A DNA stretch of 64,000 nt, taken from the NCBI GenBank assembly GCA_030710605.1, contig CP092874.1:45968665-46032664 (forward strand), read 5' to 3'. The stretch is from Cordylochernes scorpioides (taxonomy: Eukaryota; Arthropoda; Arachnida; Pseudoscorpiones; Chernetidae). Made by a program: the position numbers and the translations under genes. The notes under the pieces were generated by a model that ran no database searches, was not told where the DNA came from, and was given only the letters and a program-made list of their open reading frames with translations. Below are positions 1-64,000 of the stretch, piece after piece. Positions within the stretch are counted from its first letter, which is position 1. Every line of letters begins with the position of its first letter.

Positions 1-894
1 ACATTTCCCAGAGCTCTAAGGAAGAGAACAGTGAGACGCCATTCGCCAAATATAGGAAAATAAACAATTCAAGAGAGGTTGGTGTTATGTTTGAAAACAT
101 TTTCCAGATGGAGGTAATCCTAAAATGGCTTTTTAAATAAACAAATCTTTTTAGGTTCTTCTTCAAGCCATTTGGATTGAGACACATTTCTTTATTTCAT
201 TATGAATATGGGAAGATTTAACATAAAAACTATTTTTTTCAGTCACATTTTCCATTGCAGCAAAGTTCCAAAAGGAGCCTAAAAGAATTTATTCTTACAA
301 CTTGACTAAAGATTTCTTATTTTCTTTTAAAATGGATGTTTCTCTCGGATGTTTAACCAATCTAACTTCAGATTTCCTATTTTAGAGAGTTCTCTCTCTT
401 CTTATTTTGTTACAAAACCATCTGCATCCTTTGACCAATCAGATTTCTTCATCAAATCTCAAATATAATGTATTCTATATTTATATTCCCAATTTGATTA
501 TTTTACTCCATTCTTCACTTTCTTTTCAGCCATTTCTTACTCGCATGTTCTGGTAATTGTACTCTTTTCTAATAATGGAATAACATTCGAATCTTATTGA
601 AAGTTTTATTTGATACTTTTCCTCTCTCTCTCTATCTTAATTTCTCATTTTCTCATAATTAGTGCGGACTGTGCACTTTACATGTATTGACAAGATGTAA
701 ATAAAATATTTAAAAAATTGTCAATTGTCTCCCTATCTTTAATTTCAATTTTCTACCTATATATATTATTATATGAAAGAATAATAAATCATTTTCAACT
801 CTCTCTCTAGGCCGTGTGGCCACGCGGCGCGTGAGCTCCGCGTTCTTATGAGAAAGAGATCGAGGCAATGTAGATTAGTAACCCCTATGGGGTA
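1..894. other. AT-rich stretch without a recognisable gene
   Basis: No open frame with a recognisable domain was found on either strand. The stretch is AT-rich with CT-rich patches around 625-645 and 800-810. Near 810-845 there is a short GC-rich patch containing gcggcgcgtgagc, just before the LINE ORF1 remnant; it could belong to that element's 5' region, but nothing proves this. Confidence 0.6.
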
Positions 895-2790
895 TTGTCT
901 GAAAGCCTAAAGAATGGGCTGCAAGATAATATAAATAACATCAAAAACGGCCAAGTTTCGGCCGATAAATCGACAAAATATTCTGAAATGACTGAAAGTC
1001 ATTCAGAATTAACTAATGGCAAAAATGGAAATACCAAGCCGGTGGCGGACTGCGGAAATGCAAATTCTTGCCTCAATTGGGCTGATTGCCCGGAACAGGA
1101 AGACCAGCTTATCGAAAGACAAGATGTGATCTTCACCAAAGTAGGCGGCTCCAAGAAGAGGCCGCATGGTCCTGACAACGCCAAGTCGGGCACCAAAAAG
1201 TGCTGCGTTCAGACACCAGGAATCCCTGCTGAACAGCAGCAGGACACGAGTCACACCAAGACCCAGCAAGGTGCACGAGTGCCAGACCACCAGGCAGAAG
1301 CAGGCTATCTTCTGAGCAATGTCGGCAGCGGGGCAGGCGGTCCTAGTGTGTCTACCTGGAATTCTGCCCAAACTTCACGCAAGAGGAGTATTTCCGGGCG
1401 TTGGAAACCAAGCTGGGTAAGGGCACCATCTACCAACTGACAAGATGGAAGGACACACCCAGGTCGGCCTCTCCAGCGTTCACCTCGCTGACAAGCTGAT
1501 AGAGGAGGGACTCAACATCGAAGACGTCACCCTGTGTGCCTTTGCCCCCAGGAAGAGGGCCGAGAGAATTGTCCTCGGCAACGTGCTCTTCGTCGTAGAG
1601 GACGCTGACCTCGTCACTGCGCTGCGCTCATATGGACAGGTCACGTCCTTCATCCAGAGGATTCCTGCTGGGCTGATGCTCGTCGGGAAGCTTTTATAAC
1701 TCTGCGCGACAGAGTAAAGCTCTCCCAGATCCCTGCCCGGCTGGACGTCAAGGCCAAGGGAGAGGTCACGCACGTCTACGTGACCTACGCCATTAAGTGT
1801 TCCCTGTGCTACAAGCAGGGACACAAGCGTGCCAACTGTCCTCGCTAGACTGGTCTCCAGGAAGACAAGCTGGTGATCCCTGTGGATGCTCCTGCGGCAC
1901 GCACACAGGGCTGAACCAGGCCGCCCTCCATCTCGAACACCGTGCCGACTGATGGACCAACTCCAGCTCCATCAGCAGCCCCACCTGCGGACCATACACC
2001 TGCTGCTGTGAACACAGCCCACTTCCATCAAGGGCATCCAATGCTCAGCAGGAGGATCCAAGCCAATCCCCATAACGAGCGCTCTAAAAAATCTGGAGCC
2101 GAAAACATCAAGGAAAAGAAGTCAGGGCCCGGTGTCGAGGCCTCCCTCATCCAAGCCCATGCCCTCCAACAACTCCGCCCTCTTAACACCAGCTGCGGAA
2201 TTGTATGCACCCATTAAGCAGACACCCTCAACAGTCTCCAGCTCTGCCGCGCCTTAGCCCGGGACGAACTTCCATGTCCGTCCCTACGAGTCTCCAGCCC
2301 CCGAGCTTCCTGTTCAGGCGCCGAGCACCAGCCAAATGCCATCACGACCAGAGCCTTCCTCGACCAATACTGAGCCATTAGCGGCTCCTGTAGAAGAGAT
2401 CCAAGCCATGACTGAATCATCCATCCAGTCTACTACCCCTGCGGATCAAGACATATCTACCTCTCAGGCAATTCAAGAGAGGGAGCGGGTGGAAAAAAAT
2501 TTCGAACAACAAAACGCTAACTCTATTCTAGCCCCTTTCTATTGGTTTGAGGTTGATGGTGATTAAGTGATGACCACGGTTCTATTCCGCTCTGAAAGAG
2601 AACCACTCCTCGATGATCTCTCGCCTGGAAACAGAAAAATTCTGTACGAATTCCTCGGCGGTGCAATTGAACACGTTGGGGACAAAAACCCCTTTATAAG
2701 CACGGGCCTTTCCGAACTCAGGGCGGCTTCAAGCATTTGACATGATTCAGATGTCTCTTCAGAGAAGGATCGTGTCTGATGTAGATATTT
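895..2790 (+). pseudogene. ORF1 (gag-like) remnant of a non-LTR retrotransposon, TX1-ORF1 type
   Basis: ORF1 proteins of LINEs bind the element RNA in a cytoplasmic particle. Here the coding signal is broken over several frames: a low-complexity N-terminal segment (895-1440), an RRM-like segment with APRKRAERIVLGN and VTALRSYGQVTSF (1445-1699), and one CCHC knuckle, CSLCYKQGHKRANC, at about 1799-1840. A Pro/Ser/Thr-rich tail follows, with the coding trace ending near 2790. The RKRAERIVLGN...ALRxYGQVTS pattern is familiar from arthropod proteins annotated as TX1-like ORF1. At least three frameshifts or stops separate the parts, so it cannot be translated whole. No endonuclease or reverse transcriptase follows: the downstream 700 bases are AT-rich noncoding DNA. 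It is therefore an ORF1-only fragment, either a half-LINE or a copy whose 3' part was lost. Confidence 0.7.
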
Positions 2791-3517
2791 ATACACATTT
2801 ATATATATTTATCATTTTATTTTATAACTCTGTAATATATTTATTTTATTCCAGTTGGTACTATATAATTTTATATGGGCGATTAATTAAAGTTGATTCA
2901 ATCTCTCTCTATATATACTTCCTTTATATTTATAAAAATGAAATCCAAAATCGATGTTTGTTATCGCGTTGCGCGATATCTAAAAATAAATCATTATGAA
3001 ATTTCGCATGTAGGTAGCTGAAGAATTCGTTTAACATATAGGCTATTAAAAAAATAAAAAGGTTAATGTGCTTTTTTTTAATGTTAAACCAAAAAGCGTT
3101 AATTCCAGCCTTTTACCGCTTGGCGCGGCACTGGTCGCGATGATTAATGAATTTGATCGGTTAATAACACTAATATACAAAATGAAAAATTATTTCTCCT
3201 TCTCAAATAAACAAAACATTTTCTGGGTTAACTCTTTGTGCTGATTAACGTGGTAACAATATAATACTTTGATTAGCTCAATTTCTCAAGTTATGGATAT
3301 AATGCCTTTTACCCATGATATTCATCTATTGGAGGAAAAGTTATGACATCAAACTTATTACTATATAAATAAATGCGCCAAAGATAGTGCAAATGAAGAA
3401 ACAATATTTTACATATATGCATGTCTATATATTTTACTTCAATAACTGCCCTTAGATATATATATTTATCAAACTACTTACTCTATTAACAGAAAGCAAT
3501 AACGCGCCATCTATACA
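2791..3517. other. AT-rich spacer without a gene
   Basis: The sequence is AT-rich with short TA/TTTA runs and no long open frame with recognisable homology. No TIR, LTR or RNA gene was seen. Confidence 0.6.
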
Positions 3518-3749
3518 TATAAAATAAAAGGATTTAAAAGCGCGAATGTTTCTATTATACATAAAACGAACTTCTACTGTCCTTACTGCGATTAAAAAAA
3601 ATATATTGGGAGGGCTTGGCTCACCACTGATGGGTTCACCACTGATGAGACAAGCCCTCCCAATATATTTTTTCATCGCAGTAAGGACAGTAGAAGTTCG
3701 TTTTATGTATAATAGAAACATTCGCGCTTTTAAATCCTTTTATTTTATA
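3518..3749. repeat. Near-perfect inverted repeat (hairpin/foldback element)
   Basis: The left arm 3518-3618 and right arm 3651-3749 are reverse complements apart from a few bases in an A/T run (about 101 and 99 nt). The 32-nt spacer contains the 12-mer tcaccactgatg-like unit twice. Arm ends read tataaaataaaagg and its complement. A transcript would form a stem of about 100 bp. No clear target duplication was found, so it may be a MITE/foldback element or a head-to-head duplication. Near-identity of the arms suggests recent formation or gene conversion. Confidence 0.8.
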
Positions 3750-3777
3750 CTTACTCTATATCCATATAAATTTTCAT

Positions 3778-3794
3778 TTGTGTGTGTGTGTGTG
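3778..3794. repeat. (TG)n microsatellite
   Basis: A short run of alternating T and G just to the right of the hairpin arm. Confidence 0.85.
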
Positions 3795-3861
3795 AAAATC
3801 TAATTTCTTTCCCTTTCTTTTTCAAAAATCAGGAGAATTGTTTTAAATATATATGAAAGGT

Positions 3862-4069
3862 TGTTGACTTTGCTTAGAATATTTTTAATGAAACTGATTC
3901 CAATAATTATTAATTAAACATTATATTTATTGATTTACAAGAGAGAGAACAAAATATAAAAGGGAAACTAATATTAAACAAAGGAACCTTTTTCTGTTTT
4001 GGTTAGCGCCTATTTTCCTGTGAGCTTACACACACTCTGTGGTAACAATTAATTAAAATATATATAACA
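3862..4069 (-). repeat. 3' LTR of the Copia element
   Basis: The minus-strand LTR starts TGTTATATAT next to the polypurine tract and ends AAAGTCAACA. It pairs with 8432-8638 with about ten differences. It borders the AAGGT duplication on its outer side. Confidence 0.92.
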
Positions 4070-4091
4070 CACGCTCCCCTGTGTGTAAGCC

Positions 4092-7000
4092 CTAATCAGC
4101 AAGTCCAAGGCTATCTGCACATTTCCGTAGTTTGTCCTTAGGTAGACACTTCGTTAGTATATCCGCCTCCATGTCTTCACTTTTAGTGTATGCCAGCTTG
4201 ATTCCTTTTTGAATTTCCTCTTTCACAAAATAATACTTTCGGTTTATGTGCTTTGTTCGTGAAGTAATTTTGTCAGATTGTATCCAGTTTATTGCAGCCT
4301 GGCTGTCACTTTTCAAGGTAATTGGGAAAGTTACATTTTCACAAAGTTCTTCTAGTAATCCCTTTAACTATAATACTTCTGAAATTCCTTCACATATTGA
4401 AATAAGTACTGCTTCACTTGTAGACAAGACTACTAAATTTTGGTTTCTACTTCTCCAGTTTATTAAGTTGTTGCCAAGTTTGACTGTATAACCTGAATAG
4501 GATTTTGCGTCTCGGGTTGTGCAACGGCTCGCATTAGTACTTTTTGTGATATTGTTGTCTTTTGACTTATATGCCAACATTTTATTTCTTGTTCCCTTCA
4601 GGTATCTATAAATCCTTTCAACTCCAGTTAAATGTATTTCTTTTGGATCATTACTATACTGTGATAAATTGCTGACGTTGAAGGATATGTCCGGTCTAGT
4701 ACACGTAGAAAGGTACATAAGTGATCCAATCATTTCCTGGAATACAGTTTTATCTACTGGCTTAGAGTCCAAATATTCATCCACATTTTGATTTTGATCT
4801 CCAGGTGTCTGCACACTGTTGCATTCTTCCAGTCCAAATCTGCGAATAATTGTATCAATATAATGAGTCTGGGATAGATAGAATCCATCTTCTGCCCTTT
4901 TTATTTCAATTCCAATAAATGGTTCGCTATCTTTCTTTTCTGTTAGAATAACACATTTTTCTATTTCTGAGGCTAGGTTGTCATTAATTTCCTTACTAGT
5001 TCCAGCAATGATGATATCATCTACATATAGACCCAGTATTGCATACTCTTCTCCTCTCTGGAGTTTATAGACACATGTATCACATTCGGTTCTAATCATT
5101 CCCAACTGGTATAAAATTTCATTGATCTTTTTGTTCCAACATTTTCCTGATTGTGATAGACCATACAAGCTTTTTTTTTTTCAATTTACACACTTTGTTT
5201 TCTTCTCCTTTTTGTATAAAACCGTCTGGTTGTCTCATGTATACTGTCTCTTATAACTCTCTATAGAGATAAGCTGTCTTCACATCATAAGCCTTTATGA
5301 TTAAATTCTGTTATGTTGCAATAGCTACTATTGTTCGCAAGCTTGCCCTTTTGAGTACAAGTGAAAGATATTCCTTATAATCTACACCATATCTTTGATT
5401 GCATCCAAAAGCAACCCTTCTTTCATATATGCCGTCATTTGAGGTTTTCTTTGTACTGTAGACCCATTTACTATTGAAACTTTCATGCCATTTTTCCTTG
5501 GTACTAGTGTCCATACTTTATGTTTCTCTATCTCACTGAGCTCTTCTTCCATTGCTTTGTGCCATTCATTTCTTTCTCCACTATCCATTGCTTCTTTAAA
5601 GTTCTCCGGGATATAATGATCTATTTCCATAATTAATTTTGCATCATTCCTATCCTTTATTCTTTGTGAGCGTCGAACTCCTTCTTTGATCAATTTCCTT
5701 TCTTGTTCTTCAAGTCTTGCTTTGTGCCGTTCTTCTGAGATGCTCTTTGTTTCTACTTTCTTTCTTCCTCCTTTTACGCATCTTTCCTCTATTGGTTCAG
5801 TTTGTGTTGAGTCATTTTAAGTGTCACTACCTGGTTTTACTGAAATATTCTCCTTAGACTTCATTTCACTCTCTGTGACAGGATTGTCTTCTTTCAAGAT
5901 AAGAAAGTCTTCAGCAACTATTTCTTCACAATTTCCTTTATAGGTCAAATTATCACAATTGGTATCTTCCTGAATGTCATTTGCATAATCAATTCCTCTC
6001 TTATCATTTTACTGATCTGACCTCATGAATTCTTTTTGTCATTATATCATATATTCTGTAACCTTTTTTTTTTAATGGAATAACCAATAAATATTCTCTT
6101 TCTACCCTTTGGTGAAAACTTGTTTCTTCTTGGTTTGCTCTCAAGCCAATGTATCAAACACCCAAATATTCCAATGTGTTTGACCGATGGTTTCCTGCCA
6201 TCCCATCTCTGTATGGTGCTTGATAGACCTGTGGGGAGTACAATTCTTAATATATGCAGCTGTAGCAATTGCCTCTGCCCATAACTTCATGGGTAATTTT
6301 GAGTCAATTAGTAAGGTTCTCGCTGTATCTATAAGAGTCATATTCACACTCTCTGCGACTCCATTACTTTCTGGTGAGTATGTTGTGGTAAGTTGGTGAT
6401 GGATCCCATTTCTCTTGAAAAGTCCTTCAAATCTAGAGTTACAAAATTTATTTCCATTGTCGGTTATTACATCTTTTATTCTTAGACTTAATTCGTTTTC
6501 GGCTCTTGCTTTAAATTCTTCAATCTTTTAAAGGTCTCATCTTTTGATCTCAGGAAATATACAAAGATTCTTCTACTGTAATCATCTACTATAACAAGAA
6601 AACACTTAGATCCTCCTAAAGATTGACATGGCATTGGTCCACATAAATCAATCTGAATCAACTGCAGGGGTTTAACTGTATAATTTTCCATAATATTATA
6701 TGACTTCTGAACCAGTTTTCCCATTATGCATGCTTCGCACTCTGGTAACCTTTCGAATTTTAGATCCAATCCTCTTACAATATGTCCTTGAATAATTTTT
6801 TCATGTATTCTTCATTTATATGGTTTAATCTCTTATGCCATAAACTTATATTGCTATTTTTATTTGATAAATGTGTATTTATAACCATGACATTTTAATT
6901 TTTTGCTATTGGTACATTTCTTAGTTTTGTTTCCATCATAAACATTCCAACTTTAATATATGCTTCAGCAACTAAATCATTTTCTTCATTATAAATTTTT

Positions 7001-7389
7001 GCTCCATCCTTATTGAAAATAACTGAATTTCCATTGTTGACTAATTAATATACTGACAAAAAAAAAGAATTTATTCCTTAAATTTGGTACATGTAAGATA
7101 TCTTTGATGCGAATATTTTCTTGACCTTCACTTGTGCCTGTAGTAAGTCTCATATCTCCTTTGGCTATGGCTTGGGTAGTTTTGCCCTTCTCAGCTAGAT
7201 TGATTTCACTTTCATAATCTATCACATTTTCCATCAAAGTTAGGTTTGGGGTTAAATGTGCGGTGCATCCTGAATCTATACACCATATTTGCCTCCTATT
7301 TCTCCTATCTGGTGAATCTTCAAATTCTTTTACATATGTTTCAAATGCTTGTTCATTAATTCCACTATTCATAGTATCCACTAGGTTAT
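4092..7389 (-). pseudogene. Copia pol remnant: protease, integrase, RT, RNase H
   Basis: Domains in order: aspartic protease with IWCIDSGCTAHLT (Asp at 7276-7274); integrase core with LIQIDLCGPM and FLVIVDDYSRRIFVYFLR (6769-6488), continuing in 6347-6047; RT beginning WHKAMEEELSEIEKHKVWTL (about 5590); the catalytic box LYVDDIIIAG (YVDD at 5027-5016); and RNase H with SDSQAAINWIQ and VKEEIQKG (4316-4092). The coding trace jumps frame at about 7010, 6780, 6490, 6050, 5390, 5170 and 4370. A long T/A run at 5168-5180 and one at 6064-6073 look like slippage sites. All catalytic regions remain recognisable, so decay is by indels more than by long divergence. Confidence 0.88.
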
Positions 7390-8228
7390 TTGAATGTTCC
7401 TTACTGTATTTGTGATTTCTATAATCAGGAGTCCATTTCTTTTGATATCCTTGTTTCTGTTTATCTCGAAACCAGCAATCATTAGCTAGATGTCCTTTTA
7501 TATTACAAACAAAACATCTTTTTCGCTAATATTGTTTAACCTCTCTATCTTTAATTATGTATACTTGTTCATGCCCATTCTCAACTGATTGATTTAATCT
7601 CATATTTCTTCTTGACTCTTCTTCTCTTAGAGTTTGTTGAATCTCTTTAATTGTTGCCTCTCTCTTAGATCGTAAGACAATAGCAATATTTTCATACTTT
7701 GGATGTATGCTTCTGACAATATGATATGAAAGTTCTCTTTAGGTAAATTGATGCCCTAATGATGAACTTCTAGCAGAAATATTTTTTGCCCTCGTTACAT
7801 ATCCATCTACAGTTTCATTTTTTATCTCTCATTCTAATGTTCTTTAATTCTAAGCCTATATCAATAATTTTATCTTCCAAATTGCCTGTGTATGTTTTTC
7901 TCAGTAAGTCCCATAATTTCTTAACATTTGTTTCTCCTATGAACATTCCAGCTTGTTCATTTGTCAACGTAGTGATGATTATCCCAAAAGCTTCATCATT
8001 TTTATCACTCCAAATCTCCCAAGAACTTTTGTCTTCTATATCTGGTTCTGGATCGGAAATTGCACATTTAAATAATTTTCTTCCTCTTAGAACTGCGGCG
8101 ATTTTCAACGCCCATATTTGATGATTAGTTCCTGTTAATGGTTCGAATTTTGTTTGGGATAAAATATTATATTCAGCAATTTTCGCCTTTTGAGCTAATA
8201 TAAACAAACCAATATAATTTAAAAACAA
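7390..8228 (-). pseudogene. Copia gag (nucleocapsid) remnant
   Basis: Gag would package the element RNA into virus-like particles. The open part (8228 down to 7815) has the UBN2-type capsid signature, with LTGTNHQIWALKIAAVLRG near its start and KLWDLLRKTYTGN near its end. A CCHC zinc knuckle (CFVCNIKGHLANDCWF) lies at about 7518-7470. An in-frame TAG lies just upstream of the knuckle at about 7528, and frame changes occur between 7815 and 7530. The continuous gag-to-pol frame expected of Copia is therefore lost. Confidence 0.82.
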
Positions 8229-8417
8229 ATATATATTTTAAAATTATTTAAATATTGGGTAGCTTCTAAACATGCAATATATAGATATAATTCAAATGAA
8301 TCTATATAAATACCTTTAATCTTCTCAGAAGTGCTTCAGTTTACCGGTCAGAATAAACTTCTTGCTTAATCTTCAGATTAAATATTTTCGCTTTTGAGCT
8401 TTATATCAAACAACCAC

Positions 8418-8429
8418 GCTCTGCTACCA
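8418..8429 (-). promoter_or_regulatory. Primer binding site matching initiator tRNA-Met 3' end
   Basis: Two bases inside the 5' LTR the minus strand reads TGGTAGCAGAGC. This is complementary to an animal initiator tRNA-Met 3' end (…CTCTGCTACCA) over nearly its whole length. Initiator-Met priming is common in Copia elements; using the full 3' end, rather than an internal tRNA fragment as in Drosophila copia, is what the sequence shows here. Confidence 0.85.
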
Positions 8430-8431
8430 AT

Positions 8432-8638
8432 TGTTGACTTTGCTTAGAATATTTTCAATGAAACTGATTCCAATAATTATTAATTGAACATTATATTTGT
8501 TGATTTACAAAAGAGAGAACAAAATATAAAAGGGAAACTAATATTAAACAAAGGAACTTTTTCTGTTTTGGTTAGCGCCTATTTTCTTGTGAGTTTACAC
8601 ACACTATGTGGTAACAATTAATTAAAATATATAAAACA
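8432..8638 (-). repeat. 5' LTR of the Copia element
   Basis: This 207-bp direct copy of 3862-4069 has its outer edge followed by the AAGGT duplication at 8639-8643. On the element strand it would hold the promoter and the start of the transcript; no clear TATA element could be assigned. Confidence 0.92.
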
Positions 8639-8687
8639 AAGGTCATATAACAAAAAGATGTGTATGCGAAAAAACATTTTATTTGGT

Positions 8688-10371
8688 TTAATAAACATTA
8701 TTTATAATGATACAGTAAAATTTAGTTAGTAATAAAAAAATTATATTCATGGATTTAATTTTTTTTCTGTGAAGTCTATTATATTTTGTTTGTTTGTCAT
8801 CACGTATCAGATTCCAACAATAATCCGCCAACATATGTTGATCCCAAAGACCATTGTATCGTTGCTCAATGATTTTAAAATCTTGGTGGAAGCGTTCACC
8901 TTGTTCTTCGCTCTCTGCAGCGAGATTATCAGGGAAAATGTTTAAATGTGAATTCATAAAATCAAATTTCAGATTCATTAAGCACCCGAGCTTATGGAAT
9001 TTGGAAATCATATTTTCTACGATTCTCGCATAATTCGGTGACTTATTATTGTCTAAAAAGTGTTTGACAACGTCGATGAATGCAAGCCAAGCATTTTTCT
9101 CATATTTTTTCAATGTTGCAATAAACTCTCCGTCAGTTTATGAATTTGAGATCCAATGAAAATACCTTAGAACAACTAATCTTCGGAAATTTAGTCATTG
9201 AATATTTGACAGCATCACTATCTCTTTCTTCAAAGCCTTTACAAAATTTTCCATTAACCCTAATTTGATATGTAAAAGTGGAAGAAGCATTTTTAGTTTA
9301 TGGACAAGCCATCATTTTAAACGTTTTGTTCACCTAAGCAAAACATACTTCTTTAAGGCCACATTTTTTGTATATAATGATTCTTTCTGTCTCTGCTGTT
9401 CCACTTGCATAAAAAGCAAGGATACTTTGTATTTCCTTTCTGGAAGCCCTGTAAAATTCCTATCATTTTAAGATCACGGCAAACTTCCAACAATATTTGT
9501 TTAATTCAACAATTCTAAGATTTTCTTAAGAGTCGAATAGGTTTCTTCCATTTGGGTTGAATAAGCAACTGGTATGGAAGGTAATACACTACCATAGTGC
9601 AGCAAACAAGCCTTCAAACTTTGTTTGGAGGAATCAATAAAGAGTCTATGCTCGGTAGTATTGTAATTAATTTGCAGTTTTAAAACGCCTTCAATTTCAT
9701 TGCAGTACAATAATTATTTTTATTCAGAAATATGGCAAATATCATTGTTCCTTATTACGATAGACAGAGATTTTGGTTTGTGGTAACAAGAGGTCCCTTT
9801 GCTTTAATCTTAATCCAAGGATTTTTGCTGCATCTTTTGATATCCCTGGATCCCTAACTAGATAATTTAACGATGCCTGATCAAATAATTGTGGAATGCC
9901 ACTTTCAACTTCTAATTGATGCTCATCTGCAAATGCTGTGTGATGATCATCCTTTTTGAACCGTTTTAGGAATCGGTATGGAATCCTCGAGGTCGTGAGG
10001 AATAGGTTGCCTAGCTGATGGTATATCAGGATAAAGGTTAGATTGCTTCTTTTTGCTATTAAGGCCTGTGATTTTGCAGACACAGAAATAAAAATCGTCA
10101 TGGGGATTTTTTTGGTTCTCGCGAAACCATTGGTACACCAAAGGGCATACTTTTTATTTCCCCGATTTCTATTGAAAAAGCACTTGAGAGCACTTTCCGC
10201 ACACACTATGGGGGCACCACAACTTGTCTTGATCACCTAAGGCCACACCAAAATATTCTTTATAGCATTCTTTTTATCTTTGGGGTGATACGCTTCCTCT
10301 GTTTGGGGAATTGTAAATATTCCACAAATGTAGTAGAACATTTCTGGATTATCTTTGCATTCACGCGGCAT
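8688..10371 (-). pseudogene. Orphan arthropod protein family, decayed copy A (possible transposase)
   Basis: I recognise the family only as an uncharacterised, multi-copy arthropod protein. The coding trace starts at an ATG at 10371 (MPRECKDNPEMFYYICG, with a CxxC-like pair). It continues through WCxxxDDFYFC (about 10090) and FADEHQLEVESGIPQLFDQ (9950-9890). Next come TEHRLFIDSSKQSLKACLLHYG and VAYSTQMEETYSTLK (9710-9501), then LLHIKLGLMENFVKAL (about 9270-9225). The conserved C-terminal block FPDNLAAESEEQGERFHQD lies at about 8940-8885. It is aligned colinearly with copy B at 12477-13985. Several frameshifts and stops make it non-functional. The Copia TSD lies just beyond its 3' end and the Tc1 element just upstream of its start. 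No terminal repeats were found for this copy. See the findings for why it may be a DDE transposase. Confidence 0.75.
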
Positions 10372-10393
10372 TATTCATATATTTTAAAATATA

Positions 10394-11743
10394 CTCTATA
10401 CCAAAAAAATCGACGCACCAAGAAGCAGTTGTCCGATTTATATGAAAATACGTATACAAAGAGGTTTCGACCAAACATGCAAATGCAATCTGGTGGCCGA
10501 ATTATGCAAAGCAAGAGCTCCAGCGCATCTGAACTGCGCATCCAGCAAGAGCATTATAGACTCAATATTCGCGCGGCACGAGCTGATTTTCAGAATTTAT
10601 TATTAGTATTTTAGCAGTACGCCTATTTCTACTGTATCAATGCCTCGCCGAAAGATTCGTGATTATTACGAACATATGTCAGAGTTTGAAACTGGTCGTG
10701 CCATTGGATTGAAAGAGGCTGGTTAGTCTAATCGACTAAGCGCGCGACATCTGTGTCGAAGTGATGCGGCTATTAGGCGATGTTGGCAAAAGTGGTTCAA
10801 CAACGGATGAATGCAACCTCATGATGCAGCGGTCGACCAAGGGCAACAACAGAACGGGAGGACAGAGCAATTGTCAGAATGGCTTTCGCAGCACCGGAAT
10901 CCACGTTATTTACCATCCAACGTGTGACCGGCACACAAGTGTCCAAAATGACCATCAACAGGCGACTGAAAGAGCGGATTCTAAGAGCTTGCCGACCGTT
11001 ACGATACCTACCCCTCACACCCGTGCACCGACAAGTCCGACTACAGTGGTGTCGGGAGCGATCAACTTGGAACTGCGCTGACTAGGGGCGTATAGTCTTT
11101 AGTGACGAGTCCCGTTTCTTAATGTGTCCTGACGACCGTCGCAAACGTGTCTGGAGACGCCCTGGGCAGCGTGTGGATCCTGGCCTTACTGTCGAACACC
11201 ACACAGGTCCACAACAGGGCGTTTTGGTCTGGGGTGCCATTTAATTTGATAGCAAGGCCCTATTGGTAGTCATTCCTGGTACCCTGACAGCACAACGGCA
11301 CGTAGATGACATTCTACGGCCTGTTTTGTTGCCTGGCCACACACGGCACGTGTTACTATGGATTGTCTTCAATCTTGCCGAACTCTTCCGTGGCCAGCAA
11401 GGTCGCCTGATCTCTCGCCCATAGAGCACATCTAGGACGTGATGTGCCCGGAATGTTGACTATTTAGCCCGACAGTTGGAGACAATTTGGCAAGAAATCC
11501 CGCAGCACACCATCCGGAATCTTCATCAGTCCATGACAAGTCGGGTGGCAGCCTGCATCCAGGCTAGTGGGGGTCCAACGACATATTGACATTCTAAATT
11601 TGTGACGATCAAACTCTGAAATAAAACAATTAATTGTTATGTAATTTTAATCGTTTTTTCCCTATACATGCTCTTTGCATACATCAATTTTTGTCCTAAT
11701 CTGACAACTCCTTCTTTGTGCGTCGATTTTTTGTTATACAGTG
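10394..11743 (+). mobile_element. Tc1-like DNA transposon, inactive
   Basis: Inverted termini CTCTATACCAAAAAAATCG (left) and CACTGTATAACAAAAAATCG (right, reverse complement) continue imperfectly for about 65 bp. They are flanked by TA dinucleotides (10392-10393 and 11744-11745), the Tc1/mariner target duplication. Length is 1,350 bp, about right for a Tc1 element with a transposase of roughly 340 residues. The insertion is 23 bp upstream of the start of orphan copy A. Confidence 0.9.
10640..11589 (+). pseudogene. Tc1 transposase remnant with the second catalytic Asp deleted
   Basis: The transposase would bind the TIRs and cut and paste the element. The ATG at 10640 opens MPRRKIRDYYEHMSEFETGR, the paired-type HTH start typical of Tc1. 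Further on are PLTPVHRQVRLQWCRERSTW (about 11005), the first catalytic Asp in IVFSDESRF (about 11100), VLVWGAI, and the C-terminal third-Asp region ARSPDLSPIEHI (about 11395-11430). The expected second-Asp motif (QQDNARPH type) between about 11330 and 11345 is missing, so there is a deletion of roughly 50 bp. Stops occur at about 10720, 10810, 11082, 11243 and 11430, and there are frameshifts. It is dead. Confidence 0.85.
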
Positions 11744-11745
11744 TA

Positions 11746-12222
11746 TTTATGAAAATAAGTGTATTGTTAAACATTTTCTTGATATAAAATTGCAATGGTA
11801 TGCATTTCATCTAAATGATGATTAAAATTTATGCTTACAAAGTCAATATCTTCAAAATATTTTGATGAGAGCAATGACATCAGCTTATTTATAAAATTAA
11901 ATATTTTCAAATATTTTTCAGAAAATTGAGTTTGTTTACACGATGAATGTTAGTTTGTTTACACGATGAATGTTTTTAAAAGGTAATATTATCCAATCGC
12001 TATGAAACTTTAGGAAGTTATATATTTACTATACTGCTGGGAAGGTTTCTGGTTTGAATTTGATTTGAAATAAATATTCGTTGCAATTTTATTTGCAAAT
12101 TTTCTACTTTCACTCGCAAGCAGCGCCTCTCGCGTTATCTGGTGAAATTACATTTATAAATTGTAAAAATGCTAAAATGTGTTCCAAGTATAATAAATTT
12201 AATTTGGGAATTTAGTAATATA
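11746..12222. other. AT-rich spacer with a 24-bp tandem duplication
   Basis: No gene was seen. At 11929-11973 the segment gtttgtttacacgatgaatg occurs twice, offset by 24 bp. The rest is unstructured AT-rich DNA. Confidence 0.6.
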
Positions 12223-12306
12223 ATATTCCAATGACGTACACCGGATTTCAATGGCTGAATTGCTGCACAGACTATAGAACATTACAAAGAGAAATTCCCT
12301 ACATAA

Positions 12307-12474
12307 CACAGGTCTACAAAAAAAAACTTTTTTTTTGCACAAGAGAACCTGATGGTGTTTCTAGTGTAACTTTTCATGCTGAACTCAAAAATCTAATCAG
12401 AAATTTCCCATCACCCATGGTTTTTGCCTGATGGTCATTTTTTAGTATTGGGATAAATACAGTAATAAATGCAA
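12307..12474 (+). repeat. Left terminal inverted repeat
   Basis: This segment pairs with 14204-14362. The best-conserved block runs from gcacaagagaacctgat to gggataaatacagta. The outer 20 bases differ by an A/T-run expansion. Identity by eye is near 88%. Confidence 0.85.
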
Positions 12475-12476
12475 CT

Positions 12477-13985
12477 TTGGCTCCTCACCATTGTTGTGTA
12501 ATTTGTGTTCGACATCTTACAGGGTGGATTAAAGGTGAACGTCATATGCCTTTTGCGGTTCCAATGATATGGAGGGAACCTAAAGACCATTCTTCAGACT
12601 GTTATTTTTGTTTGACAAAGACTACAGGTATTACATCCAAATCAAGACATACAGTTGAATATCCAGATTTGCCTTCTGCTATGAGACCGGTTCCTGATAG
12701 TGATATTTTACCTGTTCCACAGCCTCCTGAAAATGTAATATTTAGTGACGATGATTCAGATAGACGAGAGCAACAGTGGGATGACACAAATTTTGAAGCA
12801 GGTGCTTTAGCTGAACCTCATTTATTAACCCAAGGAGATTTGAACGACCTCGTACGTGATTTAGATTTATCCAAATAACAGAGTGAACTTTTAGGCTCTA
12901 GGTTAAAAGGCTGGAATCTGCTGCATAAAGGCACAAAAGTATGCTTTTTTCGCAAGCGTCAAGATGAATTTCAAGACTTCTATTCACAAGAGAATGATTT
13001 AGTATATTGCAATGATGTTGTTAGTCTAATGGAAGCGCTTGGTCATGACCATGATACAGAAGAGTGGCGTTTATTCATTGATTCTTCAAAAATTAGTATG
13101 AAAGCTGTTCTCCTTCACAATGGAAATAAGTTCCCATCAGTGCCAATAGCACATGCATCCAACATGGAAGAGACTTACGAAAACATGAAACTGCTTTTCA
13201 AAAAGATAGAATATGAAAGATACGGTTGGAAAATATGCAGCGATTTGAAAGTCGTTGCTCTCTTGCGTGGATTACAGCTTGGATATACAAAATTTTGTTG
13301 TTTTCTGTGTGAGTGGGATAGCAGGGATAGGGAAAGGCATTACATTAAAAAAATCTGGCCAAACCGTAAAATCTTTACTCCAGGATATAAAAATATTGCA
13401 AATCTACCCCTGATCGATTCAGAAAATATTTATTTACCACCATTACATATTAAACTGGGATTAATGAAGAACTTTGTCAAGGCAATGGATCGAAATGCCA
13501 GTGGATTTGCCTACCTAAAACAAAAATTTTCTAGTATAAGTGAAGCGAAGATTAAAGAAGGCATTTTCGTTGGACCTCAGATTCGAGAATTGCAGCAGGA
13601 TGGAAATTTTCAAAATAGTTTGAATGAAGTTGAAGCAGCAGCATGGAATTCCTTTAGAAACGTTTGCAAAAACTTCTTAGGAAGTGTCAAGGTTGAAAAT
13701 TACCGAGACATAGTTAATGATCTGTTGCTTTCCTACAAGGCACTGGGATGTAACATGTCCCTCAAGATCCATTTCCTGCATTCACATCTAGATTTCTTTC
13801 CAGATAATCTTGGCGCAGTTAGCGATGAGCATGGTGAGAGGTTTCATCAAGATATATCAAGCATGGAGAAGCGGTACCAAGGTAAATGGAGTCCCGCTAT
13901 GCTTGCCGAATACTGCTGGACACTCAAGAGGGATCTACCACAAGCAAATTATAGAAGAAAATCCACTGTCACTGCTTTTCAATAA
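12477..13985 (+). pseudogene. Orphan arthropod protein family, copy B (single in-frame stop; possible transposase)
   Basis: One frame of about 500 codons is interrupted only by a TAA at 12876-12878; otherwise it is intact. Blocks in order: CCVICVRHLTGW, then MPFAVPMIWREPKDHSSDCY and CYFC (CxxC pair). Next are GDLNDLVRDLDLSK before the stop, WRLFIDSSKISMKAVLLHNG (about 13060), ICSDLKVVALLRGLQLG (13230), FCCFLCEWDSRDRERHY (about 13300), LHIKLGLMKNFVKAMD (13440) and FVGPQIRELQ. The most conserved stretch is FFPDNLGAVSDEHGERFHQD (about 13795-13855). It has no signal peptide or membrane segment. Relative to copy A it lacks the first roughly 60 residues, and coding abuts the left TIR. Function is unknown. 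The acidic residues in FIDSS, CSDLK and DEHGERFHQD, plus a Cys-rich insert, resemble an RNase H-fold transposase with a zinc insertion, but that is inference. Confidence 0.78.
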
Positions 13986-14203
13986 ATAAATATGTTTCGT
14001 TCATATATGCCTATATATTAACAATATTTCCAAATTTCAAGTAGGTGTATCTCAGAAATATTGCGTAATAGAAAAAACTAATGGTATATTTGGATTCAGG
14101 ACATGTAGATAAGATGCTATTTCTTTGTGGACAAAGAAAAATATTTTTTGATAAACCAGTGTAATGTAATAAGGGTTATGCAAAACTGCTTACGTAACAT
14201 TGT

Positions 14204-14362
14204 TTGCATTTTTTACTGTATTTATCCCAATGCTAAAAAAAAGACCGTCACGCAAAAACCATAGGTGATGGGAAATTTCTGATTAGATTTTTGAGTTCAG
14301 CATGAAAAGTTACACTAGAAACATAATCAGGTTCTCTTGTGCAAAAATATTGTTGACCAGTG
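14204..14362 (-). repeat. Right terminal inverted repeat
   Basis: Reverse complement of the left TIR. It ends gaccagtg against the TAA target base triplet. Confidence 0.85.
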
Positions 14363-14805
14363 TAATCAGGACTGCAATAGACCAGTCTCTGCAAAAGGAT
14401 CACACGGGAATAATTAATTCAAGACTTTACCCCCACTATAAAAACATCTGCTCAACTCCGTTACCGGAACACTATCTGTCCAGCGATTTCCCGCTCCGGG
14501 TCAAACGGTGTATTGCCGGACTGAGAATCTTCTCGATGCTCTTTGCTGATGATCGCCCCAGAATATTTAAAACAGACGGATGGACATGCGAGATTTGCGG
14601 GACAAGAATGGAGCCGGGGCTACATCACCATATACTCTCATGTATGGGGCTGAAAGACGAACGAGAAGTGCTCCTCAGTGAAATAGGCCTTGAGGGACTC
14701 TCTTTGGAGCTCCTGTTGAATGAGGTGGTGAGAAACAGAGCTGGAGCTTTTGTGTTGTTCAAATTCTGGAAGACGGCTGAAGAGAAGAGGAGGCTATATA
14801 CATAA
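14363..14805 (+). pseudogene. LINE ORF2 C-terminal region with zinc-binding tail
   Basis: The frame continues from 12238-12306 across the transposon and runs open to the stop at 14803-14805. It shows AIDQSLQKDHTGI, FPLRVKRCIAGLRI and the Cys/His tail CEICGTRMEPGLHHHILSC (about 14590-14640). This is the C-terminal CCHC-like region seen in jockey/I-group LINE polymerases after the RT. Endonuclease and RT are absent because of 5' truncation, so it is not an active gene. Confidence 0.72.
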
Positions 14806-15323
14806 TCTAATTGATGTAAATAATTATATGCAAATAATCTATGTCAGGATTAAAATGACGAATCCTGTATGGGACTTTGATTCCAGTAAAAGGCTTGTTG
14901 CTGCTGTTGTATATAGTCACAGTGTGTAGAAAATACTATACTATACCTACTACATATAGGTTTATCTCCGTATTCTTAGTTATTTTCTCTTCAATTACTC
15001 TGTAAATTGGCGAATCCTATATAGGACGAGAGGTCCTAAATAAAGGCTTTTTGTTGTTGTTGTTGTATATTCCAATGACGTTGTAAAAAAACTTGGCATT
15101 TCAATATTATATTTATTCAAAGAATTATTTAAAATTTAATAAATATTTTCAAAAAAGTATGTGTTTCAAAATATATTTAAACGCATATAACAATATTTAT
15201 ATACGTTTATAAATCTATATTTAGGTGGATTAGATGTTTTCTATAATCATTTTGACAAATGTTCGTTAGGCAAACTTTTACTCGGGCAAAAAACGGGCGA
15301 AGTCGGGAACATTCGCTAATGTA

Positions 15324-15745
15324 CAGGGTGATCCAAAAGTCCCGCACAACTTTAAAAATTAATAACTCCGCGAATATTTGCGCTAGAGCAATGCGGTAAA
15401 CACCATTGTGTTCAGGATGCAATGGGATTTTTTATGGCAAATAATGAAAAATTCGAAATGGATTTTAGTTACAACTTCATTCGCTAGATGGCGCTCTACC
15501 AGAATCAGAGATTCAGCGGCCAAATTGTTTGATAAATTGAAAAATATAACTGAACGACACGTATATTTCCTTTTTGAATACCAGGAAAGAACCCTAATAA
15601 TATCAAATGATAAATTAATAAAACACCATTTCGCCAAAAGTTAGAAGAATTGGTTGACGATTTTTAAATACAATCTGAGATATGTAAAATAGGTATATGC
15701 AAATTAAAACATGTAGCAAAAAAATTATATTTTAGATGGAGTTTT
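15324..15745 (+). repeat. Left long terminal inverted repeat of the mariner-like element
   Basis: Begins CAGGGTGATCCAAAAGTCCC and includes ctagatggcgctctacc. It is the reverse complement of 27414-27831 with scattered differences. Confidence 0.85.
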
Positions 15746-16431
15746 GTGAAATAAATTGAATGTTTGAAAATAACTACTGATATCAATACACGATTTTTGA
15801 AATGTTAATATAGTACCAAAAATTATGATGGCACTACTAATAGGATTTCGTGCTATAAGGACTGTATAGTTTCTTGACTAATTGTAGACACATGACTATT
15901 TAACTGGATATTTGTCATGATCCAAAAATGAAATATAGAGGGGAGTGACAAAATATATTAGTCGTACTTTATTCCAAATATCCTATGGGTTTGTCAAATG
16001 TTATCATTGTTTATTATACTGTACATAATTTTGAAAATGTATCCCCTCAAAGAAATCATTTTTAAATCGACCTTTTGCGTTGAAAAACGGGGTAGAAAAA
16101 TCATTTTGTATTCTTTTTTGCGCAAAATATCTAAAGTTGGGGGGGAGGGGGATAGAGAGAGATTATTCCTTATGCTATTTCTTCTAATGAGCGAAAAGCG
16201 ATAAACTAAACATAAGGGGTAAAATTGTGTATACCAGTGTTATTCGAGAAGTTATAACACTTTGGCCTGCACGACATAATATAAAATGTGGGCAAATGCC
16301 AAACAAAAAAAATACTGTCCACATAAAAAAAAGAGTCAAGATTTGAGGACAGCATTTATTATTCCCATAACCCAAAACAAAGAGCTGCAAAATATAACAC
16401 ATGAGGTAACTGCCTTCTCTCTTGTATTAGG
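15746..16431. other. Noncoding interior between left TIR and transposase
   Basis: AT-rich with no recognisable domain. A G-rich/purine patch occurs at 16138-16164 (ggggggagggggatagagag). This is taken as the 3' untranslated part of the transposase transcript on the minus strand. Confidence 0.5.
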
Positions 16432-17429
16432 TCACAATCCTTGCTCAATGTGGCGCCCTTCATTCTCAAACACCGCCTGCGGACGATAGATGACAGAATG
16501 GTAACAATTAAATAGTTGAAATTTATAAAACGTGCCATCTGATAGAAGCCTTCAACATGGCCAATGTGGAAGGCCGGCATCGATAAAAACGCGACTTAAT
16601 GTACCCCCATAACCGAAATTGTAAGGCGTCAAGTCTGGTGATGACACCGCGGGAGATATGAAGAGGTCCTCCATCTTGCATGAATGTTATTTCGCTTAGT
16701 GCTTGTCTGTCCTGCAATATGGGAATAACCTTTTCTCTCAAAAGTTGAACATAACGTTTACCAGTTACGAAAACGGTTTTAAAAGTTCTTCCATTGATTT
16801 TTGCAAAGAAAAATTGCCCAATAATAAAAGAAAAAGTGAACCCACACAAAACTGTAACTCTGTGCTGATGAAGTGGTATTTCTGTAAAATTCCTAGGGTT
16901 TTCTGTTGCCAAAATGAGGCAGTTTTGAATGTTAAATTCTCCCTTTAGATAAAAGTGAGCATCATCTGTTCTTAGAACATTTGACAGCCAGTTTTCATCA
17001 ATATTAATTTGCCGGAAAACCCATGCAGCGAATTCTTGACGCTTCTCAAAATCGCTGACTTTCAACTCGTGAAAACATTGAATTTTGTTAGGATATTTTT
17101 ATAGAAAAATTCTAAATGTGTGTTCTCTCCAAACTGTTCCATACGAAATCCCCGTTTGTTGAGAAACTTGTCTAGCACTTACTTCTCTACTTACAAACCG
17201 TAACAGCCACTGACTTGCATGTCGATGGTCTTCCACTCCGAGGTTTTGCTTCCAGAGATCCAGTTTCCTCAAAACTTTTAATCAATCGCTTTAGAGAGTA
17301 GCAACTCATTGGTCCTTTACCGCTTCGAATATCTTTAAAGGAACGAAACGCTCGTAAAGCTTCAGTGGCAGATTCTGAATCACAATTAAAAAAAATCACC
17401 AAGAGTGCTTTATCCTGTAGTGACGGCAT
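16432..17429 (-). pseudogene. Mariner-like transposase remnant with DUF4817-type HTH
   Basis: The ATG at 17429 opens MPSLQDKALLVIFFNCDSES, then ALRAFRSFKDI and LIKSFEETGSLEAKPRSGRP, the N-terminal HTH block (DUF4817-like) common in arachnid and insect transposases. After a degraded stretch (17190-17070) come WLSNVLRTDDAHFYLKGEFN (first catalytic Asp), TENPRNFTEIPLHQHRVTV and FTFSFIIGQFFFA. The second Asp is in EITFMQDGGPLHIS (about 16690). Between it and the third-Asp region (RLDALQFRLWGYIKSRFY, about 16600) roughly 30 residues are missing. The trace ends ENEGRHIEQGL at 16432. Stops and frameshifts make it inactive. Confidence 0.82.
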
Positions 17430-17552
17430 TCCAAGTGGAAGGGGAGAAGCTCGACCACACCTCCCTGCGGTCCCCCCTGGACCCTTGGAATATTTGACTA
17501 AATTCTGGTTCGTTTCCAAGATGACTAACGTTGCAACGGCACCCATTTTCAA

Positions 17553-19604
17553 ATGAAGAGCAAAACTGATATCTCCAGTAATGCTACCGCGTCCGGGGTA
17601 ACCACCGCGTCAGGAGCTGCAGCTCGAGCTCATGATGAGAAATCTACTACGAGGGCACAATTCAATCTACTACAACTCAATATAAATGGTACCCAGAGAA
17701 AAATAAAGAGCTGACTTGTCTTCTCTGTGACAACAATGTACATATTAATTGTCCTCAGGAGACAAAATTGAATCAAAATCTGAGATTTGATATCAAAGAT
17801 TATACAACATTACGAAAGGACAGACCGGGAAAATTCGGAGGAGGACTTGCCGTTTTGATTAAAACTCTAGAAATCAAATTTAAGGAAATCGCCTATAATC
17901 AGAGTAAGCCTAGAGAAGGCACGACAGAAGCTCAGGCAATAGAAATCTATCTTACAGGTAAAACAATTCCAATCATAAATGTTTATCACCACGATAATAC
18001 TAGCATCAATACAGGCCTGAAAGAGACATTAAGTGAAGCGTCTTCGGATATCGCGATCATACTTGGTGATTTTAACGCCGAAAGACCAACTTGGGGATCA
18101 CCTGTCCAGGATAACAAAGGTCAGCAGGTTGAGGACATGCTAACCGACCTCGACCTTACGCCGTTAAATAACGAAAATAATACCTATCTATCCAAGTCCA
18201 CAGGCACAGAATCCGCAATAGAGATCACAGCGATAAATTACAACATCACACCCACAACACAATGGAAAATTCTGAAAAGTGGAATCAGTGACCACAGACC
18301 AATTTTAACAACCCTAAAATTCAAAATTGAGGTTTTCTAATAGAATTGAAGAACACTGGGAAAAAAATTACAGAAAAGCTCGAAGAACTGTGCAACGAAG
18401 AATTAAATCACAAAACGATTGACAAAAAATTGGAAAATTTCTCTTTGAACATATCCAAAGCTGCAAAAGTATCGATACCTAGAGGTAGACGTAAAGACCT
18501 GTGAATACTTTACTGGAAGGACCACAATATCGAGGCAATGATTGCGGAGAGAGTCAATAAAAATGAACTTCTTAAAACAAATAAAACAGAAGAAATCATA
18601 AAGGAACTCATTGAAATTAGTCACAAAATAGAACAAGAAATTTGGATATTCAAACAAGAAAAATGGGCAGAATTCTGCGAAAAAAATGGATCCAAAAAAG
18701 GAAAGCCATCACTGGAATATAATTAGTGTTATAAAACAATCAAAACAATACTAATCCTCCAATACTCAAACCGATATGAACAGCGAGAACGAACAAACAG
18801 ATGGCTCACATAATTGCTGAATATCTTTCAAGCACTTCCAGACTCAGCTATACGAATGAAGGCAGGACTCTAAAAAATAATATAAACAAGTTAGTTAAAC
18901 AAGCAAGACATTACCATCAACAATATATTTACTCGAGAGACTTCACACTGAATGAGCTAAATTCATCAATAGGAAAGTTAAATCCAAGATGTCACCTGGA
19001 GCTGCTCTAATCTTTGGTTAAATGATTAAACACTTTGGAGACGAAGCTAAAAATTAACTCCTACGAATACTGAACATTTCATGGCAAACTGGTAAACTAC
19101 CAAAGAATTGGAAGATATCAATTATAGTGCCAATACTGAAACCAAACAAAGATGCTAAGGAATGCAAGAACTATCGGCCAATTGCTCTTACCAGCATACT
19201 TTGTAAAATAACAGAATTAATTATCCACTCTAGGCTCATAGTCTCTGGCTCACTAACAATAATAAAATGAAATTATACCAAACTGACTAAAGATCAGACA
19301 CTATACAACTGATAAACTGTTCTACTTCTGTCAATCATTAATAGATTTCTAGGAAAAACCGCCAAAGAAGCCAACGGCCGTATTCCTGGATATGACCTCA
19401 GCTTTTGATCGAGTGTAGAAATTATTTGAAAGGCTACACAACATCGGAGTAAGAGGAAAAACCTTAATCTGGATTGCAGACTTCTTAAGGGGAAGAAGGA
19501 TAAAGGTTCGGGTCAATGGAACATTTTCCAAGGACCGAAGAACATAGGCTGGTGTACCTCAGGGATGTGTGCTCAGTCCTCTACTCTTCTCGCTATATAT
19601 TAAC
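17553..19604 (+). pseudogene. LINE ORF2: AP-like endonuclease and first part of RT
   Basis: The endonuclease nicks target DNA and the RT primes from the nick. From 17553 a leader passes into LLQLNINGTQRK (about 17665), INCPQETKLNQN, FGGGLAVLIK, IILGDFNAERPTWGSP (catalytic DFNA, about 18070) and SGISDHRPI (about 18285, the SDH motif). The RT part follows with LPKNWKISIIVPILKPNK (about 19100), NYRPIALTSI and AFLDMTSAFDRV (about 19380). Next is AGVPQGCVLSPLLFSLYIN (about 19550), which ends exactly at the Gypsy junction. Frameshifts and stops occur at about 17710, 18340, 18505, 18725, 19055 and 19415, so it is not translatable. Confidence 0.82.
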
Positions 19605-19743
19605 CGTTGTTTATGTAAATAGATGAATATTATTTGTATTATTTAAAGCCTCATTATGTAAAAATATATGTATATATAAATTGGACATTTGTTGTTGGCC
19701 ATGGTCAAGTTTCAGCTTTTGTACGTCTAATTACGACACAACA
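19605..19743 (+). repeat. 5' LTR of the decayed Gypsy
   Basis: About 139 bp ending attacgacacaaca, followed by the GTGGCGACGAGG-type primer site. It carries a 32-bp deletion relative to the 3' LTR. Confidence 0.78.
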
Positions 19744-19949
19744 AAAGTGGCGACGAGGATGCGCGATCTACAGAGCCAGTAAAAAGCTAAGGAAAACGGC
19801 GTCTATGAAAGTATAACAACTACATCTTTTAAACAAATCTGACTCTCGGAATATGGAGAGGAAAAATAGGAAAAACTATCTGGATCAAGAAAACAAAGGA
19901 GCAGAAAAGATCAGCATGACAAGTTCAAAGTTAATAGTACCTTTTAGAT

Positions 19950-22402
19950 GCTGGTGACTTTAGATGTACAGCTAATAAAGCAATAGAATTAAATAGGTAC
20001 CCCCTTCCATCGATCGATGAGATCTTTTTAAAATTATCTAGAAGCACCGTATTTTCGACTCTAGGCCTATCACAGGCTTACTTACAAGTAATGTTAGCGG
20101 AAGAAGCCAAAGCTGTTGTTGATATAAACACAACAAAGAGGTTGTTTTCTTATAAAAGACTACCATATGACGTAGCGGTAGCACCAAATAAATTTTAGAG
20201 GATTATGGAAGGCCTATTTTCTGATTTGCCAGGTATGGCCTGCTACATAGATGATATTTTGGTTGCAGGAAAAGACTTTGAAGATCATGAACAAAAGTTG
20301 GATCTAGTGTTTAGATGATTGCTAGAAAAAGGTTTAAAGTTAAACAGATATAAATGTAAATTTAAAAAGAAATCGGTGGAATATTTAGGGTTTAAAATGG
20401 ATAAATATGGACTGCATCCCTTAGAAAATAAAATTAAAGCAGTGATAGAGGCGCCTGAACCTAAATTGAGATCTTTCATAGGACTCTTAATTTATTATTA
20501 TAGATTCATAAAGAATATAGCAAACATTTTAGCGCTATTCTATCAATTTTTGAATAAAAATTGTAGATGGAATTGGACGAAAAAATATCGAATGTTATTT
20601 AAAAAATGTAAATCATTATTAATAGACTATGGACTAGGCGTAATTCTGAGTCATAGAAATGATAGAAAGGAAGAATGCCCTATAGAAATGCTTCTAGAAC
20701 ATTAACTGAAGCGGAAAAACGTTTCTCTCAACTAGAAAAGAAAGCGTTGAGCATAACTTTTGGCGTTGAGAAATTCGGACAATACTTACTGGGACGAAAA
20801 TTTGTATTGGTCACAGACAACCGACCCTTAATTCATATATTTTCACCTCATAAACCAATTCCCATATGTGCATCATCCAGAATTAAAAGATGGTCCTTAA
20901 AATTAGCTGCATTTAATTATACTGTGGAATTTCGAAAAACTAGTGATAATTCCAATGTTGACGCATTGTCACGTCTTCCTTTAGAATCGAATGTCAGGGA
21001 GTCTCTTGATGAAGACCAGGTACTTCTTAGGAAGTCGAATGAGGTACCGTTCTCTTTTATGGAGGTGGCTAATGAGACGCCCCAAGATAAAATACTGTCT
21101 ATAGTATTAAGGAATGTTAGAGAAGGCAAATGGAAATTCACAAGGGTACCGAGAGAAACCCCACTAGCTCCTCATTATAAGATCAATGAGTAATTAAGTT
21201 TGGAGTTTGGTTGACTTCAATGGCGTGAAAGAGTGGTAATTCCCCAAAAATTAAGATCTTTAGTTTTAAATGACTTGCATGAAATACACATGGGGATTGT
21301 TAAAATGAAGATGATTGCCAGACGGTATTTTCTGGTGGCCAGGCATAGACAGTAACATCGAGGAGTTAACTAGAGAATGTAGAGTATGCCAAGAATCGGC
21401 AAGCATGCCCCCGGCTACCATCTCGGAATGGACTTGGCCCGAAAAACCGTGGCATCGACTTCATCTTGATCTAGCGGGTCCTTTCATGGGAAGAATGTTT
21501 TTGGTTCTCGTGGACGCATACTCAAAGTGGATAGAAAATTTTATCATCAAAGATATTACCAGAAAAACGATTATAAGTCATCTTAGAGAAATTCTCGCCA
21601 GAATTGGATTGCCCTAATTTTTTGGTACAGATAACGGAAGACAGTTTGTCTCCGGTGAATTCGAGCAATTTACCAAAATGAATGGTATACGGCACACTAA
21701 GACCAGTCCGTATAATTCTAGTAGAAATGGTTTAGCTGAGAGATATGTAAGAGAGTTTAAAAACCTTTTGAGAAACCTTTAGAGACGAATCTACAAAGTT
21801 TCCTATTTGCTCATAGAGCATTCCCCCAAACTGTAATAAAGGATTTCTCCGGCGGAACTGCTAATGAAGAGAAGTTTAAGATCAAGATTCTCGAATTTAA
21901 TACCAAGATGGGAAATCCGCGAGAGGTATTTCATGAGGCCGTAAGAAGGCAGGAGCAGTTTACTACAGGTTGCGAGGTTTATTTCCGCAACTATGCAACT
22001 GGACCTAAACGGTAAAAAGGTACCATTTTGTAATTATTGAGCTACCGTCACTACCTTATAAGTTGCGAGGGCGTCGTGTATAAGAGGCATATCAATCAAT
22101 TGCGACCTGTGAGAAAGAAACAAGTGGAGACAAGAAATTTGATACTTCCTCGAACATCAGGAGAGAAGCCTCTAGGTGGAAGTGAGAAATAAAGTGAAGA
22201 GGAGGTTCCAGAGGTTACATCAGGAAACAAGGAGGAGACTGCTTCTGTGCACGTACCCTCTTGCACTCCTATACCAGGGCCTGTTGCTGTGCACGTGCCC
22301 TCTTGCACTCCTAAACCGGAGGCTGCCGCTGTGCAAGTGCCCGTCCGCAATTCTAGAACTCAGAGAGCCAGGAAACCCCTAGACAGGCTGGAGTATTATT
22401 AA
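19950..22402 (+). pseudogene. Gypsy pol remnant: RT, RNase H, integrase
   Basis: Coding evidence begins inside the RT with NRYPLPSIDEIFLKLS (about 19995) and VFSTLGLSQAYLQVML. The active box is ACYIDDILVAG (about 20240). It continues through EYLGFKMDKYGLHPL, RNase H (RTLTEAEKRFSQLEKKALSI, 20690; VTDNRPLIHIF; NVDALSRLPLES) and the integrase HHCC block with FWWPGIDSNIEELTRECRVC (about 21330). The integrase core has WHRLHLDLAGPF (first Asp), then a stop before GTDNGRQFVSGEF and NGLAERYVREFK. A 14-residue repeat (HVPSCTPIPGPVAV type) occurs near the C-terminus at 22246-22330, and the frame ends RPLDRLEYY. Stops at about 20199, 20317, 21194 and 21617, plus frameshifts, disable it. Confidence 0.82.
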
Positions 22403-22411
22403 GGGGGGAGA

Positions 22412-22584
22412 TGTGTTGTGTATGTAAATAGATGAAGATTATTTGCATTCTTTAAAGTCTCATTATTTAAGAATATATGTGTATATAAATTGGACATTTT
22501 TTGTTGGCCAAACGAAAAGAATAAGAGCTAAATAAAGAATCATGGTTAAGTTTGAGTTGTTGTGCATCTAATTACGACACAACC
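22412..22584 (+). repeat. 3' LTR of the decayed Gypsy
   Basis: Starts TGTGTTGTGTATG after a polypurine tract and ends at attacgacacaacc. It contains a gctaaataaagaatc segment that may hold the polyadenylation signal AATAAA. Confidence 0.78.
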
Positions 22585-22589
22585 TTAAC

Positions 22590-22985
22590 AACATCCATCC
22601 TCACTGAAGACACAAAGGTTGCCTGTTATCCAGATTATATAGCCATATGGCACACAAGTAGCAGTATAGAAATATCAGAAAAATACTGAGCACATCAATG
22701 AGAGGACTGGAGAAGTGGGCAATGAAACTCAAAATGACAATAAACCCACTAAACAAAAACCTATAGGTCTCCTTCACTGACAGGAAAAAAAGGCATGACT
22801 TTAACTCCAAAATAAGCATAAACAACCATATAATTGATAAAATTAGATCTCCAAATTACCTAGGTGTGATACTTGATGAGGAATTGCGATTTACAGAACA
22901 CATAATTAGCACCTCAAATAGAGCTACCAGAAACCTTTATTGGACAAAAACAAAAACGGCATTCCAGAGTAAAATAAATCATCAG
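22590..22985 (+). pseudogene. LINE ORF2 continuation after the Gypsy insertion
   Basis: Directly right of the Gypsy TSD the RT resumes: LTEDTKVACY, then DYIAIWHTSSSIEISEK where the catalytic YADD box is expected. Here it reads YPDY, so the active-site aspartates are lost. Further blocks are GLEKWAMKLKMTINP and SPNYLGVILDEELRFTEHI, then coding fades near 22985. Frameshifts are present. Confidence 0.78.
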
Positions 22986-23111
22986 AGATATATAAATATT
23001 TTTCAAATGAATTAAAATAAATATAATCGATACTGAGAGAGAGTTGAATTTAAAAAAATATAAAATTATTATTTTCGAAATATAAATATCTGAGAGGATT
23101 CCAGCAAACCG

Positions 23112-23235
23112 TGTGCTGAGAACATGTACGAGAACATCTACCTATGTTTCCCCACGTGACGCAGCGGAGCGTGACCTCGGCTGCACGGGTGAGTCAGTTG
23201 TTGTTTGGCTCGCTGTATCGATGGACATTAAAACA
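23112..23235 (+). repeat. 5' LTR (124 bp) of the K02A2.6-like Gypsy
   Basis: Starts TGTGCTGAGAACATG and ends GACATTAAAACA. It is unusually short for an LTR; the promoter presumably lies inside it, but no TATA box is evident. Confidence 0.92.
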
Positions 23236-23317
23236 TGGTGGCAGCGATAGCTGGATAAAATACGGACCCGTATATCGCAAAATATCGATTTTTGCATACC
23301 TTGGAAGATAATTCAAC

Positions 23318-23881
23318 ATGGCTCAGATTCAACCTCCAGAAACTTTCGACTTCTCGACTCCCAACGAATGGCCCAAATGGAGGAAAAGATTCGAACGATA
23401 CCTCGTGGTCAGTGGAATGAAGAAGAAAGAGGAGGCGGACAAGATCGATTTGTTCATGTACTTGATGAGTGACCGCGCTGATGATATATTCAGGACCTTC
23501 AAGTTCGAAAAGGAGGAAGAGGCAACGAAAATTGATTCCGTCCTCAAGGCGTTCGACAGCCACTTCTGTGTCAGAAAGAATATTATCTACGAACGTGCGA
23601 AATTTAATTCAAGAATCCAAGAGGATCGGGAGCCAGTGGACGAATTCATCACTTCATTGTACAAATTGGCTGATAGTTGCGAATTTGAGGGTCTTCATGA
23701 GCAGTTGATCCGTGACCGAATAGTGGTTGGAGTGAGGGACAAAGCTTTGTCTGAAAGAATGCAGTTGGACAGCGAACTGACTTTGGAAAAGGCGGTGAAA
23801 ATGGTTCGACAGCAGGAAGCCGTTCGACAGCAGCAAGTCGACCTGCAGCGTCCCTCAACAAGCCAAAGGTCAATCAGGTGA
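23318..23881 (+). CDS. Gag capsid protein of the K02A2.6-like Gypsy
   Basis: An open frame of 187 codons starts MAQIQPPETFDFSTPNEWPK at the ATG 82 bases inside the 5' LTR end. Such capsids form the particle that packages element RNA. Blocks WRKRFERYLVVSGM, LFMYLMSDRADDIF, FNSRIQEDREPVDEFITSLY and HEQLIRDRIVVGVRDKALSE match the usual gag of the K02A2.6-like group. The frame stops at 23879-23881. Nucleocapsid and protease continue in the -1 frame with no ATG at the junction, consistent with programmed or mutational -1 frameshifting. Confidence 0.85.
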   Translation: MAQIQPPETFDFSTPNEWPKWRKRFERYLVVSGMKKKEEADKIDLFMYLMSDRADDIFRTFKFEKEEEATKIDSVLKAFDSHFCVRKNIIYERAKFNSRIQEDREPVDEFITSLYKLADSCEFEGLHEQLIRDRIVVGVRDKALSERMQLDSELTLEKAVKMVRQQEAVRQQQVDLQRPSTSQRSIR

Positions 23882-26800
23882 AGTTCAACTCGAAGAAACA
23901 ATCACCGAAACAACAACAGCAGCCTTCAAGGAAGAAGGAGAAGTCAGCCAAAACAAGATCACGATGTCCAAAGTGCGGAGGTTTCACCCACAGGGAAGGA
24001 CAGGCTTGCCGTGCTGAAGGACAGAAATGTAACCTGTGTTCAAAAACTGGCCATTTTGCAAATTGCTGCCCAGATAAGCAGGCGAAGACTGCGGAAGTCA
24101 AAACTGTTTCTGAACTTGATAAAGAAATTGGTTTTCTCCTGGAGGTCTCAGCTGTGGAGGATTCATCTAATCTCAATGATGATGAAGGCGAGTGCAGGAG
24201 GCGATGGACAGCAGAAATCCAAGTGAACGGGAAAAAGGTGAAGTTCAAGCTCGACTCCCAGGCGGATGTCACATGTGTTCCTCTGTGTCTCTTCAAGAAG
24301 ATAATGGGACAGCAACGACTAGTGAAAAGTGATATCAACCTTAGAGCTGCTGAATTCTCCGAACTTCAGACTGTGGGTATGTTTATATCAACGCTGCGAA
24401 ATGGCAATTATGAAATCAAGGAGAAGATTTATGTCATTCGTCGTTTGAGTGAACCTCTTCTGAGTCGCCGGGCATGTGAGCTCTTGAACCTGGCGAGGCG
24501 GATTGAAGTGGTTGCGACGAGAATTAACCCGATCAAGGAATTCCCTGAAGTATTTGAAGGACTGGGACAGATCGGAAACCCTTACGAAATCAAATTGAAA
24601 CCTATGGCAAAACCATATGCTCTGCATACTCCTCGACGGGTACCAATACCTTTGATGGAAAAAGCTCAAAACAAGATTGGAAGAGCTCGAGAAGGCGGGA
24701 ATCATAGCACAAGTTAACGTTGCGACTGGTGTGCACCGACTGTGATTGCTGGTAAACCGAATGGCGACATACGACTCTGTGTGGATCTCTCAAGGCTGAA
24801 CGAACATGTACAGCGCGAAGTGTATCCCATGCCAGTGGTGGAGCACATGCTGGGGCAACTGGGGGAAGCAAGATTCTTTTCGAAACTGGACGCGAACAGT
24901 GGCTTTCACCAGATTCCGTTGAGCCCGGGCTGCCAGCATTTAACAACCTTCATCACTCCTTTTGGGAGATATAAATACTGCAGAATGCCATTTGGAATCT
25001 CACTCGCCCCAGAGTATTTTCAGAGAGTTATGTCAATAATCTTGCAAGGCATGGACGGTGTAATGTGTTACCTGGACGATATCCTGATATTTGCCTCCGA
25101 CTCCAAGACTCACGATCGAATTCTTCGTTTAGTGCTCCGAAAACTGAAAGAGGCGAAAGTTACACTAAACAAGGCCAAGTGTGTCTTCGGCGTGCCAAGA
25201 ATTAATTTTCTTGGGCACATACTGGATGAAGACGGTATTCGACCATATCCAGCGAAAATCGAAGCAGTGGCGAAGATGCCTGCTCCGACCGATGTTCATG
25301 GCGTAAGAAGATTTCTTGGCATGGTGAACCATCTGGGACGCTTTGTGGAAAATTTATCTGAAATTGTGGCACCACTGAACCAGTTGCTGGTGAAAGGTCA
25401 AGACTTCGTTTGGGATTGCAGCCAGGAGCGAGCATTCCGAAAGTTGAAAGAATTGCTCACGACTCAACCCATCTTGGCAGCATACGACGTCAGGAAACCA
25501 ACTATGGTGTCATCCGACGCATCTTCATACGGCTTGGGAGCGGTACTGAAGCAAGAAGGTAAGAATGGAATCTGGCGACCTGTTGCTTATTCTTCTAGAA
25601 CTATGACACCTACCGAAAAACGATATGCTCAGATCGAGAAAGAGGCTCTCGCAATTACATGGGCTTGCGAACGTTTTCAAGATTTCCTGCTTGGAAAGCG
25701 TTTCCGAATTGAGACCGACCATAAGCCTCTCATTCCTCTATTTTCGACGAAAGAATTGAGTTCGCTGACCCCAAGACTGCAACGTTTCCGAATGCGTATG
25801 ATGAGGTTTGGATTCGAAATAGTGCATATCCCTGGAAAGGAGCTGCTCGACGCCGATGCATTATCCAGACAACCACTTCTTACAACCGAGGGAGGTGAAA
25901 ACGAACGGCAAACCTCCGCGCATATAAATGCAGTTCTCTCGAGTATAACCGACAAAGACGAGATGTTGACGAAGATATTTGAAGCTCAACAAGAAGATAC
26001 GACCCTGAAAGCAGTAGTCAACTACCTTGAGAAAGGCTGGCCAGATAAGAAGAAAATGTCACAGGCTCTGCTCTCTTATTGGCATGTCAAGGATGAACTC
26101 GGCGTTCAAAATGGACTACTGATGCGTAGCTGTCGTCTTGTTATTCCAGCAAGTATGAAACTGGAGATCCTAGATAAGTTGCACGCTGGGCACTTCGGGA
26201 TTACAAAAACAAGACTTCGCGCACGTGAGACGGTATGGTGGCCTGGAATTTCGGAAGAGATCGCGGAAACGGTCAGAAAGTGCAGTGTCTGTATCCAGGA
26301 AGCCGTCTCAAAACATGAACCTTTGATACCAACCAACTTTCCTACACGACCGTGGCAAAAGATTGGAATGGATTTGTTCAAGTTCGAGAATAAGTGGTAT
26401 CTAGTCGTAATTGACTATTATTCTCGATATCCTGAAATGGTTCAGCTGGATCGGCTCACAGCCAGTGTGGTGGTGCGTAGTTACAAATCCATATTTGCCC
26501 GACATGGAGTACCAGAAACTGTTGTAAGCGATAATGGGACGCAATTTGGAGCTGCTCGTGAATTTGCAAATTTCGCAAGGCAGTACGGATTCACACATGT
26601 CACTTCAAGTCCTCGATTCCCGCAGAGCAATGGGATGGCAGAAGCAGGTGTGAAAATTGCTAAGTTGATCCTCAAGAAAAATCAAGACCCATCGCTTGGA
26701 CTCCTGGAGTATCGATCGACCCCTTTGGAGAACGGTTACAGCCCTGCTGAGCTTCTCATGGGACGTAAACTCCGAACGACCTTGCCAATTGCACCAGAGA

Positions 26801-27224
26801 ATCTTAATCCAAAGTTGGTGGACTCTCAGGCCCTGAAAAGAAAGGAGGGGAGAAGGAGAAAGGATATGAAATCCAGATATGATCGACGCTGCGGAGCTAC
26901 GGACATGGAGGAGCTATCCGAAGGTGACACTGTTTGGATTACAGATATGCGAACCTGGGGGATTGTAAAGAAGAAAGCATCGACACCAAGGTCGTATATG
27001 GTTGATACTCCAGTTGGGACTTTACGTCGAAACAGATCCATCTACGAAAAGGAGTTACAGTGCAATATCCAGCCGACCCATCGACGCCGACCTTTTCGGG
27101 GGAGGAGCTGGTTGAAAATGAAAAGACCCCAGTTGTGGATTATCCCTCTAACGACTCAGAAGACGGCCAGATAAGAACCCGGAGTGGACGAATTGTTAAA
27201 CCTGTGGATCGCCTTCATTATTAA
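23878..27224 (+). pseudogene. Pol of the K02A2.6-like Gypsy (nearly complete, three indels)
   Basis: Order of domains: two CCHC-like knuckles (CPKCGGFTHREG and CNLCSKTGHFANCC, about 23966-24070); an aspartic protease region FKLDSQADVTCVP, with DSQ where DTG/DSG is usual (about 24245); RT with RLCVDLSRLNEHV, FHQIPLSPG, and MCYLDDILIFASDS (about 25060); RNase H with VSSDASSYGLGAVL and YAQIEKEALAITWACERF; integrase HHCC (HAGHFGITKTRLR, CSVC); integrase core with IGMDLFKF, VSDNGTQFG and NGMAEAGVK. Two small indels at about 24660-24735 break the frame before the RT, giving a stop at 24715-24717. Another near 27065 displaces the C-terminus, which ends KPVDRLHY at 27224. Confidence 0.88.
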
Positions 27225-27284
27225 TTATATTATGCATTTAAAGTTTGTAATGTATATATATATTTCAAATCTTAAAAAGGGGGA

Positions 27285-27408
27285 TGTGCTGAGAACATGT
27301 ACGAGAACATCTACCTATGTTTCCCCACGTGACGCAGCGGATGGTGACCTCGGCTGCACGGGTGAGTCAGTTGTTGTTTGGCTCGCTGTATCGATGGACA
27401 TTAAAACA
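27285..27408 (+). repeat. 3' LTR (124 bp) of the K02A2.6-like Gypsy
   Basis: Matches 23112-23235 except two adjacent-region substitutions, and is followed by the AACCG duplication. Confidence 0.92.
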
Positions 27409-27413
27409 AACCG

Positions 27414-27831
27414 CATCTAAAATAACAGTTTTTTTTTGCTACATGTTTCAATTTGCATATACCTATTTTACATATCTCAGATTGTATTAAAAAATCGTTA
27501 ACCATTTCTTCTAACTTTTGGCGAAATGGTGTTTTATTAATTTATCATTTGATATTATTAGGGTTCTTTCCTGGTATTCAAAAAGGAAAAATACGTGTCG
27601 TTCAGTTATATTTTTCAATTTATCAAACAATTTGGCCGCTGAATCGCTGATTCTGGTAGAGCGCCATCTAGCGAATAAAGTTGTAACTAAAATCAATTTC
27701 GAATTTTTCATTATTTGCCATAAAAATTCTCATTGCATCCTGAACACAATGGTGTTTACCGCATTGTTCTAGCGCAAATATTCGCGGAGTTATTAATTTT
27801 TAAAGTTGTGCGGGACTTTTGGATCACCCTG
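27414..27831 (-). repeat. Right long terminal inverted repeat of the mariner-like element
   Basis: Reverse complement of 15324-15745. The innermost bases directly follow the AACCG duplication of the K02A2.6-like Gypsy, showing the retroelement entered at the inner side of this TIR. Confidence 0.85.
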
Positions 27832-27843
27832 TATATATATATA

Positions 27844-29144
27844 CTTAGTCTAGCCATAAATATTGTTACAAAACCAAATCAGTGATACAAATTTTAATTC
27901 GACCGCGTGAAGTATTCAAAATACAGTAGTTGTTATTTGAATATCTCGTGCACACGTGTTTAGAAAAAAATCAGAATATATTTGTTTTTTGATAATGGAT
28001 TGGGATGTTAAAGAAAACCGTATAGCTGTATAGCCTTACACAAGGTGGGCCAAAGTCCTTCATCCATTTTTAAACTTATACAAAATATGAATATTACGCG
28101 TCAATTTGTTTATCGAACCATTGAAAGGTTCAACAAGGCTAGCACTATTAATGACCTTGAAAGATCTGGTCGACAGCGCGTGCAACGAACGCAAGCAGCT
28201 ATAAAAGCAATTCGCGAAAGAATTCGTCGAAATCCACGACACAAACAAAATATCTTAGCAGAGCAGATGAATTTATCTCCAAGAACCGTTTCCAGGATAA
28301 TCAACGAACACCTTGGACTGAGAACTTTCAAACGACGCACAGGTCATTTGATAACCCCTGCTCTTAGAGATATTAGAAGGGTTAGATCAAAAATGCTGTT
28401 GACGCGGCATGATGGTCAGTGGCATGAGAGAATCCTTTTCACAGACGGGAAATTTTTCACTGTCGAGGAATAGATTAATCGTCAGAATGATAGGATATAT
28501 GCTCGTAGCTCTCTAGAAGTTTATTTGAAAGTCAGAAGACTTGAAAAAAGTCACCATCCTTCTTCTGTCATGGTTTGGTGGGGAGTTAGCTACCAAGGTG
28601 TAACAGATCTCCACTTCTGTGCCAAAGGGGTAAAAACTATCAAGAAGATATTTTAGAACAAATAGTAAAGCCTCTGAACACAAAAATATTTAATGGAGAA
28701 CATTGGATATTTCAACAAGATTCAGCTCCTGCTCACAAAGCTAAGTCAACTCAACAATGGTTGGAGACGAATGTTCCGGAGTTTATAAAGGCCAAAGAAT
28801 GGCCCTCTGGAAGCCCTGATTTAAACCCCCTTGATTACAGTTTGTGGGCATATTTAGAGGAGAAGGTGTGCTCTAAAATATATCATAATGTGGATCAATT
28901 GAAATCAGCATTGGTGAGAGCAATGAAAGAAATACCCTTAGAAAAGGTGCGTGCCGCCATAGATCAGTGGCCCGAACGTTTGAGATCCTGTGTCAAAAAT
29001 AAGGGAGGGCATTTTGAATGATTGTATATATTTAAAATCTATGTCCTATTGTATAGTAAAAAATGTATTTATATTCCATTAGTTTTTGTTCTTAATCATT
29101 TAATTTATAAAATTGTTTGTAACATAATTTATGGCTAGACTGTG
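27844..29144 (+). mobile_element. DD37D (maT-like) mariner transposon, inactive
   Basis: Length 1,301 bp. TIRs read cttagtctagccataaata and cacagtctagccataaatt over about 31 bp. TA dinucleotides flank both sides (27842-27843, 29145-29146). It is inserted in the TA-rich DNA immediately beyond the right end of the long-TIR mariner-like element. Confidence 0.9.
27995..29021 (+). pseudogene. DD37D mariner transposase, disabled
   Basis: The ATG at 27995 starts MDWDVKENRIAV and meets a stop, with a frameshift near 28035. From 28045 a 142-codon frame holds the double HTH (FVYRTIERFNKASTINDLER; LAEQMNLSPRTVSRIINEHL) and the first catalytic Asp in ERILFTDGKFFTVEE, then stops at 28471-28473. Downstream, across frameshifts, are VMVWWGVSYQG, WIFQQDSAPAHKAK (second Asp) and SPDLNPLDYSLWAYLE (third Asp). 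Thirty-seven residues separate the second Asp from the Asp of NPLDY, defining DD37D. All three catalytic residues persist, so only stops and indels inactivate it. Confidence 0.87.
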
Positions 29145-29146
29145 TA

Positions 29147-29605
29147 TATTGGTTAAAGTATAACTTCTCTTTAAGAATTGTTAAATCACTATTGAGAGAG
29201 ATTATTTGTTGTCTATTGAAATCAAATCTTTCATTTAATCAATTCTTCTGTCTTAATTTTCTTTTTGATAATTGAAATATTTTAAATTTTTATAATTCCT
29301 TCAGGTTCCATGTTATTGGAATGTAAATACGTTACTTGACATGGTAGACTTTAGCACGCCATCTGTATGTAAGAATTGAAACAATTTAGAGCGTTTTCTT
29401 ATAAATAAAACCACCTGCACATTTCCTTATAGAGATAGAAAGATATTATGATTTTTTGTCTGGTTGATCCCTGAAGTATTTACTGCCTGAAACATGCTGA
29501 ATTGAGGTAAAATCTTTCAATTTTCTGTATATTTGCAATTAGGTTCATGACTCCATTTCCTTGCTGCGTTCTTGTCTTAAATAGTCGGCACTTTCTTCTC
29601 TTGTT
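29147..29605. other. AT-rich spacer without a gene
   Basis: No coding or RNA signal was found. The stretch is AT-rich with no repeats above about 10 bp. Confidence 0.55.
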
Positions 29606-29870
29606 AACCTTGCCTTATATACGATTAAGGATTAAAGAAAACCTCGTTATTAACCTCCCATTATATACGATTCATGATTGTTCGTATTAAAGAAAACTTC
29701 GTTGTTAACCTCGTCTTATATGCGATTCATGATTGTTCGTATTAAAGAAAACCTCGTTGTTAACCTCGCCTTATGAATGATTAATGATTGTTTGTATTAA
29801 AGAAACCCCCTCCCCCGTTTTCATCCTCACATTATATACGATTGCTGATTCTTAGTATAAAAAAACTCGT
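29606..29870. repeat. Minisatellite, ~55-bp unit, about 4.5 copies
   Basis: attaaagaaaacctcgtt recurs at 29631, 29686, 29741 and 29796, giving a regular 55-bp period. Each unit also contains gttaacct and cgattcatgattg. The last unit is degenerate (gaaaccccctcccc). Confidence 0.85.
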
Positions 29871-30282
29871 TTTATGTTGTGATTGGACAAAACGTTGTGA
29901 TATTTGTAGCAGCAATATTCTTTAATACGGACTTGATTTCACATAGGTATCAATATCCTTTTATATTCTCTTTTGAGTTTTGAAGGTTTCGATTTGTTTC
30001 GAGTAATTTTTCTTCGAAATTTTGAAGACGCATTTTACATAATTTCTACCAATATTGCTATATATATACTGGCTTTAGTAAAAGATAAAATTTGTTTAAA
30101 TTGTGATAGAATATATATATGGTAATTTAAACCAACAACCCTATATTGTATACTACTTATAACAAGATTGTCATGTTGTATATAGAAACACATCTATAAA
30201 TAATTATACGCATGATTGACATGTGTCATTGCATCACCATATGTAATGTACTTTGTACAAACTGAGGATGAATAAATAAAAC

Positions 30283-30830
30283 TATGTAATAGATTTAGAG
30301 CTAAGCTAAGCAAGAGATCGAGATAGAAATCAACTCTAAAGAGTAATTTGGCTAGTCGTTGCCATCAAGGTCAAAGGGTGCAGAATAGCGCAGACGCCCC
30401 ACGCACTTTGGACCCGTTCAAAGTCCAAATTCTCGCATGTTTCCTCCTCTGCAAAGGTATATAAAACCTCGGTTTTAGCCGAACTTAAGTCACTTCACCA
30501 TCGGCGTGAGCCTTTGTCGGTTGTACCCAGGACCACCTCATCGACCATGTAAAACAGTAAGACTCTTCTAACTCCATCTTGCTCTTAGCTCGACTCCTAT
30601 CTGTTCACGGAACTTTCCAACTACAACTGTGTCTCTTCGTTTTTTGTGTGTGGACATTCCCAAGCTTTCCACTCTGCCTCGACCACGACTGCCTGTACTC
30701 TGTGAAAACTGTTAAAGGTCTTCCAAAGTGCAGAGAGGTACTGGAAAACTCTCCACGTCCTGACTGTCCCTCTCGGTTACTACAGGTTTGACCCTCGGTT
30801 ACCACAGCTATAGCGAGAGTCGACAGGATA
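30283..30830 (+). repeat. LTR-like region with promoter and primer-site-like box (tentative)
   Basis: A TATA-like promoter at 30458-30466 is followed by a CT-rich leader with no long gene. At 30816-30830 is AGAGTCGACAGGATA, the same 15 bases found immediately after the 863-bp LTR at 35041-35055. By analogy, this looks like an LTR plus the start of an internal region, but no partner LTR was found in the window, so limits are guesses. The short frame 30579-30791 shows no recognisable domain. Confidence 0.4.
30458..30466 (+). promoter_or_regulatory. TATA box candidate
   Basis: TATATAAAA stands in a GC-richer context (gcaaaggtatataaaacctc), with a plausible start region ccttaagtcacttcacc-like about 30 bases downstream. 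It is best read as the promoter of the LTR-like region. Confidence 0.45.
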
Positions 30831-31538
30831 CCTCATCACAGATAAGTCGAAAGGACTTTATCACACACATATATATATATATATATATCTAATATTTCGA
30901 TGTTGATCCAGTGTAAGATCCTGTTGACTCCTGTCAACTTACTTTGGGATTGGTGTCTTGTGATGAATGGTGGAGGTTGGTGAGATGGCGCAATCGTTTT
31001 GTCGAATGGTGGGCTTCCACAGGGGAAATAACGATCAGCTGGATAGGATAGAACCTGGACTTCAGCGAAAGGAGAGAGAGAGAGAGTTGTGACTGGAGGA
31101 GGTACCTTGACTTTCACATGATCGAAGAGAATTTTTACCTTGGTTGGAGTCTAAGTTGAGCACCTTACCTCTAGCCTGGTCAGCTACCTTCTGCTAACTT
31201 TCTGTCCGAGATCTTCCTCGTTAACTCTCTATGCTTCTCATTGGTTGAGATCGTTCTACGTGGTTACTTCTGGTTGGCTATTAGTTGTTCATGCTTAACT
31301 GTGATTGGTTGTTGGTACCTCCATTGTCGTCTTGATTGCCATTCTCCAGGAAGAAGAAGGTCTTTGAACTTTAGTTTTATGTGTCCTGGGCAGTGACCTT
31401 TACTTCCTGGATGATGCAATCCTGCTAATGGTTTATTCTCCCTTTTCGCGAAGCCTACTTTTATTAAAATCTTTGACGATACATTGCATAGGTTGTGGTG
31501 GGGTTGCATATTGCTATATACAAATTATTACATATATA
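30831..31538. other. Unassigned stretch with (TA)n and (GA)n runs
   Basis: Short (TA)n at about 30868-30888 and (GA)n at 31070-31088. Between them is sequence of balanced composition with no open frame above 100 codons and no recognisable domain. It could be internal LTR-element DNA following the AGAGTCGACAGGATA box, or unrelated DNA. Confidence 0.4.
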
Positions 31539-31839
31539 CATCTATCCCCCGATTTAAACGGTAGATACGTTTCTGAGAAAAACGTGTAAATCGAAAATTA
31601 AAAATTTTCAAGTCAAAACCGTGTAAATCGAAAAGCTTGCAGAAAATGCATAATTTTGCTATTTAACAGTTGTGATTATTTTCAATATTTTTAGGTGTAC
31701 GCAGAAATAAAATTAAAATGCATTGACAGGTTAAAATATGTAATATATTACGGAAACCCTGTTTTTTATATAATTATAATACATACATAAACAGAAGAAC
31801 AAAAAATAAAACCAAAGGTGTTTTATTATCCTTTATCAC

Positions 31840-32924
31840 TGTCAGAAATTACTCTCATTCTTTTTTTCGGAATCGAAGGTTCGAATTCACTTTCATCACT
31901 CGAAGTTATTTGTGCCGATTCAATGTTTGAAGCAGAAATATTTACATTATGAGAGATGGTAATAAAATCGGTTATTAACAATTGCTTCGAATTTTTGTAA
32001 GATCTTTGTAAACTTCTTCATTTTGAGCCAAGCAGCGATTTATGTCACGTTGAAATCGTAAAAACCTTTCAATGTTTGTGTCATTTTGCATAAAATGATT
32101 ACCCAGCTTTCTTCCCAATGCGAGTCCTTCGCGGATGACTTTAGCAGTGAATGTTACTGGTACTAATTCCTCTTCATCAGATTTGTCAGACTCACTTTCG
32201 CGAACTAAGTTAACTAAATCATCCTCACTTAGTTCTTAATCAGCCATTAACTCTGCGATATGCGTTATTCGATCTTTTGCTGCTTTATGACCACTAGCCA
32301 ATTTATAAAAATTTGAGAAATAAGTCCTTTCAGGCATTTTTTTCCAGAATAACACACACTGACTCATCAGCATTGAAAACTTGATCAGGAGTGTATGAAT
32401 TCTCGTTAATAATTTCGGCAAAATTTGCTGGATATTCTTGGGCTGCATATACGTCGCCAGAAGCCAGTTCACCTTTTAATTTTAAGCTGTGTAGAGAATG
32501 TCTTATTTTAAATATTTCAAACCAGCCATGACTTGCCAAAAAATGTGGCTCCTTTTCAGTTGAAGAAGAAGATGGCAATTGCTCTACAATTTTTTTCCTA
32601 AATTCGTAATGCTTTATTTGTTATAGCGCCCGTATCAATGTGTACTCTTTTTTGTGTTTGATCTTCTATTCAAAGCATTAACGCTTGCTCCATTTTTTCC
32701 ATTGCGATATTTCTGGTGTATGATGTTGTGCCCATACTCGTTGTATTGCCAGCTGCAACACTCTTTCTAATTGTGTTTTCATTTGTTCTAATAGTTCTTA
32801 TTGTAGCTTCGTTCATGCTATATGATTTTGCAACATCTACTACTCTATCTCCCTTTCGTATGCGATCCAAAATTTCGATATCAGTTTCTAAAGGAATAAC
32901 TTTTCTTTTAACTTCTTTCTTCAT
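31840..32924 (-). pseudogene. Tigger (pogo) transposase remnant lacking the catalytic core
   Basis: The 84-residue start MKKEVKRKVIPLETDIEILD with DVAKSYSMNEATIRTIRTNE is the CENP-B/pogo HTH. A second DNA-binding block contains HGWFEIFKIRHSLHSLKLKG (about 32530) and DQVFNADESVCVILE-like sequence. Another frame reads FWKKMPERTYF (about 32340), with the first Asp in NADE. After SGHKAAKDRITHI the trace jumps to AELMADELSEDDLVNLVRES, the acidic C-terminal tail, so most of the DDE core, including the second and third acidic residues, is deleted. The tail continues to about 31840. Confidence 0.82.
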
Positions 32925-32964
32925 TATAAGTCTATATATATATTTCTAAAATTTATGTTAATTT

Positions 32965-33185
32965 GGCTGTGATTAAAGTAAAATTCAGAGGGAAAAATGC
33001 GGGAAATTTTGGAGCGAAGATTAAAAACTCTTTAGTTTTTAAAAAATATTTTATATTATAATTTTTATTCAAATTAAAATATTTTAATTTTTTTTATTTT
33101 AATAAAACCTATTTGGTAAATTACCATCATTTCCCTCCAAAATTTCCTGCATTTTTTCCCTCTGAATTTTACTTTAATCACAGCC
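32965..33185. repeat. 221-bp hairpin MITE with 8-bp TSD
   Basis: Ends ggctgtgattaaagtaaaat and its reverse complement pair over about 55 bp, with a looser AT-rich middle. The exact 8-bp duplication GTTAATTT lies at 32957-32964 and 33186-33193. An 8-bp TSD suggests hAT-type mobilisation. It is inserted in the Tigger element, so it is younger than that copy. Confidence 0.88.
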
Positions 33186-33787
33186 GTTAATTTATAATAA
33201 TCTAAATTATGCACTCACTTGTAATTTAGGAATATGGAAAATTAGATCTTTCTGAAACTGTGAAACTTTCACTAAAATACAATTTTCCGTAGATAAAACT
33301 TTAATTTATGCGAAGAAATACAGACACAGTGTGCGTGTGCAGCAAGTCAGCACATAAGCTCGGGATTCCTCGTGAGATGTGTACACAGCGCATGTGTTCA
33401 ATCACAGTAGCATTTAGTATAGTGCGATAAAAACAAAAAATAAACTTATTTGGAAAACCGTGTAAAAGCGAAAACGTGTAAAACAAGTACCGTGTAAATC
33501 GGGGAATAGGTGTATAAAATCATCTAAAAAGCACAGGTGCTCGTGGTCAGGAAATGCCTTCTTTATTTTTAATATATATATATAAATGAAAAAACAATAG
33601 AAAAAATAAAAGATAAGTGGGTCAGGTGTTGATATTAAAAATGAAAAAGGCATCTCCTGACCACGAGCGCATGTGTTTTTAAGATGGCAGAGCGCCATCT
33701 AGTGGAGCAAAAATAAACTAAACGTTTATTTAGCTTTCTCCGTGATATTTGGCCAACCCAATTTCTTGATAAATCAAGAAAAGTCAT

Positions 33788-33826
33788 CCACGAACGCGAT
33801 TCGCGCTTTCGGCGCTCGTCAGCGTG
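33788..33826 (-). ncRNA. Hammerhead ribozyme motif, type I minimal, mutated core
   Basis: On the minus strand: stem I ccacg/cgtgg, core CTGACGA, stem II CGC..GCG capped by CGAAA, then CGAA followed by T where the core needs A, and a tiny stem III. The GAAA-to-GAAT change should weaken or abolish cleavage. Confidence 0.6.
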
Positions 33827-34073
33827 GAGTAGGCTGTAACCACTTCGACCAAAAAAACTTTTGGCCATCTAAAAAGCACATGTGCTCGTGGTCAGGAGAT
33901 ACCTTCTTTATTTTTAATATCAACACCTGACCCACTTATATTTTATTTTTTCTATTGTTATTTCATGTGCTAAGCGTCTTTACGCAAATTTGGCCCTAAA
34001 TACCCATTTCTTGAATTCTCAGGGAAGCCATTGGGACCAAAAATCTTTTTGGTCGCAGTGGTTACAGCCTACT

Positions 34074-34113
34074 CCACGCTGACGAGCGCCAAAAGCGCGA
34101 AACGCGTTCGTGG
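34074..34113 (+). ncRNA. Hammerhead ribozyme, type I minimal, intact core
   Basis: Stem I 34074-34078 (ccacg) pairs with 34109-34113 (cgtgg). CTGACGA is at 34079-34085; stem II CGC/GCG has loop CAAAA; GAAA is at 34099-34102; the two-pair stem III AC/GT has loop GC; the cleavage triplet GTT ends at 34108. Every required core base is present. Very short stem III is known from type I motifs of Penelope-like elements, which work best as dimers. Confidence 0.7.
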
Positions 34114-34176
34114 ATGGCTTCTCTTGATTTATCAATAAATTGGATTGGCCAAATATCACGGAGCAAGCTAAATAAA

Positions 34177-35039
34177 TGTCATAATTTGTATATAATTGTA
34201 TGCACCCCCGACCCACTATGCATGTACAATGTATGATTTTCAAAGATTTAATAAAGAATAAGGTAACTGGAGGAAAGAAAGTAGCAACAAGACATAGGAA
34301 GCAGGCTAAAAGCGGACACAAGTATAAATAACTTGTACAGTCAATACTTCCTGGCAAGCCCGGACGTATCTGGTATCCGCAGAAGTTATATTAGTAGAGA
34401 GACGCCCAATATTTCCGGACAGGACCGGACGTATTTGATAACCGCGGAAGTAATAAGAGTCGAGCACACCCAATACTTCCTGACAAGATCGGCGGTATCT
34501 TCCACCAAAGAAAGCCGCAGAACCAATTAGAAAGTCTCCCCTAAATAGGTCAACCAATAGAAAAACGGGCACGTTCCATCCCTCGACCAATAGGAAAGAA
34601 GCTAAATCTTGGTGTAAAATCGAGAAGCAAGAATAGTCAGTAACGTTTTCGCTCTCATAGGAACAACACCTAGAGTAGTGCTTTGGCTCCCAAGGAGGTG
34701 ACATCGGCTCTGGACCTCTCTCCCTCTGCTCATCCCGTAGCTAAGTACAATCACCACCATGTGATCAGATAATTAACAATCAAAATCGCTCCGCTCTTCT
34801 CAAGTTTCTTTCCTCCAACCCAGTTGCCTTTTATTTTCAAACCCCATCACGTGTCCTGATTATTCCTAACTGTATGCTTCACTTGCCACTCAACGACTGC
34901 GTTTCAACCAATCCTCACCATTCAAATCGAACAACAAGAAATTCCGCAACGATATTGTCACAGAACGGTTAAGTCGACAGGATTCTACAACAGTGTAATA
35001 CATCAAATATTGCAGTGTAATAACTTTGGATATATTACA
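34177..35039 (+). repeat. LTR 1 (863 bp) of the tandem element
   Basis: Starts TGTCATAATTTG and ends TATATTACA. It contains AATAAA (about 34249), a TATAAAT at about 34323, and three degenerate 65-bp repeats beginning at 34342, 34407 and 34471. AGTCGACAGGAT occurs at 34972-34983. It differs from the other two LTRs by a T-A-T/T-G-T change at about 34498. Confidence 0.92.
34342..34503 (+). promoter_or_regulatory. Three degenerate ~65-bp U3-like repeats in the LTR
   Basis: caatacttcctg/caatatttccgg/caatacttcctg starts recur at 34342, 34407 and 34471 (spacing 65 and 64). Each is followed by a ccggacgtat-like box and an ccgcagaag/ccgcggaag-like box. Similar arrays act as enhancers in many LTRs. 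The same array is present at 38213-38374 and 42083-42244. Confidence 0.55.
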
Positions 35040-35040
35040 T

Positions 35041-35055
35041 AGAGTCGACAGGATA
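35041..35055 (+). promoter_or_regulatory. Primer-site-like box AGAGTCGACAGGATA after the LTR
   Basis: It lies one base after the LTR, where a tRNA primer site normally begins with TGG. Instead the conserved box AGAGTCGACAGGATA is found, also present after LTR 2 (38912-38926) and next to three other LTR-like sequences in this window (30816, 42897-42959 in reverse, 59903 in reverse). Which primer it would use is unknown. Confidence 0.5.
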
Positions 35056-35060
35056 AAGAG

Positions 35061-35309
35061 ATGGAATTTAATCAGGATCCCATAGGCGTAAAAACGGACA
35101 ACCCTACGAAAGAAAGAGGGAAGAAACTGGCAACGAGCGAAGCGACAAAACACACCCTGGCGACAATAATTTTGCAGCTGACCGCCGCACTTCAAGAAGC
35201 AAGGTCCACTCAACTACAAACGACGTTCCGTAGCGCCACCCCCGGAGCAGCCCACACGCCCCACATTATACCTTTAGCAAGAAGGTCTGCCATGCCAGGT
35301 GTACTGTAA
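35061..35309 (+). pseudogene. Short gag-like leader ORF of tandem unit 1
   Basis: Eighty-two codons starting MEFNQDPIGVKTDNP, just after the primer-site-like box, with a helix-forming middle (TLATIILQLTAALQEA). No capsid fold is recognisable. It ends just before RNase H-like sequence in another frame, so a deletion probably fused the start of gag to the end of pol. Identical copy at 38932-39180. Confidence 0.5.
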
Positions 35310-35319
35310 CACCTCAACA

Positions 35320-36488
35320 TTCGGCATTGCAGGCATTCTTAAACAAGTCTACCCTGATGGGAAGACATACCCAGTTCAACATTTCAGCCGCTCTCTGCGT
35401 GGTCACGAGCGAAATTATTCAGACTTGGAACTAAATGCCTAGCCATTGTGGAAAGTGTGGATAACTTCCGCGCCTGTCTAATGGGCAGAAAGTTTACAAT
35501 ACTTTCTGACCATCCTGCATTGCAGTGGTTGAAAGAGATCAAAGCCCCGTCAGGCAGATTGTTTCGATGGAGGTTAAGACTGTCAAGATACGAATATGAG
35601 GTCCGTAGCATAAATGGAGTACAACAATATGAAACGGGCGTTGTAACTCGTATCCCATTTTGTGGCTTTCTAGATGCGCCACTCATAAAGAGCCAACAGT
35701 CTTCTCCACCGGGAAAATCTCGCGTGACTATGGATCACAATAAACTACGCACCGTCTCCCGAAAAGGAGTACTTAAAACTATAGTCCCAAGTTCACTTAC
35801 AGCCAGACTTCTTAAGTCCGTACACACACAACACCACCATCCAAACATCTCCAAGATGACGAGACTCATCTCGTCACAATATTATTGGCAGAACATGACA
35901 CAAGACATCGCAAAACAGGTAAAAACCTGCCCCACATGCCGATTCGCTAGAAGAATCGATGAATCCAACCAACCTTCACGTAAAAATACCGACACAGGCC
36001 CCAAAGCAAAACAAAATTCGTACATAAAGCACAGCGTACACACAACACAAACAATGCCAAAATTACACCACCCACGTCAGAGAAACGATCACACATCACA
36101 ACTTAAATCAATTACCGCCGACATATCGCTAATAAAACCATTAACGATCAAACAGGAGAACTGCGAACCTACCAATCATTTAAATTCTACAATTAATAAG
36201 GTTCAAGCAAATATTTCAGAGTCCCCATTTACAATAACATGGAAGAACATGGGGCAATACCCTATCTTTCATCTGATTTTCATCCTTTGTTTGTTAGTTC
36301 TACCATACAAATGTATCCCAATTTTATTCATTAATTATTTGTTTATCTATACCATGCCCGCTCATAAAATTTTCGAACTACAAGAGGCAGTTTTTAATTT
36401 TGGACAAGCATTTATAAAACTTCTCATAATTTTAGGAAACATTTTTGCAGAAAATCTAAATAAACTCCGAAGAGATAGAAGTAACTGA
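35320..36488 (+). pseudogene. RNase H C-terminal part and integrase zinc-binding domain, unit 1
   Basis: The trace starts FGIAGILKQVYPDGKTYPVQ and shifts frame near 35440. Frame 35448-36488 (346 codons) continues with LAIVESVDNFRACL-like RNase H, FTILSDHPALQWLKEIKAPS, and the integrase HHCC block with HTQHHHPNISK and CPTCRFAR (about 35825-35945). The integrase catalytic core is absent. The last 90 residues contain a hydrophobic segment (FHLIFILCLLVLPYKC, about 36265) and a basic end, a possible membrane segment. This could be unrelated sequence or a remnant of a third gene; I would not call it an envelope. The second copy is at 39191-40359. Confidence 0.72.
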
Positions 36489-36570
36489 AAGATGACCAAC
36501 CAATGTCGGAGAAATCACACTCCAGTAACAAGATCCGAGTCGCACCCAAAAAACAAATAAGCGGAAGGAA

Positions 36571-36807
36571 GTGAGAATTTTGAGACCCCGCTCCCCCGCA
36601 CGCCTCATTTCCGGATCCAATTACTTCGGACCCCTCTTCTGGCCAACACGTAAAATTAGGTCGCCGCTTTTCCCCTCCACAGACTCCTCCCTACCGCCAG
36701 TCTTGGATCCCAATTCGAACTACATATCGATTTTTTACAATCCAATTCCACACCCACAAGACGTCACACACACAAACATTCTAAATGAGTTCCCATCCCT
36801 ATTATAA
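36571..36807 (+). other. Small ORF of unknown function, unit 1
   Basis: Seventy-eight codons rich in Pro, Ser and Asn (start MRILRPRSPARLIS). It is preserved identically in unit 2 at 40441-40677, but because the two units are almost identical overall this says nothing about selection. No domain recognised. Confidence 0.3.
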
Positions 36808-37139
36808 CAAATCAATTACTTTACAGACTTCTAACATTTTTCACAACACACACAAAGACAAAAATTTATAGGGCATAATTGGGCAATTAAAAAATTTATA
36901 GGGCATGTAGATACAAAAGGGTTCAAAACAATACACCTTATTGTTCATATTAATCATTTTCATTATTTTCTCTCAATTAAAATTTAAATATATATTCAAT
37001 TTATCAATTTATTCAACTTATTATCACTTTTAATCATTAATTATCATTTTTTTTACCAATTAGTTTATATTATCATAGTTGCAAATCAACGAAAACTCAT
37101 TGGTTTTCTTTTAAAATTGGAAATTATATTTTACTTTGA

Positions 37140-37770
37140 TTTACAAAAACATTCTTTTTTTTCTATTTTTTTTTCACCATGCAACCAAGCATTCACTTTG
37201 ATTTCTTCCAACTTTTTATTTTACTTTGATTTCTTCAAAACACCTTATGAAATTTCCTCGATTTCTTTTCCCAAAATTCGAGCAAAAATTAGTTAGGCAT
37301 TTTTCTTTTTTCTCACCATACACCAAACATTCACTTTGATTTCTTCCAACCTTTATTTTTATTTTTTGATTTCTCAAAAGACCTAATAAAAATCCCTCGA
37401 TTTCCATTCCCAATTTCGAGCAAGAATATGGTTAGGCATTTTTCCTTTTTTTTTTTTTTTCTCACCATGCATCAAGCATTCACTTTGATTTCTTCCAACT
37501 TTTTATTTTTATTTTTATTTTTTGATTTCTCAAAAGACCTAATAAAAATCCCTCGATTTCCATTCCCAATTTCGAGCAAAAATATAATTAGGCATTTCTT
37601 TTTACCATGCAACAAGCACTTTTCTTTTTTCACCATGCAACAAAACATTTTTTTTTTCCTCACCATGCAACCAAGCCTTTACTTTGATTTCGTCCAACTT
37701 TTTATTTTTATATTATTTTTGATTTCTCAAAAGCCCTAATAGGACTCCCTCGATTTTTTTTCCAATTTCG
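37140..37770 (+). repeat. Pyrimidine-rich internal tandem array, unit 1
   Basis: Four imperfect copies of a roughly 130-170-bp unit carry caccatgca, cactttgatttcttccaac, ccctcgatttc and tttcgagca motifs (starts near 37176, 37312, 37463 and 37660). Noncoding, between the ORFs and the next LTR. Its twin at 41010-41640 differs mainly in T-run lengths. Confidence 0.75.
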
Positions 37771-38047
37771 AGTAGAAATTAGTTAGGCGCATTTTCTTTT
37801 CTTTTTAATCCACTGTGTACCATAGCATTCATTTTGATTTCTTACAATTAAAAAAATTTTTGATTTCTATTAATTATACTCAACCTATATCATCAACACC
37901 ATTCTATTTTACTTCTTATATCGCCACTAATGCTTGTATATAGACTCTCAATACCCACAACTAATTTTCCCACAAAATTATTTTTTACTTTACAGAATTC
38001 TCTCAGGCTAACCCCTTCTTGAATTCTTCACATGTAGGGGGCGCATC

Positions 38048-38910
38048 TGTCATAATTTGTATATAATTGTATGCACCCCCGACCCACTATGCATGTACAA
38101 TGTATGATTTTCAAAGATTTAATAAAGAATAAGGTAACTGGAGGAAAGAAAGTAGCAACAAGACATAGGAAGCAGGCTAAAAGCGGACACAAGTATAAAT
38201 AACTTGTACAGTCAATACTTCCTGGCAAGCCCGGACGTATCTGGTATCCGCAGAAGTTATATTAGTAGAGAGACGCCCAATATTTCCGGACAGGACCGGA
38301 CGTATTTGATAACCGCGGAAGTAATAAGAGTCGAGCACACCCAATACTTCCTGACAAGATCGGCGGTGTCTTCCACCAAAGAAAGCCGCAGAACCAATTA
38401 GAAAGTCTCCCCTAAATAGGTCAACCAATAGAAAAACGGGCACGTTCCATCCCTCGACCAATAGGAAAGAAGCTAAATCTTGGTGTAAAATCGAGAAGCA
38501 AGAATAGTCAGTAACGTTTTCGCTCTCATAGGAACAACACCTAGAGTAGTGCTTTGGCTCCCAAGGAGGTGACATCGGCTCTGGACCTCTCTCCCTCTGC
38601 TCATCCCGTAGCTAAGTACAATCACCACCATGTGATCAGATAATTAACAATCAAAATCGCTCCGCTCTTCTCAAGTTTCTTTCCTCCAACCCAGTTGCCT
38701 TTTATTTTCAAACCCCATCACGTGTCCTGATTATTCCTAACTGTATGCTTCACTTGCCACTCAACGACTGCGTTTCAACCAATCCTCACCATTCAAATCG
38801 AACAACAAGAAATTCCGCAACGATATTGTCACAGAACGGTTAAGTCGACAGGATTCTACAACAGTGTAATACATCAAATATTGCAGTGTAATAACTTTGG
38901 ATATATTACA
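38048..38910 (+). repeat. LTR 2 (863 bp), shared by the two units
   Basis: Nearly identical to LTR 1 and LTR 3. It is preceded by the polypurine tract and followed by TAGAGTCGACAGGATAAAG. Confidence 0.92.
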
Positions 38911-38931
38911 TAGAGTCGACAGGATAAAGAG

Positions 38932-39180
38932 ATGGAATTTAATCAGGATCCCATAGGCGTAAAAACGGACAACCCTACGAAAGAAAGAGGGAAGAAACTG
39001 GCAACGAGCGAAGCGACAAAACACACCCTGGCGACAATAATTTTGCAGCTGACCGCCGCACTTCAAGAAGCAAGGTCCACTCAACTACAAACGACGTTCC
39101 GTAGCGCCACCCCCGGAGCAGCCCACACGCCCCACATTATACCTTTAGCAAGAAGGTCTGCCATGCCAGGTGTACTGTAA
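38932..39180 (+). pseudogene. Short gag-like leader ORF of tandem unit 2
   Basis: Identical 82-codon copy of 35061-35309 in the second unit; see that entry. Confidence 0.5.
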
Positions 39181-39190
39181 CACCTCAACA

Positions 39191-40359
39191 TTCGGCATTG
39201 CAGGCATTCTTAAACAAGTCTACCCTGATGGGAAGACATACCCAGTTCAACATTTCAGCCGCTCTCTGCGTGGTCACGAGCGAAATTATTCAGACTTGGA
39301 ACTAAATGCCTAGCCATTGTGGAAAGTGTGGATAACTTCCGCGCCTGTCTAATGGGCAGAAAGTTTACAATACTTTCTGACCATCCTGCATTGCAGTGGT
39401 TGAAAGAGATCAAAGCCCCATCAGGCAGATTGTTTCGATGGAGGTTAAGACTGTCAAGATACGAATATGAGGTCCGTAGCATAAATGGAGTACAACAATA
39501 TGAAACGGGCGTTGTAACTCGTATCCCATTTTGTGGCTTTCTAGATGCGCCACTCATAAAGAGCCAACAGTCTTCTCCACCGGGAAAATCTCGCGTGACT
39601 ATGGATCACAATAAACTACGCACCGTCTCCCGAAAAGGAGTACTTAAAACTATAGTCCCAAGTTCACTTACAGCCAGACTTCTTAAGTCCGTACACACAC
39701 AACACCACCATCCAAACATCTCCAAGATGACGAGACTCATCTCGTCACAATATTATTGGCAGAACATGACACAAGACATCGCAAAACAGGTAAAAACCTG
39801 CCCCACATGCCGATTCGCTAGAAGAATCGATGAATCCAACCAACCTTCACGTAAAAATACCGACACAGGCCCCAAAGCAAAACAAAATTCGTACATAAAG
39901 CACAGCGTACACACAACACAAACAATGCCAAAATTACACCACCCACGTCAGAGAAACGATCACACATCACAACTTAAATCAATTACCGCCGAAATATCGC
40001 TAATAAAACCATTAACGATCAAACAGGAGAACTGCGAACCTACCAATCATTTAAATTCTACAATTAATAAGGTTCAAGCAAATATTTCAGAGTCCCCATT
40101 TACAATAACATGGAAGAACATGGGGCAATACCCTATCTTTCATCTGATTTTCATCCTTTGTTTGTTAGTTCTACCATACAAATGTATCCCAATTTTATTT
40201 ATTAATTATTTGTTTATCTATACCATGCCCGCTCATAAAATTTTCGAACTACAAGAGGCAGTTTTTAATTTTGGACAAGCATTTATAAAACTTCTCATAA
40301 TTTTAGGAAACATTTTTGCAGAAAATCTAAATAAACTCCGAAGAGATAGAAGTAACTGA
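39191..40359 (+). pseudogene. RNase H part and integrase zinc-binding domain, unit 2
   Basis: Second copy of 35320-36488, differing by a handful of substitutions (for example, Asp to Glu in ITADISL/ITAEISL near 39992). A 1-base deletion just after the ORF at about 40367 accounts for the 3,870 versus 3,871 bp period. Confidence 0.72.
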
Positions 40360-41917
40360 AAGATGACAACCAATGTCGGAGAAATCACACTCCAGTAACA
40401 AGATCCGAGTCGCACCCAAAAAACAAATAAGCGGAAGGAAGTGAGAATTTTGAGACCCCGCTCCCCCGCACGCCTCATTTCCGGATCCAATTACTTCGGA
40501 CCCCTCTTCTGGCCAACACGTAAAATTAGGTCGCCGCTTTTCCCCTCCACAGACTCCTCCCTACCGCCAGTCTTGGATCCCAATTCGAACTACATATCGA
40601 TTTTTTACAATCCAATTCCACACCCACAAGACGTCACACACACAAACATTCTAAATGAGTTCCCATCCCTATTATAACAAATCAATTACTTTACAGACTT
40701 CTAACATTTTTCACAACACACACAAAGACAAAAATTTATAGGGCATAATTGGGCAATTAAAAAATTTATAGGGCATGTAGATACAAAAGGGTTCAAAACA
40801 ATACACCTTATTGTTCATATTAATCATTTTCATTATTTTCTCTCAATTAAAATTTAAATATATATTCAATTTATCAATTTATTCAACTTATTATCACTTT
40901 TAATCATTAATTATCATTTTTTTTACCAATTAGTTTATATTATCATAGTTGCAAATCAACGAAAACTCATTGGTTTTCTTTTAAAATTGGAAATTATATT
41001 TTACTTTGATTTACAAAAACATTCTTTTTTTCTATTTTTTTTTTCACCATGCAACCAAGCATTCACTTTGATTTCTTCCAACTTTTTATTTTACTTTGAT
41101 TTCTTCAAAACACCTTATGAAATTTCCTCGATTTCTTTTCCCCAAAATTCGAGCAAAAATTAGTTAGGCATTTTTCTTTTTTCTCACCATACACCAAACA
41201 TTCACTTTGATTTCTTCCAACCTTTATTTTTATTTTTTGATTTCTCAAAAGACCTAATAAAAATCCCTCGATTTCCATTCCCAATTTCGAGCAAGAATAT
41301 GGTTAGGCATTTTTCCTTTTTTTTTTTTTTTCTCACCATGCATCAAGCATTCACTTTGATTTCTTCCAACTTTTTATTTTTATTTTTATTTTTTGATTTC
41401 TCAAAAGACCTAATAAAAATCCCTCGATTTCCATTCCCAATTTCGAGCAAAAATATAATTAGGCATTTCTTTTTACCATGCAACAAGCACTTTTCTTTTT
41501 TCACCATGCAACAAAACATTTTTTTTTCCTCACCATGCAACCAAGCCTTTACTTTGATTTCGTCCAACTTTTTATTTTTATATTATTTTTGATTTCTCAA
41601 AAGCCCTAATAGGACTCCCTCGATTTTTTTTCCAATTTCGAGTAGAAATTAGTTAGGCGCATTTTCTTTTCTTTTTAATCCACTGTGTACCATAGCATTC
41701 ATTTTGATTTCTTACAATTAAAAAAATTTTTGATTTCTATTAATTATACTCAACCTATATCATCAACACCATTCTATTTTACTTCTTATATCGCCACTAA
41801 TGCTTGTATATAGACTCTCAATACCCACAACTAATTTTCCCACAAAATTATTTTTTACTTTACAGAATTCTCTCAGGCTAACCCCTTCTTGAATTCTTCA
41901 CATGTAGGGGGCGCATC

Positions 41918-42780
41918 TGTCATAATTTGTATATAATTGTATGCACCCCCGACCCACTATGCATGTACAATGTATGATTTTCAAAGATTTAATAAAGAAT
42001 AAGGTAACTGGAGGAAAGAAAGTAGCAACAAGACATAGGAAGCAGGCTAAAAGCGGACACAAGTATAAATAACTTGTACAGTCAATACTTCCTGGCAAGC
42101 CCGGACGTATCTGGTATCCGCAGAAGTTATATTAGTAGAGAGACGCCCAATATTTCCGGACAGGACCGGACGTATTTGATAACCGCGGAAGTAATAAGAG
42201 TCGAGCACACCCAATACTTCCTGACAAGATCGGCGGTGTCTTCCACCAAAGAAAGCCGCAGAACCAATTAGAAAGTCTCCCCTAAATAGGTCAACCAATA
42301 GAAAAACGGGCACGTTCCATCCCTCGACCAATAGGAAAGAAGCTAAATCTTGGTGTAAAATCGAGAAGCAAGAATAGTCAGTAACGTTTTCGCTCTCATA
42401 GGAACAACACCTAGAGTAGTGCTTTGGCTCCCAAGGAGGTGACATCGGCTCTGGACCTCTCTCCCTCTGCTCATCCCGTAGCTAAGTACAATCACCACCA
42501 TGTGATCAGATAATTAACAATCAAAATCGCTCCGCTCTTCTCAAGTTTCTTTCCTCCAACCCAGTTGCCTTTTATTTTCAAACCCCATCACGTGTCCTGA
42601 TTATTCCTAACTGTATGCTTCACTTGCCACTCAACGACTGCGTTACAACCAATCCTCACCATTCAAATCGAACAACAAGAAATTCCGCAACGATATTGTC
42701 ACAGAACGGTTAAGTCGACAGGATTCTACAACAGTGTAATACATCAAATATTGCAGTGTAATAACTTTGGATATATTACA
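41918..42780 (+). repeat. LTR 3 (863 bp) of the tandem element
   Basis: Same length as LTRs 1 and 2, with one visible substitution (gcgttacaacc at about 42643 against gcgtttcaacc). It is followed by the TAAA duplication and the continuation of the host repeat. Confidence 0.92.
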
Positions 42781-42784
42781 TAAA

Positions 42785-42895
42785 CGTTTAGTTTATTTTT
42801 GCTCCACTAGATGGCGCTCTGCCATCTGAAAGCACATGTGCTCGTGGTCAGGAGATGCCTTCTTTATTTTTAATATATTTATATATATGTGATAT
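42785..42895 (+). repeat. Continuation of the hammerhead-bearing composite repeat
   Basis: Starting from TAAA the sequence continues cgtttagtttatttttgctc, then ctagatggcgctctgccatc and gctcgtggtcaggagatgcc. It is the reverse complement of 33642-33712. It is the right half of the repeat into which the triple-LTR element integrated. Confidence 0.85.
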
Positions 42896-42896
42896 G

Positions 42897-42959
42897 ATCC
42901 TGTCGACTTTCAATGATATAAGATCCTGTCGACTCTTCTGTTATAAGATCCTGTCGACT
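42897..42959. repeat. Three tandem copies of ATCCTGTCGACT box
   Basis: atcctgtcgact occurs at 42897-42908, 42923-42934 and 42948-42959 (period 26, 25). It is the reverse complement of the post-LTR box AGTCGACAGGAT. It abuts the LTR-like sequence starting at 42966, consistent with a minus-strand LTR followed by a triplicated primer-site-like box. Confidence 0.8.
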
Positions 42960-42965
42960 TTTTAA

Positions 42966-43343
42966 TGTGATAATATAATAATAATGTGGGGAAAGAGAAA
43001 TAATCACACCACAATTTTGTAGAGGAGGGACCCAGGCAACCAGAGAGAGAGATGGAGAGCGACGGACCCGGCACCGCCAGGCGGCCGGCCGTTTTTCGAA
43101 TACAATATGCTCCAACTGTCTTAATTAGTCCTGAGGTTCCAAGAAAAGGGCCCCTCGGAATGTGGCTGATATCTCAAGTGACCGGGCCCCATATCCTGTC
43201 CCAATAGTCCCGAGAATTCCGGGCCTCTTGGAATGTCGCTAGTGGCTCAAATGGCCGTACTTTAGCTGCCTTCTCTCTCTGGTTGACTGCAGGTTTACTT
43301 TATTATTCCTGGAAGGGTAATATTATGATATATATATATATAT
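42966..43343 (-). repeat. Solo/fragment LTR related to 57499-57797
   Basis: Shares tgtgataatataataataat, ccaggcaacca, cctgaggttcc, ctcaagtgaccgg and ttattcctggaagggtaata with the LTRs at 57499 and 59920. It carries about 75 extra bases (43175-43250). On the minus strand it begins near CATAATATTACCC. Its left side carries the three ATCCTGTCGACT boxes. Confidence 0.72.
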
Positions 43344-43658
43344 TGCCACGTTTTTATTTTTAAAACGCTAATTTTAGTTTAGTAAAACTTTATTTTTAAA
43401 GTTTATTATTTTAAAAGTGAAATGTTTGTTAATGAAATAGACATTTTGCCTAAACTCATTTATTGCTGCTTTCTTTTACAAGCCATTTGTTTATGTGTAT
43501 TTTTACATATCGTTTTTATTGAGTTTTTACTAATTTAGTATGTACATCATTGACTTTTAATGAATGGAAAATAAAAAATGAAAATAAACATATGAAAAAT
43601 TAAAATAACATTTTAAAGGAAATTATGTACAATTGAAAATTGTTTTTGTAACGTCTCA
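43344..43658 (-). repeat. 3' LTR of the intact Gypsy
   Basis: On the minus strand starts TGAGACGTTACAAAAAC and ends AAAACGTGGCA. 315 bp. Confidence 0.94.
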
Positions 43659-43678
43659 TATTCCCCTTCTTGAAGCAT

Positions 43679-46600
43679 TTATTCTCGGGTAATAAATGGT
43701 CGAAGTTGAGATATGTGAACGCGTCTTGCTTGCTTTTGGTCTTTCAGAGAGATATCGTAGGTTACATCAGATATCTTTTTTTGAATGACAAATGGTCCTT
43801 CATATTTTGGTGATGTCTTGATGAGACGAGGGTCGTTGAAGGCAATTTTTTTTATGACTAAGTCTCCTTCTTTAAAGACATACTTGGGGTGATGGCTATC
43901 GTGTTTAATCTTCCACTTACTTCTAATTTGTTCTGTCCGCAGGCTAGCTTTCTTCCTGGCTTCTTCAATTGTAATTGGAGTTTGGTCGGCAAATTCGGGT
44001 ACATTACCGATTCCATACATTAAGAAAAGCGGTGAAAAACCAGTCACGTCATGTGGTGTGGAATTATAATTTTTGACAACTTGCGGTAACAATGAGCTCC
44101 ATTTACATCTATGTTTCTCTAGAACAGCTATTCTCAGTTTTGTCATTATCGTATCATTTAATTTCTCACAAATGCCATTGCACTGAGGATGATAAGGCGA
44201 AGTATATGTGTTTTTAATTCCTTGTAAAGAAAGAAATTTGTTGAACTCTTTTGATATAAAGTTTTTGCCATTATCTGTTAAGATAGTATTGATCGAATTA
44301 ACATATTTGATTATCTTATCAAGACATTGAGTGACAGCTTGAGCAGTGTTTGTTATTGTGGGATATGCCCATAGATAACGAGTTGCGTGATCAACAAAAA
44401 CTTGAATGAATTTATGCTTTGTGTTAGCTGCTGCTGTTCCCAGTACAATAGTGTCACAACCGATCATTTGTAATGGTTGGATATTTGACGTTGGAGTGAT
44501 CATTTCTCCTAAAGTTGGTTCATGTCTGACCTTCACTAGTTGACAAGATTTACAAGATCGAACATAATTCTTGATATCAGTTGTTATTCCTTTCCACCAA
44601 TAACATTGAGTTATAAGTTTGCATGTTTTGGTTATTGATGGGTGACTCAATGAATCGTGATATTCTTCCAATAATTTTTTGGTAAGCGAGTTTGGGACAA
44701 CTGCTTTAAAAACTCCTTTTTGTTTGATCATTACCACACCGTCGTGAGTGTGGGAATTTTTCAAGAAACTCAAATCTGAATTTTGTTGGTGTTCTTGAAG
44801 TTCTTGAGTTGCAATGTTAACAACTGGGAGTCTTGATAAGGCGTCAACATGAGTTTGTTGCTTTCCAGAACGATGAACGATGTTACATGATTTCGAGGAT
44901 AAACAAAGAATCCATCTAAAATACTTAGGTTTCGGTTTCTTCATGGTGAAAAGCCATTGGAGCGCCGCATGATCAGTGATGATTTCAAATGGTTGGTTTT
45001 CTATGTATACATGAAAGTGATCAGTTGCTTGTATCACGGCTAGGCATTCCATCTCATAAGCAGAATAATTCTCTTGGTGTGGTTGCAGTGTTTTGGAGTA
45101 ATAAGCAATTACATGTTCCTCATTGTCTGGACCAATTTGTGTTAGGATTGCTCCAATTCCATATTTGGAGGCATCTGTATAAACTTTAGAGGGGTAGTCC
45201 GGGTTGTAAATAGCAAGGACAGGTTTTGTAGATAGTGCCATTTTAAGTTTAGCGAATGACTCCTCTACTTCCTCATTCCAGATGAAGGGCTGATTCTTCC
45301 GAGTGAGTCGAACCAAGGGGAATGAAATTTTAGAAAAGTCCTTCACAAATTTTCTGTAATAATTTGCCAATCCCATGAACTGACGAACTTTCTTTACAGT
45401 ATCAGGTCTTGGAAAGTCTTGAATAGATTTTACTTTTCCTGGATCAGGTTTTAATTGATTGTGACTGATGATATGTCCGAGGTATTTTACTTCAGTTCTT
45501 CCAAAAATACATTTCGACAATTTTAATTTCATGTTGTACTGTCTTAATTTGTCAAAAACTTTACTAAGAAGCTCTATGTGCTCTTGCCATGTTTTCGTGT
45601 ACACCAATATGTCATCTTGGAAAGAGCAAGTTCCTTTCCATAATAATTCACCTAGAATATGTTGGATTATCCTTTGAAACGTTGAAGCAGCATTTTTTAA
45701 ACCAAAGGGCATCATTAAAAACTCATAATGACCATCGTTTGTGACGAATGCAGTTTTTTGAATAGATTGCGGGTCCATTTCGATCTGCCAATAACCCCAT
45801 GCAACATCAAGGGTAGAGAAGAATTTGGATCCATGCAATCGATCAAACATGTCCTGTATGTGAGGTAGGGGTTGCCTGTTATCCAGTGTGATCTCATTAA
45901 GACGTCTGTAATCAATGCACATCCTTTTATTTCCATCCTTCTTGGGAACCATAACAACAGGAAATGCCCAAGGAGAATCTGAAGTTCTTATTAACTTGTG
46001 TTCAAGAAGTTCTTTAACTTGTTCAGCTATCTCTTCATATTCTTTTAGAGGACGACGATAGGGTCTAAGAGAAATTGGTTGTTCACTTTTCGTGATGATC
46101 TTATGTTGTATAGCTACTTTTCCCAAATCAATAGCATGCTGAGAAAATTCATTCCTATTGTGTTCAAGTAATTCTTTTAATTCATGTTCTCTTATCTCTT
46201 CTAGATGATTTACAAGAATTGGATTTTGTAATCCATCAAATTTGGTGTAAATTGTTTTGTCTTTGACATCTATTAAAAGATTAAAAAGAGATGCAACATC
46301 TAATCCGATCAAGAGTGGATATTTAAAGTTCTTCATTACATGGAGAGTTACAGGTTTAATTAGTTTATCTATTCTTACCTTGGTCTGAAGGCTTCCACAT
46401 GTCCTGGTAACACCATCCGCTTGGCTGATGTGAATGTCTGAATTTGGTTGAAGTTGAAGACGGGTTCGCTTGAACAATCGCCAATTGATTATTGATACTG
46501 TTGCTCCAGTATCCACAAATGCTTGCGCAGGAATTCCATTTACTTCAACGCTTATGTTGATAAGCTTGAAAGCTCCTTGTGTAGGGGTATTTGTCAAAGT

Positions 46601-47314
46601 ACTTACATTCAACAATTCCGGGGCTCCGCATACTTGTTTCACTGAAGTGTTTTGATTAGGCCTATCCTTTTTATAATTAGGATCATAATCCTCACAATCT
46701 GTGACCCAATGTTTAATTTTTATTCCCTTTTTCGAACATATTGGACACCAGAATGGGCAAACATTTTTTCTATTATCATTATTTTTTGTCGCGAGATGTA
46801 TTTTGTTTTTAGGCTTAAACTGAATTGAAGCCCTATTTTGTTCAATTGAAGCTGCGATATGAAACCATTTTGTGGCGTCAGTTGGCTGTGCAGCCACAAT
46901 TAAATCTTTCCAATCATTTGGAAGTCCGTCTGTTAATAAATGAATTTTTTCCTCCTTCGTTAGATGGGTTTGATTTAACAGGCGAATTTTATCTTGAAAA
47001 TAATTTTCTATTGATTCTTCTCGTTTTAATCTTCGATGTGATGCTGAGACAATTGGATTTGCGTTGTATGAACCAAATCTTTGAATCAACTTTTCCTTTA
47101 TAACTTCCCATTTTTTTATTGCAGGATTTGAAATAATCTCGTCTGCATACCATTCAAGTGCTGAATCAGTCAAGTAGTACATAAGATTTTTTATTTTTTC
47201 ATCTTCTTTTAAAGAATTATTTTCAAAATCATATAATTTGATCCATGACTCAGGCCTAATTGCCGACTTCGAGCCGTTGAATTTTTGCAACCGGTTGTTT
47301 GGATTTTCCGCCAT
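43679..47314 (-). CDS. Gag-Pol polyprotein of the intact Gypsy element (1,211 aa)
   Basis: The frame also reads open upstream to 47347 through the primer site, but the first ATG is at 47314 (MAENPNNRLQKF), so that start is chosen. Residues 1-170 are retrotransposon gag. A Cys/His knuckle lies at about 190-207 (CPICSKK...KHWVTDC). The protease has AFVDTGATVSI (Asp 268). RT covers about 420-610 with DYRRLNE, LDVAWGYWQI, MPFGLKNA and an active box SFQDDILVY (Phe 565 replaces the usual Tyr). RNase H has YTDASKYGIGA (Asp 714), AYEMECLAV and TDHAALQW. The integrase HHCC block is at about 885-923 (YHDSLSH..CKSC). The catalytic triad is Asp 954, Asp 1014 and Glu 1050, with 35 residues between the last two. 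A GPF-type C-terminal module (YEGPFVIQKK) follows. Gag and pol are fused in one frame, so stoichiometry must be set otherwise than by frameshifting. Confidence 0.95.
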   Translation of the reverse strand: MAENPNNRLQKFNGSKSAIRPESWIKLYDFENNSLKEDEKIKNLMYYLTDSALEWYADEIISNPAIKKWEVIKEKLIQRFGSYNANPIVSASHRRLKREESIENYFQDKIRLLNQTHLTKEEKIHLLTDGLPNDWKDLIVAAQPTDATKWFHIAASIEQNRASIQFKPKNKIHLATKNNDNRKNVCPFWCPICSKKGIKIKHWVTDCEDYDPNYKKDRPNQNTSVKQVCGAPELLNVSTLTNTPTQGAFKLINISVEVNGIPAQAFVDTGATVSIINWRLFKRTRLQLQPNSDIHISQADGVTRTCGSLQTKVRIDKLIKPVTLHVMKNFKYPLLIGLDVASLFNLLIDVKDKTIYTKFDGLQNPILVNHLEEIREHELKELLEHNRNEFSQHAIDLGKVAIQHKIITKSEQPISLRPYRRPLKEYEEIAEQVKELLEHKLIRTSDSPWAFPVVMVPKKDGNKRMCIDYRRLNEITLDNRQPLPHIQDMFDRLHGSKFFSTLDVAWGYWQIEMDPQSIQKTAFVTNDGHYEFLMMPFGLKNAASTFQRIIQHILGELLWKGTCSFQDDILVYTKTWQEHIELLSKVFDKLRQYNMKLKLSKCIFGRTEVKYLGHIISHNQLKPDPGKVKSIQDFPRPDTVKKVRQFMGLANYYRKFVKDFSKISFPLVRLTRKNQPFIWNEEVEESFAKLKMALSTKPVLAIYNPDYPSKVYTDASKYGIGAILTQIGPDNEEHVIAYYSKTLQPHQENYSAYEMECLAVIQATDHFHVYIENQPFEIITDHAALQWLFTMKKPKPKYFRWILCLSSKSCNIVHRSGKQQTHVDALSRLPVVNIATQELQEHQQNSDLSFLKNSHTHDGVVMIKQKGVFKAVVPNSLTKKLLEEYHDSLSHPSITKTCKLITQCYWWKGITTDIKNYVRSCKSCQLVKVRHEPTLGEMITPTSNIQPLQMIGCDTIVLGTAAANTKHKFIQVFVDHATRYLWAYPTITNTAQAVTQCLDKIIKYVNSINTILTDNGKNFISKEFNKFLSLQGIKNTYTSPYHPQCNGICEKLNDTIMTKLRIAVLEKHRCKWSSLLPQVVKNYNSTPHDVTGFSPLFLMYGIGNVPEFADQTPITIEEARKKASLRTEQIRSKWKIKHDSHHPKYVFKEGDLVIKKIAFNDPRLIKTSPKYEGPFVIQKKISDVTYDISLKDQKQARRVHISQLRPFITRE

Positions 47315-47348
47315 TTTTTTTTTCCGTATCCTTTTCGACTGCGCCAAA

Positions 47349-47664
47349 TGCCACGTTTTTATTTTTAAAAACGCTAATTTTAGTTTAGTAAAACTTTATT
47401 TTTAAAGTTTATTATTTTAAAAGTGAAATGTTTGTTAATGAAATAGACATTTTGCCTAAACTCATTTATTGCTGCTTTCTTTTACAAGCCATTTGTTTAT
47501 GTGTATTTTTACATATCGTTTTTATTGAGTTTTTACTAATTTAGTATGTACATCATTGACTTTTAATGAATGGAAAATAAAAAATGAAAATAAACATATG
47601 AAAAATTAAAATAACATTTTAAAGGAAATTATGTTCAATTGAAAATTGTTTTTGTAACGTCTCA
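47349..47664 (-). repeat. 5' LTR of the intact Gypsy
   Basis: 316 bp, nearly identical to 43344-43658, followed on the element strand by TTTGGCGCAGTCG, the primer site candidate. Confidence 0.94.
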
Positions 47665-47669
47665 ATATA

Positions 47670-48320
47670 TATATCTTAATTTTAATAATGTGATATGTAA
47701 GTAATAAAGTATGACGTCTTTTCTAGTCGTCTCAAAGTGACAACAGCTTGCCACCGGACCCCAGGGGAGGGGAGGATGACCCACATAAGACTGACCAATG
47801 AGCATCAACACCCGGGGGATCCAGAGAGGGACAAAAAGGGCGTTGGTCCGGATGTTGACAGTTAGTTAGGTGACAGTGGATATCTCGGAGAGGCCCGCTC
47901 AGTCTATGTCCGTTGTCATCTCACGGCGGCCCTCGTGGCTGCCGTTTTGGCTCCTCTCTGCCCCCGCGGCTTCAGGCTGGACGCCGATCATTTCACTGTT
48001 AATCCTCAACTTTCCACTGGTCCTGCGTACGACGTACTAGGAGAGCGTCTTTTGATCCCAAACTTTGTCCTTACTGTCCTGTGCGGACTTCCCACTCTGC
48101 ACGCCTTGCCACTCAACCCCGACTACTTCCAACTCACTTGTTGGCTTACCTGGGTTTACGGCATATATATATATTATAGACAGATTTATGTATTATAAAA
48201 TCACCATTTGTATTTTGGTACACTGTGCGACTTCACTGCTCTCTTTGATGTGAGAAATAAATAAATTGTTCTGGAGGCTACTTAAAGTAGAGTTATCTCA
48301 TTATTCTCTTATATAAATTT
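47670..48320 (+). repeat. LTR-like sequence X with gag start downstream
   Basis: Starts near TGTGATATGTAAGTAATAAAG (about 47689). It contains a C-rich leader shared with 60236-60700 (tcacggcggccctcgtgg, ctttgtccttactgtcc) and ends with gtgagaaataaataaattgt and gtagagttatctcattattc, shared in reverse with 55320-55440. It is followed by a gag start, so it is read as the 5' LTR of a Gypsy-type element. It appears to be cut off in the gag. Confidence 0.65.
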
Positions 48321-48325
48321 GTAGG

Positions 48326-48444
48326 ATGGTTGAACCACGCTCTGGTAAGATGACACAGGATAGAATCAAGGTTGAAGAGTCTGCCAAGCCGCAACATGGT
48401 GCAACAAAATATAAGCAAACATATTCATTTAAAAATTTAATTTA
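48326..48444 (+). pseudogene. Truncated gag N-terminus
   Basis: An ATG 14 bases after ttatataaattt opens MVEPRSGKMTQDRIKVEESA, the same start as the gag fragment on the minus strand at 55316. After about 30 residues the similarity ends and a stop follows. It is a fragment, not a gene. Confidence 0.7.
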
Positions 48445-49216
48445 ATCTAAAAATGCTGTTGAATTGATTTGATGGAAAGTGATAATTAGAGAAACGTGTG
48501 AATTATAGGTCACTACATAATTCAAGGTAAAATTATATTCAATTGTATTTTTAATTGTTGTGTTGAAAGTATGATGAAAGGAGAAAAAATAATATATATT
48601 TCGGGTGTGAACTTCTATCACAATTTAAACAAATATTATCTATATATATATTAATAATATTTTTCTAGTTTTGGAAAAAAGAGGAAAGTAAAATATCAAG
48701 AACTACATATTTCGAATTAATTTTGAGTCAGAACAGCAAACTAATTCTGTATCAAATAGTATTGTTATGAGAATTTCAAGATTTATAAAAACAATTTTAT
48801 AAATCTTGAAATTCTCATAACGCGATACTATATATATATATATATATATTATGAATAATTTGTTTGTTATTAGATAAAGGGTTGATAAGACAAAGGATCG
48901 ATAAGATAAAGGGTTGGTGCAGTCGAGATAGAAAAATAAATAATTATTTACCGTCAAGTAGCTTTTATTTTCAATTACTTGAGGAAATATTACACATTAG
49001 TTATTTTCACATTATATAGAATTTATAAAGTTAATCCTATATTAGTGATTCAAAAAGATAGATATGTTAACTACCCATATTTACAACAAAACTATACAAC
49101 AAAACTGAAAGTCTTTCTAAAAACTATTAATATATATAGTCACGACCGTCTGTCGTGGCCTCTGTCACGGATAATATACAGTTATCATCGTCATGCGTTC
49201 TTAATTCTGTCACCGT
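48445..49216. other. AT-rich spacer with a perfect palindrome
   Basis: No gene was seen. It holds the palindrome at 48764-48821 and a (TA)n run at about 48830-48850. Confidence 0.55.
48764..48821. repeat. Perfect 27-bp-arm palindrome
   Basis: gttatgagaatttcaagatt... (48764-48790) pairs without mismatch with 48795-48821 around the loop acaa. Imperfect extension tagtat/atacta occurs outside. It is AT-rich and would form a stable hairpin. Confidence 0.88.
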
Positions 49217-49287
49217 TTGCTTTTGGTTCAGTGGTAGAATGCTCGCCTGCCACGCGGGCGCCCCGGGTTCGATTCCCGGTCGATGCA
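49217..49287 (+). tRNA. tRNA-Gly(GCC), acceptor stem disrupted (probable pseudogene)
   Basis: The body ggttcagtggtagaat, anticodon arm cgcctgccacgcggg with anticodon GCC, T-arm ccgggttcgattcccgg and 3' strand TCGATGC plus discriminator A match animal tRNA-Gly(GCC). A T-run follows, suiting Pol III termination. But the first seven bases (ttgcttt) cannot pair with TCGATGC, whose partner should be GCATCGA. The 5' strand of the acceptor stem has been replaced, so it is probably not a working tRNA. Internal A and B boxes are intact, so transcription is possible. Confidence 0.8.
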
Positions 49288-49416
49288 TTTTTTTTTTTAC
49301 AATTTTTAAAACTCATTTATATATTATACAAGAATGACATCCACGGCGCCAATTTATAATTGTAACGAATCGTATTTGAATAAAAGCATTTAATTGGGTA
49401 AACCCCGGGGGTTGTA

Positions 49417-49696
49417 GATTATAAACACAATAAGACCACATCCATGATAAGGTACAGTTTGGATTATAGATTATAAACACAAGGTAATAAGACCACATCC
49501 ATGATAAGGTACAATTTGGATTATAGATTATAAACACAAAGTAATAAGACAACATCCATGATAAGGTACAGTTTGGATTATAGATTATAAACACAAGGTA
49601 ATAAGACCACATCCATGATAAGGCACAATTTGAATTATAGATTATAAACACAAGGTGACAAGACCACATCCATGATAAGGTACAATTTGGATAATT
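49417..49696. repeat. Minisatellite, ~58-bp unit, about five copies
   Basis: The unit contains attataaacacaaggtaata, agaccacatccatgataagg and tacaatttggattatag. Copies differ at a few positions and the first is shortened. Confidence 0.9.
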
Positions 49697-50065
49697 ACTA
49701 TATATAGTCACGAGAGTCTTTCCTGATCAGTCAGTCATTGGCCGGCCACCTCTGTCGCGGATGCGCGCGCACAGGGAGGTCACGTGCTCGCCGACAGGAA
49801 GATAGGTCTACTGATCGATGAGAATTATATAAAAAAAGAAAGAAAAACATTTTGAAATTAAAAACTTTATTTTAAAAATAAATATATATTTTAAAAAACA
49901 GAATATTCTAATTTTCAATAAATTTCATAGATATATTATCCAGAAAAAAATAATTTTGATAACTTGATTACTAATTGATTACTTTGATTACTAATTGCCC
50001 ATATTCTTCTGCTTTTACTTAATATTACCTATTTACTAAAATAATAATTGTATGCAAAAAAAAAC
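49697..50065. other. Spacer upstream of the Helitron gene
   Basis: Contains tatatagtcacga and cctctgtcgcggatgcg, echoing tatatagtcacga and cctctgtcacggat at about 49133-49176. It probably holds the 5' end of the Helitron, but I could not fix the 5'-TC terminus. Confidence 0.4.
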
Positions 50066-52384
50066 ATGCCTCCTAAGAAATATAACTCTGAAGAAGAAAG
50101 AAAGGCCGCAGCTGCCGCAAGAAGGCAAAAAGCAAGGCAACAAGAAACAGCTGATCAACTCGCTGAACGACTCCAACGAGATGCTGAAGCTAAACGTCTA
50201 CTTCTAAGTAATGAAACAGCAGATCAACGTGCTGCAAGACTTCTGCGTAAAGCTGAAACTTCTAGAAGTCGTATTGACAATGAAACAGCAGAACAACGTG
50301 CTGCAAGACTTCTGCGTAATGCTGAAGCTAAACGTCTAAAACTAGATAGTGAAACAGCAGACCAACGTGCTGCAAGACATCAACGTGATGCTAAGGCTCA
50401 CAGGCGATATCGGCGACCGACAATGCGAACTAATGCAATTGATTTGGCTAATATAGATGAAAAATAAATTATTGAATTTTACTGTGGCCAAATGAATGAA
50501 AGATGCGAATTTTGCAATTCTTTAAATTCCATGGGAGAAAGACCCCCAGATAGAAAATTCTCAGCCTGCTGCCATAAAGGCAAAATAGATTTACCGGAGC
50601 AGGATTATCCAGAATACCTGGAAACCTTAATGAATGGCGTTGACCATAATAGTAAATTTTTTTTTGGAAAATATTAGATCTTACAATAGCTCATTGGCAT
50701 TTGCATCCATGGGGGCAAACATTGCTACACCTCCAGGATATGTACCATACTGCTTCCGTATTCACGGTCAAATATATTATAGAACTGGAACACTTCACCC
50801 AGTAGGGGAACAGCCGCCAAATTTTGCCCAATTGTATATTTTAGATACAGCAGAGGCTACAAGAGAAAGACTTTCCATCCCTGAGAACCACGGATGTGAT
50901 GAGAATGTTTTGAATAAACTTGCAGAACTGTTAGCAAACATAAATAAGTTTGCAATGTCTTATAAAATGATTCGTGACGTAGAAAAGGAAGCCATACAAG
51001 AAGCTAATAATAATGGCACAGAACTACCAAATATATTGTAATGGCAATTAAGAACGATCGGACTCAAGACGTTCGACGATACAACAAGCCAACTGCCAGT
51101 GAAGTTGCAGTTGTCTTCCAAAATGATGATGGTGAACCTCCATTTATTCGTGATATACTGATTCATTTAAAACCAATAGAGAATCAGCCTATGTTAAAGC
51201 GAATTTTTATCTTAGATCCAAATTTGGATGCGTTGGTTTATCCACTATTTTACCCTAGAGCGGAACAAGGTTGGACTACCTATCTAAAACAGAAACCCGG
51301 CTCAAGTCAAAGACTAAGTAAAATGCAATATTATAGTTATTTGCAGTCTGTCCGAGACAAGTTTAATCCTCTTTTAAATGGGGGAAAACTAACGCAACAA
51401 TTCATAGTCGATGCGTATGTAAAAATGGAAGCAAATAGACTCCATTACATTAAAGAAAATCAGTCCAAATTTGAGAACTGAAAAATATAGTGGTCTCATG
51501 GATCATATAAACGCAAGAGCTGAAAATGAAAATCATAACGTTGGAAAGGCAATAATCCTTCCATCAAGCTTTGAAGGCAGTCCAAGAAATATGCAACAAA
51601 GGTACCAAGATGCCATGTCAATTGTGATAAAATATGGACACCAGATTTATTTGTTACAAAGACTTGGAATCCAAAATGGAAAGAAATAACTGAAAATCTT
51701 GAACCTTGGCAAAAAGCCGAACATAGACCAGATTTGGTGCCACGTGTCTTTAACTTAAAGTTAAAAGAGTTGCTAAAAGAAATAAAAGCAGGGCTATTTG
51801 GAAAGTTAACTGCAATGGTCCATGTAATTGAATTTCAAAAAAGAGGGCTTCCTCACGCCCACATATTAATAATATTGGCTGCAGAGGCAAAATATAATAC
51901 AGAAGCGGATATAGACAGAATTGTATCTGCCGAAATTCCAGATAAGGAAATATTTCCGGTTCTTTTCGGAATAGTTACAAAACACATGATTCATGGTCCA
52001 TGTGTAAAAAATAATCCAAGGTCCCCATGTATGGAAAATGGTCAATGCACGAAAAAATTTCCAAAAGATTTGATTCAATCAACAATTATGAACGTTGATG
52101 GATATCCAAAATACAAACGAAGAGTGATATCTGAACTGGTTTATGTAAATTCTAAACCTATCAATAATTCATGGGTTGTTCCATACAACGCATACATATT
52201 GTTAAGATTCAACTGCCATATAAATGTTGAAATCTGTTCATCTGTACAGGCAGTTAAATACTTATTTTAGTATGTATTCAAAGGCCATGATTCTGCCAAT
52301 ATAGAAATACGTGAACCAACTAAATTTGTAGATTCAAGATATGTTGGCCCTGTAGAAGCAGGTTGGAGAATATTCGGATTTCAT
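50066..52384 (+). pseudogene. Helitron Rep region: repeat N-terminus and HUH nuclease
   Basis: The ATG at 50066 starts MPPKKYNSEEERK, followed by four 23-residue charged repeats of the type ETADQRAARLLRKAE (about 50147-50409, a coiled-coil candidate). A zinc-like segment CEFCNSLNSMGERP and CCHKGKI follows. The helitron-like N block contains FASMGANI and YCFRIHGQIYYRTGTLHP (about 50700-50790). The HUH motif is FQKRGLPHAHILI (about 51835). The tyrosine motif is KYLF-stop-YVFKGHDSA (about 52255-52290). There the residue between the two tyrosine-bearing halves, normally Lys, is a TAG codon (52268-52270), while both tyrosines are kept. Other stops or frameshifts occur at about 50467, 50670, 51040, 51480 and 51690. 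Confidence 0.88.
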
Positions 52385-54575
52385 ATGCATGAACAATCCC
52401 ATGCTATAATACGGTTAGCCGCCCACTTGCCTGATTATCAAGATGTTGTATTTAATGACGATATCAGCGATGAACAGCTGCAAAATAGACTGAGTCGAGA
52501 CTCAACATTAATGGGTTATTTTAAACTGAACCGTGCTGATCCTAATGCAAGGGAATACTTATATCGTGAAATCCCCGAGCATTATACTTGGAATTGCAAA
52601 GAGAGGCAATGGAACACGCGAAAATTGCGTGGAGCTAAAGTGATTGGCAGAATGTATACTGTCAGCGTTAAAGAACAAGAGCGCTATTATTTGAGGTTAC
52701 TTCTCTTAAATGTAAAGGCAGCTCAGTCATTCGACGATTTAAAAACTGTCGACGAAATATTATATCCCAGATTTAGAGAAGCTGCACTTGCAAGAGGTCT
52801 TTTCCTCGATGATAGTGTATGGAAATCTACACTGGAAGATGGCGTCGTCATGAACATGCCAAAACAACTTCGAGAATTGTTTGCATATATTTGCGTATTT
52901 GGACCACCCGCAAAACCACGCGAATTGTGGGATGAATTTAAGCCTCAATTGTGTGAGGACTTTTGCCGAAAGCATCATGCTAATGATGATGCATGCACCC
53001 ATTGCGAGGGTTATGCCATGAAAGAAATTAGTGACATATTTCTAAGTCATAGAGTTAATTATAACGAATATGGGCTTCCAGTGCCAGCATGGAACATCCC
53101 TGATGTTCCATGTTCAGAGGAATATATTTCTGATACTGAAGTTCTTTTAGCCGCTGATAAAATGAGAAGTTTTAACGCTGAACAAACAGCAGCATATGAT
53201 CAAATAATGGCTGCAGTCAAATATGTCACAATGAGACCAAAATGTTTCTTCATTGATGGTCCAGGTGGGAGTGGAAAGACTTACTTCTATACCACCTTGA
53301 TGCACTCCGTTAGAGGAATGAACCAAGTTGTTCTTCTAGCTGCTACTACTGGCATTGCAGCCAATTTATTACAAGGAGGAAAAACAATGCACTCCTTATA
53401 CGGACTTCCAATTCCGTTGAATGAAACTTCCGTTTCAAATATTAAAATGACTACAATGGCTGCTGGCACCCTCCGAAAGGCAAAGCTATTTATTATTGAT
53501 GAGTGTACAATGGCTTCAAACCATGCCCTTAACACAATCGATAGACTTCTTAGAGAAGTCATGACTGAGGATAAAAGATATCCTAACCAAATTCCATTTG
53601 GTGGTAAGGTCCTCATTGTAGGAGGCGATTATCGCCAATGCCTACCAGTAATACCTCATGGTATGAGAGCACAAATTGTGCAAAGTTGTTCGAAATATTC
53701 TCAGACATGGAGCCATTTTGAGCACTTACCATTGGTAAGAAATGTAAGGGCCAGATCGGACCTCGAATACACCGAATGGCTATTAAAGCTAGGCAATGGA
53801 AGTCTTCCAACCTTTGACGATTTGGGAGCAGATCTCATTGAGATTCCCCAAGAACTAATATGAAAAGACGATATAGTCCGAGAAATATTTGGAGACACAA
53901 TTACTCCTGAATTGGTTGAAACCATCTCACAAAGAGCAATATTGTGCCCCAAGAATTACGATGTTCATAATATGAATGACCAAGTCATGGACCTTATAGT
54001 TGGCGACTACCACACTTATTTAAGTGATGATTCCGTTGTCTCAGACAGCGATGAAGAGCGGAATAATTTTCCCGTTGAATTCCTGAATAGTGTTACTCCT
54101 TCAGGAATGCCGCCTCATCGTCTAAGATTAAAGGTCGGATGCATTATTCAGCTTCTTAGAAATCTGAAGAAGGGTTTATGTAATGGAACCCGCTTTACTA
54201 TTAAATCATTAAAGAGTAACGTCATTGAGGCAGAAGTCTGACTGGCTCAAATAAAGGGGACATTGTATTGATTCCCGAATAGATTTGGCCCCATCTGAAA
54301 CAGGATTGCCCTTCATAATGAAGAGACGGCAATTTCCTGTAAAACCTGCCTTTGTCATGACCATAAATAAGGCACAAGGTCAAACGCTCGAACGTGTTGG
54401 CATTTATTTGCCGGAGCCTGTATTCGGTCACGAACAACTTTATGTTGCCTTTTCAAGAGTGAGACACAGTAGTGATGTTAAAATCATGATTAAAGATTCA
54501 GCACTGCAAGGCAGGCTAATTGAAGGAAGCGACAGAGTCTTTACTCGAAATGTCGTATTTAAAGAAATATTTTAA
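52385..54575 (+). pseudogene. Helitron Pif1-like helicase region
   Basis: A 492-codon open frame (52385-53863) begins in the Rep-helicase linker (YFKLNRADPNAREYLYREIP, YTWNCKERQW). It holds Walker A GPGGSGKTYFYTTLMH (about 53260), TTGIAANLLQGGKTMHSLYG, Walker B LFIIDECTMAS (about 53490) and GGDYRQCLPV (about 53625). A TGA at 53861-53863 and two further shifts (about 54240, 54280) separate it from the C-terminal motifs LRLKVGCIIQLLRNL, INKAQGQTLERVGIYLPEPV (about 54365) and YVAFSRVRHSSDVKI. The order and motifs are those of Helitron helicases, which unwind the displaced strand during rolling-circle transfer. Confidence 0.9.
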
Positions 54576-54648
54576 TCTGGCCCAGCGTGGCATAGAGGAG
54601 TAACCCTCAGTAAATATCTACATAAAGGAAGGAAAACCTATAACCCGT

Positions 54649-54719
54649 GTGATAGCACGTAGTTAAGTAATGCCCTTAACCTGATGAGTGCCAAGGCTAG
54701 GCCGAAACGTTGCTATCAC
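54649..54719 (+). ncRNA. Type III hammerhead ribozyme, complete core and loop complementarity
   Basis: Stem III pairs GTGATAGCA (54649-54657) with TGCTATCAC (54711-54719) and CGT with ACG (54658-54660/54707-54709), with one bulged T. The cleavage triplet GTA ends at 54661. Stem I pairs GTTAAG and CTTAAC (54662-54667/54675-54680) with loop TAATGCC. CTGATGA is at 54681-54687. Stem II pairs G(T)GCC with GGCC, with loop AAGGCTA. GAAA is at 54704-54707. All invariant core bases are present, and loop 1 GCC can pair with loop 2 GGC, the kind of contact natural hammerheads use. It lies on the same strand as the Helitron genes, 74 bp after them, and 10 bp before a gag fragment on the other strand. Confidence 0.85.
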
Positions 54720-54728
54720 TTTTACATA

Positions 54729-55316
54729 TTATTTGAAATCTAATTTCCAGAAGTTCTCATTGGTATTTTTAGGAAGGTTTAGATGAAGGGCAAAAGAGTA
54801 TTCTTTCTTTAACCCTCCAATAACCCAGTTTATTTTAGTCTCTTCTTCCATTTGGGGGTCGACCTTGTTGCACAGTACAAGGATATCCTCTGCGAACCTG
54901 ATTGCAGGTTCATTCCACTGTTGCATCCTTTTTAGTCTCATCTTCATTTCTTCTTTGTTGGCGTCTGAGGCAAAATCCTCAATTAGGCGGCTCTTGAAAT
55001 TTTCCCAGCTGGTGAAACTTATCTTGTGTAGGTTCAGCCAGGTTTTGGCGCTACCAATCATATTCATGGCAGCATAACGAGAGATAATGTAGTCTGCCTA
55101 ATGGTACAGGAAGCCAATTTCTTCAAGAGATTCAATCCATGGGCGAGAGTCTTCTGTTCCATCATACTTGGGGATGTCGATGTTGGGATTCAGGACAACT
55201 GGGTCGGAACTTGCATCTCGACCAATTGTTGCACCAGGTTGCGGCTTGGCAGACTCTTCAACCTTGATTCTCTCCTGTGCCGGGTCTTGCATCTTACCAG
55301 AGCGTGTTTCAACCAA
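54729..55316 (-). pseudogene. Gag fragment of an LTR retrotransposon
   Basis: Starts MVETRSGKMQDPAQERIKVE at 55316. It passes one break at 55098-55067 (in-frame stop plus indel) and continues MNMIGSAKTWLNLHK, FTSWENFKSRLIEDF, RMQQWNEPAIRFAEDILVLC and WVIGGLKKEYSFALHL, the retrotransposon gag (capsid) signature. It ends at 54729, where unrelated sequence with the hammerhead begins. There is no pol. It is the same family as the short fragment at 48326. Confidence 0.82.
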
Positions 55317-55450
55317 CCTACAATTTATATAAGGGAATAATGAGATAACTCTACTTTATGTAGCCTCCAGAATCATTTATTTATTTCTCACATCAAAGAG
55401 AGCAGTGAAGTCGCACAGTGTACATAAATACAAATGATGATTCTATAATA
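55317..55450 (-). repeat. 3' part of LTR X preceding the gag fragment
   Basis: Reverse complement of the segment around 48220-48325 (gtgcgacttcactgctctc, gtgagaaataaataaat, gagttatctcattattc). The outer part of the LTR is missing or unrecognisable. Confidence 0.7.
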
Positions 55451-56338
55451 CATATATTCTGTTAAATAAAATAAATAAATATAAAATATAAATTTGAATT
55501 TAAAATAAATGAAAAATAATATTTCAAATTAAAATAAAATAGGTTCATTAGCCATGATGCAACAATTTGATAAAAGGGATGGCTTTATATAAACGCCTTA
55601 TAATTATCAATTTTATAGCAACATGCCACCTCTGGAAGGACATTAAATGCCAGAAAGCTTATTGAAATAAATTAAAGAAACACATTATGAAATTTATATA
55701 AATTATTATCGAAAAGGTCACATTATTTTATTTTATTTCACAATTCTAGAAACTTAATTCAATCTCGGTAAAAAAAAGCCACAAAAATCACCAGGGATTA
55801 AAAGTCAAAATAGAAATCCTCATATTTCCTTTATTTTTTATTTCCCCCTGTTTAAATATTCATAATATTTTTAAAATCATATTTCTCGATTTTAACGGGC
55901 GCATTATTTTAAATCGTTTCTTAAATTTATTTTTTAGTTTCTAGTGAAGCTTTGATTTTAATCGACTATATTTGATAATTTACATTATTTAGAAGTCTCG
56001 ACATTAATATTTGATGTCAAAAATCCTTTATTTAAAATATTGTCACGTAAAAAAATGAGGCAAGACAAAGATAAGGATGACAAAGCAACTCTTCGCTCAG
56101 AACAATTCAACACCTTATTTACATCAAAAAAGAGAGGCAAGGTAAGTGTTATATAAACAAATAAGTATATATTTTGAATTTAATTAAATAATTGTTCCCA
56201 CAGAGTATGTGTGTAAGATGACAAGAAAATAGGCACTAACAGTAAGAAGATAAGATTTTCTTTGTTTACGATGTTAAAAGTTTTATTTTGTTTTATCTCT
56301 TCCAAATCAATTATGTTTTATCAATATTATTGGAATCA
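55451..56338. other. AT-rich spacer; one possible small exon
   Basis: No recognised gene was found. At 56055-56141 a 29-codon frame (MRQDKDKDDKATLRSEQFNT…) ends exactly at a strong splice-donor-like GTAAGT (56142). This may be chance. Confidence 0.45.
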
Positions 56339-56551
56339 ATTAAACAAATCAATAAGTATCCGGAGATGAGTTTGCCAACTCTAGCTTTCGGGCTTCGTAG
56401 CCCTTCTACAAGAGTACAAATATACAATAATAGGGTGTGATATTATTGTATATTTGTACTCCTGTAGAAGGGTTACGATGCCCGAAAGCTAGAGTTGGCA
56501 ATAAACAGAAATAAGAAAATCAACTCCGGAGACTTATTGACTTGTTTAATT
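56339..56551. repeat. Penelope-type inverted repeat with hammerhead-derived motifs
   Basis: Arms 56339-56433 and 56439-56551 pair over tagctttcgggc..gcccttctac, gtacaaatatacaataat and caataagt.tccgga. The right arm has about 20 extra bases. Each arm carries the tgtagaaggg..cccgaaagct core resembling the Penelope ends at 60782 and 62662. No coding region. Confidence 0.75.
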
Positions 56552-57498
56552 GATATTTAGGAGATTATAGGGATCAAGTTTCTTTACAAAGGTCTAAGCA
56601 AATTCAACACAAGGAGAGATATTTCTGATTAAAAAAATTCAAAAATTAATATTCTGTGGATATACCACCGTGGTAATACATTAAATCTTCTGTTATGATA
56701 TTTTGTTACTTTTCTCCAATGTTCGGTTTACAGCGTTTGGAATGTTGCTTCGTACCTCTTTTAATCAAATATTTGTACTTCACATTTTTAAACATTTAAT
56801 ATTTTAAGAACATATAAAATACACAATAGACCAACCAACATATACTAGAAAACTATACTAATCCAACTTCAAGGCGAGAGCTCAAAATTCTCTCAAAAAT
56901 ACAAATTTGTAAAATTAATATTACAGTATTTTTCCTAACAAGTTCCTCTGTATAAACAGTTTTTAGGCACTCTCTCCCTGATTTTGCCAAGTTTTCAAAA
57001 TATCAGTTTTCTCTCCTTCAAAAGCAATTTGCTACCAAAAGGGTTACTTTTTGGCAAACCCTTTTTCAATTTCCTGTAATATTTAGAGTAGATGTTTTGT
57101 CTAAAAAACTAAAGACTTCCTTTTTGTTTATCCAGAGCTTTTTAGGGTCGAATGTATTATTGTAAGTTATAAAGAATTTTAATTTGTTTCAAAATATAAT
57201 TATATTAATAGAAAGTTTAGTGTTTAAAGTGAAGAATAATTGTTACATTTTGATTATGCTATTTATGTGATGTTAACGAAGTATATCTTGACACACACGA
57301 CGACGACTTAAGATCACTAACTACAAGGAAGACAACAAATAAATAAACACACCAGCTTTTATACCTAAATATTTTACTTTTCTTATTTACCGCTATTATG
57401 GAAACCCGCTCAGTGAACAATATATCACATCAAGAAGAAGAAAAAAAAAGTCGATTGCCTTGCAAAGCTGCAACTAGGCGCAACAATATATATATATA
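56552..57498. other. AT-rich spacer without a gene
   Basis: No domain, TIR or RNA gene was seen. (TA)n at about 57487-57498 precedes the LTR element. Confidence 0.55.
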
Positions 57499-57797
57499 TG
57501 TGGCAATATGATAATAATGTGGGGAGAGAGAAATAAGGAAACCACAAGTTTGGAAGAGGAATTCCAGGCAACCAGCGAGAGGGAGGGAGAGCGCGAGGTT
57601 ATATCACCGCTGAACGACCGTTTGTGTCGCACACCACCCCCCGACTGTCCAAAAATAGTCCTGAGGGTCTACGAAAATAGGCCCCTTGGAATGTGACTGA
57701 TATATCAAGTGACCGGCCTTTACATCCTCCTCTCTACGTCTCTCTCTGGTCAACTGTAGATTTACTTTATTATTCCTGGAAGGGTAATATTATGACA
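57499..57797 (-). repeat. 3' LTR of the non-autonomous element
   Basis: 299 bp with intact TG..CA ends (tgtggcaatat ... attatgaca on +). Pairs with 59920-60214. Confidence 0.88.
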
Positions 57798-59919
57798 TAT
57801 GGCCCCCGTTGAAGAAGGCTGAACATGGTTTGAGTATACTTAAAGCTGGAGAAGCCAGGAATAGAAAAAAATAATTTTACAGTTGAAATTAATTAAGGTA
57901 ATGGTGACATATTTTATGTAAATAAAATATTGTATAGTACAAGCAGTTTTACAAAATCGGAGAGTTTGATATTTAAGGGAATTTTTTATAATATCGAAGT
58001 TATAAAAGGCTATATACAATAACATCTAATGTATTATAAGGGAACTGTTATGGAGGGGTGTGAACAACGAGAAGGGGAGTCACATACACATGATGAAATT
58101 CTGAAGGTCATTAAGACTGGGGAACTCTACACTTTAAGATATTTTTCAGGCGGACATGGCAAGGGGAAACTTGGCATGGGCTTTCTATGCTATAGGTGTA
58201 GAGTACGAGAAATGAGGTTGAGGTTGGAAATTGTGTGAGCTCAGGACTAAGGTAAATACAGAACTACATACAATGTTAGAACCTTGGAGAACAGAGCGAG
58301 GGGAAACTTGCCCTGGGCCATTCTACCTTATCTATGCAGTTACTTGTGTAGCGAGTCCGAAGGGAAAAGTCCCGTGAGGAAGTCGAATGGACTTATATTT
58401 AATTTGCGGAAAGTATGCGCGCACAGTGCCAAAAATTGGGACGAGGACTGCGTTGTCCGTTACAAGTGACAAGCTGCTCGGATACGAGGTGTTTGAACCG
58501 TCGTGGGAGCTTGTGCAAGGCGATGATTTCACGGTGGGTTGAACGTAAGACCCATGTCTGCGCGAAATGATGACGGACCGGACAGAATCAGCGACGATGT
58601 TTAACGTACCTCCGTGGGAAATATCGGAGGTAGGCTATATCGTGCTGGTTTGGACAAGGGACAAACATAGATTTGAAGACAGGGTCCGTGTGGCGAACGT
58701 GTGGCGCGAGAAGAAGGGGCGAACTGTGTCGCTCGATGCAGATTGTTCAAGTGCGAACAAAAAGGAGTTGATAAATATATAGCAGTAAGTCAATCTGCAT
58801 CCTGTGACGAACACACCATTGGCTAGATGGTGTGGGTCTGTGGATATGCTAGAGATGAACTACGAAATATATTATCATAAATGAAGGGCGTGAATTAGGA
58901 TTTTGAAATGACAATATAGAAGTTCGATAATTGATTAATCAATAATTCTATGAAAGGTCCTGAGCTGGTATGAGGTTAACAAAGTTGTGAGAATGAGAGG
59001 GGCATTCAGGGGAACATAGGTAAGAGTCACCAAGGGTTAGTTGTAAGCAAGGCTCACGTGGTGGTTGGAATTCTTCGACGCCTGAATTACAGGGTGAATT
59101 TTGAGTCGTTTAGGAAAAGAAATTATTTTTCGTGAGCCGTGCTTACAAGTAGGAGAGGTCATATACAAATAGGTATACAAATGTTTAGGTGCTGGAGGCA
59201 TATTTTTATAGATAAATTGATAATGAAAAATCTATTGTTAATAGTAAAAATCGTGAAGTATTAATAGGTAGAATTCCATCTTTTTTTTTTAAAGAGTTAC
59301 GTTAAAATGGAAATTATTTAATTAAAATGACGATTGTTAAATTCTACTGGTAAGGTAACTAATTGAATGAGTTACAAATATCTAGATAAATAGTATGGAG
59401 AATAAATTCATTGTTAATAGGCGTGGAGAGAATAAATGGAGGTAATTATGTAAATATTGGGACAATTTACAAGGAATGACTTATTTGAAGAATGAATGGT
59501 AGGAGTTAAAACAATTACACTAACGAGTTATGTTGGTTTAGGGCGCAGGTAAGTTCATTGAGCTTCGGGAGAGTTCTGTCTGTGACACTGTGCGTACCAG
59601 TGTTGTACATCACAGTAGCAGTAGGGATATGGCGGAGTCTTGTCCATGATGGAGGAAGGTGTCCTGCCCTGGCACGGTGGTCGTTCTTGGGCAGATCTAG
59701 TGCTGGAAGAAGTGCGTGGCATCTCCATCTCCGTCGTAGGCGATCACTTCTTCAGGGTAACGGTTCAAAAGTTGGTGAGGAAGGGGTTGAGGGCTCGAAG
59801 AGGAGTGGTTACAGTTGAGTTGGGTTTGGCCGATCATCGTGGCTTGGCTTCTTGTTTCTTCATACTCTGGTATATGAGGGATTTGCTTCCCGGCAAGGTC
59901 TTTTCCTGTCGACTCTCAA
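57798..59919. other. Interior of the non-autonomous LTR element
   Basis: Several frames of 60-105 codons exist on both strands (for example 59640-59957 + and 58567-58782 +), but none shows a recognisable retrotransposon domain. Composition is mixed, with a GC-richer part at 58280-58780 and an AT-rich middle. Treated as noncoding or of unknown coding status. Confidence 0.5.
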
Positions 59920-60214
59920 TGTGGCAATTTGATAATAATGTGGGGAGAGAGAAATAAGGAAACCACAAATTTGGACGAGGAATTCCAGGCAACCAGCGAG
60001 AGGGAGGGAGAGCGCGAGGTTATATCACCGCTGAACGACCGTTTGTGTCGCACACCACCCCCCGACTGTCCAAAAATAGTCCTGAGGTTCTACGAAAATG
60101 GGCCCCTTGGAATGTGACTGATATATCAAGTGACCGGCCTTTACATCCTCCTCTCTACGTCTCTCTCTGGTCGACTGTAGATTTACTTTATTATTCCTGG
60201 AAGGGTAATATTAT
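59920..60214 (-). repeat. 5' LTR of the non-autonomous element
   Basis: Closely matches 57499-57797. The outer end has lost the terminal TGTC and merges with a TA repeat. It is followed by LTR X sequence. Confidence 0.86.
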
Positions 60215-60235
60215 ATATATCGTAATTTAAACAAT

Positions 60236-60700
60236 GTGATATGTAAGTAATAAAGTATGACGTCTTTTCTAGTCGTCTCAAAGTGACACCAGCTTGCGAC
60301 CGGACACCCGGGGGATCCAGGAAGGGACAAAAAGGGCGTTGGTCCGGATGTTGACAGTTAGTTAGGTTACAGTGAATATTTTCGGACAGCCCCGCTCAGT
60401 TCTAGGCCATTATCATCTCACTAGGTCCATGGTCATCTCACGGCGGCCCTCGTGGCCGCCGTTTTGGCTCCTCTCTGCCTCCGCGGCTTCATGCAGGACG
60501 CCGAACTTTCCTCAGTTAATCCTCAACTTTCCCCTGGTCCTGGTGCCACGTGAGACGTACTAGGAGAGCGTATTTTGATCCCAAACTTTGTCCTTACTGT
60601 CCCGTGCGGACTTTCCACTCTGCACGCCTTGCCACTCAATCCCGACTGCTTCCAAATCACTTGTTGTCTTACCCGGGTTTACGACATTTATATAATCTTT
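60236..60700 (+). repeat. Second copy of LTR X, 5' part
   Basis: Begins TGTGATATGTAAGTAATAAAG and follows 47689 onward with indels (extra ctaggtccatggtcatctca at about 60420; gtgccacgtgag at about 60542). It ends around gggtttacgacatttata, where the Penelope element begins. Confidence 0.8.
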
Positions 60701-60781
60701 TCGGCTACATCAACTCAGTGGAATTTAGTTTAAATATATACGGATAAAAGTTAACAGGAGGAGCTTCTTTTTAGATTTATT

Positions 60782-60814
60782 GCGAGCTTTCGAACCTTTC
60801 GGTTCTTCTACAGG
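60782..60814 (-). ncRNA. Hammerhead-derived motif in Penelope copy 1 terminus
   Basis: On the minus strand CCTGTAGAAG, AACC-GAAA-GGTT hairpin, then CGAAAGCTCGC. Geometry matches a hammerhead (core, stem II, GAAA), but CTGATGA is CTGTAGA, so cleavage is unlikely. Confidence 0.45.
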
Positions 60815-61098
60815 CATGGATAGCATGAATATACTAACAAGATTTATACGCGTTTGAACCATTATATACATACATACACATTTAAATACGAAGCAATAGT
60901 TTCGAATATGATTAAAATAGAGCTAAGATTTTGACTATAAAAATATGAAAAACTATGCAAATACAATTTAAACTTTTTTTAAAAATTTGATAAAATTCGG
61001 GAACTACATTTATGTACGCTAAAAATTGGAAATGAACGGCAAGCAGGGGTCCCTCCAACCAGGTTACACTACGAGGGTTATCTAGGGCCACACGGAAA

Positions 61099-62010
61099 AT
61101 AATTATTGTATTAAAATATGGTAGGCTTCAGGAAGATCTATTTTTCTGTTGATACTGTTAGTTTGAGTGGAGATGATTGATTCTAGAAATAATCTAACCT
61201 GCTTGCTGAGTATATGCTGATAAAGGAATTTAGGGTGGTCCAGATTAAATATATGGCCTGTGTTTAATATATGTTGATATATGAGTGATTTAGGATCCCT
61301 ATTATTTATGTTTCGTTTATGTTCTGTTAATCTGAGGTGCGCGGTTCTACCAGTCTCGCCCACATAGGAGGCTGGGCAATCATGGCAAGAAACCGCGTAC
61401 ACAGCACCAGTGGAATGGATGGGGTTGTTAGGTTTATCTGCTTTGGTGATGGGATTCCTGAGAAGGGTTTCAATATTAGGAGGACTGTTGTAAAAGACTT
61501 GAATGCCGTAAGGACGAAGAATTCTGGAGATAGAAATGGAGATCGGGGAAAGGGGAAGGAGACAAGTGGCTTTATAAACAGTGGTTTGACCTTGGAGAAT
61601 AGGATCAAAAGAATGTTTTTATATGAAATATCTGGGATATCCTGCAGTGGTCAAAAGGGAAATGATTCTGGATTTTTCTATGGTTTTAAATATAGGTAAA
61701 GAGCAATGTGTGTATATTCTTTTAGTTAAGATCCTGACTGTATTGAATTTATAGGCTGTGGGACTATTGGAGGAGAAATGGGTATATAGAGATGGTATGT
61801 TCTTTTTGTGGAATACTTTTGTGTGTATCTTGTGCGGGGTGCGAATAATCAGGATATCTAGATAGGGTAAAACTAGGTCTATTTCAGATTCGTGTGTGAA
61901 TTTAATATCTGCATGGAAAGTATGTAGAGTATTGAGTATGTGCCGGAGCCTATTGGTTTTGACTATGCAAAAGATGTCATCTACATATCTCCTCCAATAA
62001 TGAATGTCAG
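61099..62010 (-). pseudogene. Penelope RT fragment and GIY-YIG endonuclease, copy 1
   Basis: Reading from 62010: HYWRRYVDDIFCIVKTNRLR (RT active box YVDD, about 61985), YLDILIIRTPHKIHTK, FNTVRILTKRIYTHC, then a stop or shift at about 61620. From 61608 come PRSPFLSPEFFVLTAFK and FSGIPSPKQINLTTPSIP, and after another shift the GIY-YIG domain AVYAVSCHDCPASYVGETGR with LRLTEHKRNINNRD (61402-61300). The frame ends INRKIDLPEAYHILIQ at 61103. The RT drives target-primed insertion and the endonuclease nicks DNA. Frame breaks at about 61610 and 61400 disable it. Confidence 0.86.
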
Positions 62011-62017
62011 AAGGCAG

Positions 62018-62475
62018 GGTTTGGGTTTTCCCCGATCTCCATTTCTATCTCCAGAATTCTTCGTCCTTACGGCATTCAAGTCTTTTACAACAGTCCACCT
62101 AATATTGCAACCCTTCTCAGGAATCCCATAACCAAAGCAGATAAACCTAACAACCCCATCCATTCCACTGGTGCTGTGTACGCGGTTTCTTGCCATGATT
62201 GCCCAGCCTCCTATGTGGACGAGACTGGTAGAACCGCGCACATCAGATTAACAGAACATAAACGAAACATAAATAATAGGGATCCTAAATCACTCATATA
62301 ACAACATATATTAAACACAGGCCATAAATATAATCTGGACCACCCTAAAATCCTTTATCAGCATATACGCAGCAAGCAGGTTAGATTATTTCTAGAATCA
62401 ATCATCTCCACTCAAACTAACAGTATCAACAGAAAAATAGATCTTCCTGAAGCCTACCATATTTTAATACAATAA
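62018..62475 (+). pseudogene. Penelope GIY-YIG domain, copy 2
   Basis: PRSPFLSPEFFVLTAFK (62030) leads, after a frameshift near 62140, into SCHDCPASYVDETGR, where Gly of the YVGETG motif is Asp. It continues RLTEHKRNINNRDPKSL, a TAA where copy 1 has TAT (about 62299), and ends INRKIDLPEAYHILIQ. A fragment only, with no RT. Confidence 0.85.
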
Positions 62476-62661
62476 ATATTTTCCGTGTGGCCCTAGATAA
62501 AAAGTTTAAATTGTATTTGCATAGTTTTATATTTTTATAGTCATTAATCTTAGTTCTATTTTAATTATATTTGAAACTATTGCTTCGTATGTAAATGTGC
62601 ATGTATGTTTATAATGGCTCAAACGCGTATAATTCTTGTTAGTATATTCATGCTATACATG

Positions 62662-62693
62662 CCTGTAGAAGTGCGAAAGGTTCGAAAGCGCGC
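62662..62693 (+). ncRNA. Hammerhead-derived motif in Penelope copy 2 terminus
   Basis: CCTGTAGAAGTGCGAAAGG then TTCGAAAGCGCGC. Same layout as 60782-60814 but with a weakened stem II. Confidence 0.4.
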
Positions 62694-62804
62694 AATAAAT
62701 CTTAAAAGAAGCTCCTCATGTGATCTTTTATCCATATATATATATATATTAATTAAAGGGCATATTTTGGATCTAATATAAAACAAACATTTTATTTAAT
62801 ATAA

Positions 62805-62853
62805 ATATGCCAATATTTCAATAGGCTATACGCCTAACTTCATCAGGGCGTTT
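62805..62853 (-). ncRNA. Hammerhead-like motif in Penelope copy 3 3' region
   Basis: On the minus strand CTGATGA (62846-62840), a stem TAGGC-GTAT-GCCTA region, then GAAA (62819-62816). The core segments and stem II are good. Stem III and the cleavage triplet are not clear, so activity is uncertain. Confidence 0.5.
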
Positions 62854-63016
62854 CTTGTTTTTAAACTGCTTCGGATGATCACGCGATGCCTTCACGCGAC
62901 GATATATAAAATATTTACAACTCTGGGGCTAAAATTTAAATATATACACACAAATATCAATAATAATAGACTATATATACATGATTCATAATAAGTATAA
63001 GAATAAGAAAATAATT

Positions 63017-64000
63017 TTAAATCGATTTGAACTGTAGATATAACGGAGGTATGTCAATTTTTCTATTAATACTGTTGGTATCTTTCATTGAGGTCCAACT
63101 TTCTAAAAATAGTCTTGAGTGTTTATCCTGAATGTTGTTGCATATAATATTTGTATTTTCAAAATTTGGTATATGGTCCTGTTTGAGTGCGTGATCTACT
63201 AGAAGTGATAATGGGCTATGATTTTTAAAAGCTGTTTTGTGTTGATTTACTCTTTCTTCAAGAGTTTTACCTGTTTCTCCTATGTAGGTTGCAGGGCATG
63301 ATTTGCATGGAATGCGATATACTATATTTGATTTAAATTCATGATTGCTATTATGTTTAGTGTTGGGATGGCGTAGAATTTCTTTCAGGTTTGCTGTGGT
63401 TTTGTATCGGGTTTTGATATTGTAATTTTTAAGTATTCTTGTTATTCTTTCAATGCCATAATTGTATGACAGTGCACAGTATTTATTCAATTCTTCACTA
63501 TTGTTTGTGGGGTTATTGGTGGGCTTATATATATGTTTCTTGATGAAACTTGGAGGATATTCATTATTTTTCATCTCATTGTAAAATATGTTTTGTTCGG
63601 ATTTAATATTTTTAATATTTGAGGAGCAGTGGGTGGAAATTCTTTTAGAAAGTGTTTTTATAACGGATATTTTATGATTAATGGGTCCAAATGAATTAAA
63701 ATTGAGATATTTGCCTGTATGCGTTGGTTTTCTATATATACTGGTTTCTATTTTGCTATTTATTCTGGTGAGCTTGATGTCTAAGAATGCTAAAGAGCTG
63801 TTATTTTCTATTTCGTATGTAAAAGTTAAAAATGGCTTTACACTGTTGAGGAAGGTTAGAATATTGTCGAGGTTGCTATTTTCACTGATGCAAATGATGT
63901 CATCAATATATCGTTTCCAGGCTATTATTTTGAGATGTTTGGTTGCAATGATAATATTGTTAATATGATTCATATAAATATTGGCGAGGGCAGAAGAAAT
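63017..64000 (-). CDS. Penelope-like RT with GIY-YIG endonuclease, partial (5' part outside window)
   Basis: The frame is open from the window edge (ALANIYMNHINN) without interruption to the stop at 63017-63019; the ATG at 63973 is internal. It shows AWKRYIDDIICIS (RT active box YIDD, about 63925), SLAFLDIKLTRINSKIETSI and YRKPTHTGKYLNFNSFGPIN (typical Penelope RT thumb block). Next are a Lys/Asn-rich linker, the conserved YRIPCKSCPATYIGETGKTL of GIY-YIG with EERVNQHKTAFK (about 63320-63230), and the end INRKIDIPPLYLQFKSI. No stop or shift was seen in 328 codons, so this copy may be intact. Confidence 0.9.
   Translation of the reverse strand: MSSALANIYMNHINNIIIATKHLKIIAWKRYIDDIICISENSNLDNILTFLNSVKPFLTFTYEIENNSSLAFLDIKLTRINSKIETSIYRKPTHTGKYLNFNSFGPINHKISVIKTLSKRISTHCSSNIKNIKSEQNIFYNEMKNNEYPPSFIKKHIYKPTNNPTNNSEELNKYCALSYNYGIERITRILKNYNIKTRYKTTANLKEILRHPNTKHNSNHEFKSNIVYRIPCKSCPATYIGETGKTLEERVNQHKTAFKNHSPLSLLVDHALKQDHIPNFENTNIICNNIQDKHSRLFLESWTSMKDTNSINRKIDIPPLYLQFKSI

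Follow-up and report, generated by a model that had tools for sequence, protein, structure and literature searches.

Hammerhead ribozymes are carried by several kinds of eukaryotic mobile elements and RNAs, among them Penelope-like elements, Terminons, animal retrozymes and circular RNAs (PMC7229834, PMC6431247), and they also occur in satellite-like repeats of Schistosoma (PMC8490949). Animal hammerheads of type III have been described in HDV-like animal RNAs and in termite and dipteran genomes, the available text of that report naming no host element for the genomic examples (PMC7936874), and in the 3′ untranslated regions (UTRs) of Clec2 genes of some rodents and the platypus (PMC6155905). 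A first-pass annotation of the locus described here had regarded the type III form as best known from plants, a statement which holds with the qualification that HDV-like animal RNAs, termites, dipterans and Clec2 genes possess it as well (PMC7936874, PMC6155905). A report of a hammerhead joined with a Helitron, a Helentron or any other DNA transposon was not found in the openly licensed papers searched, and the accessible text of PMC4918198, PMC6431247, PMC8490949, PMC12477314, PMC8969392 and PMC8704543 contains no such pairing. Because the literature searched joins no hammerhead with a DNA transposon, the locus appears to present a ribozyme of a known type whose carrier is of a new kind; a Helitron is an unexpected home for it, as mobile-element hammerheads are known mainly from RNA-copying elements.

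The locus is situated in a stretch of 64,000 nt of the genome of the pseudoscorpion Cordylochernes scorpioides, hereafter termed the window. Direct reading of the sequence revealed a complete type III hammerhead anatomy on the plus strand (Table 1), consisting of a cleavable NUH triplet, the CUGANGA and GAAA core boxes and three helices with the open ends in stem III. Upon re-reading, the catalytic blocks, the helices of 12, 6 and 4 bp and the loops with GCC and GGC were all found as first annotated, and the assignment to type III is consistent with the data.

Table 1. Coordinates of the hammerhead and the surrounding features in the window
Feature	Position	Strand	Remarks
tRNA-Gly(GCC)-like module	49210..49327	+	related to that at the 5′ end of the short copies; ARAGORN; Rfam tRNA 39.1 bits; joined to the ribozyme block elsewhere
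Helitron Rep/PIF1-helicase reading frames	50063..54575	+	several pieces in the window copy; last stop codon ends at 54575
3′ UTR, helicase stop codon to ribozyme	54576..54648	+	shortest derivatives keep it from about 54581
Type III hammerhead ribozyme	54649..54719	+	predicted cleavage after A54661; based on anatomy, scan and simulation, energy and copies
Stem III	54649-54660 with 54707-54719	+	12 bp; bulged T54711
NUH triplet	54659-54661	+	GTA
Stem I	54662-54667 with 54675-54680	+	6 bp
Loop I	54668..54674	+	TAATGCC; GCC at 54672-54674 able to pair with GGC of loop II
Core box CTGATGA	54681-54687	+	
Stem II	54688 and 54690-54692 with 54700-54703	+	4 bp, including G54688; bulged T54689
Loop II	54693..54699	+	AAGGCTA; GGC at 54695-54697
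Core box GAAA	54704-54707	+	
Helitron 3′ region retained by the window copy	54720..54743	+	other copies continue to a hairpin; end at CTTG followed by T in 14
Ty3-type gag fragment	54744..55097	-	adjoins the broken Helitron end; outside the element; Retrotrans_gag PF03732 on 54729-55097

A loose scan for type III hammerheads produced exactly one match in the 64-kb window. When applied to 348 Mb of first-order Markov sequence built from the window, it returned 229 loose matches, none of which reached 11 pairs in stem III together with 6 in stem I and 4 in stem II. The core alone (CTGATGA-N10..20-GAAAC) occurs once in the window compared to a mean of 0.09 in shuffled sequences and is present in 9 of 100 shuffles. 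The covariance-model search of the window, which had been proposed along with the first-pass annotation, did not reach significance: Rfam RF00008 (Hammerhead_3) scored 16.6 bits (E 3.4) over 54654-54713, far below the gathering score of 48.5, which is a detection threshold and no defining trait of hammerheads. The sole Rfam match in the window at or above its gathering score was a tRNA. The unconstrained minimum-energy structure is a rival fold of -21.6 kcal/mol, compared to -21.3 kcal/mol for the hammerhead fold with the pseudoknot left out; the z-score of the fold against shuffles is -1.82, 11 of 200 shuffles folding equally well. Viral contigs scanned for the ribozyme gave no match.

The frames upstream of the ribozyme contain the Pfam domains Helitron_like_N, PIF1 and Pif1_2B_dom, with E-values of 4.2e-28 for the Helitron Rep (HUH) domain (PF14214) and 3.5e-55 for the PIF1 helicase (PF05970). 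In the window copy, 11 stops fall within one frame of 52271-54575. Some genomic copies have helicase-bearing frames of 1221, 1109 and 1016 amino acids, which point to recent activity of the family. The window copy breaks off at 54743 and therefore directly adjoins the gag fragment. At the Helitron start, 69-bp repeats in frame (50144-50392) match STPR peptide repeats (PF21107), and their number seems to vary between copies. Upstream of the element lie a 57-bp minisatellite of 4.6 units (49429-49692) and a perfect inverted repeat of 27 bp with a 4-nt spacer (48764-48821), and parts of the segment 49328-49414 are found again on either side of other copies. Two inverted segments, 92–96% complementary and ~7 kb apart (48184-48407 and 55226-55457), are found on either side of the Helitron. 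The window further harbours an open Ty3-type gag-pol frame of 1238 amino acids on the minus strand (43679-47395) and two similar protein fragments in opposite orientations (61103-62301), which presumably resemble Penelope-like GIY-YIG ends; Pfam gave no match on 61103-61618.

A genome search with 54600-54760 (161 bases) as query resulted in 137 candidates, and among the best 40 of them 35 matches end at window position 54743. A second search used the block from a short copy as query, and the best 40 of 144 candidates were scored. Both searches combined place the ribozyme-containing 3′ block at no fewer than 49 distinct positions in the genome (L051 and L026 are one locus and were counted once). 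The helicase region continues into this block in 18 of 20 long loci, the remaining two (L049 and L050) being short derivatives. Among the matches listed, 34 copies of the helicase C-terminus are 80–100% identical, and at least 28 of them have a ribozyme match (compared by hand); the other six have none listed, and the one of them that was read, L063, ends short of the ribozyme. Judged from these copies, the ribozyme is a regular part of the 3′ end of the Helitron family and lies inside the element. It is thus not located ‘immediately downstream’ of the Helitron as first annotated, since the 3′ block repeats together with the Helitron 3′ end. The comparison of genomic copies suggested at that stage bore out that the motif travels with the Helitron 3′ end to at least 49 places and is not unique. 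The alternative proposal, that an unrecognised small element sits between the Helitron and the gag fragment, found no support, as the short ribozyme-containing elements look like deletion derivatives of the Helitron (see below).

The 3′ end could be fixed in 14 of 41 copies and lies 81–90 nt beyond the ribozyme. A hairpin (TTTGTTC-GAA-GAACAAA) lies 13 nt from this end, which is formed by CTTG, and a T follows in 14 of 14 cases. Full-length copies contain the same hairpin and then continue past ACTTGCA in at least two versions, and L028, L030 and L054 break off at points other than 54743 of the window. The window copy stops at CTAA followed by T (54740-54743), which corresponds to the canonical Helitron end motif, though its relatives continue; this stop is either an alternative 3′ end used once or a coincidence. 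As the 3′ end of the family it was rejected because other copies run on beyond 54743. A further trait of Helitrons is insertion between A and T with no duplication of the target. At the 5′ end, the TACAAG of the short copies is preceded by A in the nine copies where this position is seen. The sequence TTAAA(A)TA upstream of it is common to seven of these nine and the true 5′ end may therefore lie further out. Helentrons and Helitron2 elements are characterized by asymmetric terminal inverted repeats and hairpins at both ends, and Helentrons by an endonuclease domain (PMC5148889). The short copies exhibit a short terminal match (TACAAG/CTTGTA), and an endonuclease was not among the domains detected in the six Helitron frames scanned. 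With canonical Helitron1 elements the family shares Helitron_like_N and PIF1 and apparently also the 3′ subterminal hairpin 13 nt from the end, the T adjoining the 3′ end and the lack of a target-site duplication evident by eye in the copies. It differs in that the short copies carry TACAAG...CTTG in place of the canonical TC...CTRR ends and in the ribozyme of the 3′ UTR.

Six measured short copies are 426–441 nt long, start at or near TACAAGTATC and contain a tRNA-Gly(GCC) gene with a T-run, followed by the ribozyme block. ARAGORN detected a tRNA in 9 of 10 short-copy loci, eight of these being Gly, and L058 has a ribozyme block without tRNA. The tRNA-Gly(GCC) gene and its T-run, present in the window at 49210-49287, have been multiplied by the short derivatives (L023, L028, L029, L051, L052, L055, L056 and L060). 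In L060 and L062 the same 5′ module is joined to different points of the helicase open reading frame (ORF), and the short forms therefore look like deletion derivatives of the Helitron. A second type III hammerhead was not detected in 20 long loci by a scan which covered type III and recovered 15 of the 20 known ones. A retrozyme, in which two or more hammerheads delimit a circular RNA, was rejected on this basis, although a decayed or a type I partner may have escaped such a scan.

Other Helitrons of the genome were also inspected. Among the helicase matches listed, 116 of 150 belong to other elements that are 61–66% identical to the helicase of the ribozyme-bearing family. Four such loci (L064-L067) fall into two groups according to common 3′ UTRs, and a hammerhead is absent from about 340 nt past the stop codon of each. 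L067 has an apparent canonical hairpin and an end at CTAG followed by T, as judged by eye. The ribozyme as a general Helitron feature of this genome was thus rejected (none in four loci, about 340 nt past the stop). Because these other loci are devoid of it, the ribozyme looks like an acquisition of one family, albeit in a small sample, and it was probably acquired once.

The degree of conservation was analysed in 41 copies. CTGATGA and GAAA are intact in 40 of them and accompanied by a cleavable NUH triplet in 39; CTGATGA and NUH are each broken in a single copy. A strict helix scan was passed by 27 copies and failed by 14, and in 14 of the 41 the ribozyme is identical to that of the window. 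The ribozyme of L060 contains GTG at the cleavage site and is expected to be inactive. Subfamilies A (22 copies) and B (15 copies) have the same majority letter in all 71 ribozyme columns, and their 138 flanking columns contain seven majority-letter differences and one indel; one end-of-alignment gap was set aside, and the weakest difference is supported by 17 of 22 rows in A and 12 of 15 in B. (L056 was excluded from alignment A2, and L059-L062 stand outside this 37-copy comparison.) The probability of the zero-versus-seven contrast arising by chance is about 0.05 by a simple proportion calculated by hand. Of the seven differences, just two hold in all rows. Private substitutions number 30 in 71 ribozyme columns, 13 in 62 columns of the upstream flank and 41 in 76 columns of the downstream flank. 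Relative to the upstream flank the ribozyme shows no deficit of them, as expected for neutral decay after insertion. Compensatory changes were absent at 25 pairs in 20 distinct sequences, which are too alike for this count to be informative. In the predicted loop contact, the commonest GCC/GGC pair is kept by 18, 20 and 18 of the 20 distinct sequences at the three positions, and 59 of 60 cells form a standard pair. Because the Helitron family is young, selection on the RNA is neither demonstrated nor ruled out by these data.

Three further readings of these data are unlikely. A chance fold with no catalytic history would agree with the Rfam score under the cut-off and a fold z-score of merely -1.8. 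It would, however, have to bring together all core bases, three helices and a loop kiss, in a majority sequence identical between two subfamilies; the simulated 348 Mb contain no equally strong motif, so chance explains it poorly and is in our view extremely improbable. The long stem might alternatively act at the DNA level as the subterminal hairpin at which rolling-circle strand transfer stops, its hammerhead likeness being incidental. The window copy, which ends with CTAA followed by T like a canonical Helitron terminus 24 nt beyond the stem, suggests this idea, but 14 other copies own the separate hairpin 13 nt from their CTTG end, 81–90 nt past the ribozyme, and a plain terminator hairpin requires neither CTGATGA, GAAA and NUH nor loop pairing. 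Since another hairpin lies closer to the end, the role of terminator was rejected, and we consider it very unlikely. It is also very unlikely that the short copies are retroposed SINE- or retrozyme-like elements, the 3′ half of which was picked up by the Helitron. Their outline, with a tRNA-Gly gene, a length of ~430 nt and a hammerhead, is indeed SINE-like, and animal retrozymes possess hammerheads (PMC7229834). On the other hand, a T-run (the pol III terminator) directly follows the tRNA, which itself begins almost 90 nt inside the 5′ end, neither a target-site duplication nor a poly(A) tail is visible by eye, all 14 copies with a defined 3′ end have CTTG there and T as the next base, the 20 long loci lack a second type III hammerhead, and L060 and L062 include different lengths of the helicase ORF. 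A SINE origin was rejected on the structure of the short copies and the L060 and L062 junctions.

The ribozyme is encoded on the Rep/Hel coding strand, its predicted cut lies 86 nt after the end of the helicase stop codon, and it repeats with the Helitron 3′ end. This arrangement is consistent with the initial suggestion that a self-cleaving RNA processes the 3′ part of the Helitron transcript, cleavage being predicted. In our best explanation, which we rate at even chances, the Helitron family carries a type III hammerhead at its 3′ end that cuts the Rep/helicase mRNA and limits its expression. The transcript would fold into the hammerhead with the GCC/GGC loop kiss and cleave itself after A54661. 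The cut Rep/Hel mRNA would retain a short 3′ UTR with a 2′,3′-cyclic phosphate end, lack the poly(A) tail and release the 3′ piece; low transposase expression is the most likely effect to be expected from such a cleavage. The hammerhead in the Clec2 3′ UTR serves as a precedent for the position of the ribozyme (PMC6155905). Going further, we tentatively propose, as a doubtful extension, that the ribozyme is a built-in brake of a DNA transposon which cuts the poly(A) tail off each correctly folded Rep/helicase transcript, keeps transposase low and spares the host, and that the type III hammerheads of termites and flies could be remnants of the same lineage. Helitrons are established to capture foreign DNA, and the hammerhead could likewise be a passenger captured from a retroelement or a viroid-like RNA and carried without use, the short copies keeping it as it lies within ~160 nt of the required 3′ end. 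This alternative has a smaller but substantial probability and accounts for the data nearly as well as mRNA cleavage. The ribozyme-bearing family also carries a tRNA-Gly gene, private mutations are as free in the ribozyme as in its flanks, covariation among copies is missing and the stretch read of the four other Helitron loci is free of the ribozyme. The unchanged majority letters of the ribozyme between subfamilies with changed flanks argue against a passenger, though weakly, and so do the rarely altered core columns (one broken CTGATGA and one broken NUH in 41 copies). Because covariation is absent and the conservation evidence is weak, the passenger remains a serious rival to the preferred reading of a hammerhead cutting the Rep/helicase mRNA.

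With a hammerhead as a fixed part of a rolling-circle DNA transposon, the link of hammerheads with RNA-mediated mobility is broken, and a use in the control of mRNA is indicated, as opposed to the making of transposition intermediates. The Helitron is also a candidate context, testable on sequences, for those animal type III hammerheads without a named host element. The hammerheads of Penelope-like elements, Terminons and animal retrozymes resemble that of the Helitron in being a self-cleaving motif fixed in a mobile element (PMC7229834, PMC6431247). According to the available text of these reports, they are of type I, reside in retroelements and are usually repeated, in contrast to the type III ribozyme of the Helitron, of which one was found per element. 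The type III hammerheads of plant retrozymes and viroid-like satellite RNAs have the open ends in stem III as well, and helix I (6 bp with a 6–8 nt loop) and helix II (4 bp) agree in their usual proportions (PMC7936874). Unlike these, the Helitron ribozyme has a loop II of 7 instead of 4 nt and a would-be contact in the form of a Watson-Crick GCC/GGC kiss, and it was found once per element in a DNA transposon, not in an LTR retroelement or circular RNA. Closer in this respect are the type III hammerheads of HDV-like RNAs, termites and dipterans, which are of animal origin and in which a GCC of loop I likewise pairs with a GGC of loop II (PMC7936874). In those of the HDV-like RNAs, helix I is longer and contains an internal loop and an extra hairpin, and helix II has 6 bp (PMC7936874). 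The discontinuous hammerhead of Clec2 belongs to a host gene and its helix I spans 150–1500 nt, but it shares with the Helitron ribozyme the type III fold and the location in a 3′ UTR, where a role in polyadenylation has been suggested for it (PMC6155905).
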